Origin: Marinobacterium rhizophilum DSM 18822
GTDB lineage: Bacteria > Pseudomonadota > Gammaproteobacteria > Pseudomonadales > Balneatricaceae
Direction of reading: 5' to 3'
Assembly (NCBI RefSeq): GCF_000378045.1
Contig: NZ_KB899090.1
Location: forward strand, 62,001 to 126,000
Length of the DNA: 64,000 nt
Position 1 is the stretch's first letter. Each line of letters begins with the position of its first letter. The position numbers were made by a program, and so were the translations under genes. The notes under the pieces were generated by a model. The model was not told the origin of the DNA, searched no databases, and saw nothing but the letters and a program-made list of their open reading frames with translations. Shown one piece after another: positions 1 to 64,000 of this stretch.

Positions 1-1749
1 GCCAGCGGCCAGCAGCCGCTGGTCAACGTCGAGAACAACGCGGTCATCGTCTTCAACGGCGAGATCTACAACTTTGCATCCCTGCGTGAAGAGCTCATAG
101 GTCTCGGCGCTGGATTTCGCACCCACTCGGACACCGAGGTCATCCTGCAAGCCTGGAAGGTCTGGGGCAAGGCGTGCGTCAAGAGACTGCGCGGCATGTT
201 CGCCTTTGCCATCTGGGATAAGAACAGCGAGCAACTCTTCATCGCCCGCGACCGGCTGGGAATCAAACCGCTCTACTACAGCCTGATCAATGGCCGCCAG
301 CTGGCCTTTGCCTCCGAGCTAAAGGCACTGCAGTGTCTGCCACAGCTCGACCGTCAGCTCGACTCCCGCGCCATTGCCGACTACTTCACCTTTGGCTACA
401 TACCTGACCCCAAATCGATCTTGGCCGGTGTCCACAAACTGCCACCGGGCCATACGCTGCTGCTGGAACGGGGCCAGACTCAACCCACTATCGAGCAGTA
501 CTGGGACGCCAGCTTTGCCGACCCCTTTACGGTCCGCGACCAACGGCAACTCGATGAGGAGCTGATCGAACGGCTGCGCGAGGCGGTTGGGATCCGTCTT
601 GTCGCCGAGGTACCGATCGGCGCCTTCCTCTCCGGCGGGGTCGACTCCAGTGCCGTGGTTGCCCTGATGGCCGGGTTGATGGAGCAGCCGGTCAACACCT
701 GCTCCATCGGTTTCGATGTTCCCAGCTTCAACGAAACCGAGTTCGCACGCCAGGTGGCCGAGCGCTACCAGACCAATCACCAGGAGCACCAGGTGGCAGT
801 GGACGATTTCGGCCTGCTCGACACCCTATCGGGCCTCTACGACGAACCCTACGCCGACAGCTCGGCGATCCCGACCTACCGGGTCTGCGAGCAGGCCAAA
901 AAGCGGGTAACGGTTTGCCTGTCCGGCGACGGCGGCGACGAGCTGTTCGCGGGCTATCGGCGCTACCGCTGGCATCTGCTCGAGGAGCGTATCCGCGGCC
1001 TGGTCCCGTCGGCGATTCGCCAGCCGGTGTTCGGCCTGCTGGGCAACTACTACCCCAAACTGGACCGGGCGCCCAGGTATCTGCGTGCCAAGTCGACTTT
1101 CCAGGCCCTGCAGCGCGAGGCGCTGGCCGCCTATCTGCATACTGTATCCTTCACGCCAGAGCCGGTTTTCAAGCAACTGTTCACGCCCGAATTCAACAAG
1201 CGACTGAACGGCTACCGTCCCCTGGAGGTGTTCGAAGGCTATCAACAGCAGTTCGATGGCGACGACCCGCTGTCGCTGATCCAGTATCTGGATATGAAGA
1301 CCTACCTGCCCGGCGACATCCTCACCAAGGTAGATCGCGCCAGCATGGCCCACAGCCTGGAGGTGCGGGTGCCGCTCCTGGACCACGAATTTTTGGGCTG
1401 GGCCAACCGCATTCCCGCACGCCTGAAACTGCACCGCAGAGAGGGCAAACACATATTCAAGCGCGCGCTGGAACCACACCTGCCGCGCAACGTGCTCTAC
1501 AGACCCAAGATGGGATTTGGTGTGCCCGTCGCTCGCTGGATACGTGGCCCTCTGGCCGACACCCTGCGCCAACGCATCCTGCAGGGGCATCTGCAGACCC
1601 TGGGAATCTTCAATCAGAAGACGCTGGAGCGCCTCGCCGACGAACATATCCGCGGAACGAGCGATCACAGCGTTACGCTTTGGGCGTTGCTGATGTTCGA
1701 GGCCAGCATCAGACGCTCGATGACCGGCGACCAGGTAGCCGCGGCATGA
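1..1749 (+). CDS. Asparagine-synthase-like amidotransferase, exosortase/PEP-CTERM locus type (5' partial)
   Basis: Class II glutamine amidotransferase fused to an asparagine synthetase domain; such enzymes amidate a carboxylate using ammonia from glutamine and ATP. The reading frame is open from base 1, so the N-terminus with the catalytic Cys lies outside the window. The visible part starts inside the glutaminase domain (FNGEIYNF near base 55, RDRLGIKPLYY near 250). The synthetase domain carries the pyrophosphate loop SGGVDSS at 631-651 and SGDGGDELFAGYRRYR near 920-970. Overall sequence resembles the amidotransferase of XrtA/PEP-CTERM exopolysaccharide loci (TIGR03108-like, by recall). Its stop overlaps the start of the next glycosyltransferase, indicating translational coupling. 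A general AsnB is less likely given the context. Confidence 0.9.
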   Translation, partial: ASGQQPLVNVENNAVIVFNGEIYNFASLREELIGLGAGFRTHSDTEVILQAWKVWGKACVKRLRGMFAFAIWDKNSEQLFIARDRLGIKPLYYSLINGRQLAFASELKALQCLPQLDRQLDSRAIADYFTFGYIPDPKSILAGVHKLPPGHTLLLERGQTQPTIEQYWDASFADPFTVRDQRQLDEELIERLREAVGIRLVAEVPIGAFLSGGVDSSAVVALMAGLMEQPVNTCSIGFDVPSFNETEFARQVAERYQTNHQEHQVAVDDFGLLDTLSGLYDEPYADSSAIPTYRVCEQAKKRVTVCLSGDGGDELFAGYRRYRWHLLEERIRGLVPSAIRQPVFGLLGNYYPKLDRAPRYLRAKSTFQALQREALAAYLHTVSFTPEPVFKQLFTPEFNKRLNGYRPLEVFEGYQQQFDGDDPLSLIQYLDMKTYLPGDILTKVDRASMAHSLEVRVPLLDHEFLGWANRIPARLKLHRREGKHIFKRALEPHLPRNVLYRPKMGFGVPVARWIRGPLADTLRQRILQGHLQTLGIFNQKTLERLADEHIRGTSDHSVTLWALLMFEASIRRSMTGDQVAAA

Positions 1750-2969
1750 AGATACTGCACATTTTTGACCATTCCATTCCCTTGCATAGCGGCTATACGT
1801 TTCGCAGTCGTGCGATCCTGGAAAACCAGCGCGCTCAGGGACTGCAAACCTGTCACCTTACCAGCCCCAAACAAGGAAGCGCCGCCGCGTCAAAAGAGCA
1901 GGTGGAGGGTCTGGACTTCTACCGCTGTGAAGACATCCCCGGTTGGCTAGAAGCAGTACCCTTTGTCAATCAATTGGCCATCATTCCGGTATTGAGCCGC
2001 AAGATCGCGGAGGTTATTGATTGGGAAAGGCCGGATATCATCCACGCCCACTCGCCGGCCCTCAACGGGATTGCCGCCCTGCACGCCGCGCGAAAAGCCC
2101 GCCTGCCACTGGTTTACGAGGTGCGGGCATTCTGGGAAGACGCCGCCGTCAATCTTGGCACCAGCTCCGAAGGCGGCATACGCTACCGCCTCACCCGAGC
2201 GCTTGAAACCCATGTACTCAAACGCGCCGACGCGGTGACCTGCATCTGCCAGGGTCTTCGGCAAGATATCATCGCCAGGGGAGTCCCGGCACAACGCATC
2301 ACCACCATTCCCAACGCAGTCGATCTGGAGCAGTTTCCGCTGCTGACCGGAAAATCCGCGGAAATTCTTCAATTGCATGGTTTGAATGACCAGCCTGTAA
2401 TCGGCTTTATCGGTTCCTTTTACGAATACGAAGGCCTGGATATTTTGATTCAGGCCGTCGACCAGCTCCGTGCCGCCCTGCCAAACCTGCGGGTGTTTCT
2501 GGTCGGCGGTGGCCCCCAGGAAGCCTTTCTCAAACAATTGGCCTGTGACCTGGGCGTCAACGACCGGATCATCTTTACAGGGCGAGTGCCCCACCAGCAG
2601 GTCGCCAGCTATTACAGTGTGCTCGACGCGCTGGTCTATCCCCGCAAATCCATGCGTCTGACGGAACTGGTGACCCCCCTCAAACCCATGGAGGCCATGG
2701 CACAGGGTAAGCCAGTACTGGCCTCCGACGTAGGGGGGCACAAGGAGCTGATAACCCACGGGGAAAACGGCTACCTGTTCGCCGCCAACAATCCGGCAGC
2801 TCTGGCAAACGCCATCGAATCGATGTTCCTCAATACTGCCTCCTACGAAAGCCTGGTGACTCGAGGGCGCGAGTTTGTCGAACAGGAGCGCAACTGGGTC
2901 GCAAGCGTAGGTCGATACCAACGCATTTACGCGGCTGTTGCGGGGGCTTGCGCAATTGATGGCGTTTGA
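1746..2969 (+). CDS. GT4 family glycosyltransferase, exosortase A-associated type
   Basis: Predicted cytoplasmic GT-B retaining glycosyltransferase of 407 residues that adds a sugar from a nucleotide donor to a lipid-linked glycan. The N-terminus MKILHIFDHSIPLHSGYTFR matches, by recall, the exosortase-associated family TIGR04063. The C-terminal half has the GT4 donor site: GFIGSFYEYEGLD, then PLKPMEAMAQGKPVLASDVG containing the conserved Glu, then GGHKEL. I chose ATG 1746 because it overlaps the upstream stop (ATGA) and gives the family's normal N-terminus; longer readings run through the antisense of the amidotransferase. It belongs to a tight operon with no gaps on either side. The sugar specificity cannot be read from sequence. 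Confidence 0.9.
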   Translation: MKILHIFDHSIPLHSGYTFRSRAILENQRAQGLQTCHLTSPKQGSAAASKEQVEGLDFYRCEDIPGWLEAVPFVNQLAIIPVLSRKIAEVIDWERPDIIHAHSPALNGIAALHAARKARLPLVYEVRAFWEDAAVNLGTSSEGGIRYRLTRALETHVLKRADAVTCICQGLRQDIIARGVPAQRITTIPNAVDLEQFPLLTGKSAEILQLHGLNDQPVIGFIGSFYEYEGLDILIQAVDQLRAALPNLRVFLVGGGPQEAFLKQLACDLGVNDRIIFTGRVPHQQVASYYSVLDALVYPRKSMRLTELVTPLKPMEAMAQGKPVLASDVGGHKELITHGENGYLFAANNPAALANAIESMFLNTASYESLVTRGREFVEQERNWVASVGRYQRIYAAVAGACAIDGV

Positions 2970-4062
2970 TGCCCTTCGCATCTGTGTGATAGGCCCGGTA
3001 CCTCCACCCGCCGGGGGAATGGCCAGCCAGACGGCGGAGCTCTGCCGCCTGCTGGAACAAGAGGGAGCCCAGGTCACACTGGTCGCCGTCAACCCGCCCT
3101 ACCGCCCGGCATGGATTGGCCGCTGGCGGGGCCTGCGGGCGCTGTTTCGCCTGTTGTCTTACCTTCGAGTGCTTTGGTGCAAGCTCGGAGGCCCCGACGT
3201 GGTTCACCTGATGGCCAACTCGGGATGGTCCTGGTACCTGTTCGCAACCCCCGCAATCTGGGTCGCTTACCTGCGAGGCACGCCAATTGTCGTCAACTAC
3301 CGTGGGGGGAACGCCGCGGCGTTCTTCGACCGCGACTGGCGCTGGATCAGACCCACGCTGCGCCGTGCCAGCGCCTGTGTAGTGCCTTCGGGATTTCTTG
3401 CCGAGGTGTTCGCCAGACACCAGCTATCGGCACGCATCATCCCCAATACGCTGGATCCAGCCCGTTTTTCCCCAGCCTACCCGGCAAAACCCAGGCCTTC
3501 ACCCGCCTCCCCAGGACCGGTCCTGCTCATTACCCGTAACCTGGAGCTGATCTATGGCATCGATTTGGCCTTGCAGGCACTGCCCGTCGTGCAGGCGCGG
3601 TTTCCCGGGGTTCGGCTGCTAATCGCCGGCTCAGGCCCTGAGCGGGCCGCACTCCAGCGCCTGGCAGAGGACCTGGGGGTGGCTGATCGGGTTGAGTTCC
3701 GCGGCCGGCTGGCGCGTCAGGAGGTGGCCGAGCTGTACCGACAAGCCGATCTTCTGCTCAACCCCAGTCGGGTGGATAACTCGCCCAACTCCATCATCGA
3801 AGCCCTTGGCAGCGCCCTGCCCGTGGTTTCCACCCGTGCCGGCGGCATTCCTCAGCTGGTCACCGACGGGGAAACGGCGCTACTGGTGGACCTGGATGAC
3901 CCCGCCGCGCTGGCAGCGGCCACCCTGCGTGTACTTGAAGATGATGATCTGCGAGACCGCCTGAAATCCACCGGGCTGGAATTTAGCCGTCGATTTCATT
4001 GGGACTCGGTGAAACGGGACCTGTTAAGCACCTACCAGCAGGTCATTGAGACGAAAAAATGA
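2959..4062 (+). CDS. GT4 family glycosyltransferase
   Basis: A second GT-B glycosyltransferase (367 residues) of the polysaccharide assembly line. It has an N-terminal glycine-rich acceptor segment (GPVPPPAGGMASQ, residues about 12-24), a central VLLITRNLELIYGIDLALQA and a C-terminal donor motif NSPNSIIEALGSALPVVST with GGIPQLV. ATG 2959 overlaps the upstream stop by 11 bases. A TTG at 2938 is in frame but would lengthen the overlap without adding family-like residues. It is the third consecutive coupled gene, so stoichiometric translation with its neighbours is likely. Substrate unknown. Confidence 0.88.
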   Translation: MAFDALRICVIGPVPPPAGGMASQTAELCRLLEQEGAQVTLVAVNPPYRPAWIGRWRGLRALFRLLSYLRVLWCKLGGPDVVHLMANSGWSWYLFATPAIWVAYLRGTPIVVNYRGGNAAAFFDRDWRWIRPTLRRASACVVPSGFLAEVFARHQLSARIIPNTLDPARFSPAYPAKPRPSPASPGPVLLITRNLELIYGIDLALQALPVVQARFPGVRLLIAGSGPERAALQRLAEDLGVADRVEFRGRLARQEVAELYRQADLLLNPSRVDNSPNSIIEALGSALPVVSTRAGGIPQLVTDGETALLVDLDDPAALAAATLRVLEDDDLRDRLKSTGLEFSRRFHWDSVKRDLLSTYQQVIETKK

Positions 4063-4163
4063 ATGCTTTCGATAGTGGCGTGCAGCAACCGGCATCGACG
4101 GAGGCCGTTGGGGACGGTCAAGTATTGGCCGGTCTGGCAACCAAAAGCCATCATCCAGACTAA
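4059..4163 (+). CDS. Possible 34-residue coupled ORF
   Basis: A short frame starts at an ATGA overlapping the stop of the preceding glycosyltransferase and ends with TAA at 4161-4163. The product would be a 34-residue, non-membrane peptide with no recognisable motif. It fills part of the only sizeable gap (about 150 bases) in this operon. It could be a real leader or coupling peptide, a remnant of a lost gene, or chance. The arrangement is the only support. Confidence 0.2.
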   Translation: MNAFDSGVQQPASTEAVGDGQVLAGLATKSHHPD

Positions 4164-4216
4164 TCTCTAAACACCAGCAAGCCTTTTTAGCGTGCAAGAC
4201 AGAATGGACCGCATTG

Positions 4217-5371
4217 ATGCATATCTGCCATATCGTATTCCGGTTTGACATCGGTGGCCTTGAAAACGGCATCGTTAATGTTCTCAATTGTCTTCCCAGC
4301 GCCGGTTATCGACACACAATTCTCTGCCTGTCGGGCTACAATCCCGAGTTCTTCGGCAGGATTCGGGCCGACGACGTCTCCATCCACTCGCTGGACAAAG
4401 CCCCCGGTAAGGATATCGGCTACCTCAAGCGCCTTTACGGCCTGCTTCGAGAGCTTCGCCCGGACATCGTCCATACCCGAAACCTGAATACCCTCGAGTG
4501 CCAGGCGATCGCCTGGCTGGCTCGTGTGCCCGTCCGGATACACGGCGAACACGGCTGGGATTCGGAGGACGCCAAGACCCGCATGAAGCCAGCGCTCATC
4601 CGTAAACTGTTCAGCCCCCTCATCAGCCGCTACGTCGCCCTTTCGGCTGAAACCGAAGGTTATCTCACCGGGCGGGTGGGTATCTCGCCCAAGCGCATCG
4701 AACGCATCTGCAACGGTGTCGATATCAGCCAATTTCAACCCAGGCGCCCTTCAAAAGTAGCGCCACTGACGGAAGAGAGGTGGGTCATCGGCTCGATTGG
4801 ACGCCTGGCCAGGGTCAAGAATCACCAGTTGCTGATTCGGGCCTTCGCACAGTTGCTGGACAAGGCAGGTAATCGCCGCGACCGGTTACGCCTCATCATC
4901 GTTGGCGACGGCCCCTGCCGCGAGCAACTGGTCGCGCAGGCCAGATCCCTCAACATCGAGGAACGGGTTTCCCTACCTGGCGCCAGTGACAATATTCCAG
5001 AAGTCATGTCCGGTCTGTCACTGTACGTCCAGCCGTCCTTCGCTGAAGGAATATCCAACACCATTCTCGAGTCCATGGCTTCAGGCCTGGCGGTCATCAG
5101 CACCGATGTTGGCGGCGCGAGAGAACTGGTAGAGCCCGGATTCAATGGCCAGATCACAGCAAACGACAACGTCGAAGAGCTTACTGAGGCGCTTTGGCAG
5201 TATATCGAGAACCCGGAATTGCTGCGCATGCAGGGTAATAACAGCCGCTTACGGGCGGAGCAGCATTTCAGCCTTGCAACCATGGCCGAGCGCTATCATC
5301 ACCTTTACCAGCAACAGTCAGCTGCGGTGACCGGGAGCAGAAGCCATGATCAGAATCTCGGGCGTACCTGA
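4217..5371 (+). CDS. GT4 sugar transferase, PEP-CTERM/EpsH1-associated type
   Basis: Third GT-B glycosyltransferase (384 residues). The start (HICHIVFRFDIGGLENG) and the segment DIVHTRNLNTLECQAIA followed by RIHGEHGWDSED resemble the sugar transferases found beside exosortases (TIGR03088, by recall). The donor site is FAEGISNTILESMASGLAVI with GGARELVEPG after it. The frame also opens at TTG 4214; ATG 4217 is preferred as the commoner codon and gives the usual N-terminus. It ends three bases before the CapK-like gene. The order of similar transferases supports one repeat-unit assembly pathway at the inner membrane. Confidence 0.88.
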   Translation: MHICHIVFRFDIGGLENGIVNVLNCLPSAGYRHTILCLSGYNPEFFGRIRADDVSIHSLDKAPGKDIGYLKRLYGLLRELRPDIVHTRNLNTLECQAIAWLARVPVRIHGEHGWDSEDAKTRMKPALIRKLFSPLISRYVALSAETEGYLTGRVGISPKRIERICNGVDISQFQPRRPSKVAPLTEERWVIGSIGRLARVKNHQLLIRAFAQLLDKAGNRRDRLRLIIVGDGPCREQLVAQARSLNIEERVSLPGASDNIPEVMSGLSLYVQPSFAEGISNTILESMASGLAVISTDVGGARELVEPGFNGQITANDNVEELTEALWQYIENPELLRMQGNNSRLRAEQHFSLATMAERYHHLYQQQSAAVTGSRSHDQNLGRT

Positions 5372-5374
5372 GTC

Positions 5375-6763
5375 ATGACGCGAGCCCTTTACACATGGCT
5401 GGTCGCCGATTGCCTGTTTCCCCTTCACGAAGGGCTGAAGGGCCACAAGAGTGTGCAACTGAGAAATGCCCTGGAGGAAAGCCAATGGTTTACCCGGGAT
5501 GTGCTGCAGGCCCGTTGTCACACACGGCTGCAGCACTTCCTGACCGACGTGAATGCCATCAACCCTTATTATGCCGACCAGTTCAGAGCCCGCGGACTCT
5601 CGCCTGCCAGCTTTGGCGAGCCGGAGATCCTCTTGCGCATCCCCTGCCTGACCAAGGAGCTGATCCGTGCGAATCGAGACCAGCTGCTCTCCCGTTCCGA
5701 TCAGCCTGTGAGGTTTATGAAGACCTCCGGGTCCAGCGGGCAGCCGCTGGAATTTGCCATCGGCAAGGAGCGGATCAGCCACGATATCGCCGCCAAATGG
5801 CGGGCAACCCGCTGGTGGGGCCTGGATATCGGAGACCCCGAAGCCGTTGTCTGGGGCTCGGACATCGAACTCGGTGCTCAGGGTCTGGCCAGGCAGATCC
5901 GTGACCGACTGATACGATCACGCCTGTTCCCCGCCAGACATCTGCGGGGCGATGCACTCATGGCCCTGTTCGACCGCCTCCAGGCCTATAGCCCCGCCAT
6001 GATCTACGGCTACCCGTCGATTCTGTCACTCCTGGCCGAGGCCGCCCTGCAACAGAAACGTTGCTATGACGCCGGCTCCCTCAAGGTCATATTTTGCACG
6101 GCGGAAAAGCTGTACGATCATCAGCGGCAGCTGATAGAGCACGTATTCAAAGCCCCCGTAGCGAATGGTTACGGCAGTCGCGATGCAGGCTTTATCGCCC
6201 ATGAATGCCCGCAGGGACGCCTGCACCTCAGTGCCGAGGACATTGTCGTCGAAATTCTCGACGATCAGCAGAACCCCGTTCCCGTTGGTACATCGGGTGA
6301 GATCGTCGTCACCCACATGGCCACCCGAGCATTCCCAATGATCCGTTACCGTACCGGTGATATCGGTATTCTCTCCACTGAACCCTGCGCCTGTGGACGC
6401 CAGCTGCCCATATTGACAGACGTGATCGGTCGCGCCAACGACCTGCTCCGCGCCACGGACGGCTCCCCGGTTCACGGCGCCTACATCGGTAACATTGTGC
6501 GCGAAGACGCGGCTGTCGCCCAATTCCAATTCATCCAGCACAGCCCCCGACAGTTTGAACTCAAGCTGGTGTGCCGCGACGGCGCGCAGCCCGACCAGTC
6601 TGGCCTCAGGGCGAGACTTCTCGACGTAGTAGGCGGCGATGCCGAGATTGCTATTCAGCGCACTGCCGCCATCGCCGTGGAACAAAATGGCAAGTTCAAG
6701 TACATTGTAAATCGGTGCAGCGAATACCCTAGCCTCGCCGGCGCAACCGAACAGAGTCCCTGA
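5375..6763 (+). CDS. CapK/PaaK-like adenylate-forming enzyme
   Basis: Member of the phenylacetate-CoA ligase/CapK family (COG1541-like), 462 residues. The adenylate-forming P-loop KTSGSSGQPLEF is near residue 115. The AMP-site segments are NGYGSRDAGFIAHEC near 267 and MIRYRTGDIG near 323, then a small Cys cluster CACGRQ. Family members activate a carboxylic acid with ATP; CapK-type relatives occur in capsule loci, where the acid and acceptor are mostly unknown. Sitting between glycosyltransferases and a deacetylase, it may help attach a non-sugar acyl or amino-acyl group to the polysaccharide; that role is inference. It is separated by 2-3 bases from both neighbours, so it is in the same operon. 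Confidence 0.8.
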   Translation: MTRALYTWLVADCLFPLHEGLKGHKSVQLRNALEESQWFTRDVLQARCHTRLQHFLTDVNAINPYYADQFRARGLSPASFGEPEILLRIPCLTKELIRANRDQLLSRSDQPVRFMKTSGSSGQPLEFAIGKERISHDIAAKWRATRWWGLDIGDPEAVVWGSDIELGAQGLARQIRDRLIRSRLFPARHLRGDALMALFDRLQAYSPAMIYGYPSILSLLAEAALQQKRCYDAGSLKVIFCTAEKLYDHQRQLIEHVFKAPVANGYGSRDAGFIAHECPQGRLHLSAEDIVVEILDDQQNPVPVGTSGEIVVTHMATRAFPMIRYRTGDIGILSTEPCACGRQLPILTDVIGRANDLLRATDGSPVHGAYIGNIVREDAAVAQFQFIQHSPRQFELKLVCRDGAQPDQSGLRARLLDVVGGDAEIAIQRTAAIAVEQNGKFKYIVNRCSEYPSLAGATEQSP

Positions 6764-6765
6764 CC

Positions 6766-7758
6766 ATGCAGACACGGACACAGATCTGTATCACGGTTGA
6801 TACCGAATTCAGCATTGCCGGCCACTTTCAAGATCCGGAACGTTATGCTCCTTTGGCCGAGCCGGTCATCTATGGCCATGACCGGAACAAGCGACAGGGC
6901 CTTGAGTTCCTTCTCGACACCCTTGCCCGCTACAAGATTACCGCCACCTTCTTTGTCGAGTGCGCCAACTACTTCTACTTCGGCGACGAACCGATGCGTA
7001 GCGTTGTGAGGCAGCTGCAGGCAGCCGGTCTGGACACCCAGATGCATATCCATCCCGTCTGGCTGAGCTTTGCCCAGGGCCGCGAGCAGTTCCCCCGCCA
7101 CGATAACTGTGACGGGCGCAGGTACGAGGAGATACTGCGCGTCATCACCGTCTGCGCCGATATCTATGAGCGCTGGGCCGGGCACCGCCCCTTCGCGCTG
7201 CGCACTGGGAGCCTGCGCGCCGATCTCAACGTCTATCGTGCCATGTTCGAAGCTGGCATCCCCATGGCATCCAATATAGCCCTGGGCATTTTCCGACCTG
7301 GTGAGCCGGAGCTGCAACTGGACTCAGGCCGGCGGCGAATACAGGGTGTCATGGAACTGCCGGTGTTTACCTACCGGGACAGCAACCTCTTTGGCGCCCA
7401 CAAGAAGTCACTGCAGATCACCAGTTGCTCCTGGCCGGAGATGCGGCATTTGCTTTGGGCTGCACGCAGAGCCGGCGTTGAGCAGGTCATACTGCTGACC
7501 CATCCGTTTGAATTCATCAAGAAATCGGACTTCAGATACACCCGGGTGACACGTAACCGAGTCAACCAGAGGCGCCTGGAAAAGTTGTGTCAGTTCATCA
7601 ACCGATACGAACAGGATTTTGTCGCCGTCAACTTTGCCAACCAACGGACAGCCTGGCTTGAATCGGAGCTAGAGCAGCCGTTCGTACAGATCCCCTCGGT
7701 GTTCAGTATCGGCCGCAAACTCCACAACCGGATCAACGATTGGGTATGGGCCTACTGA
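6766..7758 (+). CDS. Polysaccharide deacetylase-like protein (NodB fold)
   Basis: A 330-residue protein with NodB-homology features: an early Asp-rich motif ITVDTEF (residues about 6-12), a TFFVEC strand near 65 and a metal-type motif LDTQMHIHPVWL near 90-101. The region ALRTGSLRADLNVYRAMFEA near 145 resembles the family's Arg/Asp motif, and LLTHPFEF occurs near 245. NodB enzymes remove N- or O-acetyl groups using a divalent metal. There is no signal peptide, so it would act on a cytoplasmic lipid-linked intermediate. It differs from the classic PEP-CTERM-locus deacetylase, which starts with a DVEDYF motif. ATG 6766 lies two bases after the upstream stop. Confidence 0.75.
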   Translation: MQTRTQICITVDTEFSIAGHFQDPERYAPLAEPVIYGHDRNKRQGLEFLLDTLARYKITATFFVECANYFYFGDEPMRSVVRQLQAAGLDTQMHIHPVWLSFAQGREQFPRHDNCDGRRYEEILRVITVCADIYERWAGHRPFALRTGSLRADLNVYRAMFEAGIPMASNIALGIFRPGEPELQLDSGRRRIQGVMELPVFTYRDSNLFGAHKKSLQITSCSWPEMRHLLWAARRAGVEQVILLTHPFEFIKKSDFRYTRVTRNRVNQRRLEKLCQFINRYEQDFVAVNFANQRTAWLESELEQPFVQIPSVFSIGRKLHNRINDWVWAY

Positions 7759-9008
7759 CCCACACGAAAGGTTCGATATCCCCCGTTATGAAAGATGCGC
7801 AGGACAAAGTCATTATTCTCGGTACCGATACCCAGATCGGCCTGTCCCTGATACGGGAACTGGGCCGACGAAACTGTTACGTGATCGCCATCGGGCGCTC
7901 AAGAGGCTCGATTGGGCTGCGGTCACGCTATGCGCGGGAGGGCTTCCTCTGGCCAGGGGGCGATGAAACACAGCAGATCGAGTTTCTCAACCAGGTCGCC
8001 AGGACCACGGGCGCCCGCTTCCTGCTCTGCGTGTCCGAGACCGATATTCTGTTCCTCAATCGCTGTCGCGACCGCCTCGAGGGGCTGACACCGCTGATTC
8101 CCAGTCAGGCGACCATCGACAGGGTGCTCGACAAGCAGGGCACCGCCAGCGTTGCGACCCAGGTTGGCATCCTTTCGCCTGAAAGCCACGCCATCGAGGA
8201 CCTGACGGAGCTTTCCGCCCTTGCCCCTTCGCTCAGCTACCCGGTGATCCTGAAATGGCGCAACCCCCATGAGGTGATGCAGGACAGCCAACGCCACGGT
8301 CTCGCGATCGAGAAGATTATCTACTGCCAAAACGCCGATGAGCTGGCCGAGCAGCTCGGGCGCTACGCGCCGCTGGGCCGGTTTCCGATGATTCAGGCGT
8401 ACTGCCCAGGTTACGGCCTGGGCCAGTTTTTCTTTATGCACCAGGGTAAGGACCTGCTGCGATTTCAGCATAGACGCCTCCACGAATGGCCTCCCGAAGG
8501 CGGATTCTCGTCACTCTGTGCGGGAGTGCCGCTTGATCAACATCGTGCACTACAGGAGAAATCGATCGCCTTGCTGCGAAAGCTCGACTGGGAGGGCCCT
8601 GCGATGGTGGAATACCGGTACGATGAACATAATGACCGCGCGGTGCTGATGGAGATCAATGGGCGGTTCTGGGGAAGCCTGCCACTGGCGTACTACTCCA
8701 ATGCGCCCTTCGGCTGGTACAGCTACCAGGTGCTGGGGCTGGGGCAAGTGCCTTTGGCAATCGAACCGGTACGGGATGACATCCAGTGCCGCAATACCCT
8801 GATCGAGCTCAAGCGTTTGATTCGTATAATCTTTCAACCACAGAAGATAAGGGACCGAAGTCTGAAGTTCAGCCCATTCAAAGAGGTAGCGTGTTTTATC
8901 GGCGGCTATTTCAACCCCAGGATGCGCTATTACATCTTCAGCCTGTCAGATCCCATGCCCTTGCTGGCCGACTGGGCCGCCATGGCGCGAAAATTGATGC
9001 GCCGCTAA
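7746..9008 (+). CDS. ATP-grasp domain protein
   Basis: A 420-residue protein with an N-terminal Rossmann-like segment (KVIILGTDTQIGLSLIREL) and an ATP-grasp core. The core shows a lysine strand YPVILKWRNP, the hinge FPMIQAYCPGYGLGQFF and the metal-binding strand VLMEINGRFWGSLPLAYY. Enzymes of this fold ligate a carboxylate to an amine through an acyl-phosphate. In a polysaccharide locus it could attach an amino acid or similar group, alongside the CapK-like enzyme; this is inference. I chose ATG 7746, which overlaps the deacetylase stop by 13 bases. ATG 7788 is an alternative start. Confidence 0.72.
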   Translation: MGLLTHTKGSISPVMKDAQDKVIILGTDTQIGLSLIRELGRRNCYVIAIGRSRGSIGLRSRYAREGFLWPGGDETQQIEFLNQVARTTGARFLLCVSETDILFLNRCRDRLEGLTPLIPSQATIDRVLDKQGTASVATQVGILSPESHAIEDLTELSALAPSLSYPVILKWRNPHEVMQDSQRHGLAIEKIIYCQNADELAEQLGRYAPLGRFPMIQAYCPGYGLGQFFFMHQGKDLLRFQHRRLHEWPPEGGFSSLCAGVPLDQHRALQEKSIALLRKLDWEGPAMVEYRYDEHNDRAVLMEINGRFWGSLPLAYYSNAPFGWYSYQVLGLGQVPLAIEPVRDDIQCRNTLIELKRLIRIIFQPQKIRDRSLKFSPFKEVACFIGGYFNPRMRYYIFSLSDPMPLLADWAAMARKLMRR

Positions 9009-9010
9009 GA

Positions 9011-9589
9011 TCACCCCACCTCCGGTGGCCGGAACAACCGGTGAGCCAGGTACTGTTTGATCAGGTTCTCGGTAGCATTCTCGATAACGGCGTAACAATG
9101 TTCGAAATAGGCCTTGCCGTGTATATGAGGATCATGAATATGTAACCGTCTGGGCCGGGCCCAGTTCCCAAGCAGCGCAATTTGCGCACGGCTTTCGCCC
9201 AGCATACCTTTCAGTTGGTGCGCATGGCGCAACTCCATCACCAATAACAGATCCGTGTCCCGCACCTTGAAATCGGCAAAATCCGTGGTCTGGTGGGAAC
9301 GCATGTCCACCCCTCGCTCCAGCGCCGTTTCCACGCCGAGGTCGAAAGCCGGCACACCGGTGGTCGTCGACAGGCCGAAACCTGCGCTGGGGATACCATG
9401 ACCACGGGCCACGTATTCCCCAAAGGGACTTCGGCAGATATTCCCGAGACAGACGAATACCAGACGCTCTACCCTGGCAAAATCGACCTGCCGGTATTCA
9501 TCGTCCAGGCCAACACGGGCTCCCGTCTCTGTGAGCAGCAGGCGCACAAGGCCCTTGAAACTGGCAAAGTTGTCATGGATATAGGGCAT
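9011..9589 (-). CDS. Low-molecular-weight protein-tyrosine phosphatase, N-terminally extended
   Basis: Phosphatase of the LMW-PTP family, which in capsule loci (Wzb/Etp) dephosphorylates the tyrosine kinase controlling polymer export. The catalytic P-loop VCLGNICRSPFGEY (C-x5-R) is encoded on the minus strand at about 9412-9454, and the general-acid Asp lies in HIHDPHIHGKAYF near the C-terminus. At 192 residues it is longer than the usual ~150 because about 40 residues precede the P-loop strand. It is transcribed towards the ATP-grasp gene and ends two bases from it. No Wzc-like kinase is in the window, so its partner must be elsewhere, or it has another target. Confidence 0.85.
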   Translation of the reverse strand: MPYIHDNFASFKGLVRLLLTETGARVGLDDEYRQVDFARVERLVFVCLGNICRSPFGEYVARGHGIPSAGFGLSTTTGVPAFDLGVETALERGVDMRSHQTTDFADFKVRDTDLLLVMELRHAHQLKGMLGESRAQIALLGNWARPRRLHIHDPHIHGKAYFEHCYAVIENATENLIKQYLAHRLFRPPEVG

Positions 9590-9712
9590 TGTTCATTCGG
9601 CTTCTGTTCCGGCTTCTAATGTTGGGTACGGCTCATATCCGAGATTCGGCTATCTTCGACAGGTTCCGATCCCGGTAGCAGAAGCTGTAGCGTTGCCCTT
9701 GGTGGAACACAG

Positions 9713-9726
9713 CCGGCACGTGCCGG
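9713..9726. repeat. 14-base perfect palindrome
   Basis: CCGGCACGTGCCGG reads identically on both strands. It is not followed by a T-run, so it is not a simple terminator. It lies about 120 bases upstream of the phosphatase start; a protein-binding role is possible but unproven. Confidence 0.4.
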
Positions 9727-9976
9727 AAAAACGGCGTATTTGCCCTGCCGGGCCACCGTCTGGCCTGTGTTCATCCTGCAAGGGTTAGGCCTGCAGGCTT
9801 GACGTCATCTTATGCGCAATCCATGGATATAGATCCAGAACTTGGATTATAGGACGGCTGCGCCGTCCGCGCTGAGCGCCATAGCAACGGGCCGTCCCTT
9901 TTCCTGGAAACGGATGCCAGCCAGGTACTCGGCAACACCCGTGCCCCTCAAAATCCTGATCGCCAACGATCACTTC

Positions 9977-10003
9977 GTGCACCAGTTGGTGCACTACCAG
10001 TGC
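9977..10003. promoter_or_regulatory. Overlapping inverted repeats, possible operator
   Basis: GTGCACCA and TGGTGCAC form perfect 8-base arms around a 2-base spacer (9977-9994). The right arm is shared with a second inverted repeat, GCACT-ACC-AGTGC (9991-10003). Three related half-sites are thus packed into 27 bases, about 130 bases upstream of the exported-protein gene at 10132. This geometry suggests a dimeric regulator site; no known regulator can be named. Confidence 0.35.
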
Positions 10004-10131
10004 AGGCGAGCGCCTGACAGCATCCGCATTCAATCACAACCGATAACTCAAAACGCCCGCATGGCTAGCCTGATTAACGACTAAACTCTGTCGTGAACCC
10101 AACACAATGAAACATCTGGAGACCAGATGGC

Positions 10132-12342
10132 ATGAGAGCCACTTTACTCGGCGCCAGCTTGATCATCGTTGTATTACTGGCCATGAACCTGGTTGGCAGT
10201 GATGATTTACCTGGCCACACAACACAGACCGACCAGGCCAGCGACGCCCAAACCGGCAGAAACCTGGCCGACTGCATGGCCGTCTTAAAGGACCTGAATG
10301 GTGGTTGGTGTGAACTCCGAGTAAGCCAGGATAATCCCGGTATCAGCAATGTCTGGCCCGCCAAGCAGCCCCGTATCCAACACTCACTGGGACCCAAAGC
10401 CGTACTCATCGCCTGGAGCAGTGCCGCCTGGGATAGCGACAAAAAGACGTTTTATTTTATGGGTGGCGGCGGCAGGGACTACGGTGGTAACGAGGTCTAC
10501 CGCTTTTCATTAACGGACGGTAGCTGGAAAAGACTCACCAACCCCAGCCCCCTGGATCACTGGACCACCTTCAAAAAACGCCGCTTCTGGATCCCGGATA
10601 TTCGCACTGTACCGCCGGCCTCTTACATTAACGATGGACTCCTGTTCAATCGCACCACCGGCACGATGATATTACTGGCCGACCAGCCGGCCAACGGCGC
10701 CCAAATCAGGGACGACGACAATGCCACCCAGGATACCTTTTTGCAGGACGGGAGCGATCTCCACCAATATGAATTCAATCCCTCGGAATCCGAAACCCGT
10801 AATGGCCTGGCGCCCCTGAGCTGGAGGCGTATCGGTGACTATACTTGGCCCAAGGCCAGGAGTGTTCAGTTACCGGACGGCACACTGATACTGGGCAGCT
10901 ACGAACAGTTGTTCAAGGTTAACCAGGATAAAAACGGTCAACTGCAAGACCCGCAACTCTTCCACGACGACCACAAGAGTCGAGGTGGCAACGCCGTCTA
11001 TGATTCGCACCGGAAATGGGTCTGGAGCCTTTACCTTGACAGCCTGGTTGCCGTCGATACTTCCGGCAGGATCGTGCAGGACATTAAGCTGCCGATGAGA
11101 ACCGGCAAGTCCCTGGCGTTTGATCTGCACGGTAATATTGTCATGTGGGATGGTACCACCCGCCTTTTTATGTTCAATCCCGATGATCCATCCCCGGTAT
11201 GGCGTACCATCAACTGGGCTGAAAATGGACCCTATGGGGGCATGAAAGGGCGGGTCTATGGCAAGTGGGTTCATCTGGGCAATAACTATTTTGCAGGCAT
11301 TTCCAGTTACAGCCACGGCATCTGGATATACAAGCATCCGGACGATTCGAAACTCGAACGCCAACTCTCGGATATCAATATTCAAAAAATAGTTGACCGG
11401 GCAGAAGACAACTCGACGTTGAAATTGCCGGCAGGACTGTATCCCTATGGGCTGCGCATTGACAAGCCCCTGACATTGGATCTCGAGGACGTAGAATTGA
11501 TGGAAGTCTCTGGCGGCAAAGGGCTGCTGAACATTAATAACACCGCTGGACGGGTCACGATACGTAACTTCGAAGGCAACGCCGAGGTCGGTGCGGCACA
11601 AACCGGCAATCTTGCGGGTATCCGCATAACCGGTGTTAATTTTAATGTCAGCCTGGAAAACGTCACGATTCGCAAGACCGCCATCGGTGTCATGACCGAC
11701 AACCACGGCGGCACACTCTCCATAAAGGACAGCGTTTTTGAAGATATCGGCTACTACAAGCATAAAGGCTTAAGCCATATCATTTATGCCGGCGCCATAG
11801 ACACCCTGAATATCGTTAACTCTAGACTACAAAGGTCACTACATCTCGGCCATCTTCTCAAATCGCGGGCCAAATCCACGACGGTCACCAACAGCCAATT
11901 ACTGGGCTTACAAAGTAATCACAGTCGTGTAATTGATCTGTCCTGCGGAGGCAGCCTCCAGGTGAACAGTTCTGTGCTGCAAAGCAGCTCGTTTACTGAC
12001 AACCAGGACCTGATTTCCGTCGGTGTTGAAACACCCCAGAACTGCCGTCAAGGTTTGCTGGATGGCAATGTCGACATACAGAATAGTGTGATCGTCTTTG
12101 ACCGGGATACGCCCGAAGCCAACAAAAACCGTTTATTCACCTGGCGTAGCGGAGTCAAACGCCTATCCTTGAGCAACAACATCATTGTCAACCGAGGCAA
12201 CAATAACCTGCTGGAGCAGGAAATAGGCGATACCACTATTGAGGAAGAGTCCCATCACAATACCCTGTTCAAAAGTCGTCAGGCAGCCGGCCTGAATCCG
12301 ATACCAGACATATCACCCGGATTCGATTTATTACCAAGATGA
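10132..12342 (+). CDS. Exported protein: beta-propeller-like N-terminal half plus right-handed beta-helix
   Basis: A 736-residue protein not assigned to a named family. Residues 1-20 look like a signal peptide or membrane anchor (LLGASLIIVVLLAMNLVG). Residues about 45-400 contain repeated short strands with aromatic/glycine signatures typical of propeller blades (KTFYFMGGGGRDYGGNEVYR, NIVMWDGTTRLFMFNPDD). Residues about 430-700 are repetitive Asn/Val/Ile-rich segments with regular turns (VTIRNFEGN, LSIKDSVFEDIGYY, VTNSQLLGL), as in pectate-lyase-like parallel beta-helices. Beta-helix proteins often bind, cleave or epimerise polysaccharides, so a periplasmic or surface role on the locus polymer is plausible but inferred. 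It is followed by a paralogue of its N-terminal half. G+C is lower than in the upstream operon. Confidence 0.7.
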   Translation: MRATLLGASLIIVVLLAMNLVGSDDLPGHTTQTDQASDAQTGRNLADCMAVLKDLNGGWCELRVSQDNPGISNVWPAKQPRIQHSLGPKAVLIAWSSAAWDSDKKTFYFMGGGGRDYGGNEVYRFSLTDGSWKRLTNPSPLDHWTTFKKRRFWIPDIRTVPPASYINDGLLFNRTTGTMILLADQPANGAQIRDDDNATQDTFLQDGSDLHQYEFNPSESETRNGLAPLSWRRIGDYTWPKARSVQLPDGTLILGSYEQLFKVNQDKNGQLQDPQLFHDDHKSRGGNAVYDSHRKWVWSLYLDSLVAVDTSGRIVQDIKLPMRTGKSLAFDLHGNIVMWDGTTRLFMFNPDDPSPVWRTINWAENGPYGGMKGRVYGKWVHLGNNYFAGISSYSHGIWIYKHPDDSKLERQLSDINIQKIVDRAEDNSTLKLPAGLYPYGLRIDKPLTLDLEDVELMEVSGGKGLLNINNTAGRVTIRNFEGNAEVGAAQTGNLAGIRITGVNFNVSLENVTIRKTAIGVMTDNHGGTLSIKDSVFEDIGYYKHKGLSHIIYAGAIDTLNIVNSRLQRSLHLGHLLKSRAKSTTVTNSQLLGLQSNHSRVIDLSCGGSLQVNSSVLQSSSFTDNQDLISVGVETPQNCRQGLLDGNVDIQNSVIVFDRDTPEANKNRLFTWRSGVKRLSLSNNIIVNRGNNNLLEQEIGDTTIEEESHHNTLFKSRQAAGLNPIPDISPGFDLLPR

Positions 12343-12377
12343 CATCGACTCAGAGTCGAAAAAGTGAAGGGTCCCCG

Positions 12378-13448
12378 ATGAACGCACGTAACTTGTTAAC
12401 TCTAGTCATCAGCAGCTTACTCATAAGCGGGCTAGTCATCGATAACAATCAGGCCAGTACTGAGATGTTTGCTGCGACTGCATCCACTGAGGAATCTGAA
12501 CTCTCCAAACTGGCTCACAAGATGGAGCCGGGTGAGTGGGCTGAACTCAAGGCCAAACGCCCCGCCAACCTTATGGCGGTGTTTGTCGGCTACCGGGATT
12601 CGGGCAAGGAAGTTTGGCATCACATTGCCGGCTGGACGGACGATGGAAAATGGGATCCCAAAACCCGGCAGTTCCTGTTTATGGGTTTTCGTAAACAGAA
12701 TAAATTTATTTCTTATTCTGAGGACAGTAATCAATGGCGCGTCCTCCCCGGCCCCTTTGGCTGGAACACCTCAGCACCGGGCACATTTAAGGACACCCGA
12801 AAAACCGGTTTCGGACATGTTTACGGGCGTAATGCACTGGATACGGAGCACGGTATATTCTATGTATATTTAGCAGGCTACACCTACGCCTATCACTTGC
12901 AGGATGGCACTTGGACCCGCACACCTGGCGGAAGTGGCATGACAATCGAATATTTCCCGGGACTGGGACTGCTGTCACACGAAACCCGTCCAAACAAGAG
13001 TAAAACAGGTTTCCCACTTGCCTTATTAAAACCTCGAAGAAACACTTGGGAACCCTTTGCTGTCCTGCCCTTTTCCGGCTATCACGCGATAGTTCATTAC
13101 AATCCAAAACTGGATGAGATGATATTTTTCGCCGGCAATAATGATAGAAGTGTGGTTACAATCAACCACAAAGGTCAAGTGACTCGACAGGAAGATCTGC
13201 CCTTTGACATGACCATCAGACATGGACAAGTGGTGGTGGATCCCAACACCGGCCTCTATCTGATTTTTCACCAAGGCCTATTGTATGAGTTCAACAGTAG
13301 AACCAACCAATATCGGCCCGTGATTGACTATCGTCCACCCTGGGGAAAATACGAGATGCCGGTACCGGCAGCAATTCCCGAGTTGGGTGTTATTCTGTTT
13401 GTGGACGATAAAACTCTGCTGTACAAACACAGCCCCCTAAAAAATTAA
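12378..13448 (+). CDS. Exported beta-propeller-like protein, paralogue of the N-terminal half of the preceding protein
   Basis: A 356-residue protein with an N-terminal signal sequence (NLLTLVISSLLISGLVI). The body shares a pattern with the upstream protein: a Trp-rich opening, then a strand ending FMG (FLFMGFRKQNKFISYSED against FYFMGGGGRDYGGNEVYR), then SW/QW-x-x-L and later propeller-like strands. It lacks the beta-helix half. I prefer ATG 12378, preceded by GAAGG at a suitable distance, over ATG 12339, which overlaps the previous stop. The two probably arose by duplication and are co-transcribed, so they may act on the same glycan. No catalytic site is evident. Confidence 0.7.
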   Translation: MNARNLLTLVISSLLISGLVIDNNQASTEMFAATASTEESELSKLAHKMEPGEWAELKAKRPANLMAVFVGYRDSGKEVWHHIAGWTDDGKWDPKTRQFLFMGFRKQNKFISYSEDSNQWRVLPGPFGWNTSAPGTFKDTRKTGFGHVYGRNALDTEHGIFYVYLAGYTYAYHLQDGTWTRTPGGSGMTIEYFPGLGLLSHETRPNKSKTGFPLALLKPRRNTWEPFAVLPFSGYHAIVHYNPKLDEMIFFAGNNDRSVVTINHKGQVTRQEDLPFDMTIRHGQVVVDPNTGLYLIFHQGLLYEFNSRTNQYRPVIDYRPPWGKYEMPVPAAIPELGVILFVDDKTLLYKHSPLKN

Positions 13449-13499
13449 GAATTAAAGAAGCTGCGACCAAGAAACCCATTTCAGAAGATTAGGTAATAT

Positions 13500-15047
13500 A
13501 TGCAGCAGATTAGTCAATCCAGTCAACCGGACGACCAAGCCTACCTTCACCTGCAAAAAAAAGGCATTGAAATCAATATCGAAGGCCAGCGAAAATGCAC
13601 AGTTGGTTATCCCTTAGAATCTAGTACCGCTCGCAATAATCCCTACGAGGGCATATATACTACATGGGAATGGGACGGCGAGAAACTTAAGGTCAACAAC
13701 GACCGTTATGGAATCAAGCCGCTGTTCTACTTACTTCATGAAAACGAGATTATCATCTCATCATCGATCGTGCCAATACTTAGATCAGGGATACAGCTAA
13801 TACCAGATTATCCAGGGCTTTCAGTTTTCTTGCGCCTAGGCTATTTTGTCGGTAATGATACCCCTTTTCGGGACGTAAAGTTACTTCCCCCAAATTCAAC
13901 GCTCTATTGGACTAATGGAAAGCTGAGCATTGAATCAGGTAATATTGACGGTTGTTTCCAGAATCAAAGTGTCAAAAGTTACGAAGAAGCGCTTGAGGGC
14001 TACAGGTACTATTTCTCAGCCGCAATTCGTAAGCGCTCTCCAGAAAACGAAGAATTTATACTACCTTTAAGCGGTGGAAGAGACTCGCGCCATATCTTAT
14101 TTGAACTTTATCATCAGGGTTTTCGACCGGAGCGCTGCGTTACACTCCAGTATCGACCACCGGCAACCAATGAGGACGAGCGCATCGCTCGATTAATTTG
14201 CGATCGACTGCACCTCAACCATGATATTGTTGAACATCCGAAGTCATGGTTTGATGCGGTCTTCGCAGACTTATCGCAGACAAACTATTGCGGCGGCGGT
14301 CACTCTTGGGTACTCCCCCTGCTCGAATACTATGTCAATAGAGGTCAAAACACGCTTTATGACGGGCTGGCGGGCGATGTGATTTCCACAGGCCATACCC
14401 TAAACAGGAAAAAAGTGGAACTATTTCTTGAGCGAGATTACGACAATCTCGCTGTTGAACTCCTGAATGAAGCCTCGTACGAAGCATTCAACCGGATTGC
14501 TCTGAAGTCCGATTTTTATCGAGAAATATCATTCGATGCTGCAGTGGAGCATCTAAAGGCTGAAATTATAAAACACGAAAATTGCAACAATCCTGCTCTT
14601 TCTTATACATTCTGGAACCGCACCAGGAGAGCTGTCGCCAGTATTCCCTATTCGATCTTCTCGTCTATTCAAAAGGTGCATTGCCCTTTTATCGACCACG
14701 ATTTTTTTGATTTCTGCACAGGCATTCCAAACTACATTACCATGGGTACAGACTTTCATGACGACGTTATCAGAACTTCCTACCCTTGCCTAGCGGATAT
14801 TCCTTATGAGAATAAATCGAAAAAATCTATATACGACAGAAATTCTCGCAGGTACTACCGCAAATCCGTTATAGATTTTACAAATTATGTTTTCCGTCGT
14901 GGCTTTGGTAAATCCACATTGATAAATGAAACATACCTCGCACGTCAGGTTATCAAGGATCTACTTACTAACAGCCGTGAACAACCCTGGTATCTTCGGC
15001 GGGCATTATACTTATACGAACTGGAAAAGCAGTTCACAAACGTATAA
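13500..15047 (+). CDS. Asparagine-synthase-like protein lacking the glutaminase cysteine
   Basis: A 515-residue protein with a degenerate N-terminal class II amidotransferase fold (NDRYGIKPLFYLLHENEIII near residue 67). It begins MQQIS and has no Cys at position 2, so glutamine hydrolysis is not expected. The synthetase domain keeps the pyrophosphate loop as SGGRDS (14070-14087) with Arg replacing the usual Val, and DGLAGDVISTG replaces the typical SGDGGDE. It may use free ammonia or an amine nucleophile, or be a modified adenylating enzyme. Codon use is distinctly more A/T-rich than in the first amidotransferase of the locus. A run AGGT precedes ATG 13500. It follows the two exported proteins after about 50 bases. 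Confidence 0.75.
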   Translation: MQQISQSSQPDDQAYLHLQKKGIEINIEGQRKCTVGYPLESSTARNNPYEGIYTTWEWDGEKLKVNNDRYGIKPLFYLLHENEIIISSSIVPILRSGIQLIPDYPGLSVFLRLGYFVGNDTPFRDVKLLPPNSTLYWTNGKLSIESGNIDGCFQNQSVKSYEEALEGYRYYFSAAIRKRSPENEEFILPLSGGRDSRHILFELYHQGFRPERCVTLQYRPPATNEDERIARLICDRLHLNHDIVEHPKSWFDAVFADLSQTNYCGGGHSWVLPLLEYYVNRGQNTLYDGLAGDVISTGHTLNRKKVELFLERDYDNLAVELLNEASYEAFNRIALKSDFYREISFDAAVEHLKAEIIKHENCNNPALSYTFWNRTRRAVASIPYSIFSSIQKVHCPFIDHDFFDFCTGIPNYITMGTDFHDDVIRTSYPCLADIPYENKSKKSIYDRNSRRYYRKSVIDFTNYVFRRGFGKSTLINETYLARQVIKDLLTNSREQPWYLRRALYLYELEKQFTNV

Positions 15048-15049
15048 AC

Positions 15050-15345
15050 CGTATCAACGGCCTTTCCGTCCGACAACAGCCACACACCGGCCAGTAGGCA
15101 CACGTATTCAGCGGCCGCCGGGCAACTTGGGCCGCGGTGGCTTTCGCATCGGGACGGCTAAGGATCTTCTTGATCACCACTTGGTCTTCGATGCAGGCAA
15201 TGATCCGCAGAGCTCCAGCGCAGTCTCGATGTCGTTACCCGCTGCAGGCGCTACGCGCAGCTTCTCGAGGTCCGGCACTCCGTTGGCGCCGGTTACTCCT
15301 TTACCCTCCGTCGCAACATGCTGACCGACCCTGTCCCGGTTGACC
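15050..15345 (-). pseudogene. Decayed C-terminal fragment of an IS91-type transposase
   Basis: Read on the minus strand, 15139-15207 gives RIIACIEDQVVIKKIL and a Pro/Arg-rich tail, a good match (by recall) to the C-terminus of IS91-family Y2 transposases. Just upstream in another frame, GNDIETALELCG corresponds to the family's DIETC-x-x-CGG zinc segment, and further up QHVATEGKGV resembles HRAQVTPAKRGKG. Frameshifts and an in-frame stop separate these pieces and the main catalytic part is missing. It is a dead remnant at the junction with the A/T-rich islet. The rest of the gap to 15548 shows no gene. Confidence 0.7.
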
Positions 15346-15548
15346 GATGCCCACCTGCTACGGAACTTTCCGATTGCTGAAAATCATTACAGGGTGATGA
15401 AGAAATTTTTCTCACGGGCGGACTATACTGTTTAAATCGCTACAAGAATACGGTCATAGATTTTCGAGACAAGAATAAAAAAGTAGAGTTGCCAGATGGC
15501 ACGTTGAGTGGCTGAGCAAATGAATATGTCAATTATAGGAAGTAGACA

Positions 15549-16865
15549 ATGGATACATCTAGTATAAAAGTTGATGATGTTCATATCAAAGACAATCACT
15601 TCCGGGCATTAGTTCTGCATCCACTGTTTATTCCTCTCTGCATCAGTTTGGGTTTGTTGATACGTATTTCGATCGCAGTCTTTATTCCCATAGAGCCCAT
15701 GTCAGATGCTGCCTGGTATATAACTCGAGCCCAAGAGTTGACCGCAGGCATTGGCTATCAAGAGTCTGGCCACCCCACAGCCTATTGGCCTGTGGGGTGG
15801 CCGGCGATTCTTGCCGGAGGCTTTTGGATACTAAAGTCCGTTCCCCTAACAATTTTGGTTCTCAACTCCCTTTCTGCAGCTATCGTTATGTGGTTAGTTT
15901 TTGAAATCGGGCGTATTACCACTGGAAGTGAAATGGTTGCTCGGTTGGCATTACTTGCATATGCACTTTATCCGAATCACATTGCCTATACCGGTGCAGC
16001 CAATACTGAAACAGTATACGCAGCCCTGTCGATGGTGGCTTTTGTATTATTAATAAAAGGCCGTAATCGTATCCCTCTTCTAATAGTTAGCGGCTGTGCG
16101 TTTGGCATCGCCACGCTTGTAAAGCCGCAGACCCTGGCGTTTCCTTTCGGTGCAGTGATTGCTCTTACTCTTGTGTACAAAGATTATTCCTGGTGGTCGG
16201 CAATTCGTGCCGGAATAGTAGTGTACATCGTATTATTACTCGTAGTGCTTCCATGGTCATTTCGAAACAAGGAAATGTTAGGGGAATTTTTTCTAGTATC
16301 TACCAACGGTGGCGTTGCCCTTTTGCTTGGAGCTAATGATCAGGTAACAGGCGATCACTTCGACTATCAGTACACTCCCGTTTTTAAACAACTTGGTATT
16401 CCATGGCAGGATCGAGTCAGTCGACAGGTTGAGTTAAACAGACGTCAAAAAGACGCCGCTTTGGAATGGATTAATACAAACACCTTATCCTGGCTATCTT
16501 GGATGCCTCGCAAAGTACTAATATTATGGACTAAAGATACGGACGGATTTTGGAGTTTTGACAAGTCCTATCCAGAATCAATATTCGCCATTCGCGTCAT
16601 TCAGATTATTAATCAGATATATTACGTATTGGTTCTTTGGCTGTCTCTCGTCTGTATTTATGTCGCTGGCAAGGCCCTTATAGCTCGTGATGAGAAGTTA
16701 ATGAGACTCGGACTGCTGTTCTGTATGCCAGTATTTGTAAGTCTTCTTGCCGCAGTCTTTACTGGTCAGATTAGATATCATTATCCGGCGATGCCTTATC
16801 TTATGATAAGCGCAAGCTGGACGTTGTACAACTTCGTTATCGCAAATCGGAAAGCAGTGGAATAA
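15549..16865 (+). CDS. GT-C (family 39/ArnT-like) membrane glycosyltransferase
   Basis: A 438-residue multi-spanning inner-membrane protein with about 9-11 hydrophobic segments. After the first membrane segment comes an acidic periplasmic loop (IPIEPMSDAAWYITRAQELT) typical of polyprenyl-phosphate-sugar dependent GT-C enzymes, where a catalytic Asp/Glu sits. Such enzymes transfer a sugar from a polyprenyl-phosphate donor to lipid A, O-antigen or protein in the periplasm. AGGAAG lies just ahead of ATG 15549. It is followed within six bases by gtrA-like and then gtrB-like genes, which would supply and flip that donor. It is A/T-rich compared with the flanking chromosome. Confidence 0.8.
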   Translation: MDTSSIKVDDVHIKDNHFRALVLHPLFIPLCISLGLLIRISIAVFIPIEPMSDAAWYITRAQELTAGIGYQESGHPTAYWPVGWPAILAGGFWILKSVPLTILVLNSLSAAIVMWLVFEIGRITTGSEMVARLALLAYALYPNHIAYTGAANTETVYAALSMVAFVLLIKGRNRIPLLIVSGCAFGIATLVKPQTLAFPFGAVIALTLVYKDYSWWSAIRAGIVVYIVLLLVVLPWSFRNKEMLGEFFLVSTNGGVALLLGANDQVTGDHFDYQYTPVFKQLGIPWQDRVSRQVELNRRQKDAALEWINTNTLSWLSWMPRKVLILWTKDTDGFWSFDKSYPESIFAIRVIQIINQIYYVLVLWLSLVCIYVAGKALIARDEKLMRLGLLFCMPVFVSLLAAVFTGQIRYHYPAMPYLMISASWTLYNFVIANRKAVE

Positions 16866-16871
16866 ACTTAC

Positions 16872-17246
16872 ATGTTAATTCAATTCATCAAGTTTATAGG
16901 TGTCGGTGTAATTGCAACCGCTATGCAATATGCCATATTGATTCTAGGTGTAGAGTGGTTGAGTTTTAATCCAGTTCTGGCATCCACTTTGGGTTATTTA
17001 TTATCAGCCATACTCAACTATATTCTGAATTATTATTTCACTTTTACGAGCCAGGAAAAACACCGCATTGCCGTTATAAAATTTTCGATTGTAGTTTGTG
17101 CCGGTTTGATTTTGAATGCTAGTGCGATGCATTTTTTTTATGGCGTTATGGAAATCCAGTATTTATTCGCACAAGTACTTGCAACTGCTTTGGTGTTCGT
17201 TTGGAATTTTTCAGCGAACAGAAAATGGACATATAAGGCGGACTAG
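16872..17246 (+). CDS. GtrA family membrane protein
   Basis: A 124-residue protein with four hydrophobic segments and the GtrA-family pattern FIKFIGVGVIAT at the start and FVWNFSANRKWTYK at the end. GtrA proteins are thought to flip polyprenyl-phosphate-linked sugars across the inner membrane. The gene begins six bases after the GT-C gene and precedes a GtrB-like transferase, forming the classic three-part glycosylation module. Length matches the family (about 120). Confidence 0.88.
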   Translation: MLIQFIKFIGVGVIATAMQYAILILGVEWLSFNPVLASTLGYLLSAILNYILNYYFTFTSQEKHRIAVIKFSIVVCAGLILNASAMHFFYGVMEIQYLFAQVLATALVFVWNFSANRKWTYKAD

Positions 17247-17302
17247 TTGTATAAATTAGTATTTAGTCTTCAATACTGCACAACAAGACGGAGGTATTAA
17301 CC

Positions 17303-18244
17303 ATGAATAAACCGAATCTGACCGTCGTAATCCCTTGCTTCAATGAAGAAGAGGTTCTTCCCGAAACGCATAATCGGATGAGTCGTTTTATTCAAGATCT
17401 CATCGATAAACGAAAGATATCTCCTGACAGTCAGATGCTACTGGTTGACGACGGGAGTTCAGACGCTACGTGGCAATTGATTAAGGCCTATTCTGAATCA
17501 TCGGTGCATGTAGGCGGGTTAAAGCTTTCGCGCAATAGAGGCCATCAGGTCGCTTTATTGGCGGGCCTGCACGCAGCAAAAGGTAATGTGGTCGTCAGCA
17601 TAGATGCAGATCTTCAGGATGATATTGGGGTCATCGAAACCATGTTGGATCGATATCATGAAGGTTTTGAGGTGGTCTACGGGGTTCGAGACGATCGAAC
17701 GTCTGACAGCGTCTTCAAGCGCACGACGGCTGAATACTATTACAAAATATTGTCGGCCATGGGAGTTGAAATTGTTTTCAATCATGCTGACTATCGATTG
17801 CTCAGTCGACGGGCGATGGATGCGTTGAAATCGCATGAAGAAGTGAACCTTTTCTTGCGTGGCATTGTGCCTACTTTAGGCTTTAAGTCCTGTCAGGTGA
17901 CCTACGAGCGAACGGAGCGTTTTGCCGGAGAATCAAAATATCCATTAAGGAAAATGCTTGCGCTTGCAATTGATGGTATCACCTCATTTTCGGCCGTACC
18001 GCTACGATTTATTGCCGGATTCGGAGTGCTCGTATTCTTGGTCAGTTTATTGATTTCGTGCTGGGCGATTTGGGTGCGCCTATTTTCTGACGACGCAGTC
18101 CCCGGCTGGGCATCATCGGTACTTCCCATGTATATGCTGGGAGGAATTCAATTGCTTAGTGTAGGGGTAGTGGGTGAGTATGTAGCTAAAATATATGCAG
18201 AAACCAAAAGAAGACCCAAATACTTTATTGAAGAGAAAACATGA
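17303..18244 (+). CDS. GtrB/DPM1-like polyprenyl-phosphate glycosyltransferase
   Basis: GT2 enzyme of 313 residues that makes a polyprenyl-phosphate-sugar. The GT-A domain shows VVIPCFNEEEVLPET (residues 7-21), LLVDDGSSDAT and the metal motif DADLQDD near residue 95. Two C-terminal membrane segments (about 233-290) are typical of GtrB/ArnC proteins. GGAGG lies nine bases before ATG 17303. It would load the donor flipped by the upstream GtrA and used by the GT-C enzyme. Confidence 0.88.
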   Translation: MNKPNLTVVIPCFNEEEVLPETHNRMSRFIQDLIDKRKISPDSQMLLVDDGSSDATWQLIKAYSESSVHVGGLKLSRNRGHQVALLAGLHAAKGNVVVSIDADLQDDIGVIETMLDRYHEGFEVVYGVRDDRTSDSVFKRTTAEYYYKILSAMGVEIVFNHADYRLLSRRAMDALKSHEEVNLFLRGIVPTLGFKSCQVTYERTERFAGESKYPLRKMLALAIDGITSFSAVPLRFIAGFGVLVFLVSLLISCWAIWVRLFSDDAVPGWASSVLPMYMLGGIQLLSVGVVGEYVAKIYAETKRRPKYFIEEKT

Positions 18245-18245
18245 T

Positions 18246-19922
18246 ATGCGCTCTCTAGTAAAAAATACTAACGTTTCCTGTCTAATTTTGGCAGTCTTGC
18301 TTTCAATTACTCCTCTGATTTTATTTTATGCTGGAGGTAGGTATGTTTCTGGAGGTGATGGCGTTTATTTTTACTATTGGGTGAAGGATTTTTTCAACTC
18401 ACTAGAACAGGGAATTTTCTATCCAAGGTGGGCATATGATACCTTCGGTGGATTAGGTGGACCGGTTTTCACATATTATGCGCCACTCTATTTCTATGTA
18501 TCTTCGTTGTTTTCGTATTTAACTGGAGACTACTTTTCAGGAATGCAGATAGCAGATATTTTTGGATCACTGCTATTAGGTATTTCCGGATTTTTTATCA
18601 GCTCCAAGTTACAGCTCAAGAACTCGCATACTTTATTATTTGTCGTGTTACTAACGCTTAATCCATTTCAACTGGCAACACTTCTTTATGTTCAAGGACA
18701 CCCATGGAATTTTACTTATGCATTTATACTATTGCTGCTCTTCACGCTTAGCTATCTTGAGTATGGCCCACAAAAAATAATAATCATCGTATTCCTTACC
18801 AGTTGTATTTTTTTTACCCACTTATTAACAGGGGTCATGGTCATACTCTGTTTAGCCATTTCTGCAATTTTCTTGTTTATTGGTAAGGTTATTAGTAGCA
18901 AGACTTTATTTTTTGATGCAGCGGGTGTCATTCTTGGTGTTGCTTTAGCTGCGATATACTGGCTGCCAGCCATTGGCTATATGAATCTAATGAATCAAGA
19001 CGGCTATTCAAACGATGTTAAATGGGATCTTGGGTTCACATTCCCTATTTTCCATGATACAAGGTGGGCACTATTTCAATATATAATTGCGGGCGGGATA
19101 CTTTCATCAATTATATTTTCTGCAGCTATGTTGCGTCATGTCTCGTTAAGCAAAAGAAAATGTTTTCTGGTGCTTCTTGCCATTGCTGCTGTATCATTTT
19201 TAATGAGCACGGAATTTATGTATTTTCTTTGGGATAGATTTTCCTTTTTTAGAAAATTTCAATATGCGTATCGGTTCTTTTGTGTTTCTTCAATTTCTTC
19301 AATAGTTCTATTATTTATAGTTTTGAATGATTTATCAAAAGTCAAGATTTTTATTGCAGCCAAGCTGTGTCTTGCTATCATTTCCTTTAATATTTTACTG
19401 GGCGGGGTAATCTTACTAAAATGTTATTTTATTGATGCTAAAAACGATGTTGATGCGTTTAATAAAAATTTAGCAATTCATGGCCAGCGTGCATTCTATA
19501 CGCGAGATGCAAAAAGCTTGGCTATGATTAGCTCGGAAGGCTTGTTAGATGAGGTTATTTGCATGGGACATAGCGTTATTTGTAAAGCTAAGCATAATGG
19601 TCGAGTTTATCGCTGGGACGTTGAGTCTTCAAGTCGTTCTCAAGTATTGTTACCCGTGTATTCGTTTCCAGCATGGACAGTTACTGTCGACGGTGCTAAT
19701 AAAGATATCGTGACTGACTACGCAACGGGCTTAATCTCAATAGAGCTAAAGTCAGGGACTCATATTATTAAACTACAGTGGGGCGGCAGTTTGTATTATA
19801 CTATTGGAACTGTTATATCTATTATCACTGTCTTAATTATATGTGTGTTTTATTTATTTTTTACATTAAGGCGTCGACATATGGTTCGCTTAACTTCGAC
19901 AACCACATTCACAAGAAATTGA
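18246..19922 (+). CDS. YfhO-like polytopic membrane protein
   Basis: A 558-residue protein with about 11-12 hydrophobic segments and a C-terminal periplasmic beta-rich domain (QVLLPVYSFPAWTVTVDG, GTHIIKLQW) before a last membrane segment. This layout resembles YfhO/GT-C-like proteins implicated in glycosylation of surface polymers. ATG 18246 sits one base after the previous stop; an earlier in-frame ATG at 18195 would overlap gtrB by 50 bases and add a hydrophilic leader. It is the most A/T-rich gene of the window. Its exact substrate is unknown. Confidence 0.7.
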   Translation: MRSLVKNTNVSCLILAVLLSITPLILFYAGGRYVSGGDGVYFYYWVKDFFNSLEQGIFYPRWAYDTFGGLGGPVFTYYAPLYFYVSSLFSYLTGDYFSGMQIADIFGSLLLGISGFFISSKLQLKNSHTLLFVVLLTLNPFQLATLLYVQGHPWNFTYAFILLLLFTLSYLEYGPQKIIIIVFLTSCIFFTHLLTGVMVILCLAISAIFLFIGKVISSKTLFFDAAGVILGVALAAIYWLPAIGYMNLMNQDGYSNDVKWDLGFTFPIFHDTRWALFQYIIAGGILSSIIFSAAMLRHVSLSKRKCFLVLLAIAAVSFLMSTEFMYFLWDRFSFFRKFQYAYRFFCVSSISSIVLLFIVLNDLSKVKIFIAAKLCLAIISFNILLGGVILLKCYFIDAKNDVDAFNKNLAIHGQRAFYTRDAKSLAMISSEGLLDEVICMGHSVICKAKHNGRVYRWDVESSSRSQVLLPVYSFPAWTVTVDGANKDIVTDYATGLISIELKSGTHIIKLQWGGSLYYTIGTVISIITVLIICVFYLFFTLRRRHMVRLTSTTTFTRN

Positions 19923-20098
19923 TTATTAATGAATTAATTTTTTGTTTTGCGCGCACGAAGTCCTTGGTAATTTTCTGATTTATTTTTATGAGAGGACTTG
20001 ATCTTGATACGAAAGTCAACTGTACTAACGTCAGTCGATACAGTAAGCCCCTATTGATCACCCTAAATCATTAGACATGATTCCGGACGGGATAACAG

Positions 20099-21037
20099 AT
20101 GCAGAACGACCTCCCCTTGGTTTCGATCATCATTCCCGTGTACAACGGTGAGAAGTACATTGGCGAGTGCATCCAGAGCGTCGTTGACCAAAGCTACCCG
20201 AACAAGGAAATTATTGTTGTCGATGATGGCAGCAGCGACCATTCCCGGCAGGTGGTGGAAAACTTCGGTGACCAGGTCTGTTATCACTACCAACGGAATG
20301 CGGGTTCGGCAGTGGCTCGCAACAGCGGTATTGAACGCGCCAGAGGCCGTTACATAGCTTTCAATGACGGCGATGATCTGTGGTCTCCTAACCGACTGCA
20401 CCAGCAGGTCCGTTTTCTGGAGGAGCATCCTGAGTACGGGGTTGCAACGGGCCGATTCCAACACGTGGGCCAGCACTTCAAACTGAAATCAGCCGTTCCT
20501 GTGGACAGTACTTCTGCGCCGGTGATCGACGAGGCGATGTCCGGATGGGTTTACCACACCCTGTTCGAGTGCTCCTGGTACCACATTATTGCCGCCCTCG
20601 TTCGCGTTGAGGTGCTCGAAAAGGTCCGCTTCAATCCCGACTTCAGGCGTGGGCAGGATTACGACTTCTGGCTGCAACTGGCACACCACACCCGCATCGC
20701 CCAGCTGGAGAGCAACTACGCCTATTACCGAAAGAACGAGGAAAGTATCTCTCACAAGCCCCACCTGCGTAATTACCGGGCCGAAATAATGGAGCACAAC
20801 CTGCGCACCCACGGGGCAAGCAGCCGTGATGGCCGCTCCATCAGTCAGGGCAAGCTCAACCGGCTGTTTTACAATGTCTGGTTCGAATACGGCTATGAAC
20901 TTTTCCTGGCCGGGTGGTATCGCAGGGCGCTGAAAGCCTTCAATATCGCCCGACGAAAGGCCCCTCTAAGCTTCAGCAGCTACAAGTTCATCATCCGCTG
21001 CCTGGTGAAACTTCACCAGGATCGCTCTCCCGCATGA
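20099..21037 (+). CDS. GT2 family glycosyltransferase
   Basis: A 312-residue GT-A glycosyltransferase: VSIIIPVYNGEKYIGECIQS (residues 8-27), IIVVDDGSSDHS, then NAGSAVARNSGIERARGRYI and the metal motif FNDGDDLW near residue 90. A later GQDYDFWLQL supplies the base-containing ED-type motif. It lacks membrane segments. Base composition is back to the G+C-rich style of the first operon, unlike the four genes before it. Its stop overlaps the ATG of the DUF2264 gene (ATGA), so the two are coupled. Confidence 0.88.
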   Translation: MQNDLPLVSIIIPVYNGEKYIGECIQSVVDQSYPNKEIIVVDDGSSDHSRQVVENFGDQVCYHYQRNAGSAVARNSGIERARGRYIAFNDGDDLWSPNRLHQQVRFLEEHPEYGVATGRFQHVGQHFKLKSAVPVDSTSAPVIDEAMSGWVYHTLFECSWYHIIAALVRVEVLEKVRFNPDFRRGQDYDFWLQLAHHTRIAQLESNYAYYRKNEESISHKPHLRNYRAEIMEHNLRTHGASSRDGRSISQGKLNRLFYNVWFEYGYELFLAGWYRRALKAFNIARRKAPLSFSSYKFIIRCLVKLHQDRSPA

Positions 21038-22452
21038 TCCGCAGGCGCGACCTGGCGAAGATCGCCCACATGCACAAGCAGCTCTGGCATCGAAAGCTGT
21101 TCGGCAAATCCCCCTATCCTGGTCAGGATGATCTGCTGAAAACCTGCTTCGCCAGCCCGGCCGGCCACCCCTGTCAACGCTTCGAAACCCTGATTCACTA
21201 CTTCTGGGACGCCCACCAGCATTATCTACACAATACCAGCACCCTGGCGTACTACCCCGGTGCCGGCAGCATCTACGGGGCCCGCAACGACGGTATCGAG
21301 GGAGTGTCCCGTCTGCTGCCGCTCTGGGCCGCCTACCGCAACTCTCCCCTTGCCAATCCGAACCTTCGTGAGGCAATGGACGCGCAGATTCTTCGGGCGC
21401 TGGTCAACGGCACCGATCCGGATCACTCCGGCTATTGGGGGGATATAGGCCACCGCTCCACACTGATCTGCGAGGCAGGGGATATCGCCCTGGCCGTCTG
21501 GCTGATACGGGACAGCCTGTGGCAGCAACTTGCCGATACGCAACGACAACGGGTTCTGGCCTGGCTGAAACAGGTCATCGGCAAACAGACCACCGACAAC
21601 AATTGGCACCTGTTCGTAATCCTGGTGGACAAGATCGTCGCAGCACTCGACGTCAGCCACCGTTTTACCAGTGCCAGTCGCTACCGGAGGATCAAAACGT
21701 TCTACCGGGGTAACGGCTGCTTTGTTGATGGCGAGGGCGGTATGGTCGACCTGTACAATGCCTGGGCTTTCCATTACAGCCTCTATTGGCTGGACATGAT
21801 CGACCCCCGGTTTGATCCGCACTTCATACACGACTCAGTCCGGCAATTTGGGGCCTGGTACCAATACCTCTTTACCGATCGCGGGGTCGTCCTTTTCGGC
21901 CGCAGCCTCTGTTACCGCATGGCCACTCCAGCTCCACTGTTGATGGCTGCTGAGCTCAACCCCCTTGGGTTCCCCTCCGGCATGGCGCTAACCGCTCTGG
22001 ACAGTTGCTGGCGTTACTTCATCCTGCAGGGAGGGGTACGCCTGGGGCGACCGGCCCAGGGGGTTTTTGACGATGACCTGAGATGGCTCGACCCCTACAG
22101 CGGCCCGGCCAGTTCGTTCTGGTCCACCCGCTCCCTGGTGGTCTTCTATCACCAGTCACTGTCGCTCGATTGGCCCCTGGTCCAGCCAGCCCCATTACCC
22201 GCCCAGGAACGCCAGGTGGAGATGCAGATCAGTGAAGCCGGACTGCGGCTGGCCACCGATCCCGACAAGGGACTCAGTCAGGTCATATTCTATGATCACT
22301 GCTACACCGGCAACGAAATAGCCCCCAGGCAGCAGTCCCTGCGGGAAATGCTCAGACAGTGGGTCTACGGGGTCGCCTGCCGCCCATCCAATAACCTGCT
22401 CCGACTGGGATTACGAGAATTCGACTCCCGGCTGGATGCTTACCGCCGGTAA
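21034..22452 (+). CDS. DUF2264 family protein, possible glycan-active enzyme
   Basis: A 472-residue protein matching DUF2264 features: YWGDIGHRSTLICEAGDIALAVWL, DNNWHLFVILVDKIV, YRGNGCFVDGEGGMVDLYNAWAFHY and RDEW-like GRSLCYRMATPAPL. The family has an alpha/alpha-toroid fold related to unsaturated-glycuronyl hydrolases and lyases, but activity is largely unproven. There is no signal peptide. ATG 21034 overlaps the GT2 stop; an upstream extension exists but runs antisense-like through the GT2 gene. Coupling to a glycosyltransferase suggests polymer trimming or quality control, an inference. Confidence 0.78.
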   Translation: MIRRRDLAKIAHMHKQLWHRKLFGKSPYPGQDDLLKTCFASPAGHPCQRFETLIHYFWDAHQHYLHNTSTLAYYPGAGSIYGARNDGIEGVSRLLPLWAAYRNSPLANPNLREAMDAQILRALVNGTDPDHSGYWGDIGHRSTLICEAGDIALAVWLIRDSLWQQLADTQRQRVLAWLKQVIGKQTTDNNWHLFVILVDKIVAALDVSHRFTSASRYRRIKTFYRGNGCFVDGEGGMVDLYNAWAFHYSLYWLDMIDPRFDPHFIHDSVRQFGAWYQYLFTDRGVVLFGRSLCYRMATPAPLLMAAELNPLGFPSGMALTALDSCWRYFILQGGVRLGRPAQGVFDDDLRWLDPYSGPASSFWSTRSLVVFYHQSLSLDWPLVQPAPLPAQERQVEMQISEAGLRLATDPDKGLSQVIFYDHCYTGNEIAPRQQSLREMLRQWVYGVACRPSNNLLRLGLREFDSRLDAYRR

Positions 22453-22679
22453 GCGATCGTATGAGATGTCCCGGCGCAGCGCGGGCCTTATCAGAACGCC
22501 GGTGAACAATTTATGTGAATCCCGGGTAGACGATGCTGGGACACGATATGAAAGAGCGATGTGGCAGAAGGATTCTGCATTCAGGGATGACAGGCATGTG
22601 CGATCGCCAGAGAAAACAGCCACTCATCAAATCCAACTGGACTCATTGCCCATTGGCAATAACCACCTGATGCGCCCAG

Positions 22680-23320
22680 CTACTTTGTTAGCGTTGCTGC
22701 CTCAAGTGTACTGTTGCACCCTATATGAAGCTTATAACGACCCCGGTTCATCAAACGAATGTATGAGCTGCGCTGCAAAGATCGGCTGAGCGCATTCCCT
22801 CCAGCGGCATACATCAGCAGACTGGAGAACTCGATCAGCAAAATGATGGACAGCAGCACCCCCAGCTGCGGCATCATCCGGTAACCCGGATCGATAAAGG
22901 GTCGCAGCAACGCAATAAAGAACGCCCAGCCCTTGGGGTTGGAAATGGCCGTGACAAATCCCTGCAGTGCCAATTCATAGGCCGCCAAATCACGAGCCCC
23001 CCCGACGTCGACAATGCCATCCGCCCTTTTGCTCACCACAACTGCACACCGACATAGGCCAGATAAGCGCCTCCACCATAACGCAAGACCTCAAACAACG
23101 CCGGATATTGCAACAGCACTGCCGCCACACCTAGCCCCGATGCGCCCGCCACCAATCCGACACCGATCAGCTCACCCAACATCAACCAGAGGGTACGACG
23201 CAAGCCAATGCTCATCCCCATGGTCAGCGCCAGTGTCATGCACATGCCGGGCGGAATTGATACAAAGAAGAACGTGGGAATGAAAATACCGAGCACGGTC
23301 AGATTTAATATCCATTCCAT
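22680..23320 (-). pseudogene. LysE/RhtB-type amino-acid exporter, frameshifted
   Basis: The N-terminal part (23320-23033) reads as a LysE-type start with PPGMCMTLALTMGMSIGLRR and YLAYVGVQLW, then hits TGA. The rest continues in another frame (VSKRADGIVDVGGARDL, then GFVTAISNPKGWAFFIALL and LLIEFSSLLMYAAGG) to about 22680. One base appears to have been lost just after QLW. The last ~20 residues no longer resemble the family's terminal membrane helix. Functional members have about 205-213 residues in one frame and export amino acids or homoserine lactones. Either a real pseudogene or, less likely given the decayed C-terminus, a sequencing slip. Confidence 0.8.
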
Positions 23321-23483
23321 GAAATACCCTCAGCACAATATTCAATCAATCCAGTACATGGAAACCACCAACGCAGCCTCAAACAGCATGTTTTATCAAG
23401 ATGAGTAATATCTATTGAATAGAAATTCTCACCTATGTACTGAAAAAGCATCGTTTGCGGCTGCAACCGACTGTGGATAATCT

Positions 23484-23505
23484 GCACGCATAAATCAATG
23501 CGTGC
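23484..23505. promoter_or_regulatory. Inverted repeat upstream of a small ORF
   Basis: GCACGCAT and ATGCGTGC form perfect 8-base arms around a 6-base A/T-rich spacer, 64 bases before ATG 23569. The dyad has the size of a helix-turn-helix dimer operator and is not followed by a T-run. It also lies upstream of the LysE remnant on the other strand. Confidence 0.35.
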
Positions 23506-23568
23506 CACAACAGTGCGCAGAATCGAATTCAGCACCGTTAGCGTGCATATTTTAGATGGGAAAACATC

Positions 23569-23793
23569 ATGCAATCTGATCTGTACTTCGCGCCCTTCAC
23601 TTCTGCAAATCAGAACAAGAACCGTCGGGAAACCGAGCAGGAATACTTCATGCGTCTGGCGCGCGAATTTGAAGCGACACGTGCCAATCAGAGACGCGAA
23701 GAAATCAAACAGAAGATCAAGGGTGTTTTTGTTGCTTTCTTTAACCTGTTCAAGTTCAAGCGTACCCAGAATCTCGAAGCGCTGATCGGTTGA
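23569..23793 (+). CDS. Small hypothetical protein (74 residues)
   Basis: A 74-residue, Arg/Lys/Glu-rich protein that I do not recognise. It begins MQSDLYFAPFTSANQNKN, is helical and highly charged through residues 20-50 (RETEQEYFMRLAREFEATR), and has an aromatic patch VFVAFFNLFKFKR near 53-65, which could be an amphipathic membrane-associating helix. There is no strong ribosome binding site. The codon pattern looks protein-like and the gene stands alone with an inverted repeat upstream. Conservation in relatives would settle whether it is real. Confidence 0.5.
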   Translation: MQSDLYFAPFTSANQNKNRRETEQEYFMRLAREFEATRANQRREEIKQKIKGVFVAFFNLFKFKRTQNLEALIG

Positions 23794-23816
23794 TCCTCGA
23801 ATGTCCGCGATCATAC

Positions 23817-23852
23817 AGCAAAGCCAGGCTGCTAAACTGTCGGGCTTTGCTG
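23817..23852. repeat. Inverted repeat related to the element at 40598-40653
   Basis: CAGCAAAGCC and GGCTTTGCTG form 10-base arms around a 16-base loop. The interior contains CAGGCTGCTAA and CTGTCGGGCTTT, both also found (one inverted) in the inverted repeat at 40598-40653. No T-run follows, so it is not a standard terminator. It looks like a rearranged copy of a dispersed palindromic repeat or an insertion-element end. Confidence 0.45.
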
Positions 23853-24055
23853 CATAAAAACGCAACTCCTTGAGCTTCCTGCGCCCTTCCTGAATACCCT
23901 CGCTTTACCCGTATCCACAACTTCGCGCCCAACGTAGACCGTCATGGCGCCAAGCCATAATCCCCTCGTTAAATGCAGCATCAACACACCCGTCAGAAGC
24001 CGGCAGCACCGCCAGGTCGAGAACCTGACAATGCACACAGGCTCGAACGTCACAA

Positions 24056-25345
24056 TTACCCCCCCAGCGACTGCGCAGCATAGTAGCGCCGCAACACCCG
24101 GGACAGATTCCAGGAATCATGCGCACCCGCCATCTCTCTTATCGAGTGCATCGCAAACTGGGGCACACCGACATCCAGTACCCGAACGCCAATTTCAGCC
24201 GCCGTGATCGGGCCAATAGTGCTGCCACAGGCCATGTCGGTACGCACCACGAAAGACTGCACCGGCACCTCTTCTCGAGCCGCCAGGTCACGAAAAATCG
24301 AGCTGGTCTCACTGCTGGTGGCATAGCGCTGATTGGCATTCACCTTGATCACGGGGCCTGCATTAAGCAAGGGACCATGATTGTCGTCATGACGGTCGGA
24401 AAAATTGGGATGCACACCGTGGGCATTATCGGCGGAGATCATCATGGAGCGGGCCAGCATGCGCTGACGCGCCTCGGGCTCCGGCAAAAGGCGCTCAAGC
24501 ACATGCGCCAGCATCGGCCCCTGCGCACCGGCGGCACTCATGCTGCCCACCTCTTCGTGATCGTTGCAGACCAGCAGGGCACCCTGCGCCGTATGGCTTT
24601 GCAGCAATGCATCCAGACCAATAAAGCAACTCAGCAGGTTATCGAGGCGCGCGGAAAGCAAGAACTCGGACGCAAGCCCCAGCAAGGCTGGGGCCTGAGT
24701 ATCATAAAGCGACAGGTCATAATCCAGCACCTGGTCGATACCAGGCACACCCTGTGCCTGCAACTCACGCTTGAGCAAGGCCCTGAAATCCGCTTTTTCG
24801 TCCATCTGCCCCAACACAACGGGCAAATAAGTCTGCGCATTGATGGTGCGCGCGTTATTCACTTCCCTGTCCAGATGGATGGCCAGGCTGGGAATCACCG
24901 CCACCGGCCGGTCAAAATCCAGCAATGCCTGGTCCAGTGCCCCGTCGGTACGACGGTAGTTGACCCTCCCCGCTATCGACAGATCGCGATCAAACCAGGG
25001 ATTCAGCAAGGCACCACCATACACCTCTACGCCCAGTTGCAGGTAACCCTGGCGATGCAGCTCTGGCGCAGGCTTCACTTTCAAGCAGGGTGAGTCCGTA
25101 TGAGCCCCGACCATACGCAGACCAGACTCTTCGAGCTTGCCCGCCTTGGGCATACTCCAGGCAATAATCGATGAGCCATTGCGGGTCGTAAAATAGCGCC
25201 CACCCGGCTCAAGACACCAGGCATCACGCTCCAGCAAGCCCACAAAACCTGCTGATTCAAGCCGTTTAACCATTTGCGCCACTGCATGATACGGCGTACG
25301 CGCGGCCGCCAGAAAACTCATCAGTTCGCTGTTAAAGTGCTGCAT
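24056..25345 (-). CDS. apeB: M18 family aminopeptidase
   Basis: Cytosolic metalloaminopeptidase (429 residues) that removes N-terminal acidic or other residues. M18 features in order: [13 protein letters not shown] with the first metal His near residue 80, [31 protein letters not shown] with the catalytic Glu pair, [12 protein letters not shown] with a metal Asp, and [11 protein letters not shown] followed by [13 protein letters not shown] with the last His. I chose ATG 25345 because GGAGG lies eight bases before it; ATG 25360 itself abuts that site and lacks one. The FKBP gene ends 23 bases upstream in the same direction. Confidence 0.92.
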
Positions 25346-25368
25346 CCTTCCACCCTCCATTACTGCTA

Positions 25369-25887
25369 TTACTGTGCAGGCTCGACTTCAAGCAGCTCAA
25401 CTTTAAAGATCAAGGCCGAATTTGGCGCAATGTCCGGCGTTGGGCTTGACATGCCATAGGCAAGCTCAGAAGGCAGATAAAGCATCCACTGCGCTCCTTC
25501 ACGCATCAGTTGCAGCCCTTCGCTCCAGCCCGGAATAACACGATTCAGTGGAAAACGCGCAGGCTCGCCTCTTGCATAGGAGCTGTCAAACACCGTGCCA
25601 TCGACCAGCCTACCTTCATAGTGCACACGCACCGTACTGCCAGCATCCGGCTTAGCGCCCGAACCTGGCACCAGCACGCGGTACTGCAACCCCGAGGGTA
25701 ACGTGACGACCCCTTCAACTTGAGCGTTACTGGCCAGAAATGCCTGGCCGGCACGCTGATTGTCATCATTACGCGCCTTGTCGACTAGCTGCTGACGAAA
25801 AGCCTCCTCCTTCGAGTCATCCCCACACCCTACCAGCGCCGTGCCAATCATGACCCACAGCGCCAACCTTGTTGCTCTTTTATGCAT
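25369..25887 (-). CDS. FKBP-type peptidyl-prolyl isomerase, lipoprotein
   Basis: A 172-residue prolyl isomerase assisting folding in the periplasm. Residues 1-21 form a lipoprotein signal ending in the lipobox LVGC. A short charged linker precedes the FKBP domain, with [48 protein letters not shown] and LAYG present. The linker is shorter than the FkpA dimerisation domain. It lies upstream of the M18 aminopeptidase and diverges from prc, another periplasmic quality-control gene. Confidence 0.9.
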
Positions 25888-26038
25888 TCGAAACTCACCC
25901 TGTTAACGCCGTAAACGCTTGATTTTACATTAGGTCACGCGATGACTACACTCTGTAGCCTGTACTGGTTGAACTTGCCAGGCGTTTGGCCTGTCTGAAG
26001 GTTCAACAACCTGGCCTACTGGGACGCACCGAACCGAT

Positions 26039-28120
26039 ATGCTCAATCGAACTCTCTTTTTGCTTCCAACCCTGGCACTGGCATTTCTGCTTCAAAGTGC
26101 AACCGCCAGCACCACCGCTCCGGAAGCTCTCGCTCCAGAGCCCATTCATCGCCAAACCGTGCTCGATATACTGGACTCACTGTCGCGCGAACACTACAAC
26201 AAGGTCACCATAGACGACAGCTTTTCGGGTCAGCTGCTGGAGCAGTACCTGGAAGACCTTGACCCCGGCAAGAGCTATTTTTACGCCAGCGATATCGCGG
26301 AATTTCAGCCCTTGAGCACCACCCTGGACGACAGTATTCAGGCCGGTGAACTCAAGGATGCCTATAGCATCTTCAATCGCTATCAGCAGCGCATGCATGA
26401 ACGGCTGACCTTCATGATCGCCGAACTCGAAGACGGCCTGGAAGACGTTCAGTTCGACCTGGATGAAACCCTCGACATCGATCGCACCGACGCAGACTGG
26501 ATTCAGACCCCGGCCGAGATGGACGAACTGTGGCGCAAACGCCTTAAAAATGCCGCACTGAGCCTCAAGCTGGCCGACAAGAGCCTCGCCGATACGACCG
26601 AAACGCTGCTCAAGCGCTATCGCTACCAGCTACACCGCGCCGAGCAGATGAAAAGCGAAGACGTTTTTCAAACCTACATTAATTCCTTATCCAAAGGATA
26701 CGACCCGCACACCCAGTACTTCTCGCCGCGCAATTCGGAAAACTTCCAGATCAACATGAGCCTTTCCCTAGAAGGTATTGGCGCCGTACTGCAGAGCGAT
26801 GACGAATTCACCAAGATCGTGCGCCTCGTACCGGCCGGCCCTGCCGACAAGACCGGCCAGCTAAAGGCCTCCGATACGATTGTTGCCGTGGCTCAGGGTG
26901 ATGAAGGCGAAATGATCGATATCATCGGCTGGCGCCTGGATGACGTGGTGGACAAGATTCGAGGCCCGGCCGACACCGTCGTGCGCCTGCAAATAAACCC
27001 CGCCGGCAGCAACGACCGCCAAAAGCGTAAGGAAGTACGCATCGTGCGCAGCAAGGTGAAGCTGGAAGAGCAGGCAGCGCAGAAGCGTATTCTTGAACTC
27101 GACTATCAAGGGCAGAACTATCGCCTGGGCGTGATCGAAATTCCGGCTTTCTATATCGATTTTGCCGCCTTGCAAAACGGCGACCCCAACTACAAGAGCA
27201 CAACGCGGGACGTCGAAAAGCTGATCAAGGAACTGACCGAGGAAGGCATTCAGGGCCTGGTGATTGACCTGCGCGACAATGGCGGCGGCTCGCTGCGCGA
27301 AGCCAACGAACTGGTTGGCCTCTTTATCAGCCGCGGCCCTACCGTTCAGATTCGAGACCCCAACGGTCGTATCGACATCCTGGGGGACTACGATGCCGAT
27401 GTCGCCTACAACGGCCCACTGGCCGTGCTGGTTAACCGCCTTAGCGCCTCCGCATCGGAAATATTTGCTGGCGCCATTCAGGACTATCGCCGCGGTGCAG
27501 TCGTCGGCAGCCCGACGTTTGGCAAGGGTACCGTGCAGTCGCTGCATGCCCTGCGCCATGGACAACTCAAGATGACGCACGCCAAGTTCTACCGCATCTC
27601 CGGCGACAGCACTCAGCACAAGGGCGTTGTACCGGACATCAAGCTGCCCAGCATGTACAACGAAATGGATATTGGCGAAAGCGCGCTGGAAGGCGCCCTG
27701 CCCTGGGACCAGGTCAGAGAAGTACGTCATGGCAAGTTCATTGGCGTCGACAATTTCCTTGAAGAACTCAACCAGCGCCACCTGAAGCGGGTCGAGACCG
27801 ACCCGGACTTCATTTTCATGCGGGAACAGGTCAAGCACCTGGAAGAAGTCGCCAGGGACAAGGTCATTCCGCTTAACGAAGAGGCACTGCGCAAGGAACG
27901 CGATGCGGCAGAACAGTGGCAACTCGATGCCCAGAACCGCCGCCGCACACTCAAGCAACTACCACCGCTGACCGAGTTATCAGAGCTGGAAGACGACTTG
28001 AAGAAGGATGAGCAGGGGCGCCCCATCAGCCCGGAATCCATCGCGCAACTGGAAGAAACCGGTCGCATTTTGCTGGATATGGTGGACCTGACGTTCAGGT
28101 ACACTGCAGCCAAGGAATAA
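26039..28120 (+). CDS. prc: Tail-specific carboxy-terminal protease Prc
   Basis: Periplasmic S41 serine protease (693 residues; E. coli Prc is 682) that degrades misfolded or tagged proteins and regulates peptidoglycan hydrolases. A signal peptide covers residues 1-24. The PDZ domain lies near 240-330 (SLEGIGAVLQSDDEFTKIVR). The catalytic Ser-Lys dyad is in LSASASEIFAGA (Ser471 by spacing) and FGKGTVQ (Lys496). GLVIDLRDNGGGSL is the conserved strand before it. A helical C-terminal extension ends at 693. It diverges from the FKBP gene across about 150 bases. Confidence 0.95.
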   Translation: MLNRTLFLLPTLALAFLLQSATASTTAPEALAPEPIHRQTVLDILDSLSREHYNKVTIDDSFSGQLLEQYLEDLDPGKSYFYASDIAEFQPLSTTLDDSIQAGELKDAYSIFNRYQQRMHERLTFMIAELEDGLEDVQFDLDETLDIDRTDADWIQTPAEMDELWRKRLKNAALSLKLADKSLADTTETLLKRYRYQLHRAEQMKSEDVFQTYINSLSKGYDPHTQYFSPRNSENFQINMSLSLEGIGAVLQSDDEFTKIVRLVPAGPADKTGQLKASDTIVAVAQGDEGEMIDIIGWRLDDVVDKIRGPADTVVRLQINPAGSNDRQKRKEVRIVRSKVKLEEQAAQKRILELDYQGQNYRLGVIEIPAFYIDFAALQNGDPNYKSTTRDVEKLIKELTEEGIQGLVIDLRDNGGGSLREANELVGLFISRGPTVQIRDPNGRIDILGDYDADVAYNGPLAVLVNRLSASASEIFAGAIQDYRRGAVVGSPTFGKGTVQSLHALRHGQLKMTHAKFYRISGDSTQHKGVVPDIKLPSMYNEMDIGESALEGALPWDQVREVRHGKFIGVDNFLEELNQRHLKRVETDPDFIFMREQVKHLEEVARDKVIPLNEEALRKERDAAEQWQLDAQNRRRTLKQLPPLTELSELEDDLKKDEQGRPISPESIAQLEETGRILLDMVDLTFRYTAAKE

Positions 28121-28129
28121 GGCACACGC

Positions 28130-28900
28130 ATGGTAAAACCGAGCCGCCAGACACTGCTTCTGACAGGCGCGTCAGTGCTGATTATTGCATTGGCGACGGG
28201 CGGCTACCTAAGCTATCGCAACATTCAGGCACAGCACGCAAGCACCCTGCAGGAGCTTGCGCAGCTGGGCTACTATCCCGCCAGCGAAGACAGCGCGACG
28301 CCCCATCAGGCACCGAGCAGCGAGCAAATCAAGGCACGCATGCAAAGCTCGACGCCGACACCCGTACAGCAGCTGATTTACAACCTGACTGAAGAAAAGG
28401 AACGACTGGCGCATGCCAATCAGGAACTGCAGACACAGCTGAACGCTGCGCAAGCGCAAATCCAGTCCCTGCAAGAATACAGGCAGCTGAACGAGTACTT
28501 CGCACCGAAAACCTTCGACCAGAAAATATCCCAGGTCGAAAGCGAACTGAAGACCTACCTGAGGAGACTGCCCGAAGCCGACCGCTTCTCTGACGCACAG
28601 ATCGACATCATGGCGATAGCATCCGCACAGGAATACCGGCGCTACGCGCAGCAAAACAGGCTAATGCTGGATCAGGCTGAGCATGATCGCATCATGAACG
28701 ACTATTTGCCGGGCTTCGCCTTCTGTACCGGTGACGCCGCTGAGGTGGCCGCAAACAATGCGCAGGAAGAGCACATGCTGGCACAGTATCTCAGGACGAA
28801 TGATTCGTCGCTACTTTCGGCAGCACTGCGCCAGGACCTGCTCTCGGTCATCAAGCCATGCCAGCTGGCGCTGCGCACCTCACTAGACGCCCTGCTCTAA
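28130..28900 (+). CDS. Hypothetical membrane-anchored coiled-coil protein
   Basis: A 256-residue protein with one N-terminal membrane segment (residues about 9-27, LLLTGASVLIIALATGGYL), so probably anchored with its body in the periplasm. Residues about 85-120 form a Gln/Glu-rich coiled coil (LTEEKERLAHANQELQTQL), and the C-terminal half is helical with two Cys (CTGDAA and KPCQLA) that could pair. It starts nine bases after prc, suggesting the same transcript and a role near Prc, for example as an adaptor. I cannot name a family. Confidence 0.65.
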   Translation: MVKPSRQTLLLTGASVLIIALATGGYLSYRNIQAQHASTLQELAQLGYYPASEDSATPHQAPSSEQIKARMQSSTPTPVQQLIYNLTEEKERLAHANQELQTQLNAAQAQIQSLQEYRQLNEYFAPKTFDQKISQVESELKTYLRRLPEADRFSDAQIDIMAIASAQEYRRYAQQNRLMLDQAEHDRIMNDYLPGFAFCTGDAAEVAANNAQEEHMLAQYLRTNDSSLLSAALRQDLLSVIKPCQLALRTSLDALL

Positions 28901-28901
28901 G

Positions 28902-29219
28902 TCAGCTCTTCTTGGCCAGGCGAGCTCGGGCTTCAGCACGCTGTGCTTCAATACGCTCACGCTTGGCTGCGGCCTTTGCTTCACGCTTGCGCGCAGCTTC
29001 GGCTTTCTGCTCTTCCTGAATACGGGCGAGGTCTTCCTGACGCTGCTGCTCGCGCTCCTGCTTAAGGCGGGCTTTTTCACGCAGTTCAGCCGCAAACTCT
29101 TCCGACTTGCGGGCTCGCTCAGTGGCGAGTTCTTCAATGCGCTCACGCTTGCTTTCGGTAATGCTGGCTTCTAGCTCTTGCAACTTTGCGATCTGAGCTT
29201 CTATATCGGTTTTTGTCAT
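28902..29219 (-). CDS. Highly charged coiled-coil protein, hypothetical
   Basis: A 105-residue cytosolic protein composed almost entirely of Glu, Arg, Lys, Ala and Gln in heptad-like order, probably one long helix (ELREKARLKQEREQQRQEDL and similar). No signal or membrane segment. The opening MTKTDIEAQIAKLQELEASI is the least repetitive part. It converges with the prc-linked gene, with one base between the two stops, and diverges from rpsA. Function unknown. Confidence 0.6.
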   Translation of the reverse strand: MTKTDIEAQIAKLQELEASITESKRERIEELATERARKSEEFAAELREKARLKQEREQQRQEDLARIQEEQKAEAARKREAKAAAKRERIEAQRAEARARLAKKS

Positions 29220-29468
29220 GTAATCCTGGTAATCACTCTGCTGGGGTTTGTAACTGAAACCAATTATAACGACAACAGACCCCCGAGCGCTATCTTAACG
29301 CGCACATTAGCTGTACAATATGGCTCCCTTATTGCGGTGAATGGGTCGCCCGTCAGCAACGGCGACCGCCGCCGCTTTATGTTTAATCTGACCTATACAG
29401 CTGACGGTATAGAAAGTTCGCGCCGCCCTTATTCCAAACGGGTCGCCGACTTACCATAGGACCTATTC
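29220..29468 (+). promoter_or_regulatory. rpsA upstream and leader region
   Basis: Between the coiled-coil gene and rpsA. A TACAAT box at 29312-29317 with TATCTT 17 bases ahead is a candidate promoter. The following ~150-base leader is rich in short complementary G+C runs (around 29350-29375) and would fit a structured leader such as the one through which S1 represses its own translation in E. coli. AGGA lies just ahead of ATG 29469. Boxes are tentative. Confidence 0.3.
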
Positions 29469-31148
29469 ATGAGCGAAAGCTTTGCTGAACTATTTGAAGA
29501 ATCCCTGCAAAACGTAGATATGACTCCGGGCACCCTCGTTATGGGTGAAGTTGTCGACATCGACAGCGACTGGGTTACCGTTAACGCAGGTCTCAAATCC
29601 GAAGCCGTTATCCCGCGCGTACAGTTCCTTAACGATAACAACGAACTTGAAATCAAGATCGGTGACACGGTTAAGGTCGCTCTGGAAGCGGTAGAAGACG
29701 GTTTCGGTGAAACCCGCCTGTCCCGTGAAAAAGCCAAACGCGCTGAAGCCTGGGAAGTACTGCAGACCAAATTCGAAGCTGAAGAAACCGTTACCGGTTA
29801 CATCAGCGGCAAGGTCAAGGGCGGCTTCACCGTCAGCATCAACAACATTCAGGGCTTCCTGCCGGGCTCCCTGGTTGACGTGCGTCCTGTACGCGATGTT
29901 GACCACCTGGAAGGCAAGGAACTTGAATTCAAACTGATCAAGCTGGACCCCAAGCGCAACAACATCGTTGTTTCGCGTCGTGCGGTCCTGCAGGAAGCCA
30001 ACAGCGCTCAGCGCGACGAGCTGCTGGCAGCACTGCAAGAAGGCCAGGTTGTTAAGGGTTACGTCAAGAACCTGACCAACTACGGTGCCTTCATCGATCT
30101 GGGCGGCGTTGATGGCCTGCTGCACATCACTGACATGGCGTGGAAGCGCATCTCTCACCCGAGCGAAATGCTGAACCCGGGCGACGAGATCTCCGTGAAG
30201 ATCATCAAGTTCGACCAGGAAACTGGCCGCATCTCCCTGGGCTTGAAACAGCTGAGCGAAGATCCGTGGGAAGCTATCAAGTCCCGCTACCCAGCCGGCA
30301 GCAAAGTACCTGCACGCATCACCAACCTGACCGATTACGGCTGCTTTGCCTCTATCGAAGACGGTGTTGAAGGCCTGGTACACGTTTCCGAAATGTCCTG
30401 GACCAACAAGAACATCCACCCGTCCAAAGTCGTGCAGATTGGCGACGAAGTCGAAGTGATGATCCTGGATGTCGACGAAGAGCGTCGCCGCATCTCCCTG
30501 GGTATCAAGCAGTGCACCGGCAATCCGTGGGTTTCCTTCGCTGAGCAGCACGCTGCTGGCGACCGCGCGGTTGGCACCATCAAGACCATCACTGACTTTG
30601 GTATCTTCGTAGGTCTGGATAACGACCTCGACGGCCTGGTTCACATGTCCGATATCACTTGGGAAGCTGATGCTGAAGCCGCCCTGCGCCAGTTCAAGAA
30701 AGGCGAAGAGGTTGAAGCTGTCATCCTGTCCATCGACGCTGAAAAAGAACGCATTTCGCTGGGTATCAAGCAGCTGGAAAGCGATCCGTTCAGCGAATAC
30801 GTGGCAGCACATGACAAGGGCACCATCGTGAACGGTACCGTCAAGTCTGTTGAAGCCAAAGCTGCCGTCATCGAGCTGGCTGAAGGCATCGACGCGGTCC
30901 TGAAAGTGTCCGAGCTGAGCGCTGACCGCATTGACGACGCCACCACCGTCCTGAAGGTCGGTGACAAGGTTGAAGCCAAGATCACCAACGTTGACCGTCG
31001 CAACCGCGCCATCAGCCTTTCCGTCCGCGCCAAGGACCAGGCTGAAGAAAAAGCAGCCATCAGTGCCGTGCGCAACCAGGAAGTTGAAGTTGCCGGTCCG
31101 ACCACCATCGGTGAGCTGATCAAGCAGCAGATGCTGAAAAACAACTAA
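29469..31148 (+). CDS. rpsA: 30S ribosomal protein S1
   Basis: Ribosomal protein S1 (559 residues, E. coli 557), which binds mRNA and helps it dock on the 30S subunit. Six S1 repeats follow in order: [18 protein letters not shown] near residue 20, the second at 105, then four classic repeats with [20 protein letters not shown] (near 192), [30 protein letters not shown] and [16 protein letters not shown]. Codon use is strongly biased to highly expressed codons. In most gammaproteobacteria rpsA lies between cmk and ihfB; neither is here, so this copy has been moved or its neighbours lost. A strong terminator follows. Confidence 0.97.
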
Positions 31149-31173
31149 GCGATCCCGTATCGCCTGGTATAAG

Positions 31174-31203
31174 AAAGGAGCGCTTCGGCGCTCCTTTTTT
31201 TAT
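31174..31203 (+). terminator. Intrinsic terminator after rpsA
   Basis: GGAGCGC-TTCG-GCGCTCC, a 7-base-pair stem with a TTCG tetraloop flanked by A and T runs, followed by a run of Ts. It lies 26 bases after the rpsA stop. Confidence 0.92.
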
Positions 31204-31281
31204 ATCTCACTGCAATCAGGTACGTCGCCAGCTCGCCCAACCAACACCTGCAGCTACAAACGATAGCGACAAAATACAGGC

Positions 31282-31311
31282 ACAAAAAAGAGCGCCGCAG
31301 CGCCCTCTTTT
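31282..31311 (-). terminator. Intrinsic terminator for the rnd-ycgL-ycgN unit
   Basis: On the minus strand an AAAGAGGGCGC-TGCG-GCGCTCTTT hairpin with one bulged base is followed by a T-run. It lies about 35 bases after the ycgN stop, and its A/T flanks would also work in the other direction. Confidence 0.8.
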
Positions 31312-31346
31312 CACTTTCAATGCGTTAGTGCTACACGCACGCTCGA

Positions 31347-31784
31347 CTATTCAATGACGTAATCGACAAAGTCATCTTCGCTGATCTCGTTATCCTTCAC
31401 CTCATACCAGCTCAACACTGATGCATCCGCCTCGGCAACCGACTCGGCACGCCCACTGATCAGTGGATGCCATTCCGGCAGATCCTTACCTTCATGCACC
31501 AGCCGATAGGCACAGGTTCTGGGTAGCCAGTGAAATTCCTTCACATCTTCGGGACGCAGCTTGACGCACGACGGCACGAGCGAGCAGCGCTTGTCGTACT
31601 GAGTGCAGCGGCGCGTCTCGAGATCAAGCAAATGGCACACTACAGAGGTATAAAACACCTCGTGAGTGTCCTCATCCTCAATCTTGTGCAGACAGCACAA
31701 TGCGCAACCATCACACAAAGACTCCCACTCATCCGACGTCATGTCCTCCAGTGACTTGCTGCGCCAGAATACCTCCTGAGCCAC
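31347..31784 (-). CDS. ycgN: YcgN family cysteine-cluster protein
   Basis: A 145-residue protein of the UPF0260/YcgN family. It carries the conserved Cys cluster: LCDGCALCCLHK near residue 23-34, VCHLLDLETRRCTQYDKRC near 49-67 and SCVKLRP, followed by WLPRTCAYR. The Cys pattern suggests a metal or Fe-S site; biochemical role unproven. It starts immediately after ycgL, so rnd-ycgL-ycgN is one transcript, an order I recall from pseudomonads. Confidence 0.92.
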   Translation of the reverse strand: MAQEVFWRSKSLEDMTSDEWESLCDGCALCCLHKIEDEDTHEVFYTSVVCHLLDLETRRCTQYDKRCSLVPSCVKLRPEDVKEFHWLPRTCAYRLVHEGKDLPEWHPLISGRAESVAEADASVLSWYEVKDNEISEDDFVDYVIE

Positions 31785-32072
31785 TTAACGCACCCCGGTT
31801 TCAGGACGATCCGGGTACAGATCAAGCATGTAATCTTCCTTGGGAGGCGGCATCTGCAGGTAATATCCGTTTTCCGCCAGCCCAGCCAGCATCTTGTCGA
31901 TATCGATACGCGCAAGCTTGCGGCCCGGCCTGATCGGCATATCCATCAGATGAACCGGCGTGCCAAACATCGCAATCAGCGCCTCAGGCACACGCGCAAG
32001 CTGCTGGCGTTTTTCAACATAAAGGTACATCTCGTCCTTACGCGGACTTCTATAAATACTGCAAATCTTCAT
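31785..32072 (-). CDS. ycgL: YcgL domain protein
   Basis: A 95-residue cytosolic protein of the YcgL family, recognised from MKICSIYRSPRKDEMYLYVE at the N-terminus and KMLAGLAENGYYLQMPPP towards the C-terminus. The family has a known alpha/beta fold but no settled function. It follows rnd by 11 bases and abuts ycgN. Confidence 0.92.
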   Translation of the reverse strand: MKICSIYRSPRKDEMYLYVEKRQQLARVPEALIAMFGTPVHLMDMPIRPGRKLARIDIDKMLAGLAENGYYLQMPPPKEDYMLDLYPDRPETGVR

Positions 32073-32083
32073 ATTAACTCTCG

Positions 32084-33259
32084 CTACTGTTCAAACTGGC
32101 GCAACTTCACCAACAGCTCGTCGCCGATCACTTTCTGACGCCACCCCTGCAAGCCCGGTGGCAACTCGTAGTGACCGTCGTCACCGCCGGTACGGATCAG
32201 CGCCTCCAGGTCACGGCGGCGCAGCAGCAACTCAGGCGCTATATCCAGCGCTTCTGCCCGCTCGCGCCCCAAAGCCTTGAGGCGCTTGAGCCGCGTGTTC
32301 CAGATAACGTGCAAGGGCCTTGGAATCGGCTCCACCGATTGTGCATCAGGCGCACTGGCGGCATCGCGCAAAAAGCCCAGAATGGTTTCGCCATCTTCAC
32401 GCAGAATCCGACGTTTCAGCTCCGGCACTCTGGACAGCTCAAGCACGGTGCGTGGCCAGCGCATGATAATATCCAGCAACGTCTGGTTACGCAGCACCCG
32501 ATTCCGAGGCACATTGCGCGAGCGGCATTGCTGCTCGCGCCAGGCAGTCAGATCACGCAGGGCCGCCACCTTGTAGGGAGGCTGCGCTGCCATCTGGCTG
32601 AAGCGCAAATAATAGTGAACACCGGTTACGTCGCCATCCGGCACATTGGACAGCATCGTCAGCATTTCCTCCTGCAACCAGGGCAGCATTCCGCGACGCT
32701 CAAGCTCATCCATTTGCATACGACAGATCGCCGGCAAATAGGCAACATCGAGTGCCGCATACTGTTCCTGACGCTGCGTCAGAGGGCGCTGCAGCCAGTC
32801 AGAGGTTGTTTCACCCTTGCCCATCTGTACACCCAGGGCATTCTCCAGCATGCGCTGCAGACCCACGGTAAAGCCCCAGCCAACGAATGCACCGGCAACC
32901 TGGGTATCGAACAGCGGACTGGGCAACACGCCAAACAGGTACTGAAACAACTCCAGATCTTCGCTGCTGGCGTGAAACACTTTCAGCACCGAAGGTTCAA
33001 CAAAGAGAGCCAGCAGCGGCGAAAAATCCGTGATGCTCAGCGGATCGATCAGATAGCAGGCCCGATCGTCCGCCAGCTGAATCAGCCCGGCAATCGGATA
33101 ATAGGTGTCCACCCGCTGAAACTCAGTGTCCAGCGCGACCATTGGCAGCGTGCGCCAGTGTTCGCACAGCTGCGCCAGCGACTCATTCGTGCCAACCCAC
33201 ACAGGCTCCTGAGCGGAGCGCTCGAGCTGGTGCCAGTCATATCCATTGTCCTGCCCCAT
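32084..33259 (-). CDS. rnd: Ribonuclease D
   Basis: 3'-5' exoribonuclease (391 residues) that trims tRNA and other small RNA precursors. The DEDDy exonuclease domain shows VALDTEFQR near residue 40, FHASSEDLELF and AALDVAYLPAICR with the Tyr-Asp pair, followed by HRDC-type helical domains at the C-terminus. A ~30-residue N-terminal lead (GYDWHQLERSAQE) precedes the usual start; a later start is possible. The operon is rnd-ycgL-ycgN, and recR lies seven bases upstream. Confidence 0.93.
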   Translation of the reverse strand: MGQDNGYDWHQLERSAQEPVWVGTNESLAQLCEHWRTLPMVALDTEFQRVDTYYPIAGLIQLADDRACYLIDPLSITDFSPLLALFVEPSVLKVFHASSEDLELFQYLFGVLPSPLFDTQVAGAFVGWGFTVGLQRMLENALGVQMGKGETTSDWLQRPLTQRQEQYAALDVAYLPAICRMQMDELERRGMLPWLQEEMLTMLSNVPDGDVTGVHYYLRFSQMAAQPPYKVAALRDLTAWREQQCRSRNVPRNRVLRNQTLLDIIMRWPRTVLELSRVPELKRRILREDGETILGFLRDAASAPDAQSVEPIPRPLHVIWNTRLKRLKALGRERAEALDIAPELLLRRRDLEALIRTGGDDGHYELPPGLQGWRQKVIGDELLVKLRQFEQ

Positions 33260-33266
33260 GCCTACC

Positions 33267-33866
33267 TCAAATCAGAGAACGTCGACCCGCCAGCGCATGC
33301 GCCAGAGTACCACCATCGATAAACTCAAGCTCTCCGCCCACAGGTACACCGTGCGCGATTCGACTCACCCGAATACCCAACTCGCGCACCTGCTCGGCAA
33401 TGTAATGCGCCGTCGCCTCACCCTCCACCGTCGGATTCGTGGCCAGTATCACCTCTTGAACTTCGCCACCGCGCAGCCGCTCAACCAGCGCATCGATACC
33501 CAAATCATCGGGACCAACACCGTCAATGGGAGACAGATGACCCTTGAGCACGAAGTAATAGCCTCCAAACCCACCCGTCTGCTCGATGGCCAGCATGTCA
33601 ACCGGCGACTCCAGCACACACAGCAGAGAGCGGTCACGACTACCGGAGGCACAGATACCACAAGGCGACTCTTCCGACAGGGTGCGGCAGGACTGACACT
33701 CACCGACCCGCTCTACGGCTTCCTGCAGCGCACCGGCAAGCTCCAGTGCAGCACTGCGATCATGCTCAAGCAGGTAAAGCGCCATGCGTTGCGCAGACTT
33801 CGGGCCGACACCCGGCAGACAGCGCAGCGACTTGATCAATTGCTGTATCAGCGGACTGAAGGACAT
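33267..33866 (-). CDS. recR: Recombination protein RecR
   Basis: A 199-residue DNA-binding protein that with RecFO loads RecA at gaps. It has the helix-hairpin-helix [20 protein letters not shown] (residues 14-33), the C4 zinc motif [16 protein letters not shown] near 57-72 and a Toprim domain starting [17 protein letters not shown]. Length and order (dnaX-ybaB-recR) are standard. It begins five bases after ybaB. Confidence 0.97.
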
Positions 33867-33871
33867 CGCAA

Positions 33872-34195
33872 TCAGAACGGCATCTGGAAGCCCGGCGGCA
33901 ACTGCATGCCGGCGGTAACTTTGGACATCTGCTCCTTGGTATTGGTCTCGACCTTGCGCACGGCATCATTCACTGCGGCAGCGATCAGGTCTTCCAGGAT
34001 TTCCTTGTCCTCTTCCATCAGACTGTCATCCAGGGCAACCGACTTGACGTCGTGACGACCGTTCATCACGATCTTAACCAAGCCTGCGCCCGACTCACCG
34101 GTCACCTCTGCACGCGCCACTTCCTGCTGAACGCGCTGCATGTCTTCTTGCATTTTCTGAGCCTGTTTCATCAGGCCACCCATGTTCTTCATCAT
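33872..34195 (-). CDS. ybaB: YbaB/EbfC nucleoid-associated protein
   Basis: A 107-residue dimeric DNA-binding protein. The family signature [14 protein letters not shown] sits near residue 36 and the C-terminus is [10 protein letters not shown], as in E. coli. I start at ATG 34195 because GGAGG lies nine bases before it. A TTG at 34213 overlaps that site and adds six non-family residues. A second Met follows directly. It lies between dnaX and recR. Confidence 0.95.
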
Positions 34196-34214
34196 TGTAT
34201 TTTGCCTCCGCAAT

Positions 34215-36446
34215 TCAACTTGGTTCGACCGGTACTACGGTATCAATATCAATATGAGCATCAAACTGTTTAAGAATGTCCTGTACCAGCGGGTCCTGCT
34301 CAATCGCCTCTACCGCTCGGGCCTGGCGAAGCTCCCGCTGTCGCTGGGCAAACTGGTGCGGCGTCTCCCGACGCTGGTCCGCACACTCGAATTCTACCTC
34401 AAGCGCCACCGCAAAATAATCACACAGCGCCTTGCCGATGCGCTCGCGCTGAACTTCATTCAACAACGCCTGCTGCTGCGCCGTGTAGTGAAACCGCAGC
34501 CTTTGCCCCTGCACCACCTCCAGCGAGAGATTGACGGCCAGACTCTCGGTCATGCCACCCAACCCCAGCCCCGCGCACACCGCAACCCAGCCCTCAGGCT
34601 GCAGCGCATCCAGCGCCAGCGGAGTCTCAGTTCGCTGCGCGCCGACCGAAGGATTGGCCAGCACCCGGGAAGGCTGCGTGACCGGTGAAGCCGGGGCCCG
34701 CACCATATCAGGCTTCGATTGCAAGGCCGCAGACGCCTGCACTGGCGCGTGAGCTGGCACCGGTTCAACAGCATGCCCAACCCTGGCCACACCCGCCTGC
34801 TCTGCCCGGCCCGGTACAGAGCCGGCACTCGAGCGGGGTTCAGGCCCGGGTTTAGCACCAGGCCGCACCTCGGGCTCAGACTTTTTTAACGCGGGCGCCC
34901 CACCGAAAGACCGCTCGTCGCCATCCCGGTCGTAGCCAACCGGAATATCGGACTCGTCATATTCAGGCGGCATATCCTGCATCGCCCCCGCGGGCATCGC
35001 GGGCTCGTCACGCGCCGCCTTCACGGCATTGGTTTGCACCGGCGCCGCCATGACCGGTTCTATTTCCGGCGCCTTCTCCGCGGCTTTATCCAGCCCCTTG
35101 CCCAGCGCTCCCTCCCGCTTAGGGGGTGACTCCTGGCGCACAGGATCAATTACTGGTGCTGCCTGCAGGCCAGGCTCCCTAACGGGTACGGCAGGCACAG
35201 CAACATCTGCAACGGAGGCAGCCGTATTATCCGGCATCCGGCTGTCTGCAGTCCGAGCGTTCGGCTGCTGATCATCGGGCTTCGCGGCGTGCTCCGCCGG
35301 GCGAGCAACCGGGGCAACCGATGCGCCCGCAGCTGCCACAGGACTGCCGCCGGGCGGCGCGCCTGCCGGGCGGAAGGCCAGCATGCGCAACAACACCATT
35401 TCCAGCCCTTCACGGGCATCCGGCACATAGGGCAAATCACGCCGCCCGAGCAGCGCGATCTGATAGTAAAGCTGTACATCCTCGGCCGTCAGCCGCCCGG
35501 CCAGCGCCAGGATTTGTTCCCGGTCACCCAGACTGTTATCAGCCGCATCGGGCAGTACCTGGGCAATGGCGACGCGGTGCAACAGGCTGATCATGTCTCC
35601 CAGCACGCTGGCATAATCGGGCGAGAACTGCGCCAGATCGGCCACCGCCGCCAGCAATGCTTTCGCATCCCGGGCTGCCAGGCACTCGACCAGCCGACTC
35701 ACCAGCAGCTGATCTATGCTCCCCAGCATGGTCTGGACGTCCAGCGTCGTAATCTGGCCAGCCCCAAAGGCGATGGCCTGATCCGTCAGGCTCATGCCAT
35801 CACGCATGGAACCATCGGCGGAGCGTGCCAGCAACCAGAGCGCCGCCTCCTCAAAGGGAATATGCTCCTCCCCGAGGACGAAACGCAGGTGCTCCACGAT
35901 CCGCTCGGGAATCAGGTTCTTGAGGTTGAACTGCAGACAGCGCGACAGAATGGTAACGGGCAGCTTCTGCGGATCGGTCGTCGCCAGCAGAAACTTCACA
36001 TGGGGCGGCGGCTCTTCCAGCGTCTTGAGCAAGGCGTTAAACGAGTGGGTCGACAGCATGTGCACCTCATCGATGAGGTACACCTTGTAACGCCCATGGG
36101 TCGGCGCATACTGCACGTTTTCCAGCAGTTCGCGAGTGTCTTCCACCTTGGTGCGCGACGCCGCATCGACTTCGATCAGGTCGACGAAGCGCCCTTCGGC
36201 AATCTCCCGACAGGCACTGCACTGGCCGCACGGATCCGACGATACGCCAACCTCGCAGTTCAGCGACTTGGCGAACAGACGTGCGATTGACGTCTTGCCC
36301 ACACCCCGCGTGCCGGTAAAAAGGTAGGCATGATGCAGGCGATCATCGTCCAGCGCATTAACCAGCGCCTTCAGCACATGCTCCTGACCCACCATTTCCT
36401 GAAAACGCTTCGGACGCCATTTGCGCGCCAGCACCTGATAGCTCAT
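34215..36446 (-). CDS. dnaX: DNA polymerase III subunits tau/gamma
   Basis: Clamp-loader ATPase, 743 residues as tau. The AAA+ domain shows [19 protein letters not shown] near residue 40, the zinc cluster [16 protein letters not shown] near 64-79, [10 protein letters not shown] and TILSRCLQF. Residues about 370-620 are Pro/Ala-rich linker and the rest is the tau C-terminal domain that binds the polymerase. At codons 520-522 there is an A AAA AAG heptamer; a -1 slip gives one Val and TGA at 34878-34876, so a gamma form of about 523 residues is predicted. It is longer than E. coli DnaX (643) mainly in the linker. The ybaB-recR pair follows. Confidence 0.96.
34881..34887 (-). promoter_or_regulatory. 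Programmed -1 frameshift heptamer in dnaX
   Basis: On the minus strand A AAA AAG is in the right phase with the tau frame (TTA AAA AAG TCT). After a -1 slip the next codons are GTC TGA, ending the gamma product. A purine-rich GGTGGGG about 10-16 bases upstream could act as the stimulatory Shine-Dalgarno-like element, and GCCCG/CGGGC complementarity downstream could form the hairpin. The heptamer is the same as in E. coli dnaX. Confidence 0.75.
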
Positions 36447-36621
36447 TACTGCCCTGATTACGACTGAATATAACAGGCGCCTATGCTACCGGCTGAGCCC
36501 CCCAGGCGCCAGCATAACGACGGCCTTTCACCGCCACCGGGACGCAGCCAGGCTGTCACCGGCGTCAAGCCGGGACTCGAACCGGAGCACCCCTTGCACA
36601 TTAGCGACTCACACATATAAC

Positions 36622-36650
36622 AAGCATTGCTTACTCTATGCAGTGCTTAC
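36622..36650. promoter_or_regulatory. Palindrome and direct repeat ahead of the marR remnant
   Basis: AAGCA-T-TGCTT is a perfect dyad at 36622-36632. GCATTGCTTAC (36624-36634) recurs as GCAGTGCTTAC (36640-36650), directly before ATG 36652. The placement suits a MarR autoregulatory operator left over from a once-functional gene. Confidence 0.4.
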
Positions 36651-36651
36651 C

Positions 36652-37024
36652 ATGAATTACGACACCAACCCGAACTTCCTGTTCGCCGACATTGGCCGAC
36701 TGATGCGCCAGCGCTTCCAGCAACAGCTCGACCACAGCGAGCCGACCTGCGCCCAGGCCCGGACACTGGTCTACATCAGTCGCTATCCGGGATTGCGCCA
36801 GGTCGAGCTGGCCGAGCTGATGGAGATCCAGCCCATTACCCAGGCGCGCCTACCGACTGCACACAACCCCGACCGCACAAGACCCACTGCAGAAAATTCG
36901 CCAGATTGGCGCGGTCATTTACGAGCAGATGATGGACGGCCTGGATACCCCCCAGCGGGATGAACTGGCGCCATCCCTGGCCCGAGTACGCAGCAACCTT
37001 TCCGGCAGCCAGGCGCCCGGAAAA
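36652..37024 (+). pseudogene. MarR family regulator, internally deleted and frameshifted
   Basis: The N-terminal frame reads LFADIGRLMRQRFQQQLD and LRQVELAELMEIQPIT, the start of a MarR winged helix. It then jumps to a different frame (RAYRLHTTPTAQDPLQKIR, then DELAPSLARVRSNLSG). About 20 residues forming the wing, normally rich in Asp-Arg, are missing at the jump near 36850. The result cannot make a functional regulator. Such genes often control an adjacent emrAB efflux operon, and an EmrB remnant follows directly. Confidence 0.82.
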
Positions 37025-37037
37025 GCATGGCTCAGCC

Positions 37038-38219
37038 ATGGCCATGTGGGGTGTCGGCGTGATGGTGGGCCCCCATACTGGGGCCCACCCTCGGTGGCTA
37101 CCTCACCGAATACTACAGCTGGCGCTGGGTATTCTATATCAACCTGCCCTTTGGCATTCTGGCCTGGCTGGGCCTGCTCTGTTTCTCGACGAATCCCCGG
37201 TCGATCGCAAGCGTCACTTTGATCTACTGGGATTTGCCTTTCTCGGTCTCACCATCGCCGCGCTGCAGATGGCCCTCGACCGCGGTGAACTGCTTGGCTG
37301 GCTTAACTCGCCCGAAATCATGCTTGAGCTCTCGCTGGCAGCGCTGTGCAGCTACCTGTTAGTGTTCCTCAGCTGTACTGCGGCACACGCCTTCATCAGC
37401 CCCGGCATTTTTCGCGATCGCAGTTCCAGCGCCGGCCTGATAATGTTCTTCGCCGTCGGCATTATCCTGCTGGCGACCATGGCACTGCTGCCGCCCTTTC
37501 TGCAGCACCTGACGGGCTACCCGGTCGTGACCACCGGACTGCTGCTGGCACCACGAGGCATCGGCACCATGCTTGCCATGCTGATAGCCGGGCGCCTTCG
37601 GGGCACGGACAATCGCTACAAAATTGCACTGGGACTGGTACTGATCAGCTATTCGCTGCGGGAAATGACGTTCTTTACGCCGAACATCAGCCAGGGACTG
37701 GGACTGGGCTTTGTGTTTGTCCCGCTAAGCACCCCGGCATTCGCAACCCTGGCGCCAGCATTTCGCAATGAGGGCACTGCACTGTTCAGCCGGATGCGCA
37801 ACATCGGCAGCAGCATCGGCATCGCCTGGATGGTCACCCTGCTGGCCCACAACACCCAGACCAATCACGCGGCCTTCGCATCCTATATCACAAACTTCAG
37901 CCTGCCATTGCAGCAGGCCATCGACACCGGCAACTGGAGCCTCGAGACCCCGACAGGACTCAGCGCCCTGAACGCCACCGTAACACGCGAAGCCCAGATA
38001 CTGGCCTACCTGCAGGACTTCCAGACCATGATCTGGGTAACCCCGGCCGCCCTGCTGCTCTCCCTGATGAAGGCGCCGCTATTACAACCGACACGCCCTC
38101 AGAGGGGGTTAGCTTCGACAACCCAGGCGAATCAGGCCCCGAGCAAGGTCCGCAGGCGCTCTAGGTCTTGCGGCGTATCGACACCCGGCGGCGGCAACTC
38201 GGCCGCGACCGCTACATGA
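37038..38219 (+). pseudogene. EmrB-type (DHA2) drug efflux permease, N-terminally truncated and frameshifted
   Basis: From [12 protein letters not shown] on, the sequence follows a 14-segment MFS DHA2 permease ([20 protein letters not shown], then [20 protein letters not shown] and GTALFSRMRNIGSSIGIAW). The first ~140 residues are absent. An extra C in the C5 run near 37070-37074 shifts the frame, and a lost base near 37188 restores it. The usual emrA (HlyD-like) gene is missing entirely, so one deletion probably fused marR to the middle of emrB. The reading frame then runs into the antisense of kdsB and stops at 38219. Confidence 0.82.
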
Positions 38220-38896
38220 ATGCGGGCACCATTCCAGAGCGCACGTAACTGCTCAAGGCATTCGGTGTTTTCAACCGCGGCGGGAGGCCACTGCACAAAG
38301 TCGTTCAGCAACTGCACCCGGTAACCGTAAATGCCAATATGGCGCTGCCACTCAAACCCGGCCGGCATCTGCTCACGCCCACCAGCGGCGGCAAAGGCGT
38401 CGCGCGGCCAGGGAATGGTGGCACGGCTGAAGTAAAGCGCCATGCCAAAACGGTCTGTCACCACCTTCACCACATTGGGGTTCATCAGACCCGTGATGTC
38501 TTCCACCGGCTCTGACAGGGTTGCGATACCCGCCTGGGGGTTGGCTGCCAGATTGGACGCCACCTGGTTAATGATCACCGGTGGGATAAGCGGCTCATCA
38601 CCCTGCACATTGACGACGATCTCGTCGTCAGCCAATCCCAAACTGGCCACCACTTCCTGCAGACGGTCGGTACCGGAGGGGTGGTCCGGCGATGTCATGC
38701 ACACCTCGGCACCGAAACCTCGGGCCACATCAGCAATGCGCACATCATCAGTGGCCACCAGCACCCGTGTCGCATCACTCAGGCAGGCGCGCTCGTACAC
38801 ATGCTGAATCATCGGTTTGCCGGCGATATCGGCCAGCGGCTTGCCCGGAAAACGCGTGGAGCCGAAACGCGCCGGGATGATCACAGTGAAACTCAT
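38132..38896 (-). CDS. kdsB: 3-deoxy-manno-octulosonate cytidylyltransferase
   Basis: CMP-KDO synthetase (254 residues), which activates KDO for lipopolysaccharide inner core synthesis. The nucleotide loop [19 protein letters not shown] is at residues 5-23, VLVATDD near 45 and [12 protein letters not shown] near 98. Its ATG overlaps the stop of the Trm112-like gene (ATGA). The order lpxK-trm112-kdsB is common in pseudomonads and relatives. The final part overlaps the emrB remnant on the other strand. Confidence 0.96.
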
Positions 38897-39099
38897 GGAC
38901 GCACCTGTTTCTTGAGCGCTTCACGTTCCTCGTCGGTCAACTTGCGGGCTTCGGTTTCCAACATCACCGGAATACCATCGCGAATCGGGTATGCCAGGCC
39001 ACTGGCACTGCAGAACAGCTCGTCGGTTTCCCTGTGATAATGCAGCGACGCCTTGGATACCGGACATACCAGAATATCGAGCAGTTTCTTATCCATCAT
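38893..39099 (-). CDS. Trm112 family small zinc-ribbon-like protein
   Basis: A 68-residue protein of the Trm112/YcaR family. The start [19 protein letters not shown] carries the single Cys-Pro turn typical of bacterial members, followed by [15 protein letters not shown]. Trm112-like proteins act as partners of methyltransferases, but the bacterial lipid A-locus version has no settled role. It overlaps lpxK and kdsB by four bases each, so the three are translationally coupled. Confidence 0.93.
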
Positions 39100-40136
39100 T
39101 GTCTCTCACTTGAGGTCGCATCAGACGCCGCAACCTGCGGCCCTGGCGCACCTTGCCTATTTAACTGCGTCGCCAGCGCAGATTCAAATGCTGCGTCCAG
39201 CTGCGCCTCCACCGGCAGGTACCAGCTGTTGGCCGGCGCCAGATGGCGGCACTTCACCGCATCCTTTTCGGTCATGATCAACGCCAGCTCATCACCAAAC
39301 GCCAGATCCTCGGCGCTGAACGCGTGATGATCGGCAAAACTGTGGGGAATGGGATCAAATCCCAGTCGGCGCAGACTGTCAAAGAAGCGCTGCGGATTGC
39401 CGATGCCGGCCAGCGCATGCACACGCCTGGAGCCACGCCAGCTCGCCGCCGGAAGGCGCGTATGTGCGCTATCGAGGGAACAGAGCGCACCGGGCACCAG
39501 TCGCATGACATGCGAACCGGCCGGACGAAAAGGCCCCTCACCGTTGACCACAATGAGATCGACCGACGCCATGCGCTCAGGCGGCTCGCGCAACGGCCCT
39601 TCCGGCAGACAGCGCCCGTTACCCAGGCCCCGTTCGCTGTCCAGCACCAGAATTTCGACACTTCTCCCCAGACGGTAATGCTGCAGACCATCGTCGCTGA
39701 TAATCAGGTTGCAGTCGGTCTCTTGCAGCAGGTACTGCGCCGCTGCCACCCGATCCGGGTCAATCACCAGCGCACACCCACTGCGCTCAACGATCAGCAG
39801 CGGCTCGTCCCCCACCTCGGCGGCATCGGCACCCGCCTTCACCATGCAGGGATAATGTGAGGCCCGGGCGCCATAACCCCGGCTGACAACACCCGGCGTG
39901 TAACCCGCGGCGCGCGCCCACTCCAGCAACGCCAGAACCAGCGGCGTCTTACCAGTGCCGCCCACGGAAATATTACCGACAATAATAAGCGGCACTGGCG
40001 GCTGCCAGATGCGTTCAGGATGGGATAGATACGAATGACGGCGGCGCAGCACCAGATGTCGAAACAGCCACGCCAGCGGGCGCAACAAACACAGCCAGCG
40101 ACTTCCCTGATACCAGCCCCTCACCCAGGCGCTCAT
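39096..40136 (-). CDS. lpxK: Tetraacyldisaccharide 4'-kinase
   Basis: Inner-membrane lipid A kinase (346 residues) that phosphorylates the 4' position of the disaccharide. It has an N-terminal membrane-associated helix, the P-loop [12 protein letters not shown] near residue 54-65 and later [13 protein letters not shown] near 145 with the catalytic Asp pair. It starts four bases downstream of the exbD stop, and no msbA gene is adjacent, unlike in E. coli. Confidence 0.95.
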
Positions 40137-40140
40137 GATG

Positions 40141-40560
40141 TCAGGGCGAGCCCGGTTCGCGGGTCGTAATGCTTAGCTGCACGAAACCCAGCTGACCGGC
40201 GACATCCATGACGGTCACCACGGCCTGGTGCGGCGTTGTGCCATCAGCGGTAATCAGCAAAGGACGGTCACGCTCATCGCCTGCACTCTGGCGCAGCGCC
40301 TGGCGCAGCGTATCGGGCTTGGAATTGACCAGCGGCTGACCATTAACGCTATAGCGCCCCTGCGCATCGATCAGAACTTCCAGCAATTGCGCAGGTGCCT
40401 CACCGGGCTCGCCACTGGCCTCCGGCAGGTCAACCTGAAGATGGGTTTCGCGGGTAAAGGTCGTCGACACCATGAAGAAAATCAGCAGCAGAAACACCAC
40501 ATCAATCAGCGGTGTCAGGTTGACACTGACTTCTTCCTGACTGCGGCGCTGGAACTTCAC
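40141..40560 (-). CDS. exbD: ExbD/TolR family protein
   Basis: A 139-residue energy-transducing protein with one N-terminal membrane helix (LTPLIDVVFLLLIFFMVST, residues 15-33, with the conserved Asp) and a periplasmic domain. With the ExbB-like partner it would couple proton motive force to outer membrane processes. In this locus type (comEC-exbB-exbD-lpxK) a link to lipid or LPS transport is sometimes proposed but unproven. There is no tonB gene nearby. Confidence 0.92.
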   Translation of the reverse strand: MKFQRRSQEEVSVNLTPLIDVVFLLLIFFMVSTTFTRETHLQVDLPEASGEPGEAPAQLLEVLIDAQGRYSVNGQPLVNSKPDTLRQALRQSAGDERDRPLLITADGTTPHQAVVTVMDVAGQLGFVQLSITTREPGSP

Positions 40561-40597
40561 GCGAACATCTCCGGTCCTGAAAACAGCACGGGCGCAT

Positions 40598-40653
40598 TAG
40601 CAGCCTGTCGGGCTTTTCCGCAGTAGATCAGCGTCAGGTCCGACAGGCTGCTA
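40598..40653. repeat. 14-base inverted repeat with 28-base loop between exbB and exbD
   Basis: TAGCAGCCTGTCGG and CCGACAGGCTGCTA form perfect 14-base arms. The right arm includes the exbB stop codon (minus strand TAG at 40653-40651). No T-run follows, so it is not a typical terminator. It could tune exbB against exbD levels or be a dispersed palindromic element, since parts of it recur at 23817-23852. Confidence 0.65.
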
Positions 40654-41271
40654 GACATGATCAATTTCACGCTCGCCATGCACCACTTCCACCAGTTTTA
40701 CAGCCTCCTGCTCCATTTCATTGACCAGGGAGTCGACCTTGCGCTGAAAGAAACGGTGGAAGATCAATGTCGGAATTGCCACCGAGAGACCGGCCGCCGT
40801 GGTAATCAGGGCTTCGGAGATACCGCCTGCCAGCACCGAGGCATTCCCCGTCCCCTGCACCATGATTTCGGTAAACACCTTGATCATGCCGATGACGGTG
40901 CCCAGCAGCCCCAGCAGCGGCGTTACCGCAGCAATGGTACCCAGAGGATTGAGAAAACGTTCCAGCTCATGAATCACCTGGCTGGCGGCCTCAAGGATGC
41001 TTTCCTTCATCACCTCACGGCCGTGCTTGGCGTTGTTCAGGCCGGCAACCATGATGCGGCCAAGCGGGCTGTGCTGCTTGATTTCGCGCATCTGCGCAGG
41101 CGTCAGCGTCTTGCCCTGAATCTGCCCCCAGATATCGGCCAGCAGGCCACCCGGTGCAATGCGTGATGTGCGCAGCACCCACAAGCGCTCAAGACAGATC
41201 GCCAGCGAAAGCACCGAACACGCCACGATCGGAATCATCAACCAGCCACCGGCTTTCAGAAGTTCAAACAC
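40651..41271 (-). CDS. exbB: ExbB/TolQ/MotA family proton channel
   Basis: A 206-residue inner-membrane protein with three membrane segments (residues about 9-28, 108-132 and 150-175). Family motifs are NPLGTIAAVTPLLGLLGTVIGMI near 110 and AGGISEALITTAAGLSVAIPTL near 150. It forms a proton channel with the ExbD-like protein encoded about 90 bases downstream. comEC lies just upstream. Confidence 0.93.
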   Translation of the reverse strand: MFELLKAGGWLMIPIVACSVLSLAICLERLWVLRTSRIAPGGLLADIWGQIQGKTLTPAQMREIKQHSPLGRIMVAGLNNAKHGREVMKESILEAASQVIHELERFLNPLGTIAAVTPLLGLLGTVIGMIKVFTEIMVQGTGNASVLAGGISEALITTAAGLSVAIPTLIFHRFFQRKVDSLVNEMEQEAVKLVEVVHGEREIDHV

Positions 41272-41332
41272 CCTGCATCCTCCGCTCGAATGCTGGCTAC
41301 TCTAACATAGCTCCCCTGCCAAAAGTAGGTCA

Positions 41333-43567
41333 TTAACCCGCTGACCAATAACGCTTTTTCACCCCACGCCAGGACCGGATTCGACACTCCCCCTGCGCCA
41401 GAGCAGTAAGCTCCAGCGCCCCGGCATCCGCCGTATTGAACAACTCGGCGCCACGCTTTTCGAAACGGGCCTTCACCTCGGGAGCCGGATGCCCGTACTG
41501 GTTCAAAAAGCCCGCACTGAACAATGCGTAGCGAGGTTGCAGAGCCGCGAGAAAGGCCTCGGTCGAGGAGCTGCGGCTGCCGTGATGGGATGCCACCAGC
41601 CAGGTCACCGGCATCAGGGACCCACCCTTGACCAGCTTCTGTTCCACATCGGCCTCGATATCGCCCGTCAGCAATAAACGGCAACCGAGCGTTTCAATCA
41701 GCAACACACAGGACTGGTCATTCTCGCTCGCCCCTGCACTGCCATGCAGGTAACTAAACTCCACACCCGCCCAGCGCCAGTGCTGCCCTGCCCGACAGGC
41801 ATGATAGCCCTCCTCGCGCTGCAGCCTCAGGCTGCCGGACTCCTGCCGCCAAACCGATAGCTCCCGTAACACCTGCTCGCGCCCGCCTGCGTGATCGTTG
41901 TCGGCATGACTGACAACAAAGCGATCCAGCGCCACCTCGCCACGACCTTGCAGATAGGGCAGAACAGTGCGTTCAAACGCGGCTCCACCACTGCGGTAAC
42001 CGGGGCCTGTGTCATACAGCAAACGATGCTCCCCCGCCTGCACCCAGACCGCCAGACCCTGCCCGACATCAAACACCCAGGCGCGAAACCCCGGCGGGGA
42101 CGACACAGGCGCACTGCCAAACAACGCCAGGAACCATATCATGCCGGCCAGCACGCGCACCCGCCATCCCAATGGCAACACGACCGCCAGTGACGCCAGC
42201 AATGCCGGTACCAACAACACCGCATGGGGTACGGGCAAAGGCCCGCCGACCGCCATGTTCTGCGCCAGTACCGCCTGTTCCACCGCGCCCAGCCCCTGCC
42301 ACAACCACCCCAGCACCGTGGCATAAAGATCCGCCGGCTGCGCAATACCGCACCAGAACCCAAACAATACCGGCACCAGGCCTACCACCAGCACCGGCAG
42401 CAACGGAATGGCAAGCAGATTAACCAGCGGCGCCACCAGCGAGACCTGACCAAACCAACCCAGCAAAAACGGCGTCATCATGCAAAAGATCGCCAGCTGC
42501 GCACCGAGCAGACGCTGCCACAGCGACTGACGCCCACGTACCGATGCCAGCATCAGCAGCATCGCCACGGCACCGAACGACAACCAGAGCCCCGGCGCAT
42601 GCACTGCCAAAGGTTGCAGGCTGAGCACCACCGCAAGTGCCAGCCACCAGCGCTGCCACAAGCTCAGCTGCAGCAGATAGAAGGTCGACAGCAGCAGTGC
42701 TGCGGCCATGATCCACGCCCGTAGCGTGGCAATACCCGCACCTGCCAGCAAGACATAGGCCCCACTGAGCAGCAGCGCCAGCAATACCGGAAGCAGGCGC
42801 AATGCCTGCACACTCACATAGCCTGCCGGACAGAGCCAGAGCAGGCCGCGCCCGAGCAGCCAGCCCAGCGCCACCACGATGCCGATATGCAGACCGCTGA
42901 CAACCACCAGGTGCACGGTGCCGGTGCGACGCAACCGCTCCCAGTGCGCAGCCGACAGCATGGATCCATCACCAATCAGAAAGGCCCGCGCCAATGCCGC
43001 GACGGAAGGGTCCGCCAGGCTGACGGACAACTGCGCCCCCAGCGCCGCCCGCACTCGATCAAGCGTCCAGTGCCGCGACTGCAGGGCGTGGAATTGACGC
43101 ACATAGCCCACCGCATCCATATCCCGCATCAGCGCCCAGAGCTCATAGTCAAAGCCAGCGGGATTCCAGAGACTGTGCGGCGGTTTGAGCCGTACACTGA
43201 GCGAGACCCGATCACCCGGTATCAACAGCGGCATCGTGCCGTACGCACTCAGGCGTACTCGACGCAGCCTGCTTTGCTGCTGCGACATGACCCGCAGTTC
43301 GAACCGCTGCACCTCACCTGACACCTCGGGCAAGCCGACAACCTCACCCGCCAGGCGCTGCTCTGTGCCCGCCTGGCGTACATCCAGCCGGTGCCACAGC
43401 TGCCAGTTGCCGTACGTAACGGCCAACAGAAATCCCAGCCACAGCGGCACCGCCTGCCGGCGCCAGCGGCTGCACACCAGCAGCGGACAAAAAGCCACCA
43501 GCAGATAACCGGCGGGCAGCTGCGGCAACAGTGACGCCAGTACAATTCCCGCAACGTAGTAGATCAT
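41333..43567 (-). CDS. comEC: DNA internalization competence protein ComEC/Rec2
   Basis: A 744-residue inner-membrane channel protein for uptake of single-stranded DNA. It has N-terminal membrane segments and an OB-like loop (VSLSVRLKPPHSLWNPAGFD), the competence domain (VVSGLHIGIVVALGWLLGRG near residue 225) and a C-terminal metallo-beta-lactamase domain with VSHADNDHAGGR and ASHHGSRSSS. The presence of all three parts suggests a functional protein. It diverges from a DUF2062 gene and is followed by exbBD-lpxK. Confidence 0.94.
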   Translation of the reverse strand: MIYYVAGIVLASLLPQLPAGYLLVAFCPLLVCSRWRRQAVPLWLGFLLAVTYGNWQLWHRLDVRQAGTEQRLAGEVVGLPEVSGEVQRFELRVMSQQQSRLRRVRLSAYGTMPLLIPGDRVSLSVRLKPPHSLWNPAGFDYELWALMRDMDAVGYVRQFHALQSRHWTLDRVRAALGAQLSVSLADPSVAALARAFLIGDGSMLSAAHWERLRRTGTVHLVVVSGLHIGIVVALGWLLGRGLLWLCPAGYVSVQALRLLPVLLALLLSGAYVLLAGAGIATLRAWIMAAALLLSTFYLLQLSLWQRWWLALAVVLSLQPLAVHAPGLWLSFGAVAMLLMLASVRGRQSLWQRLLGAQLAIFCMMTPFLLGWFGQVSLVAPLVNLLAIPLLPVLVVGLVPVLFGFWCGIAQPADLYATVLGWLWQGLGAVEQAVLAQNMAVGGPLPVPHAVLLVPALLASLAVVLPLGWRVRVLAGMIWFLALFGSAPVSSPPGFRAWVFDVGQGLAVWVQAGEHRLLYDTGPGYRSGGAAFERTVLPYLQGRGEVALDRFVVSHADNDHAGGREQVLRELSVWRQESGSLRLQREEGYHACRAGQHWRWAGVEFSYLHGSAGASENDQSCVLLIETLGCRLLLTGDIEADVEQKLVKGGSLMPVTWLVASHHGSRSSSTEAFLAALQPRYALFSAGFLNQYGHPAPEVKARFEKRGAELFNTADAGALELTALAQGECRIRSWRGVKKRYWSAG

Positions 43568-43649
43568 CCTTGATCCTGTCGGGTTGGCTTACGTAAGACC
43601 TGAATGCATAATAGATGCCCTCAGAGACTGCAATCAAAGTGCGACACCT

Positions 43650-44174
43650 ATGCCTCGCAAGCTGATCAAGAAGTACATGCCCAATGAGCACCGGTTTCGC
43701 ACTCACCGGTCCCTGAGCTGGCTGGGTGATCATATTCACGACCCAAACCTGTTCCACCTGACCCGCAAGTCCGTCTCCCGGGCAGCCATGGTGGGCATCT
43801 TCTGCGCCTTCATGCCGATTCCGCTGCAAATGCTTGCCGCCGCCATCATCGCGGTTGTCGCCCGTTCAAACCTGCCAATATCCGTTGGCCTCGTCTGGCT
43901 TACCAACCCGCTGACTATGCCGCCGGTGTTCTACTTCACTTACCTGATCGGCTCGCAGATTTTGGGCGCGCCAGTAAAGCATGTCGCATTCGAATTTTCC
44001 CTGCAGACCCTGGGCGCCGAGATATCGGCCGTCTGGTGGCCCCTGCTGCTGGGTTCCGTGATCTGCGGGGTCGTGTTTTCGCTGCTGGGCTATGCGGCGG
44101 TGCAGCTGTTCTGGATTTACCACGTGAACAGCAGCTGGAAAAAGCGCCGCCAGGCGCGCAAAAACCGCAAGTAA
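43650..44174 (+). CDS. DUF2062 membrane protein
   Basis: A 174-residue inner-membrane protein with a basic N-terminus (MPRKLIKKYMPNEHRF) and three hydrophobic segments including GIFCAFMPIPLQMLAAAIIA and PISVGLVWLTNPLTMPPVFY, the DUF2062 signatures. Function unknown. I chose ATG 43650, since the 22 residues encoded upstream look unlike the family. It is divergent from comEC, and a bidirectional terminator separates it from lolD. Confidence 0.88.
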   Translation: MPRKLIKKYMPNEHRFRTHRSLSWLGDHIHDPNLFHLTRKSVSRAAMVGIFCAFMPIPLQMLAAAIIAVVARSNLPISVGLVWLTNPLTMPPVFYFTYLIGSQILGAPVKHVAFEFSLQTLGAEISAVWWPLLLGSVICGVVFSLLGYAAVQLFWIYHVNSSWKKRRQARKNRK

Positions 44175-44229
44175 ACCGACGTTCTGCCGGCACAGAAAAG
44201 CACCCCACACGGTGGAATGCCCAGGCATA

Positions 44230-44259
44230 AAAAAACGACAGCACAGGCTGTCGTTTTTT
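44230..44259. terminator. Bidirectional intrinsic terminator
   Basis: AAAAAACGACAGC-ACAG-GCTGTCGTTTTTT is a 13-base-pair stem with a 4-base loop and A/T runs on both sides. It sits between the convergent DUF2062 and lolD genes. Confidence 0.93.
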
Positions 44260-44314
44260 ATGGCCGGCGCCGCGCATCAACGCGGCAGCCCGACGAACGA
44301 GAAGGGATTGTCAA

Positions 44315-44995
44315 TCAGGCAGGGAACAGGCTGCCATCACGCAATTCAAGCTTGCGATCCATGCGAGAAGCAAGCTCCAGGTCATGGGTCACAACGATAA
44401 AGGACACGCCGGTGCGCCGATTCAGATCATCCATCAGGGCCTGCACTTCGGCGGCCGTGTTGCGATCCAGGTTACCGGTCGGCTCATCCATCAGTACGCA
44501 GGCGGGCTCGGTTACCAGCGCCCTGGCAATGGCCACACGCTGACGCTCTCCCCCGCTGAGCTGGGCCGGCCGATGCTGCAGACGCTTGCCCAAACCCACC
44601 GCCTGCAACACCTTTTCTGCCGCTGCAGCCGCGTCGCGTACCGGCGTGCCGCGAATGAGCAGCGGCATGGCGGTATTTTCCAGCGCATTGAACTCCGGCA
44701 GCAAGTGGTGAAACTGGTACACGAAACCCAGCACCCGGTTACGAATATCGCAACGCTGACGCTCCGTCACGGCAAATAGATCTTCGCCACCAACCTCGAC
44801 ACTGCCATTGCTCGGACGATCAAGACCGCCCAGTATATTCATCAGGGTACTCTTGCCCGAACCAGAGCTGCCGATGATCGCCACCCGCTCTCCGCGCTGA
44901 ATCTGCAGGTGCACGTTATCGAGCACCTGCAGCGTCGTGCTGCCCTCGCTGTACGCCTTGGCGATGCCTTGCGCATTCATCACCCAGTTACTCAT
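44315..44995 (-). CDS. lolD: Lipoprotein-releasing ABC transporter ATPase
   Basis: ATPase (226 residues) powering release of lipoproteins from the inner membrane to LolA. It has Walker A IIGSSGSGKSTLMNILGG near residue 40, the Q-loop VLGFVYQFHHLLPEFNALEN, the signature QLSGGERQRVAIARAL and Walker B CVLMDEPTGNLD. Start ATG 44995 (MSNWVMNAQG) overlaps the lolC stop; an in-frame upstream extension would read far into lolC. It forms an operon with a single permease gene. Confidence 0.95.
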   Translation of the reverse strand: MSNWVMNAQGIAKAYSEGSTTLQVLDNVHLQIQRGERVAIIGSSGSGKSTLMNILGGLDRPSNGSVEVGGEDLFAVTERQRCDIRNRVLGFVYQFHHLLPEFNALENTAMPLLIRGTPVRDAAAAAEKVLQAVGLGKRLQHRPAQLSGGERQRVAIARALVTEPACVLMDEPTGNLDRNTAAEVQALMDDLNRRTGVSFIVVTHDLELASRMDRKLELRDGSLFPA

Positions 44996-46232
44996 AGCGC
45001 AATGCCTCCGCAGGTTCGGTCCGGGACGCGCGCCAGGCCGGATACAGCGTCGCAAGAAAACCGATGGTCAGGGCGGCGCTGCAAATCAGGCCGACATCAT
45101 GCCATTGCAGCTGCGAAGGCAGATAGCTGATGAAGTACACATCGGCGGAGAGAAACTGAATGCCCAGCGCGCGCTCCATCCAGGCCACCAGGTCCGTTAC
45201 GGTCAGCGCCAGCAGGACGCCAAGACCCGTACCCAGCAAGGTGCCAATCGTACCGATAAGGCAGCCCTGCACCATGAAGATGCGCATGATGCGCCCGGAG
45301 CTTGCCCCCAGCGTGCGCAATATGGCGATATCCGCCTTTTTGTCCGTAACCACCATGACCAGGGTCGACACAATATTAAAGGCAGCCACAAACACGATAA
45401 GGAACAACAGGAGGCCGATCATGCGCTTTTCCATCTGAATCGCCTGGAAGAGATTGCCATGGGAGCGCGTCCAGTCACTGACCAGATAGGGACCGTTCAG
45501 GCCCGATGCAATCTGGCGCACCGCGACCGGTGCATCGAACAGATCGTCAAACCGCAGCCGTATGCCATCAACGCCATCGCCCTTGCGCGTAATAACGGCA
45601 GCATCCTCCAGGCTGATATAGGCCAGGTTTGCATCCAGTTCAGCCCCCACCTCGAACACGCCGACGACGGTAAAGCGCTTCATCCGCGGCACCACACCGG
45701 CCACGCTGACCGAAGCCTCCGGCAGCACCAGCGTCACCTTATCGCCGCTGCCCACACCCAGAGAGCGTGCCAGCAAGGCACCCAGCACAATACCAAAGCG
45801 CTCATTGCCAAGTGCAGCAAGGCTACCCTCGCGCATGTGGTCGCCAATGATGGACACCTGATTTTCACGGTCCGGGTCGATCCCCGTCACCTGAACACCG
45901 TGCACACTGCCGCCCTGGGTGAGCATGCCCTGCGCCTGAATATAAGGCGCAGTACCAAGTACACCGGGCTGGCGCGCAATCTCGTTGGCGAGAAGACGCC
46001 AGGACTGCAGCGGCTCGCCGTAGCCGCCAATGGTGGCATGGGGCACCATCCCCAGAATGCGCTGCTTGAGCTCCCGGTCAAATCCGTTCATTACGGACAG
46101 CACCACTATCAGCGCGGCGACACCCAGCATCAGCCCAAGCATCGATACCAGGGAGATAAAGGAAATAAAATGATTGCTACGTTTGGCGCCGGTATAACGC
46201 AGGCCAACGTAAAGAGAGAATGGTCTGAACAT
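44988..46232 (-). CDS. lolC: Lipoprotein-releasing ABC transporter permease (LolC/E family)
   Basis: A 414-residue permease with a membrane segment at residues 25-50 (SLVSMLGLMLGVAALIVVLS), a large periplasmic domain and three C-terminal membrane segments (LLFLIVFVAAFNIVSTLVMV onward). The N-terminus PFSLYVGLRYTGAKRSNHFI is typical of LolC/LolE. The gene is followed only by lolD; no second permease gene adjoins it. It may therefore work as a homodimer (LolF-type) or pair with a distant LolE. It diverges from the PilZ gene. Confidence 0.93.
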   Translation of the reverse strand: MFRPFSLYVGLRYTGAKRSNHFISFISLVSMLGLMLGVAALIVVLSVMNGFDRELKQRILGMVPHATIGGYGEPLQSWRLLANEIARQPGVLGTAPYIQAQGMLTQGGSVHGVQVTGIDPDRENQVSIIGDHMREGSLAALGNERFGIVLGALLARSLGVGSGDKVTLVLPEASVSVAGVVPRMKRFTVVGVFEVGAELDANLAYISLEDAAVITRKGDGVDGIRLRFDDLFDAPVAVRQIASGLNGPYLVSDWTRSHGNLFQAIQMEKRMIGLLLFLIVFVAAFNIVSTLVMVVTDKKADIAILRTLGASSGRIMRIFMVQGCLIGTIGTLLGTGLGVLLALTVTDLVAWMERALGIQFLSADVYFISYLPSQLQWHDVGLICSAALTIGFLATLYPAWRASRTEPAEALRYE

Positions 46233-46329
46233 GCGCGGGATTAAACCACAGCGAGGGGATTTACTCTAACAAAATCAGCGTAATGTTGTTATTCTCGTTA
46301 TCAGAAAAAGAACCTCAGGAGAGACGTCA

Positions 46330-46896
46330 ATGGAGCAGGATCGGCGCCAGTTCTACCGCATCGAGCACCAGGTCGCCATTGAATACAAGCTGGTACCCGA
46401 AGCCGATGTCATGACCAGCAATCGCCCCTACCAATTCGACGTTTCCCGCCACTTTCTCCTGCTTAGCGAACTGCGGGCCATGGATACCGATACCGGGCAC
46501 CTGCTGCGCAAGATCAGTGAAAATCAACCCGAAGTTTCAGCCTATCTGAAGCTGCTGGACAACAAGATCAACCGTATAGCCCGCAGCCTGGTGTCGGAGG
46601 AAATGCAGGATTCCGGCGCGCTGCGCATGCGCAACATCAGCCTCAGCGAAGGCGGTCTGTCTTTCGACTGCAATGACGCCCTGCCACAGGGACAGTACCT
46701 GGCCCTGAAGCTGATTTTCCCCGAAACCCTGCTTGGTCTGCTGCTGTACGCCATTGTACAGCGCAGTGAAGCCGTTGACGGGGGCCACAAGATCGGCATT
46801 GAATTTTTCAACATGCCCGAAAGCTGTCGCACCCTCCTGGCGCGCTTTGTTCTTGAAGCCCAGGCACGGGAACGCCAGCTCAACGCCAATGCCTGA
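46330..46896 (+). CDS. PilZ domain protein, probable cyclic-di-GMP effector
   Basis: A 188-residue cytosolic protein. The c-di-GMP-binding Arg motif RRQFYRIEHQ lies at residues 5-14 and the second motif NISLSEGGLSF at about 102-112. They are separated by a ~90-residue, mostly helical insert rather than the usual ~20-30 residues, as in some two-part PilZ proteins. GHKIGIEFFNMPESCRTLLA near the end is the usual closing strand and helix. AGGAGA precedes ATG 46330. Its last codons overlap the next gene's ATG. Confidence 0.85.
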   Translation: MEQDRRQFYRIEHQVAIEYKLVPEADVMTSNRPYQFDVSRHFLLLSELRAMDTDTGHLLRKISENQPEVSAYLKLLDNKINRIARSLVSEEMQDSGALRMRNISLSEGGLSFDCNDALPQGQYLALKLIFPETLLGLLLYAIVQRSEAVDGGHKIGIEFFNMPESCRTLLARFVLEAQARERQLNANA

Positions 46897-47767
46897 TTCA
46901 CACGCACCTTCAGGACAGCCCCTGGCGAGCGAACTGCTGGAGGCATTCGATAACCTGAACCGCAGCCTGGCACAGTTCTGCACCTTGCTGCGTCAGAGCA
47001 ACCGGGCCCTGTGGATTCCGCGCCGCGACAGTGAAAGCAGCATCAGCGAACGGGATTTTGCCTGCAGCCTGATCGCGGATATCTGGTACAGAGATGGTCA
47101 GGATGGGCGCTGCACCCGCAGTCGCCACGGACTGATTGGTGCAGATGAGACAGTACTGGCCAGCGCCCACACACTTAACCAGCATAAAGCCGCCTTTCAG
47201 CAGGCCGCCAGCCGTCTCAACGCTCAGCACCTGCGCGAACTGCCCACGCAACTGGCTCATCGCAGTGCACTGCTGGGCGAGCTGCTCAACAACCAGGGGC
47301 TCGGCCGCATCCACCTCAAGCAGTGTTACCGCCAGGTACCCATACTGGAAAGCACGCCTAGCCGCATCGGCTTCAACTGGTACACCAGTGGGCGCAGCAT
47401 ACGCCGCCTGACAGCAGAAGACGCCATGCAGCTGCTGCTGAAGCTCGACCAAAGCCAGCCCCATGTGCAGATACAACTTGCGCGCCTGTCGCCCCTGAGC
47501 GCAGAAACCCCGCTTGCCCAGCTGCAGACCCAGGTTCCGGTGATGCGCGCCAACATCGCCTGGAAACAGGACCAGGGCTGGATACGCCAGGCACGCAACT
47601 GTCCGCTGCCGTTGCTGTTTCCATTGGCAGAGGATAGCCCCCTGCCGGAACACAACAGACCCGAGCTGGAACCGCCGGCCGGTCGCCAGCGCGCTGAACG
47701 CTCGGACGCGCGTATCGATCCCGAACCCTTTATTCCCAGTCTGCGTATTCACCGTTACCAGCATTAA
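46889..47767 (+). CDS. Tus-like DNA replication terminus site-binding protein
   Basis: A 292-residue protein whose pattern follows E. coli Tus (309 residues) from end to end. It opens LLEAFDNLNRSLAQFCTLL (Tus: RLNTTFRQMEQELAIF). Later come ETVLASAHTLNQHKAAFQ, GRIHLKQCYRQVPILESTPS then RIGFNWYTSGRSIRRL (Tus: LITLNAYRTL, RFGWANKHIIKNL). MRANIAWKQDQGWIRQARNC precedes PLPLLFPL, and the end is PFIPSLRIHRYQH (Tus: RLIIPRLHLYV). Tus blocks replication forks at Ter sites. ATG 46889 overlaps the PilZ stop by eight bases; a longer frame upstream runs antisense-like through the PilZ gene. The assignment rests on recalled Tus sequence and not on a search. Confidence 0.7.
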   Translation: MPDSHAPSGQPLASELLEAFDNLNRSLAQFCTLLRQSNRALWIPRRDSESSISERDFACSLIADIWYRDGQDGRCTRSRHGLIGADETVLASAHTLNQHKAAFQQAASRLNAQHLRELPTQLAHRSALLGELLNNQGLGRIHLKQCYRQVPILESTPSRIGFNWYTSGRSIRRLTAEDAMQLLLKLDQSQPHVQIQLARLSPLSAETPLAQLQTQVPVMRANIAWKQDQGWIRQARNCPLPLLFPLAEDSPLPEHNRPELEPPAGRQRAERSDARIDPEPFIPSLRIHRYQH

Positions 47768-47787
47768 TACTATCCATCAGGCTATCC

Positions 47788-48081
47788 ATGACCCAATCCA
47801 GAACCAAACTGCTACACCATATCGCCACCGCCGCAGGCCTGTTGTTTCTCGGTCTCTGGTACCTGCTGTTCAAGCAACTGGGCATCCTCGACTGGATCGT
47901 TAATCTCGTGCCCCCCTCCCATGCAGGCGCCGGCCTGATGCTCGGCATTGCAACAGTCATGATACCGGGCTTCTTTATCTGGAAACTCTACAACCGCTGG
48001 GTTGAGCGCCGCCTGGACATTCGCGGCCGCTACTATGAAGACAGCTACTATGAACGGCAGCCCGACAAGGACGATGACTGA
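47788..48081 (+). CDS. Small membrane protein, hypothetical
   Basis: A 97-residue protein with two hydrophobic segments (residues about 10-33, IATAAGLLFLGLWYLLFKQL, and 46-66, GAGLMLGIATVMIPGFFIW) and a strongly charged, Tyr-rich C-terminus (RGRYYEDSYYERQPDKDDD). It begins 20 bases after the Tus-like gene and could share its transcript. I do not recognise the family. Confidence 0.6.
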   Translation: MTQSRTKLLHHIATAAGLLFLGLWYLLFKQLGILDWIVNLVPPSHAGAGLMLGIATVMIPGFFIWKLYNRWVERRLDIRGRYYEDSYYERQPDKDDD

Positions 48082-48219
48082 CAAGCCCTCTGATACGGGT
48101 CACCACTGACCAGGCATTCAGCGTCGAACGATCAAGTCGACTACACTTAATGCTCGCACTCTGACTCAACATGGAATCCACTCAGATTGTCACTGCGCCC
48201 AGCGCAATAACAGGAAGTT

Positions 48220-49974
48220 ATGAACGCCAGAACCCGCGTGTTCAGCAATCCCCCGACTGCACTTTCACGCCACGACAATGTGGGCGGCAGCGGCGAGGGT
48301 CCGGCGCCCCCCAGGCTGCTCAGCTGGATACAGCAACACCATAAACAGATCCGTCTCGCGGCCGCCCCGCTCCTGCTACTGCTCATCGCTGCCGTCTGCG
48401 GCCTCGTCTACCTGACCGGCGGTATCAAATATGTCTACGCACACTCCATGTATCTGGTGATCGTGCTGGGTGGCTTCATTTATGGCATACCTGGCGGCGC
48501 CATCACAGGCGCCCTGGCCGGGCTGGTGCTGGGACCACTGATGCCCATTGATGTCAGCACTGGCGAGGCACAGAAAACCCTCAACTGGCTGTACCGCAGT
48601 GGCTTTTTTATCCTTGCAGGCGTGTTCTGCGGCACCGCAAGAGACTGCGTGCAGCGCTATCTGAACCACATCCAGTGGCTCATGCACCACGACAGCTCCA
48701 GTGAACTGGCCAACCGCCCGGCACTGATCGCCCGCCTTAACGCTACGAGATATAGCGAGCAGCACATCAAACGCGGCTACCTGGCAGTGATCTCCGTGGA
48801 AAACATGCAGGAAATGGAATCCGCATACGGCCCGGGCGTCAGCGATGAAATCATCCGGCAACTGTCCAGGCGCCTGAAGAGCCTGGAAAATAGCGATATT
48901 GAGCCCTACCGGATCAATGCCCATCAGCTGGCGATCACCCTGACCGCAATATCGGAGCGTGGCATTGAAAAGCGTCTGACCCAGTTGAGCGACACGTTCA
49001 GCCTGCCGTTTCGTTTTGACACACTGTCCATTCATGGTGATATCAGTACAGGCTATACTCCGCTTGCAAACCGGGATGATAAGCCCGAAACCTGCCTGCG
49101 GCAGGCCGAAATAGCACTGCGCCGCGCCTCCGAACGATCCCAGCGCTGGGTTCGCTTTACCCCCGAGCTGGATGCCGCCGACAATCAGGACACCCTCGAG
49201 CTGCTGGCTGAACTGAAGACAGCCCTGACCTCCAACCAGCTGATGCTGCACTACCAGCCAAAAATCTGCCTGCTGAGCAATGCTATCCTCGGCGCGGAAG
49301 CACTGATGCGATGGCAGCACCCCGAACGCGGCTTCATCCCGCCGGGTCGATTCATTCCCCGCGCCGAACACAGCACCTTGATAGACCAGCTGACTGCCTG
49401 GGCCATCGACAGCGCCCTGACCCAGATTGCTCTCTGGCATGCCAAGGGCATGAAGCTAAGCGTGGCGGTGAACATATCCACCCGCAACCTGCTGGATCCC
49501 AATTTTGTCGATACCGTGCTGGCACTGCTGGAAAAGCATCAGGTCGACGGCGCCCTGCTGGAACTCGAAATCACCGAAGGGGCCTTCATGCTCGATATTG
49601 ATCACACCGTTCGCGAACTGACACGCCTGTCCAACGCCAACATCACCCTGTCCATTGATGATTTCGGCACAGGCTATTCGTCCCTGCAATACCTGGATGC
49701 GCTGCCGGTCTCCATAATCAAGGTTGACCAGTCGCTCATAAAGTCCCTGTCTAAAACCTCGGCCTCATCCCATATCGTCAAGGCGGCGGTGGACATGGCC
49801 CACAACCTCGGCATGCAGGTGGTCGCCGAAGGCGTAGAAACGAAAACGGCCTATGATCTGCTGGCAGACTACGGCTGTGATATTGCCCAGGGCTATTTTA
49901 TTGCCCGCCCCCTCACTGCCGCCGACTTCACCCACTGGCACGAAAGCCGCAAGGGATATTTTCACCCTAACTGA
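48220..49974 (+). CDS. Membrane EAL-domain c-di-GMP phosphodiesterase with degenerate GGDEF
   Basis: A 584-residue sensor/effector. Three hydrophobic segments lie at about 48-140. A GGDEF-like domain follows (about 160-310) whose active motif is degenerate (RINAHQLAIT), so no cyclase activity is expected. The EAL domain (about 325-575) keeps GAEALMRWQHP, NISTRNL, LELEITEGAF, IDDFGTGYSS, KVDQSLI, VAEGVET and QGYFIARP, all needed for c-di-GMP hydrolysis. It lies close to the PilZ effector gene, suggesting a shared c-di-GMP circuit. Confidence 0.9.
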   Translation: MNARTRVFSNPPTALSRHDNVGGSGEGPAPPRLLSWIQQHHKQIRLAAAPLLLLLIAAVCGLVYLTGGIKYVYAHSMYLVIVLGGFIYGIPGGAITGALAGLVLGPLMPIDVSTGEAQKTLNWLYRSGFFILAGVFCGTARDCVQRYLNHIQWLMHHDSSSELANRPALIARLNATRYSEQHIKRGYLAVISVENMQEMESAYGPGVSDEIIRQLSRRLKSLENSDIEPYRINAHQLAITLTAISERGIEKRLTQLSDTFSLPFRFDTLSIHGDISTGYTPLANRDDKPETCLRQAEIALRRASERSQRWVRFTPELDAADNQDTLELLAELKTALTSNQLMLHYQPKICLLSNAILGAEALMRWQHPERGFIPPGRFIPRAEHSTLIDQLTAWAIDSALTQIALWHAKGMKLSVAVNISTRNLLDPNFVDTVLALLEKHQVDGALLELEITEGAFMLDIDHTVRELTRLSNANITLSIDDFGTGYSSLQYLDALPVSIIKVDQSLIKSLSKTSASSHIVKAAVDMAHNLGMQVVAEGVETKTAYDLLADYGCDIAQGYFIARPLTAADFTHWHESRKGYFHPN

Positions 49975-50127
49975 TCAGGGGATCACCGTTATAAAACCCC
50001 GATGCCGATCGACGCCAGGTGCTACAATGTTCCGCAATACAACCGCCAAGCGATCCTGATGAAAAACGGCACCAATGAGCATGCCGCCATCTTTATTCTT
50101 GAGCGCGACAAGGACAAAATTCATTCG

Positions 50128-50361
50128 ATGAACCATCCGCAACCCAATAACCCGCTGCACGGCATTACCCTGGAACAGGTCGTCACCCGACTGGTTGAAC
50201 ACTACGGCTGGAGTGAACTGGGCGATCGTATCGATATTCGCTGCTTCACCCAGGACCCCTCAATCAAGTCGAGTCTCAAGTTTCTGCGCCGCACCCCCTG
50301 GGCCCGCAAGAAAGTCGAAGACCTCTATATTGCCATCCTGTCCGACAGCCCTCCCCGCTGA
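50128..50361 (+). CDS. VF530-like (DUF2132) DNA-binding protein
   Basis: A 77-residue protein recognised as VF530/DUF2132: [40 protein letters not shown] and [14 protein letters not shown]. The family has a small helical fold with reported DNA binding; its cellular role is unclear. I chose ATG 50128 as it gives the family's usual N-terminus; the frame extends back to 50002 with two further Met codons but unfamiliar residues. Confidence 0.85.
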
Positions 50362-50401
50362 GGGTCTCGTCACAGCCGGGCCTGATCGCCCGCAGGATGT
50401 T

Positions 50402-50704
50402 ATGTCACGTGCGAACACTCCCATCGATCAGCCCAACCTGGATTCCAGTTTAATGGCAAGCAAATCATTTATTTTACAGCGCATCTGTATCTATGCCGGG
50501 ACCACCTTCGACCCCGACGTCGATCTCAAGGTCAGGGAAGTCCTGCGTGACAAGTTCAACATCTCCCTGCCCCAGCGCCGCTCACTGGAGGAATCCATGA
50601 TGGCCCTGGCAACCCGGCCCGAGATCATTGGCCTCATCATGGAATACCGCGCCCTGACGGCGAGCAAAAACAAGGCGAAAGCGATTAATGCGCAAAGAAC
50701 GTGA
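50402..50704 (+). CDS. Conserved-looking small protein, hypothetical
   Basis: A 100-residue soluble protein. After a variable lead, the core SKSFILQRICIYAGTTFDPD and VREVLRDKFNISLPQRRSLE looks like a compact alpha/beta domain, ending in a basic tail. I do not recognise a named family. ATG 50453 is an alternative start that would trim the lead. Its end overlaps the start of the exonuclease gene by 17 bases, implying coupling. Confidence 0.6.
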   Translation: MSRANTPIDQPNLDSSLMASKSFILQRICIYAGTTFDPDVDLKVREVLRDKFNISLPQRRSLEESMMALATRPEIIGLIMEYRALTASKNKAKAINAQRT

Positions 50705-51332
50705 AGCGCCCGCAAAGGCAGACATTGCCCTGCTCGAGCCTTTTGAGGGACTGAGCCTGGCACAGATCAGGGTGCCCCGTAGCCGCGAGGAGTTCCTCGC
50801 CGCCACACAGGACCTGCTGCAATGCCGCTTTATTGGCTTTGATACCGAGTCCAAACCCACCTTTGAAAAAGGCGAAACCTCACGCGGCCCCCATATCGTG
50901 CAGCTCACCACGCTCAATCATGCCTATATTTTTCAGCTGTGGCGTGATCACTGCTGCGAATCCCTGTGCCGGATTCTGCAGTCGGCGGACACCGTCAAGG
51001 TTGGCTTCGGACTGCGTTCAGATCGCAGCCATATCCGCCGCCGACTCGGCATCAGCCCCAATGCATTGCTGGACATGAACCAGGTTTTTCGCAAGCAGGG
51101 CTATCGTCGCGAGCTGGGCGTAAAGGCGGCTATCGCCCTGCTGCTGCGGCAAAAATTTCACAAATCGAAATCCGTTGCGATGTCCAACTGGGCGCTGCCG
51201 GAACTGAAAGACAATCAGCTGCTCTACGCTGGCAACGATGCATATGCCGCACGGGTAGTACTGGAATTACTCCAGGTGAAAGAGGACGCTCTGCCGGTCA
51301 GTTATGCGCACGATGCAACACCCGCCGGGTAA
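50688..51332 (+). CDS. 3'-5' exonuclease domain protein (RNase D-like DEDDy)
   Basis: A 214-residue protein made of a DEDDy exonuclease domain alone. Exo I is FIGFDTESKPTF near residue 49-60, Exo II includes VKVGFGLRSDRSHIRRRLG near 105, and Exo III is LLYAGNDAYAARVVLELL near 182 with Tyr-x3-Asp. It lacks the HRDC domains of ribonuclease D. It probably trims RNA or DNA 3' ends. It overlaps the preceding small gene and converges with sthA. Confidence 0.88.
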   Translation: MRKEREAPAKADIALLEPFEGLSLAQIRVPRSREEFLAATQDLLQCRFIGFDTESKPTFEKGETSRGPHIVQLTTLNHAYIFQLWRDHCCESLCRILQSADTVKVGFGLRSDRSHIRRRLGISPNALLDMNQVFRKQGYRRELGVKAAIALLLRQKFHKSKSVAMSNWALPELKDNQLLYAGNDAYAARVVLELLQVKEDALPVSYAHDATPAG

Positions 51333-51418
51333 ACGAAAAAATCAGGGAAAGGACCAGTCGCCATCACCGGCCCCAACCACAGGCCAGGGCGACCCGTGGT
51401 GAGACGCAGAACCGTCGC

Positions 51419-52819
51419 TTAGATGTTGGAAATCCGGTTCAATCCGGATATGGCTGCAACACGGTAGGCTTCCGCCATCGTCGGGTAGTTGAACGTCGTA
51501 TTGATAAAGTACTTCAGGGTGTTGGCTTCGCCCTTCTGCGCCATGATCGCCTGGCCGATATGGACGATCTCCGCCGCATGGTCGCCAAAGCAATGAATGC
51601 CCAGAATCTCAAGCGTATCGCGGTTAAACAACACCTTGAGCATACCCACCGTCTGACCCGAAATCTGCGCCCGGGCGGTATCCTTGAAGAAGGCCTGACC
51701 CACCTCATACGGCACGCATTCCGCTGTCAGCTCTTCCTCGGTTTTACCCAGCGAACTGATTTCCGGCAGCGTATAGATGCCGGTCGGCACTTCATTGATA
51801 TAACGGAAATCCTCAGCGCTGAGCAGGTCGGCCGCCGCCGAGCGCCCCTGGTCCAGCGCCGCCGACGCAAGACTTGGCCAGCCCACGACGTCACCGGCGG
51901 CATAAACGCCTTCGCAGCCGGTACGGTAATGGTCATCCACCTCCAGCTGGCCACGACTGTTGGGCACAAGACCAATATTCTCCAGCCCCAGGGAGTCCGT
52001 ATTGCCGGTACGGCCGTTACACCACAGGAAGGCATCTGAATGAATGCGCTTGCCGGACTTGAGCGTCATGATCACCCCGCCCTGGTCCGCCACCACAGAC
52101 TCATAATCCTCGTTATGACGAATCTTCACGGCGTTGTTGCGCAGGTGGTAACTCAACGCATCCGATATTTCGCCATCAAGGAACGACAGCAGGCGGTCCC
52201 GCTGGTCGATCAGATCCACCTTTACACCCAGGCCTGCAAAAATGGATGCGTATTCACAACCGATAACACCGGCACCGTAAATAACCAGGGTTCGGGGCGT
52301 GTGGCTTAGCTTGAGAATCGTATCCGAGTTGTAGATACGCGGATGTGTAAAATCGATATCCGCCGGGCAGTATGGGCGCGAGCCGGTCGCAATCACCACA
52401 TTGCGCGCACGCAATGTTTCATCGCCATTAGCGGTCCCACGCACGACGATAGTATTTTTGTCGGTGAATTCGGCCCGGCCAAAAAACACATCCACACGGT
52501 TGCGTGCATAAAAATTCGTGCGCAGCATGACCTGATTGGCAATGACTTTTTCGGCGCGGTTCAGCACGATTGGAAACGAGAACCAGCGTGGCTCACCAAT
52601 ATCACGGAACATGGGGTTGGTATTGAATTCGATAATCTGCTTCACGGAATGACGCAGCGCCTTGGAAGGAATCGTGCCCTTGTGTGTGCAGTTGCCACCC
52701 ACCAGGTCCTGCTCCTCGATCACCGCAACGCGACGCCCCTTCTTGACCGAATTCATCGCCGCACCCTCGCCCGCAGGCCCGGATCCAATCACAATGACGT
52801 CATAGTCATACACTGCCAT
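51419..52819 (-). CDS. sthA: Soluble pyridine nucleotide transhydrogenase
   Basis: Flavoprotein (466 residues, the same as in E. coli) that reduces NAD+ with NADPH. The FAD motif is [20 protein letters not shown] at the N-terminus; [16 protein letters not shown] keeps only one of the two redox cysteines of dihydrolipoamide dehydrogenases, as expected for SthA. The NAD(P) motif is [20 protein letters not shown]. Start ATG 52819 has AAGGGGA before it; an upstream in-frame extension is unfamiliar. It lies downstream of the nqr cluster, linking NADH supply and use. Confidence 0.96.
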
Positions 52820-52875
52820 TCGCTTCCCCTTCGTATCTTGAGATAACACCACTGTGGGCGAAAAGAGGTCCCGGC

Positions 52876-53112
52876 CTACGCCTTGACCTCATACGCCAGA
52901 GCCGCCGGAGTCTGCGCCCGGTCGACCGTTTTTTTCTGTTCTTCGTCGCACTTGTTCGGATTACCGCCGCAAATATCGCAGACGGTTTCCACGCCCATGG
53001 CGCCCATGCCGCCACAGGACCCCTTGATAGGCTGACGCCCCAGCAGCACGCCGACCGACATGGCCAGAATCACGCCACCAAGAACCACAAAGGTCAAAAT
53101 CAAAATATCCAT
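52876..53112 (-). CDS. nqrM: Na+-NQR maturation protein NqrM
   Basis: A 78-residue protein with one membrane helix ([20 protein letters not shown]) followed by a Cys-rich motif, [21 protein letters not shown] and a fourth Cys in NKCDEE (here split: the first Cys near 33, then 44, 47 and 54). NqrM helps deliver iron to the Na+-translocating NADH:quinone reductase. It follows apbE by nine bases, the standard position. Confidence 0.94.
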
Positions 53113-53121
53113 CAGAACACC

Positions 53122-54174
53122 TCACTGGGTTAGATATTGCTCGAATTGCGGCGTCATGCGCTCCACAAAACCCGCCCCCGACTTAACGATAAAAAAGGCG
53201 GCTATCTCATTATCAACGGCATACTGGTAGCCCCGCTCATCGCCCATAACGGTGAGCGCCGTGGCCAGCGCGTCCGCCTCGGCACAGGTCGGCCGCAGAA
53301 CAGTCACCGATGCCAACTGGTGCGTAATCGGGCGGCCGGTCAACGGATCCAGGGTATGGGAAAAACGCACGCCATCTTCCTGGAAGTAATTGCGGTAGTC
53401 ACCGGACGTTGCCACACCGGTTTCATGTACCGTGATCACCCGCTGAACCTCGCGCCCTATATCCACCGGACTTTCAATCGCAATGAGCCAGCCACTACCA
53501 TCAGGCTTGAGGCCACGGGCACGCAACTCCCCACCGATTTCCACCAGATAGCTGTCGACGCCCTCATGTTCCATCACCCGCGCCAGTTCATCAACGCCAT
53601 AGCCCTTGGCGATGGCCGACAGATCGACATACAGGTCAACCGCCTTGGTCACACGCTGCGTCTGCGCATCCAGTGCAAGGTGCTGGTAGCCAACACGCTG
53701 GCGTGCCCGATCGATCTGTTCCTGTTCCGGCGCATGCGTCACACGCCCGTCGGGACCAAAGCCCCACAGGTTAACCAGCGGCCCCACGGTGACATCGAAA
53801 GTCCCCTGGGTGCTCTCACTGATACTCTGGGCCAGCTGCAATACTTCAAACAGACCTGCAGAAACCACTGTGCCATAGCCTGCTGCTGCCTGGTTGAAGC
53901 GCGACAACTCCGAGTCGTCAATGTAGGTGGACATTGACTGGTTTACCGCCAGCAGCGATTGCTCCAGCCGGGCACCGATACGCTCAACGCTGTCCGGTTC
54001 GACGGACACCCATTTGACCGTATAGGTCGTGCCCATGGTGGCACCCGACACACTGAGCACCCGCTTTTCGGGCTGCCCGTTGCAGCCCGACAAAATCAGC
54101 AGCCACACAAACAAAGAGGCCAGCAGGGAAGCTGCTGGCCACTTTGTTGTCAGCTTCGGCAGAGAAGCGACCAT
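53122..54174 (-). CDS. apbE: FAD:protein FMN transferase ApbE
   Basis: Periplasmic lipoprotein (350 residues) that attaches FMN to Thr in NqrB and NqrC using FAD. The signal ends at the lipobox LSGC near residue 30. Catalytic features include SGATMGTTYTVKW, LSAIAKGYGVDEL, YLVEIGGELRARG and the metal-site region HTLDPLTGRP. It lies directly downstream of nqrF, in the same operon as its substrates. Confidence 0.95.
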   Translation of the reverse strand: MVASLPKLTTKWPAASLLASLFVWLLILSGCNGQPEKRVLSVSGATMGTTYTVKWVSVEPDSVERIGARLEQSLLAVNQSMSTYIDDSELSRFNQAAAGYGTVVSAGLFEVLQLAQSISESTQGTFDVTVGPLVNLWGFGPDGRVTHAPEQEQIDRARQRVGYQHLALDAQTQRVTKAVDLYVDLSAIAKGYGVDELARVMEHEGVDSYLVEIGGELRARGLKPDGSGWLIAIESPVDIGREVQRVITVHETGVATSGDYRNYFQEDGVRFSHTLDPLTGRPITHQLASVTVLRPTCAEADALATALTVMGDERGYQYAVDNEIAAFFIVKSGAGFVERMTPQFEQYLTQ

Positions 54175-54177
54175 CCA

Positions 54178-55404
54178 TCAACCACCGAAGTCGTCGAGAT
54201 AGATGTTTTCACGTTCAACACCCAGGTCCACCAACATCTGGATGACTGCCGCGTTCATCATGGGCGGCCCGCACATGTAGTATTCACAATCTTCAGGCGC
54301 TTCGTGATCCCTCAGATAGTTTTCGTACAGCACGTTATGAATGAAGCCGGTATAGCCGTCCCAGTTGTCTTCAGGCTGGGGATCCGACAGCGCCAGATGC
54401 CACTTGAAGTTCTCGTTCTCTGCGGCAAGTGTATCGTACTCGTCGCTATAGAAGGCCTCACGCATGGAGCGCGCGCCATACCAGAAGCTGATCTTGCGCT
54501 TGGATTTCAGGCGCTTGAGCTGATCAAAGATATGGGAACGCATGGGCGCCATACCGGCACCACCACCGATAAACACCATCTCGTTTTCGGTATCCTGGGC
54601 AAAGAACTCACCGAAGGGACCGTAAACGTCGATCTTGTCGCCCGGCTTGAGACCGAAGACGTAGGACGACATCTTGCCCGGCGGAAAGCTGGTGCCCGGC
54701 GGCGGTGAGGCGATACGGATATTGAACTTAACAATACCCACCTCTTCCGGATAGTTGGCCATGGAATAGGCACGGATAACCGGCTCATCAACCTTGGAGA
54801 CATACTGCCAAACGTTGAACTTGTCCCAGTCGGCGCGGTATTCCTCTTCGATATCGAAGTCCTTGTAGTGCACCTCATGGGGCGGAGCCTCAAGCTGCAC
54901 ATAGCCACCGGCGCGGAAGTCAACGTTCTCGCCTTCCGGCAGACGCAGCGTCAGCTCCTTGATGAAGGTTGCCACGTTCGGGTTGGATTCGACCGTGCAC
55001 TCCCACTTTTTCACACCGAAGATATCGTCTTCGAGCTCGATCTTCAGGTCCTGCTTGACGGCAACCTGGCACGACAGACGCCAGCCTTCCTTGCCTTCAC
55101 GCAGTGTGAAGTGGGATTCTTCGGTCGGCAGCATGGAGCCGCCGCCCTCTTCAACAATACACTTGCACTGGGCACAGGTACCGCCACCGCCACAGGCAGA
55201 GGGGACGAAGATGCCAGCACTGGCCAGGGTCGACAACAACTTGTCGCCGGCCGGGACCGTAATGGTTTTTTCCGGGTCGCCATTAATCTCGATATTGACG
55301 TTACCGGAACTCACGAGTTTTGAACGGGCTGCCAGGATAACCGCGACTAGTGCCAACACCATCGCGGTAAACATGACAACGCCGAGAACGATTTCAGCAT
55401 TCAT
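54178..55404 (-). CDS. nqrF: Na+-NQR subunit F (NADH-oxidising)
   Basis: Electron-input subunit (408 residues). It has one N-terminal membrane helix ([18 protein letters not shown]), a 2Fe-2S ferredoxin domain with [14 protein letters not shown] near residue 69-80 and a fourth Cys in WRLSCQVAV, an FAD domain with RAYSMANYP and an NADH domain with [15 protein letters not shown] and a terminal IYLDDFGG. It oxidises NADH and passes electrons to NqrD/E and on to quinone. Confidence 0.97.
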
Positions 55405-55437
55405 TGGCTTGATCCACCCTTGTGTTCATCATGTTCC

Positions 55438-56046
55438 TTACAGCTGTACACCGGAGAAGGACATGAAACCCAGTGACATCAGGCCAACAGTAATGAAGGT
55501 GATGCCCAGGCCACGCAGTCCTGCCGGTACGTCGCTGTATTTCAGCTTTTCGCGAATACCCGCCAGCGCCGTAATGGCCAGAGCCCAGCCCGTACCGGCA
55601 CCCACTCCGTACACCACGCTTTCGCTGAAGTTGTAGTCACGCTCTACCATGAACAAGGCGGCACCCATGATGGCGCAGTTCACGGTAATCAGCGGCAAGA
55701 ACACACCCAGCGCGTTGTAGAGCGCCGGCACGAACTTATCGAGGAACATCTCGAGAATCTGCACGATCGCCGCAATAACGCCGATGTACGAGATATAGCC
55801 GAGGAAACTCAGGTCCACGTCAGGGTAACCGGCCCAGGCCAGCGCGCCTTCACGCAGCAGATGGTTGAAAACCAGGTTGTTGATCGGCGTCGTGATGGCC
55901 AGGACCACGATAACCGCAATACCCAGGCCAATCGCTGTCTGTACTTTCTTGGAAATCGCCAGGAAGGTACACATCCCCAGAAAGAAGGCGAGCGCCATGT
56001 TTTCGACGAAAACGGCCTTAACGAAAAGGCTGATCAGCTGTTCCAT
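55438..56046 (-). CDS. nqrE: Na+-NQR subunit E
   Basis: Six-helix membrane subunit (202 residues) homologous to NqrD in inverted topology. Conserved Cys in [12 protein letters not shown] and [14 protein letters not shown] sit in half-helices and coordinate the 2Fe-2S cluster shared with NqrD. Begins two bases after nqrD. Confidence 0.97.
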
Positions 56047-56048
56047 GA

Positions 56049-56714
56049 TTACACCGCCTCCTGCTTGCTATTGGGGGCCAGCACATATTCCGGCGCCTCA
56101 ACCTGGTCTTTCTTCCAGGAACGCACGATCCAGATGAACATGCCGATGATGAAGAACGCGCTCGGCGGCAGCAGCAGCAGACCATTGGCCTGGTACCAGC
56201 CACCATTGTTGATCAGTGGCATGATCTCGACACCGAACAGGGAACCCGACCCCAGCAGCTCACGGATGGTACCGACAAACATCAGTACCACACCGTAGCC
56301 AAGACCGTTACCGATGCCGTCCAGGAAGGAAATCACCGGCGGATTCTTCATGGCGAAGGCTTCCGCGCGCCCCATGACGATACAGTTGGTGATAATCAGA
56401 CCAACGAAAACCGACAGTTGCTTGGACACATCGTAGGCATAAGCCTTGAGGAACTGATCCACCACGATAACCAGTGACGCAATGATCGTCATCTGGCAGA
56501 TAATGCGGATACTGCCCGGCATAAAATTGCGGATCAGCGATACGAAGAAGTTCGAAAACGCCGTTACCACGATTACCGCCAGCGACATAACCAGCGCGGT
56601 ATTGAGGTTCGACGTAACCGCCAGCGCAGAACAGATACCCAGTATCTGCAGCCCGATCGGGTTGTTCGCGAAAATCGGTTTCGTCAGGACGTCTTTAGCT
56701 GAAACTGAAGCCAT
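56049..56714 (-). CDS. nqrD: Na+-NQR subunit D
   Basis: Six-helix membrane subunit (221 residues) pairing with NqrE around the intramembrane 2Fe-2S cluster. The Cys residues are in [12 protein letters not shown] near residue 29 and [15 protein letters not shown] near 112. The usual start context [20 protein letters not shown] is present. It begins three bases after nqrC. Confidence 0.97.
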
Positions 56715-56717
56715 GAT

Positions 56718-57494
56718 TTACACCCCCCCTGCGCGCAGGTTGGCCAGAAACGGCGCATAGCCATTCTCGCCGAGCCAGAATTTAACCAGGTTGCTCACGC
56801 CATTGCTGGTCAGCGTCGCACCGGACAGCCCATCAACCTGATGCACCGCATCCGGTGAAGACGGATCGACGTTACCCTTGATCAGATGAAGCATCGGTTT
56901 CATGGAATCCTCTGCGTACACCTGCTTGCCTGGCCAGAGTGCCTTCCAGGCCGGGTTGTCGACTTCGCCACCCAGACCCGGCGTTTCGGCATGGGAATAG
57001 AAGCCCAGACCCACCACGGTGTTCAGGTCGCCTTCCAGCGCCAGGAACCCGTATAGCGTAGACCAGAGGCCATAGCCGTGAACCGGCAGAATGATTCGCT
57101 TGATCTGGTCGCCATCCTGTACCAGGTACACCGGCATATAGCGTGCTTGACGCTTAATCGAGGCGATATCGGCACTGCGATCCAGCTTGATGGACAACGC
57201 AGGATCCTTTGCCGCCTTGGCCGCATCATAGGTTTCCGCATTCACTTCATCGGTGAACTTTCCGGTTTCCAGATCCACGATCTTGGTGGTGATCCGTGCG
57301 AACAGCTCGTCCACGGACTTGCCGGGCTCACTGATGCCGCCCGCAGCCAGGATATTGGACTTGCGATCCAGCTCCTTGTTGGAGATCTGCTGGGGCTTGA
57401 GCAGCACGGCGGCAGCGGATACCACCACCGAGCAGACCACGCACAGCAGAACTGTCACGGTAATCGTTTTACTGATCGAATCTTTAGCCGCCAT
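56718..57494 (-). CDS. nqrC: Na+-NQR subunit C
   Basis: A 258-residue subunit with one N-terminal membrane helix ([20 protein letters not shown]) and a periplasmic FMN domain. The covalent FMN Thr is in [13 protein letters not shown] near residue 230, the ApbE target motif. [13 protein letters not shown] near residue 165 is a further family signature. Its start overlaps the nqrB stop by 11 bases. Confidence 0.97.
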
Positions 57495-58692
57495 GGCGCT
57501 TCATCCTCCGCTTGATGTTCGCCTGCACCACAAAGCTGTCAATCAGCGGTGCAAAGAGGTTACCGAACAGAATCGCCAGCATCATGCCCTCGGGGAAGGC
57601 CGGGTTGACGACACGAATCAGCACCACCATCAGACCGATCAGCGCACCGAAGTACCACTTGCCGGTATTGGTCATGGATGCCGACACCGGATCCGTGGCC
57701 ATGAAGAACAGACCGAAGGCATAGCCGCCAAGCACCATGTGCCAGTAGAAAGGCACGCTGAACATGGGATTGGTATCGGAGCCGATCAGGTTCAGCAGCA
57801 CGGTGGTGACAACCGTACCCGCCAGCACGCCGGCAACAATACGCCAGGCCGCAACACGGGTGTACAGCAGTACCAGGCCGCCGATGGCGATACAGAGCGT
57901 GGACACCTCGCCCACGGAACCCTGGATGTTGCCGATGAAGGCATCAAACCAGGTAATGTTCTGCGCCAGAATGGCATCCACACCGCCTGCAGCGGCAAGA
58001 CCCAGCGGCGTTGCACCGGAGAAGCCATCAACGGCCGTCCAGATTGCATCGCCCGACATCTGCGCCGGGTAGGCGAAGAACAGGAAGGCACGGCCGGTCA
58101 GTGCCGGGTTCAGGAAGTTCTTGCCGGTACCACCGAACACTTCCTTGCCGATCACAACACCAAAGCTGATACCCAGCGCCACCTGCCACAACGGGATGGA
58201 GGGCGGCAGAATCAGCGCGAACAGGATGGAGGTGACAAAGAAGCCTTCGTTGACTTCATGGCCACGCTTCATCGCAAACAGCACTTCCCAGAAGCCACCC
58301 ACGATAAAGGTCACCGCATACACGGGAATCCAGTAGGCCGCACCGTGGATGATGTTGTCCCAGATACTGTCCGGGTTAAACGATGTCAGAGCACCGGCTA
58401 TGCCGCCCTGCCAGCTGGTCGCCTCAGTCAGACCCAGTTGTGTCATCGCCGTGTTGGCCTGGAAGCCAACATTGTAAAGGCCGAAAAGCACAGCAGGGAA
58501 TGTGCAGAGCCACACCAGAATCATCATGCGCTTAAGGTCAACGCCATCGCGCACGTGGGCCGCGTTTTTGGTCACCTGGCCCGGAGTATAGAAAATGGTA
58601 TCGACCGCTTCGTAAAGCGCATACCAGTTTTCATACCTGCCGCCTTTGTGGAAATGCGGCTCCATTTTGTCAAGAACGTTTCTCAGGCTCAT
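57484..58692 (-). CDS. nqrB: Na+-NQR subunit B
   Basis: Membrane subunit (402 residues, about ten helices) carrying riboflavin and covalent FMN, and part of the Na+ and quinone path. The ApbE target SGATPLG lies near residue 225 (after AVDGF). Start ATG 58692 ([18 protein letters not shown]) is the family start; the frame extends upstream into nqrA with unlike residues. It is the second gene of nqrABCDEF. Confidence 0.97.
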
Positions 58693-58696
58693 TGGA

Positions 58697-60612
<1,916 letters not shown>

Positions 60613-62052
60613 TCAGATCGATTTGGGCGGGAAGGCCGGCAGGGTGCAGTGCGCCATGGCCTGCATCATGCGGAACACCTGGCAGCTGTAACCGAATTCG
60701 TTATCGTACCAGACGTAGAGCACGCAACGCTTACCGTCAACGATGGTCGCCAGACCATCGACCACACCGGCGGCACGGGAACCGACGAAGTCTGTCGATA
60801 CGGCTTCAGGCGAGGTGCTGAAATCGATCTGCTTTTGCAGGTCGGAGAACAGCGCCGCATCACGCAGATAGGCGTTCAGCTCTTCCTTGCTGGTTTCCTT
60901 GTCCAGGTTCAGGTTCAGAATGGCCATGGAGACGTTGGGTGTCGGTACGCGAATCGCGTTACCGGTCAACTTGCCTTCGAGCTGCGGCAGCGCCTTGGCA
61001 ACAGCCTTGGCCGCACCGGTTTCGGAAATGACCATGTTCAGACCCGCCGCCCGACCACGACGATCACCCTTGTGATAGTTGTCGATCAGGTTCTGGTCAT
61101 TGGTGTAGGAGTGCACGGTTTCAACATGACCGTTCAGCACACCGAACTTCTCATCGATCATCATCAGCACCGGCACAATGGCGTTGGTGGTGCAGGATGC
61201 AGCAGACAGAATGCGGTCTTCGTCGAGAATATCCTGGTGATTCACGCCCATGACGATGTTCTTGATACCCTTGCCAGGCGCCGTCAGCAACACCCGGGAC
61301 ACGCCCGTTGCACGCAGGTGGAGGCTCAGACCATCGGCATCACGCCACTTGCCGGTGTTGTCGATCAGCAACGCGTTGCTGATGCCGTAATCGGTGTAAT
61401 CGATGGTGTCAGGCGCATCGGCAAAGATCACCTTGATCATGTTGCCATTGGCAATCAGGGCCTGGTTTTCTTCATCGACCTGAATTGTGCCCTTGAAGGA
61501 TCCGTGTACGGAGTCACGACGCAGCAGGCTGGCGCGTTTTTCCAGATCATTCTCGGCATTACCGCGGCGGACGACGATGGCACGCAGACGCAGGGACTGG
61601 CCGCCACCGGTACGCTCGATGAGCAGGCGCGCCAGCAGGCGACCGATACGACCAAAGCCGTACAGCACCACGTCCGTGGGTTCGCGCTCAGGCGCCCCGA
61701 TCACGCTGTCGAGTTCTTTCTTCAGGAAGGCTTCGATATCACCGTTGCCTTCGTGCCGGAACTTGATTACGAGCTTGCCGACGTCTACGTGAGCGTTGGC
61801 AACACCCAGCTTGTCGACAGCTTCCAGTACCGGATAGGTATCATGAACGCTGAGTTCTTCCTGATCCTGCATCATCTGGCGCGCAAAACGGTGCGCCTTG
61901 AGGATATCGGTCACCGAACGCTTGTGTACAAGACGCCCGAATACAGAAGTCTCAACATTACGATCGCGGTAGAGACGGCCGATCAACGGCACCATTGCCT
62001 CTGCCAGCGCTTCTCGCGCTTTCCAGTCTGCGAATACTAGTTCTTGGCTCAC
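60613..62052 (-). CDS. gap: Glyceraldehyde-3-phosphate dehydrogenase, long form
   Basis: A 479-residue GAPDH with a ~120-residue N-terminal helical extension (QELVFADWKAREALAEAMVP) before the Rossmann motif VVLYGFGRIGRLLARLLIER. The catalytic Cys is in LSAASCTTNAIVPVL, and ETVHSYTNDQNLIDNYHKG and YDNEFGYSCQV follow. Long forms occur in many marine gammaproteobacteria and are often thought to serve gluconeogenesis. I start at GTG 62052 because GGAG lies six bases before it; the TTG at 62064 overlaps that site. Confidence 0.94.
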   Translation of the reverse strand: MSQELVFADWKAREALAEAMVPLIGRLYRDRNVETSVFGRLVHKRSVTDILKAHRFARQMMQDQEELSVHDTYPVLEAVDKLGVANAHVDVGKLVIKFRHEGNGDIEAFLKKELDSVIGAPEREPTDVVLYGFGRIGRLLARLLIERTGGGQSLRLRAIVVRRGNAENDLEKRASLLRRDSVHGSFKGTIQVDEENQALIANGNMIKVIFADAPDTIDYTDYGISNALLIDNTGKWRDADGLSLHLRATGVSRVLLTAPGKGIKNIVMGVNHQDILDEDRILSAASCTTNAIVPVLMMIDEKFGVLNGHVETVHSYTNDQNLIDNYHKGDRRGRAAGLNMVISETGAAKAVAKALPQLEGKLTGNAIRVPTPNVSMAILNLNLDKETSKEELNAYLRDAALFSDLQKQIDFSTSPEAVSTDFVGSRAAGVVDGLATIVDGKRCVLYVWYDNEFGYSCQVFRMMQAMAHCTLPAFPPKSI

Positions 62053-62254
62053 AGGTAACTCCAAATAACGTCAAGGCTGAAATTGGCTGCGGGCGCATTA
62101 TCCCTTTTTACGCCAAGCGGGGCAAACCTGCGCGCCTGCTACTTTCGCATTGCAGCAAGGGGTCCATGCAGATTCACCACGACCCTGCCCTTTTGACCCT
62201 GCAGACGGTAATATAGAGCGCTTTTGTAGCCGGGGCCCCAAGGAGTCAGCAGCC

Positions 62255-64000
62255 GTGTTTAAACTGGACCATCCGATGCCAGCAGGAGCGGGCGATATCA
62301 AGCGTATCGGCCAGTTAAAAGGCAGCGCTCAGGGATACCTCGCGGCCGCCGCCGCGCGACGCCACAAGGGCGTCACACTGGTCATCGCCGCCAGTAGCGA
62401 TGCCGCGGCGCGCCTGGCCAGCGAAGTCGCCTTTTTTGATCCTGAGGTCGAACTGCTGTCCTTTCCCGACTGGGAAACCCTGCCCTACGACAACTTTTCG
62501 CCGCACCAGGACATTATTTCCGAACGCATCCTCAGCCTGTACCGACTACCGCAGCTGAGCCGCGGCATTCTCATCGTGACTGCAGCGACCCTGATGCAGC
62601 GCATCGCCCCGCGCCAGTTTATCGGCGGCAACAGCCTGCTGCTGGACACCGGACAAAGGCTGGACCCGAGCGAAACCCGCCAGATGCTGAGCGATGCCGG
62701 CTACCGTGCCGTCGAAACCGTGTACGAGCACGGTGAGTTCGCCCAGCGCGGCGCCATCCTCGACATCTACCCCATGGGCAGTCGCCTACCCTATCGCATC
62801 GACCTGTTCGATGACGAAATCGACACCCTGCGCGTGTTCGACCCGGAAACCCAACGCTCCATCGAACAGGTAGAACAGGTGCGCCTGCTGCCGGCGCAGG
62901 AGTTCCCGTTTGACGCCAGCGCCATCGCCGGCTTTCGCCAACGCTGGCGTGAGCGCTTTGATGTCGATCCCGGCCGCTGCCCAACCTACCAGGATGTCAG
63001 CAATGGCCTGACACCGCCGGGCATCGAGTATTACCTGCCGCTGTTTTTTGACCAGAGCATGACGCTGTTCGACTACCTGCCAGACAACACCCTGGTGGTA
63101 TGCGACCCCGGCCTGGAAGCGGCGGCCGGGCAATTCTGGCAGGAAGCCCAGGCACGCTACGAGGAGCGTCGCCACGATATTGAACGGCCCCTGCTGGCAC
63201 CCGAGGAGGTTTTTAGCCGGGTCGATGAGCTGTTCGCCGCCCTGAAGCGGCTGCCCCGCCTGGTATTGCACACGGACAGCAGCGGCAATGCGGCCGGCAG
63301 CCTCGACAGCCCGTTCGAGGAACCGCCGACACTGCCAGTGAATGCGCAGTCGAACCAGCCCATGGCGGCGCTGAGCAACTTCCTCGACAACCACCCCGAG
63401 CCGGTTCTGTTTTGCGCCGAATCCGCCGGACGGCGCGAGTCCCTGCTCGAACTCTTTGCCGAGGCCGGCATCACCACCAGCAGTGTCGACAGCTGGCAGG
63501 ACTTTCAGCAGCGCCGGCCCGCACGCGGCATTTGCGTCTATCCGCTGGAGCTGGGCCTCAACCTGCCGGGCAACTGCCAGCTGATTACCGAAACCCAGCT
63601 GTTTGGCCAACAGGTATTTCAGCGCCGGCGCCGCAGCCGCGACAAGGAACAGGCCGATCAGGTCATCAAGAACCTGTCGGAACTGCGCATTGGCGCCCCG
63701 GTGGTGCACCTCGACCACGGCGTCGGCCGCTATCTGGGGCTGCAGTGCATCGAGCTGGACGGCCAGCAGAACGAATTTCTCACGCTGGAATACGCCGACA
63801 ACGCCAAGCTCTATGTACCGGTCAGCGCCCTGCATCTGATCAGTCGGTATGGCGGCAGCAGCGACGAGAACGCACCGCTGCACCGCCTGGGTACCGAGCA
63901 ATGGAGCCGCGCCAAGCGCAAGGCAGCGGAAAAGGTACGTGATACTGCGGCCGAGCTGCTCGATATCTATGCGCGACGCGGCGCCCGCGAAGGCTTCAGT
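62255..64000 (+). CDS. mfd: Transcription-repair coupling factor Mfd (3' partial)
   Basis: ATP-dependent DNA translocase that removes stalled RNA polymerase and recruits UvrA. The frame is open from GTG 62255 to the window edge, 582 codons, about half of the protein. AGGAG lies nine bases before the GTG. Visible parts are the UvrB-homology region (FPDWETLPYDNFSPHQDIIS near residue 70, TAATLMQRIAPRQF, YEHGEFAQRGAILDIYPMG) and the RNA-polymerase-interacting domain (IGAPVVHLDHGVGRYLGLQC near 490, EYADNAKLYVPVSALHLISR). The helicase domain lies beyond the window. It diverges from gap. Confidence 0.96.
   Translation, partial: MFKLDHPMPAGAGDIKRIGQLKGSAQGYLAAAAARRHKGVTLVIAASSDAAARLASEVAFFDPEVELLSFPDWETLPYDNFSPHQDIISERILSLYRLPQLSRGILIVTAATLMQRIAPRQFIGGNSLLLDTGQRLDPSETRQMLSDAGYRAVETVYEHGEFAQRGAILDIYPMGSRLPYRIDLFDDEIDTLRVFDPETQRSIEQVEQVRLLPAQEFPFDASAIAGFRQRWRERFDVDPGRCPTYQDVSNGLTPPGIEYYLPLFFDQSMTLFDYLPDNTLVVCDPGLEAAAGQFWQEAQARYEERRHDIERPLLAPEEVFSRVDELFAALKRLPRLVLHTDSSGNAAGSLDSPFEEPPTLPVNAQSNQPMAALSNFLDNHPEPVLFCAESAGRRESLLELFAEAGITTSSVDSWQDFQQRRPARGICVYPLELGLNLPGNCQLITETQLFGQQVFQRRRRSRDKEQADQVIKNLSELRIGAPVVHLDHGVGRYLGLQCIELDGQQNEFLTLEYADNAKLYVPVSALHLISRYGGSSDENAPLHRLGTEQWSRAKRKAAEKVRDTAAELLDIYARRGAREGFS

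Follow-up and report, generated by a model that had tools for sequence, protein, structure and literature searches.

The dnaX gene of Marinobacterium rhizophilum DSM 18822 raises the question of whether, in addition to the tau subunit of DNA polymerase III, it directs the synthesis of a shorter gamma subunit by a programmed -1 ribosomal frameshift like that of E. coli dnaX. The gene lies at positions 34215-36446, on the minus strand, of the window, the whole 64-kb stretch of DNA that was analyzed, and its open reading frame and translation give a tau of 743 aa in the zero frame. The product is named DNA polymerase III gamma/tau according to NCBIfam NF005942 (812.9 bits) and TIGR02397 (429 bits), and in Pfam residues 234-357 correspond to domain III and residues 612-737 to tau domain V, which binds alpha. 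Downstream of dnaX, on the same strand, are ybaB/ebfC, followed by recR and rnd. Marinobacterium profundum gives a close hit, at 71% in its best segment.

The minus-strand letters 34889-34876 read TTA AAA AAG TCT GA, in the wider context TTA AAA AAG TCT GAG. They contain the slippery heptamer A AAA AAG (34881-34887, minus strand, CDS offset 1559), which is in phase and located between domain III and tau domain V. It is the sole run of six As and the sole in-phase X XXY YYZ pattern (Y = A or T) within dnaX. The -1 frame shows the codons GTC TGA (34876-34881, minus strand), whose first base is the last base of the heptamer. The part of dnaX common to tau and the predicted gamma (34881-36446, minus strand) encodes 522 residues, and together with the Val it gives a predicted gamma of 523 aa that, according to Pfam, would retain the clamp-loader domains I-III and lack tau domain V. 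The initial annotation had described an in-phase heptamer within 34876-34889, a -1 frame ending one codon later with GTC TGA and a gamma of about 523 residues, all of which were borne out by reading and translating the letters; its coordinates for the sequence context are exact, although the context that it quoted, TTA AAA AAG TCT TGAG, holds one surplus T. AAAAAAG occurs 10 times across the 64-kb window, against 6.0 expected, so that the bare motif is not rare and the case is built on position, phase and conservation.

Judged from the sequence, the best reading of this site, and very probably the right one, is that a programmed -1 ribosomal frameshift like that of E. coli dnaX yields gamma. 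A ribosome on TTA AAA AAG would pause under the influence of two elements, an internal Shine-Dalgarno (SD)-like pairing located 10 nt upstream and, downstream, a stem-loop that starts after about 7-9 nt, and its two lysyl-tRNAs would move one base backward to pair with AAA AAA. GTC would then be read and translation would terminate at TGA, so that a gamma of 523 aa, with the ATPase, lid and oligomerization domains, would be made alongside the full-length tau of 743 aa, and the alpha-binding domain V would be present only in tau. In the E. coli kind of frameshift the two products would be expected at about 1:1. The occurrence of the shift, its efficiency and the entry of gamma into the clamp loader are our inference.

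The E. coli dnaX gene, run identically, shows the heptamer, a gamma of 431 residues, an AGGGAG element ten bases upstream and a core stem from +6/+7. Both genes share the in-phase A AAA AAG, the -1 stop past one codon, a gamma without tau domain V, an SD-like element that ends 10 nt upstream of the heptamer and a predicted G+C-rich stem soon downstream. The energies of the SD-like pairing and of the downstream fold are also similar: -7.4 and -19.7 kcal/mol in E. coli, and -6.5 and -18.4 kcal/mol in the window. The core stem begins at +6/+7 in E. coli, the first pair of the window fold is at +9, and the profile of the relatives, at +7, is near the E. coli geometry. They differ in the sequences of the stimulators, in the serine codon (TCT instead of AGT) and in the length of gamma (523 instead of 431 aa). 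The DnaX element of Rfam (RF00382) shares with the window the gene, the heptamer and the type of stem, but its covariance model found no match at the gathering score in the whole window, in six congeners, in four other family members or in two loci of family f22, nor at E values up to 10 in window positions 34600-35100. As positive control, the model finds the E. coli element at 96.8 bits (gathering score 35), while other Rfam matches in 34600-35100 are far under their gathering scores. Having the E. coli anatomy and leaving RF00382 unmatched, the element falls outside that curated family.

In the window, the SD-like element is GGTGGGG (34898-34904, minus strand), whose duplex with the 16S tail has -6.5 kcal/mol in relation to an own-gene mean of -3.8 kcal/mol (rank 0.145 in the window dnaX). 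The predicted stem-loop stimulator (34834-34872, minus strand) has a core 7-bp hairpin at about 34864-34843 and a 48-nt fold of -18.4 kcal/mol, with its first pair at +9. The 83 nt downstream of the heptamer fold with -40.3 kcal/mol (z = -2.2), and 6 of 200 shuffles were equally good; the 45-nt downstream window has a rank of 0.12 among windows of the same dnaX. The best 83-nt fold is a longer alternative that differs from the 48-nt stem-loop, and the exact downstream structure modeled at this dnaX is uncertain. In the folding check proposed in the initial annotation, this sequence by itself is only moderately above chance. The window's own SD-like and stem scores are only moderate, which, with the alternative fold, counts against the frameshift reading.

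To evaluate conservation, 116 genomes of the family, from 16 genera, were searched; DNA of 110 was analyzed and dnaX was readable in 109, the survey being made without G055, G088, G090, G092, G093 and G100, and G023 having no readable open reading frame. An in-phase A AAA AAG is present in 87 of the 109 dnaX genes read. All of them belong to 12 genera, in which the heptamer is found in 87 of 90 genes; of the other three, one lies on a cut contig (G035), one carries an A7 variant (G057) and one has its frame broken upstream (G076). In this last gene (L146), the zero frame stops at 470 codons, past a six-base repeat, and the heptamer lies downstream in another frame; the break is probably an indel or an assembly error. 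The heptamer was found in none of the 19 dnaX genes read from genera g3, g4, g13 and g16, one of which (G101) is broken in frame. In genus g16, L038, L177 and L181 lack an in-phase A AAA AAG but have runs of eight or more As with a -1 stop one codon later, which may reflect a change of mechanism.

A -1 stop exactly one codon after the heptamer is present in 72 of the 87 genes, in contrast to 1922 of 25592 background positions (7.5%), and is rarest in genera g11 (1/7) and g5 (4/8). The codon preceding AAA AAG encodes 11 different amino acids among the 87 genes, which were picked by a heptamer that includes the last A of that codon. In a count that was not selected on that base, A precedes the Lys-Lys codons AAA AAG of the linker in 88 of 94 cases, and precedes a lone AAA in 88 of 301. 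These counts come from related sequences and are not independent draws; the pattern, however, repeats genus by genus. In close relatives the linker diverges, while the in-phase heptamer is retained, in most cases with the -1 stop next to it. The outcome in these relatives is the opposite of the one that the initial annotation had named as refuting, loss of the heptamer with the amino acids kept.

Both stimulators are enriched in these relatives. Pairing of positions -18 to -6 with the 16S tail has an 87-gene mean of -7.1 kcal/mol versus -3.0 kcal/mol in the same genes and exceeds the own-gene controls in 12 of 12 genera, with a peak of purine-rich motifs at -14/-13 upstream of the heptamer. 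The initial annotation had likened GGTGGGG to the E. coli stimulator, and this likeness stands: the spacing is the same as that of AGGGAG, and the signal, of rank 0.145 in the window alone, is strong across the 12 genera. Downstream folding has a mean of -15.9 kcal/mol in relation to -10.4 kcal/mol in the control and is lower in 12 of 12 genera; the chance that a position opens a pair is under the control from +1 to +6 and jumps at +7. The claim of a stem is based on fold energies and pairing profiles. In relation to a stem start 5-8 nt downstream, the range given in part of the text of PMC4066793, the profile of the 12 genera rises at +7 and the first pair of the window is at +9 (rank 0.12). 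The downstream G+C pairing described in the initial annotation is enriched across the heptamer-bearing genera, but in the window alone it is only moderately above chance.

The window genome differs from E. coli in its lysine tRNAs. It contains two tRNA-Lys(UUU) and one tRNA-Lys(CUU), so that a single tRNA-Lys(UUU) for both AAA and AAG, as in E. coli, is not the case here; decoding by a single tRNA-Lys characterizes E. coli as a host and does not belong to the frameshift signal itself. The tRNA-Lys(CUU) gene is located beside a tRNA-Lys(UUU) gene at L298:1560-1635 (G000:C5:229407-229482). Among the seven genomes of the genus it is present in five, namely the window genome and four congeners, with identity over 76 of 76 bases, and it was not found in the other two congeners, G002 and G006. 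In four of the genomes it adjoins UUU copies 93% identical to it, and in the fifth (G005) it is near a contig end; local duplication is the simplest origin that we infer. Outside the genus, pattern search and ARAGORN found tRNA-Lys(CUU) in one genome among the 116 of the family, G063, which is a metagenome-assembled genome with 88% completeness and 6% contamination, and in the 145 genomes of the order only in G145 besides the window genome. Across the class, a CUU pattern is widespread, being present in 214 of 377 genomes. An early CUU pattern missed a gene that ARAGORN found, and absence of a pattern is therefore weak evidence; furthermore, with one tRNA-Lys pattern, 19 of 116 genomes, including all eight of genus g11, gave no tRNA-Lys match of any kind. 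ARAGORN confirmed 27 of 30 pattern loci, and a failure, G274, sits in the CUU-positive class set. This set comprises 80 of the 377 genomes, one per family, picked by CUU status, of which 75 were counted: G263, G266, G270 and G305 were dropped for having no usable dnaX match and G297 for having no readable open reading frame, and G262, G286, G312 and G316 are incomplete among those counted. A heptamer accompanied by a near -1 stop but by no A8/T8 run is present in one of 39 CUU-negative and one of 36 CUU-positive genomes, CUU status being assigned by pattern only.

A tRNA-Lys(CUU) is expected to reduce the slip at AAG, which counts against the frameshift reading. In E. coli the slipperiness of the heptamer is attributed to a sole tRNA-Lys that pairs weakly with AAG (a passage of PMC5009743). 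The site could be a relic or a weak site, an inherited signal that, since the clade's gain of tRNA-Lys(CUU), has tight decoding of AAG and gives little gamma. The presence of the tRNA in five of the seven genomes of the genus would fit this explanation, as would the suggestion, made for Thermus in the same source as far as its text was available, that two lysine tRNAs are a possible reason for the use of polymerase slippage. All five CUU-bearing species, however, retain the heptamer, its phase and the TGA, while 141 of the 145 gap-free codons of the linker vary among these species; of the four invariant codons, two are AAA AAG. Against it are also the insertion sequence (IS) elements with A_AAG-type motifs recorded in 46 of 83 species having both lysine tRNAs (in part of the text of PMC4066793), by which the coexistence of the heptamer and tRNA-Lys(CUU) is not unprecedented; unlike the case of the IS elements, here it concerns a chromosomal replication gene. 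We consider the relic explanation unlikely. A natural test of the idea that A_AAA_AAG owes its efficiency to one tRNA-Lys reading both codons is offered by the five sister species, in which the site is kept alongside a CUU reader. Tentatively, and with more doubt than conviction, we suggest that in the Marinobacterium-like clade an efficient shift tolerates, or is tuned by, two lysyl-tRNAs competing at the slip codon, the gamma:tau ratio being set by the tRNA balance. No paper on frameshifting with a tRNALys of CUU anticodon was found among the open-licence papers searched.

The run might instead be kept for its amino acids, as a Lys-Lys patch of the linker and with no frameshift, given that Lys-Lys, often with Glu two codons on, is conserved at the site. 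The Glu codon gives the GA of the -1 TGA, and thus its conservation fits a frameshift too; moreover, most other neighboring residues vary, the third-base A before the run persists while its amino acid varies, the order AAA then AAG is fixed and the -1 stop lies directly behind. Amino-acid conservation alone was rejected on the fixed A, the codon order and the near stop, and is in our opinion very improbable. Hardly any weight is left for transcriptional slippage on the A run yielding gamma messages, as in Thermus thermophilus. This bacterium makes the same two products and has two lysine tRNAs, as here, but uses nine As and RNA polymerase slippage, according to portions of PMC5009743 and PMC3711429, whereas the window shows A6G; no run of at least nine As is present in the window dnaX, whose only run of at least six is formed by the six As of the heptamer. 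Runs of A9-A10 in the dnaX linker of Oceanospirillum and some other families of the order would favor slippage, but the 12 genera keep A6G, the -1 stop and the ribosomal stimulators and not a longer run. Polymerase slippage on A6 was accordingly rejected, A6G being short and the ribosomal stimulators being kept in the 12 genera.

The programmed ribosomal frameshift predicted at this dnaX is a known mechanism in a new lineage, and the site is a further case of a known signal. Supported by the comparison over 12 genera, it brings a marine lineage into the range of a textbook frameshift. No paper on Marinobacterium and dnaX was found among the open-licence papers searched.

In the rest of the order, 85 dnaX genes from 37 families were read, a partial choice from 139 genomes of other families: 36 show the heptamer and a -1 stop within ten codons, 10 show runs of eight or more As, some of these also holding an in-phase heptamer, 37 show neither, and two, of family f22, are reversed. 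Together with the 19 of 109 genes in four genera of the family, these 37 of 85 make absence of the signal frequent among lineages, which counts against the frameshift reading. No heptamer was found in the named Halomonas and Salinicola dnaX loci. Runs of 9-10 As are present in the dnaX genes at L066, L077 and L080, and at L237, L238, L254, L263, L268, L275, L288 and L289, from Oceanospirillum and several families of the order; stops are found 0-12 codons past these runs in both shifted frames, and the genes are candidates for transcriptional slippage. The dnaX matches at L195/L088, recorded as Aliamphritea spongicola, fall in three different frames, suggesting either sequencing errors or a gene that is broken.

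In the two f22 genes (L259 and L260, genomes G136 and G168), the zero frame ends one codon past A AAA AAG, at 373 and 377 aa, whereas translation in the -1 frame would continue for 254 and 294 codons, up to a terminal Pfam tau domain V; the SD-like and stem elements are present. Gamma appears to be encoded in the zero frame and tau in the -1 frame, so that tau would need the shift. Two-ORF dnaX genes are known from Chlorobium and other bacteria, in which, according to the accessible portions of PMC3711429 and PMC5009743, a -1 shift joins two dnaX frames and tau, not gamma, requires it; among the genes read here this organization was recognized only in the two f22 genomes. The reversed genes lend indirect support to the view that ribosomes are shifted by the cassette within this order, and suggest that one order uses the same cassette for the short product in some families and for the long product in another.
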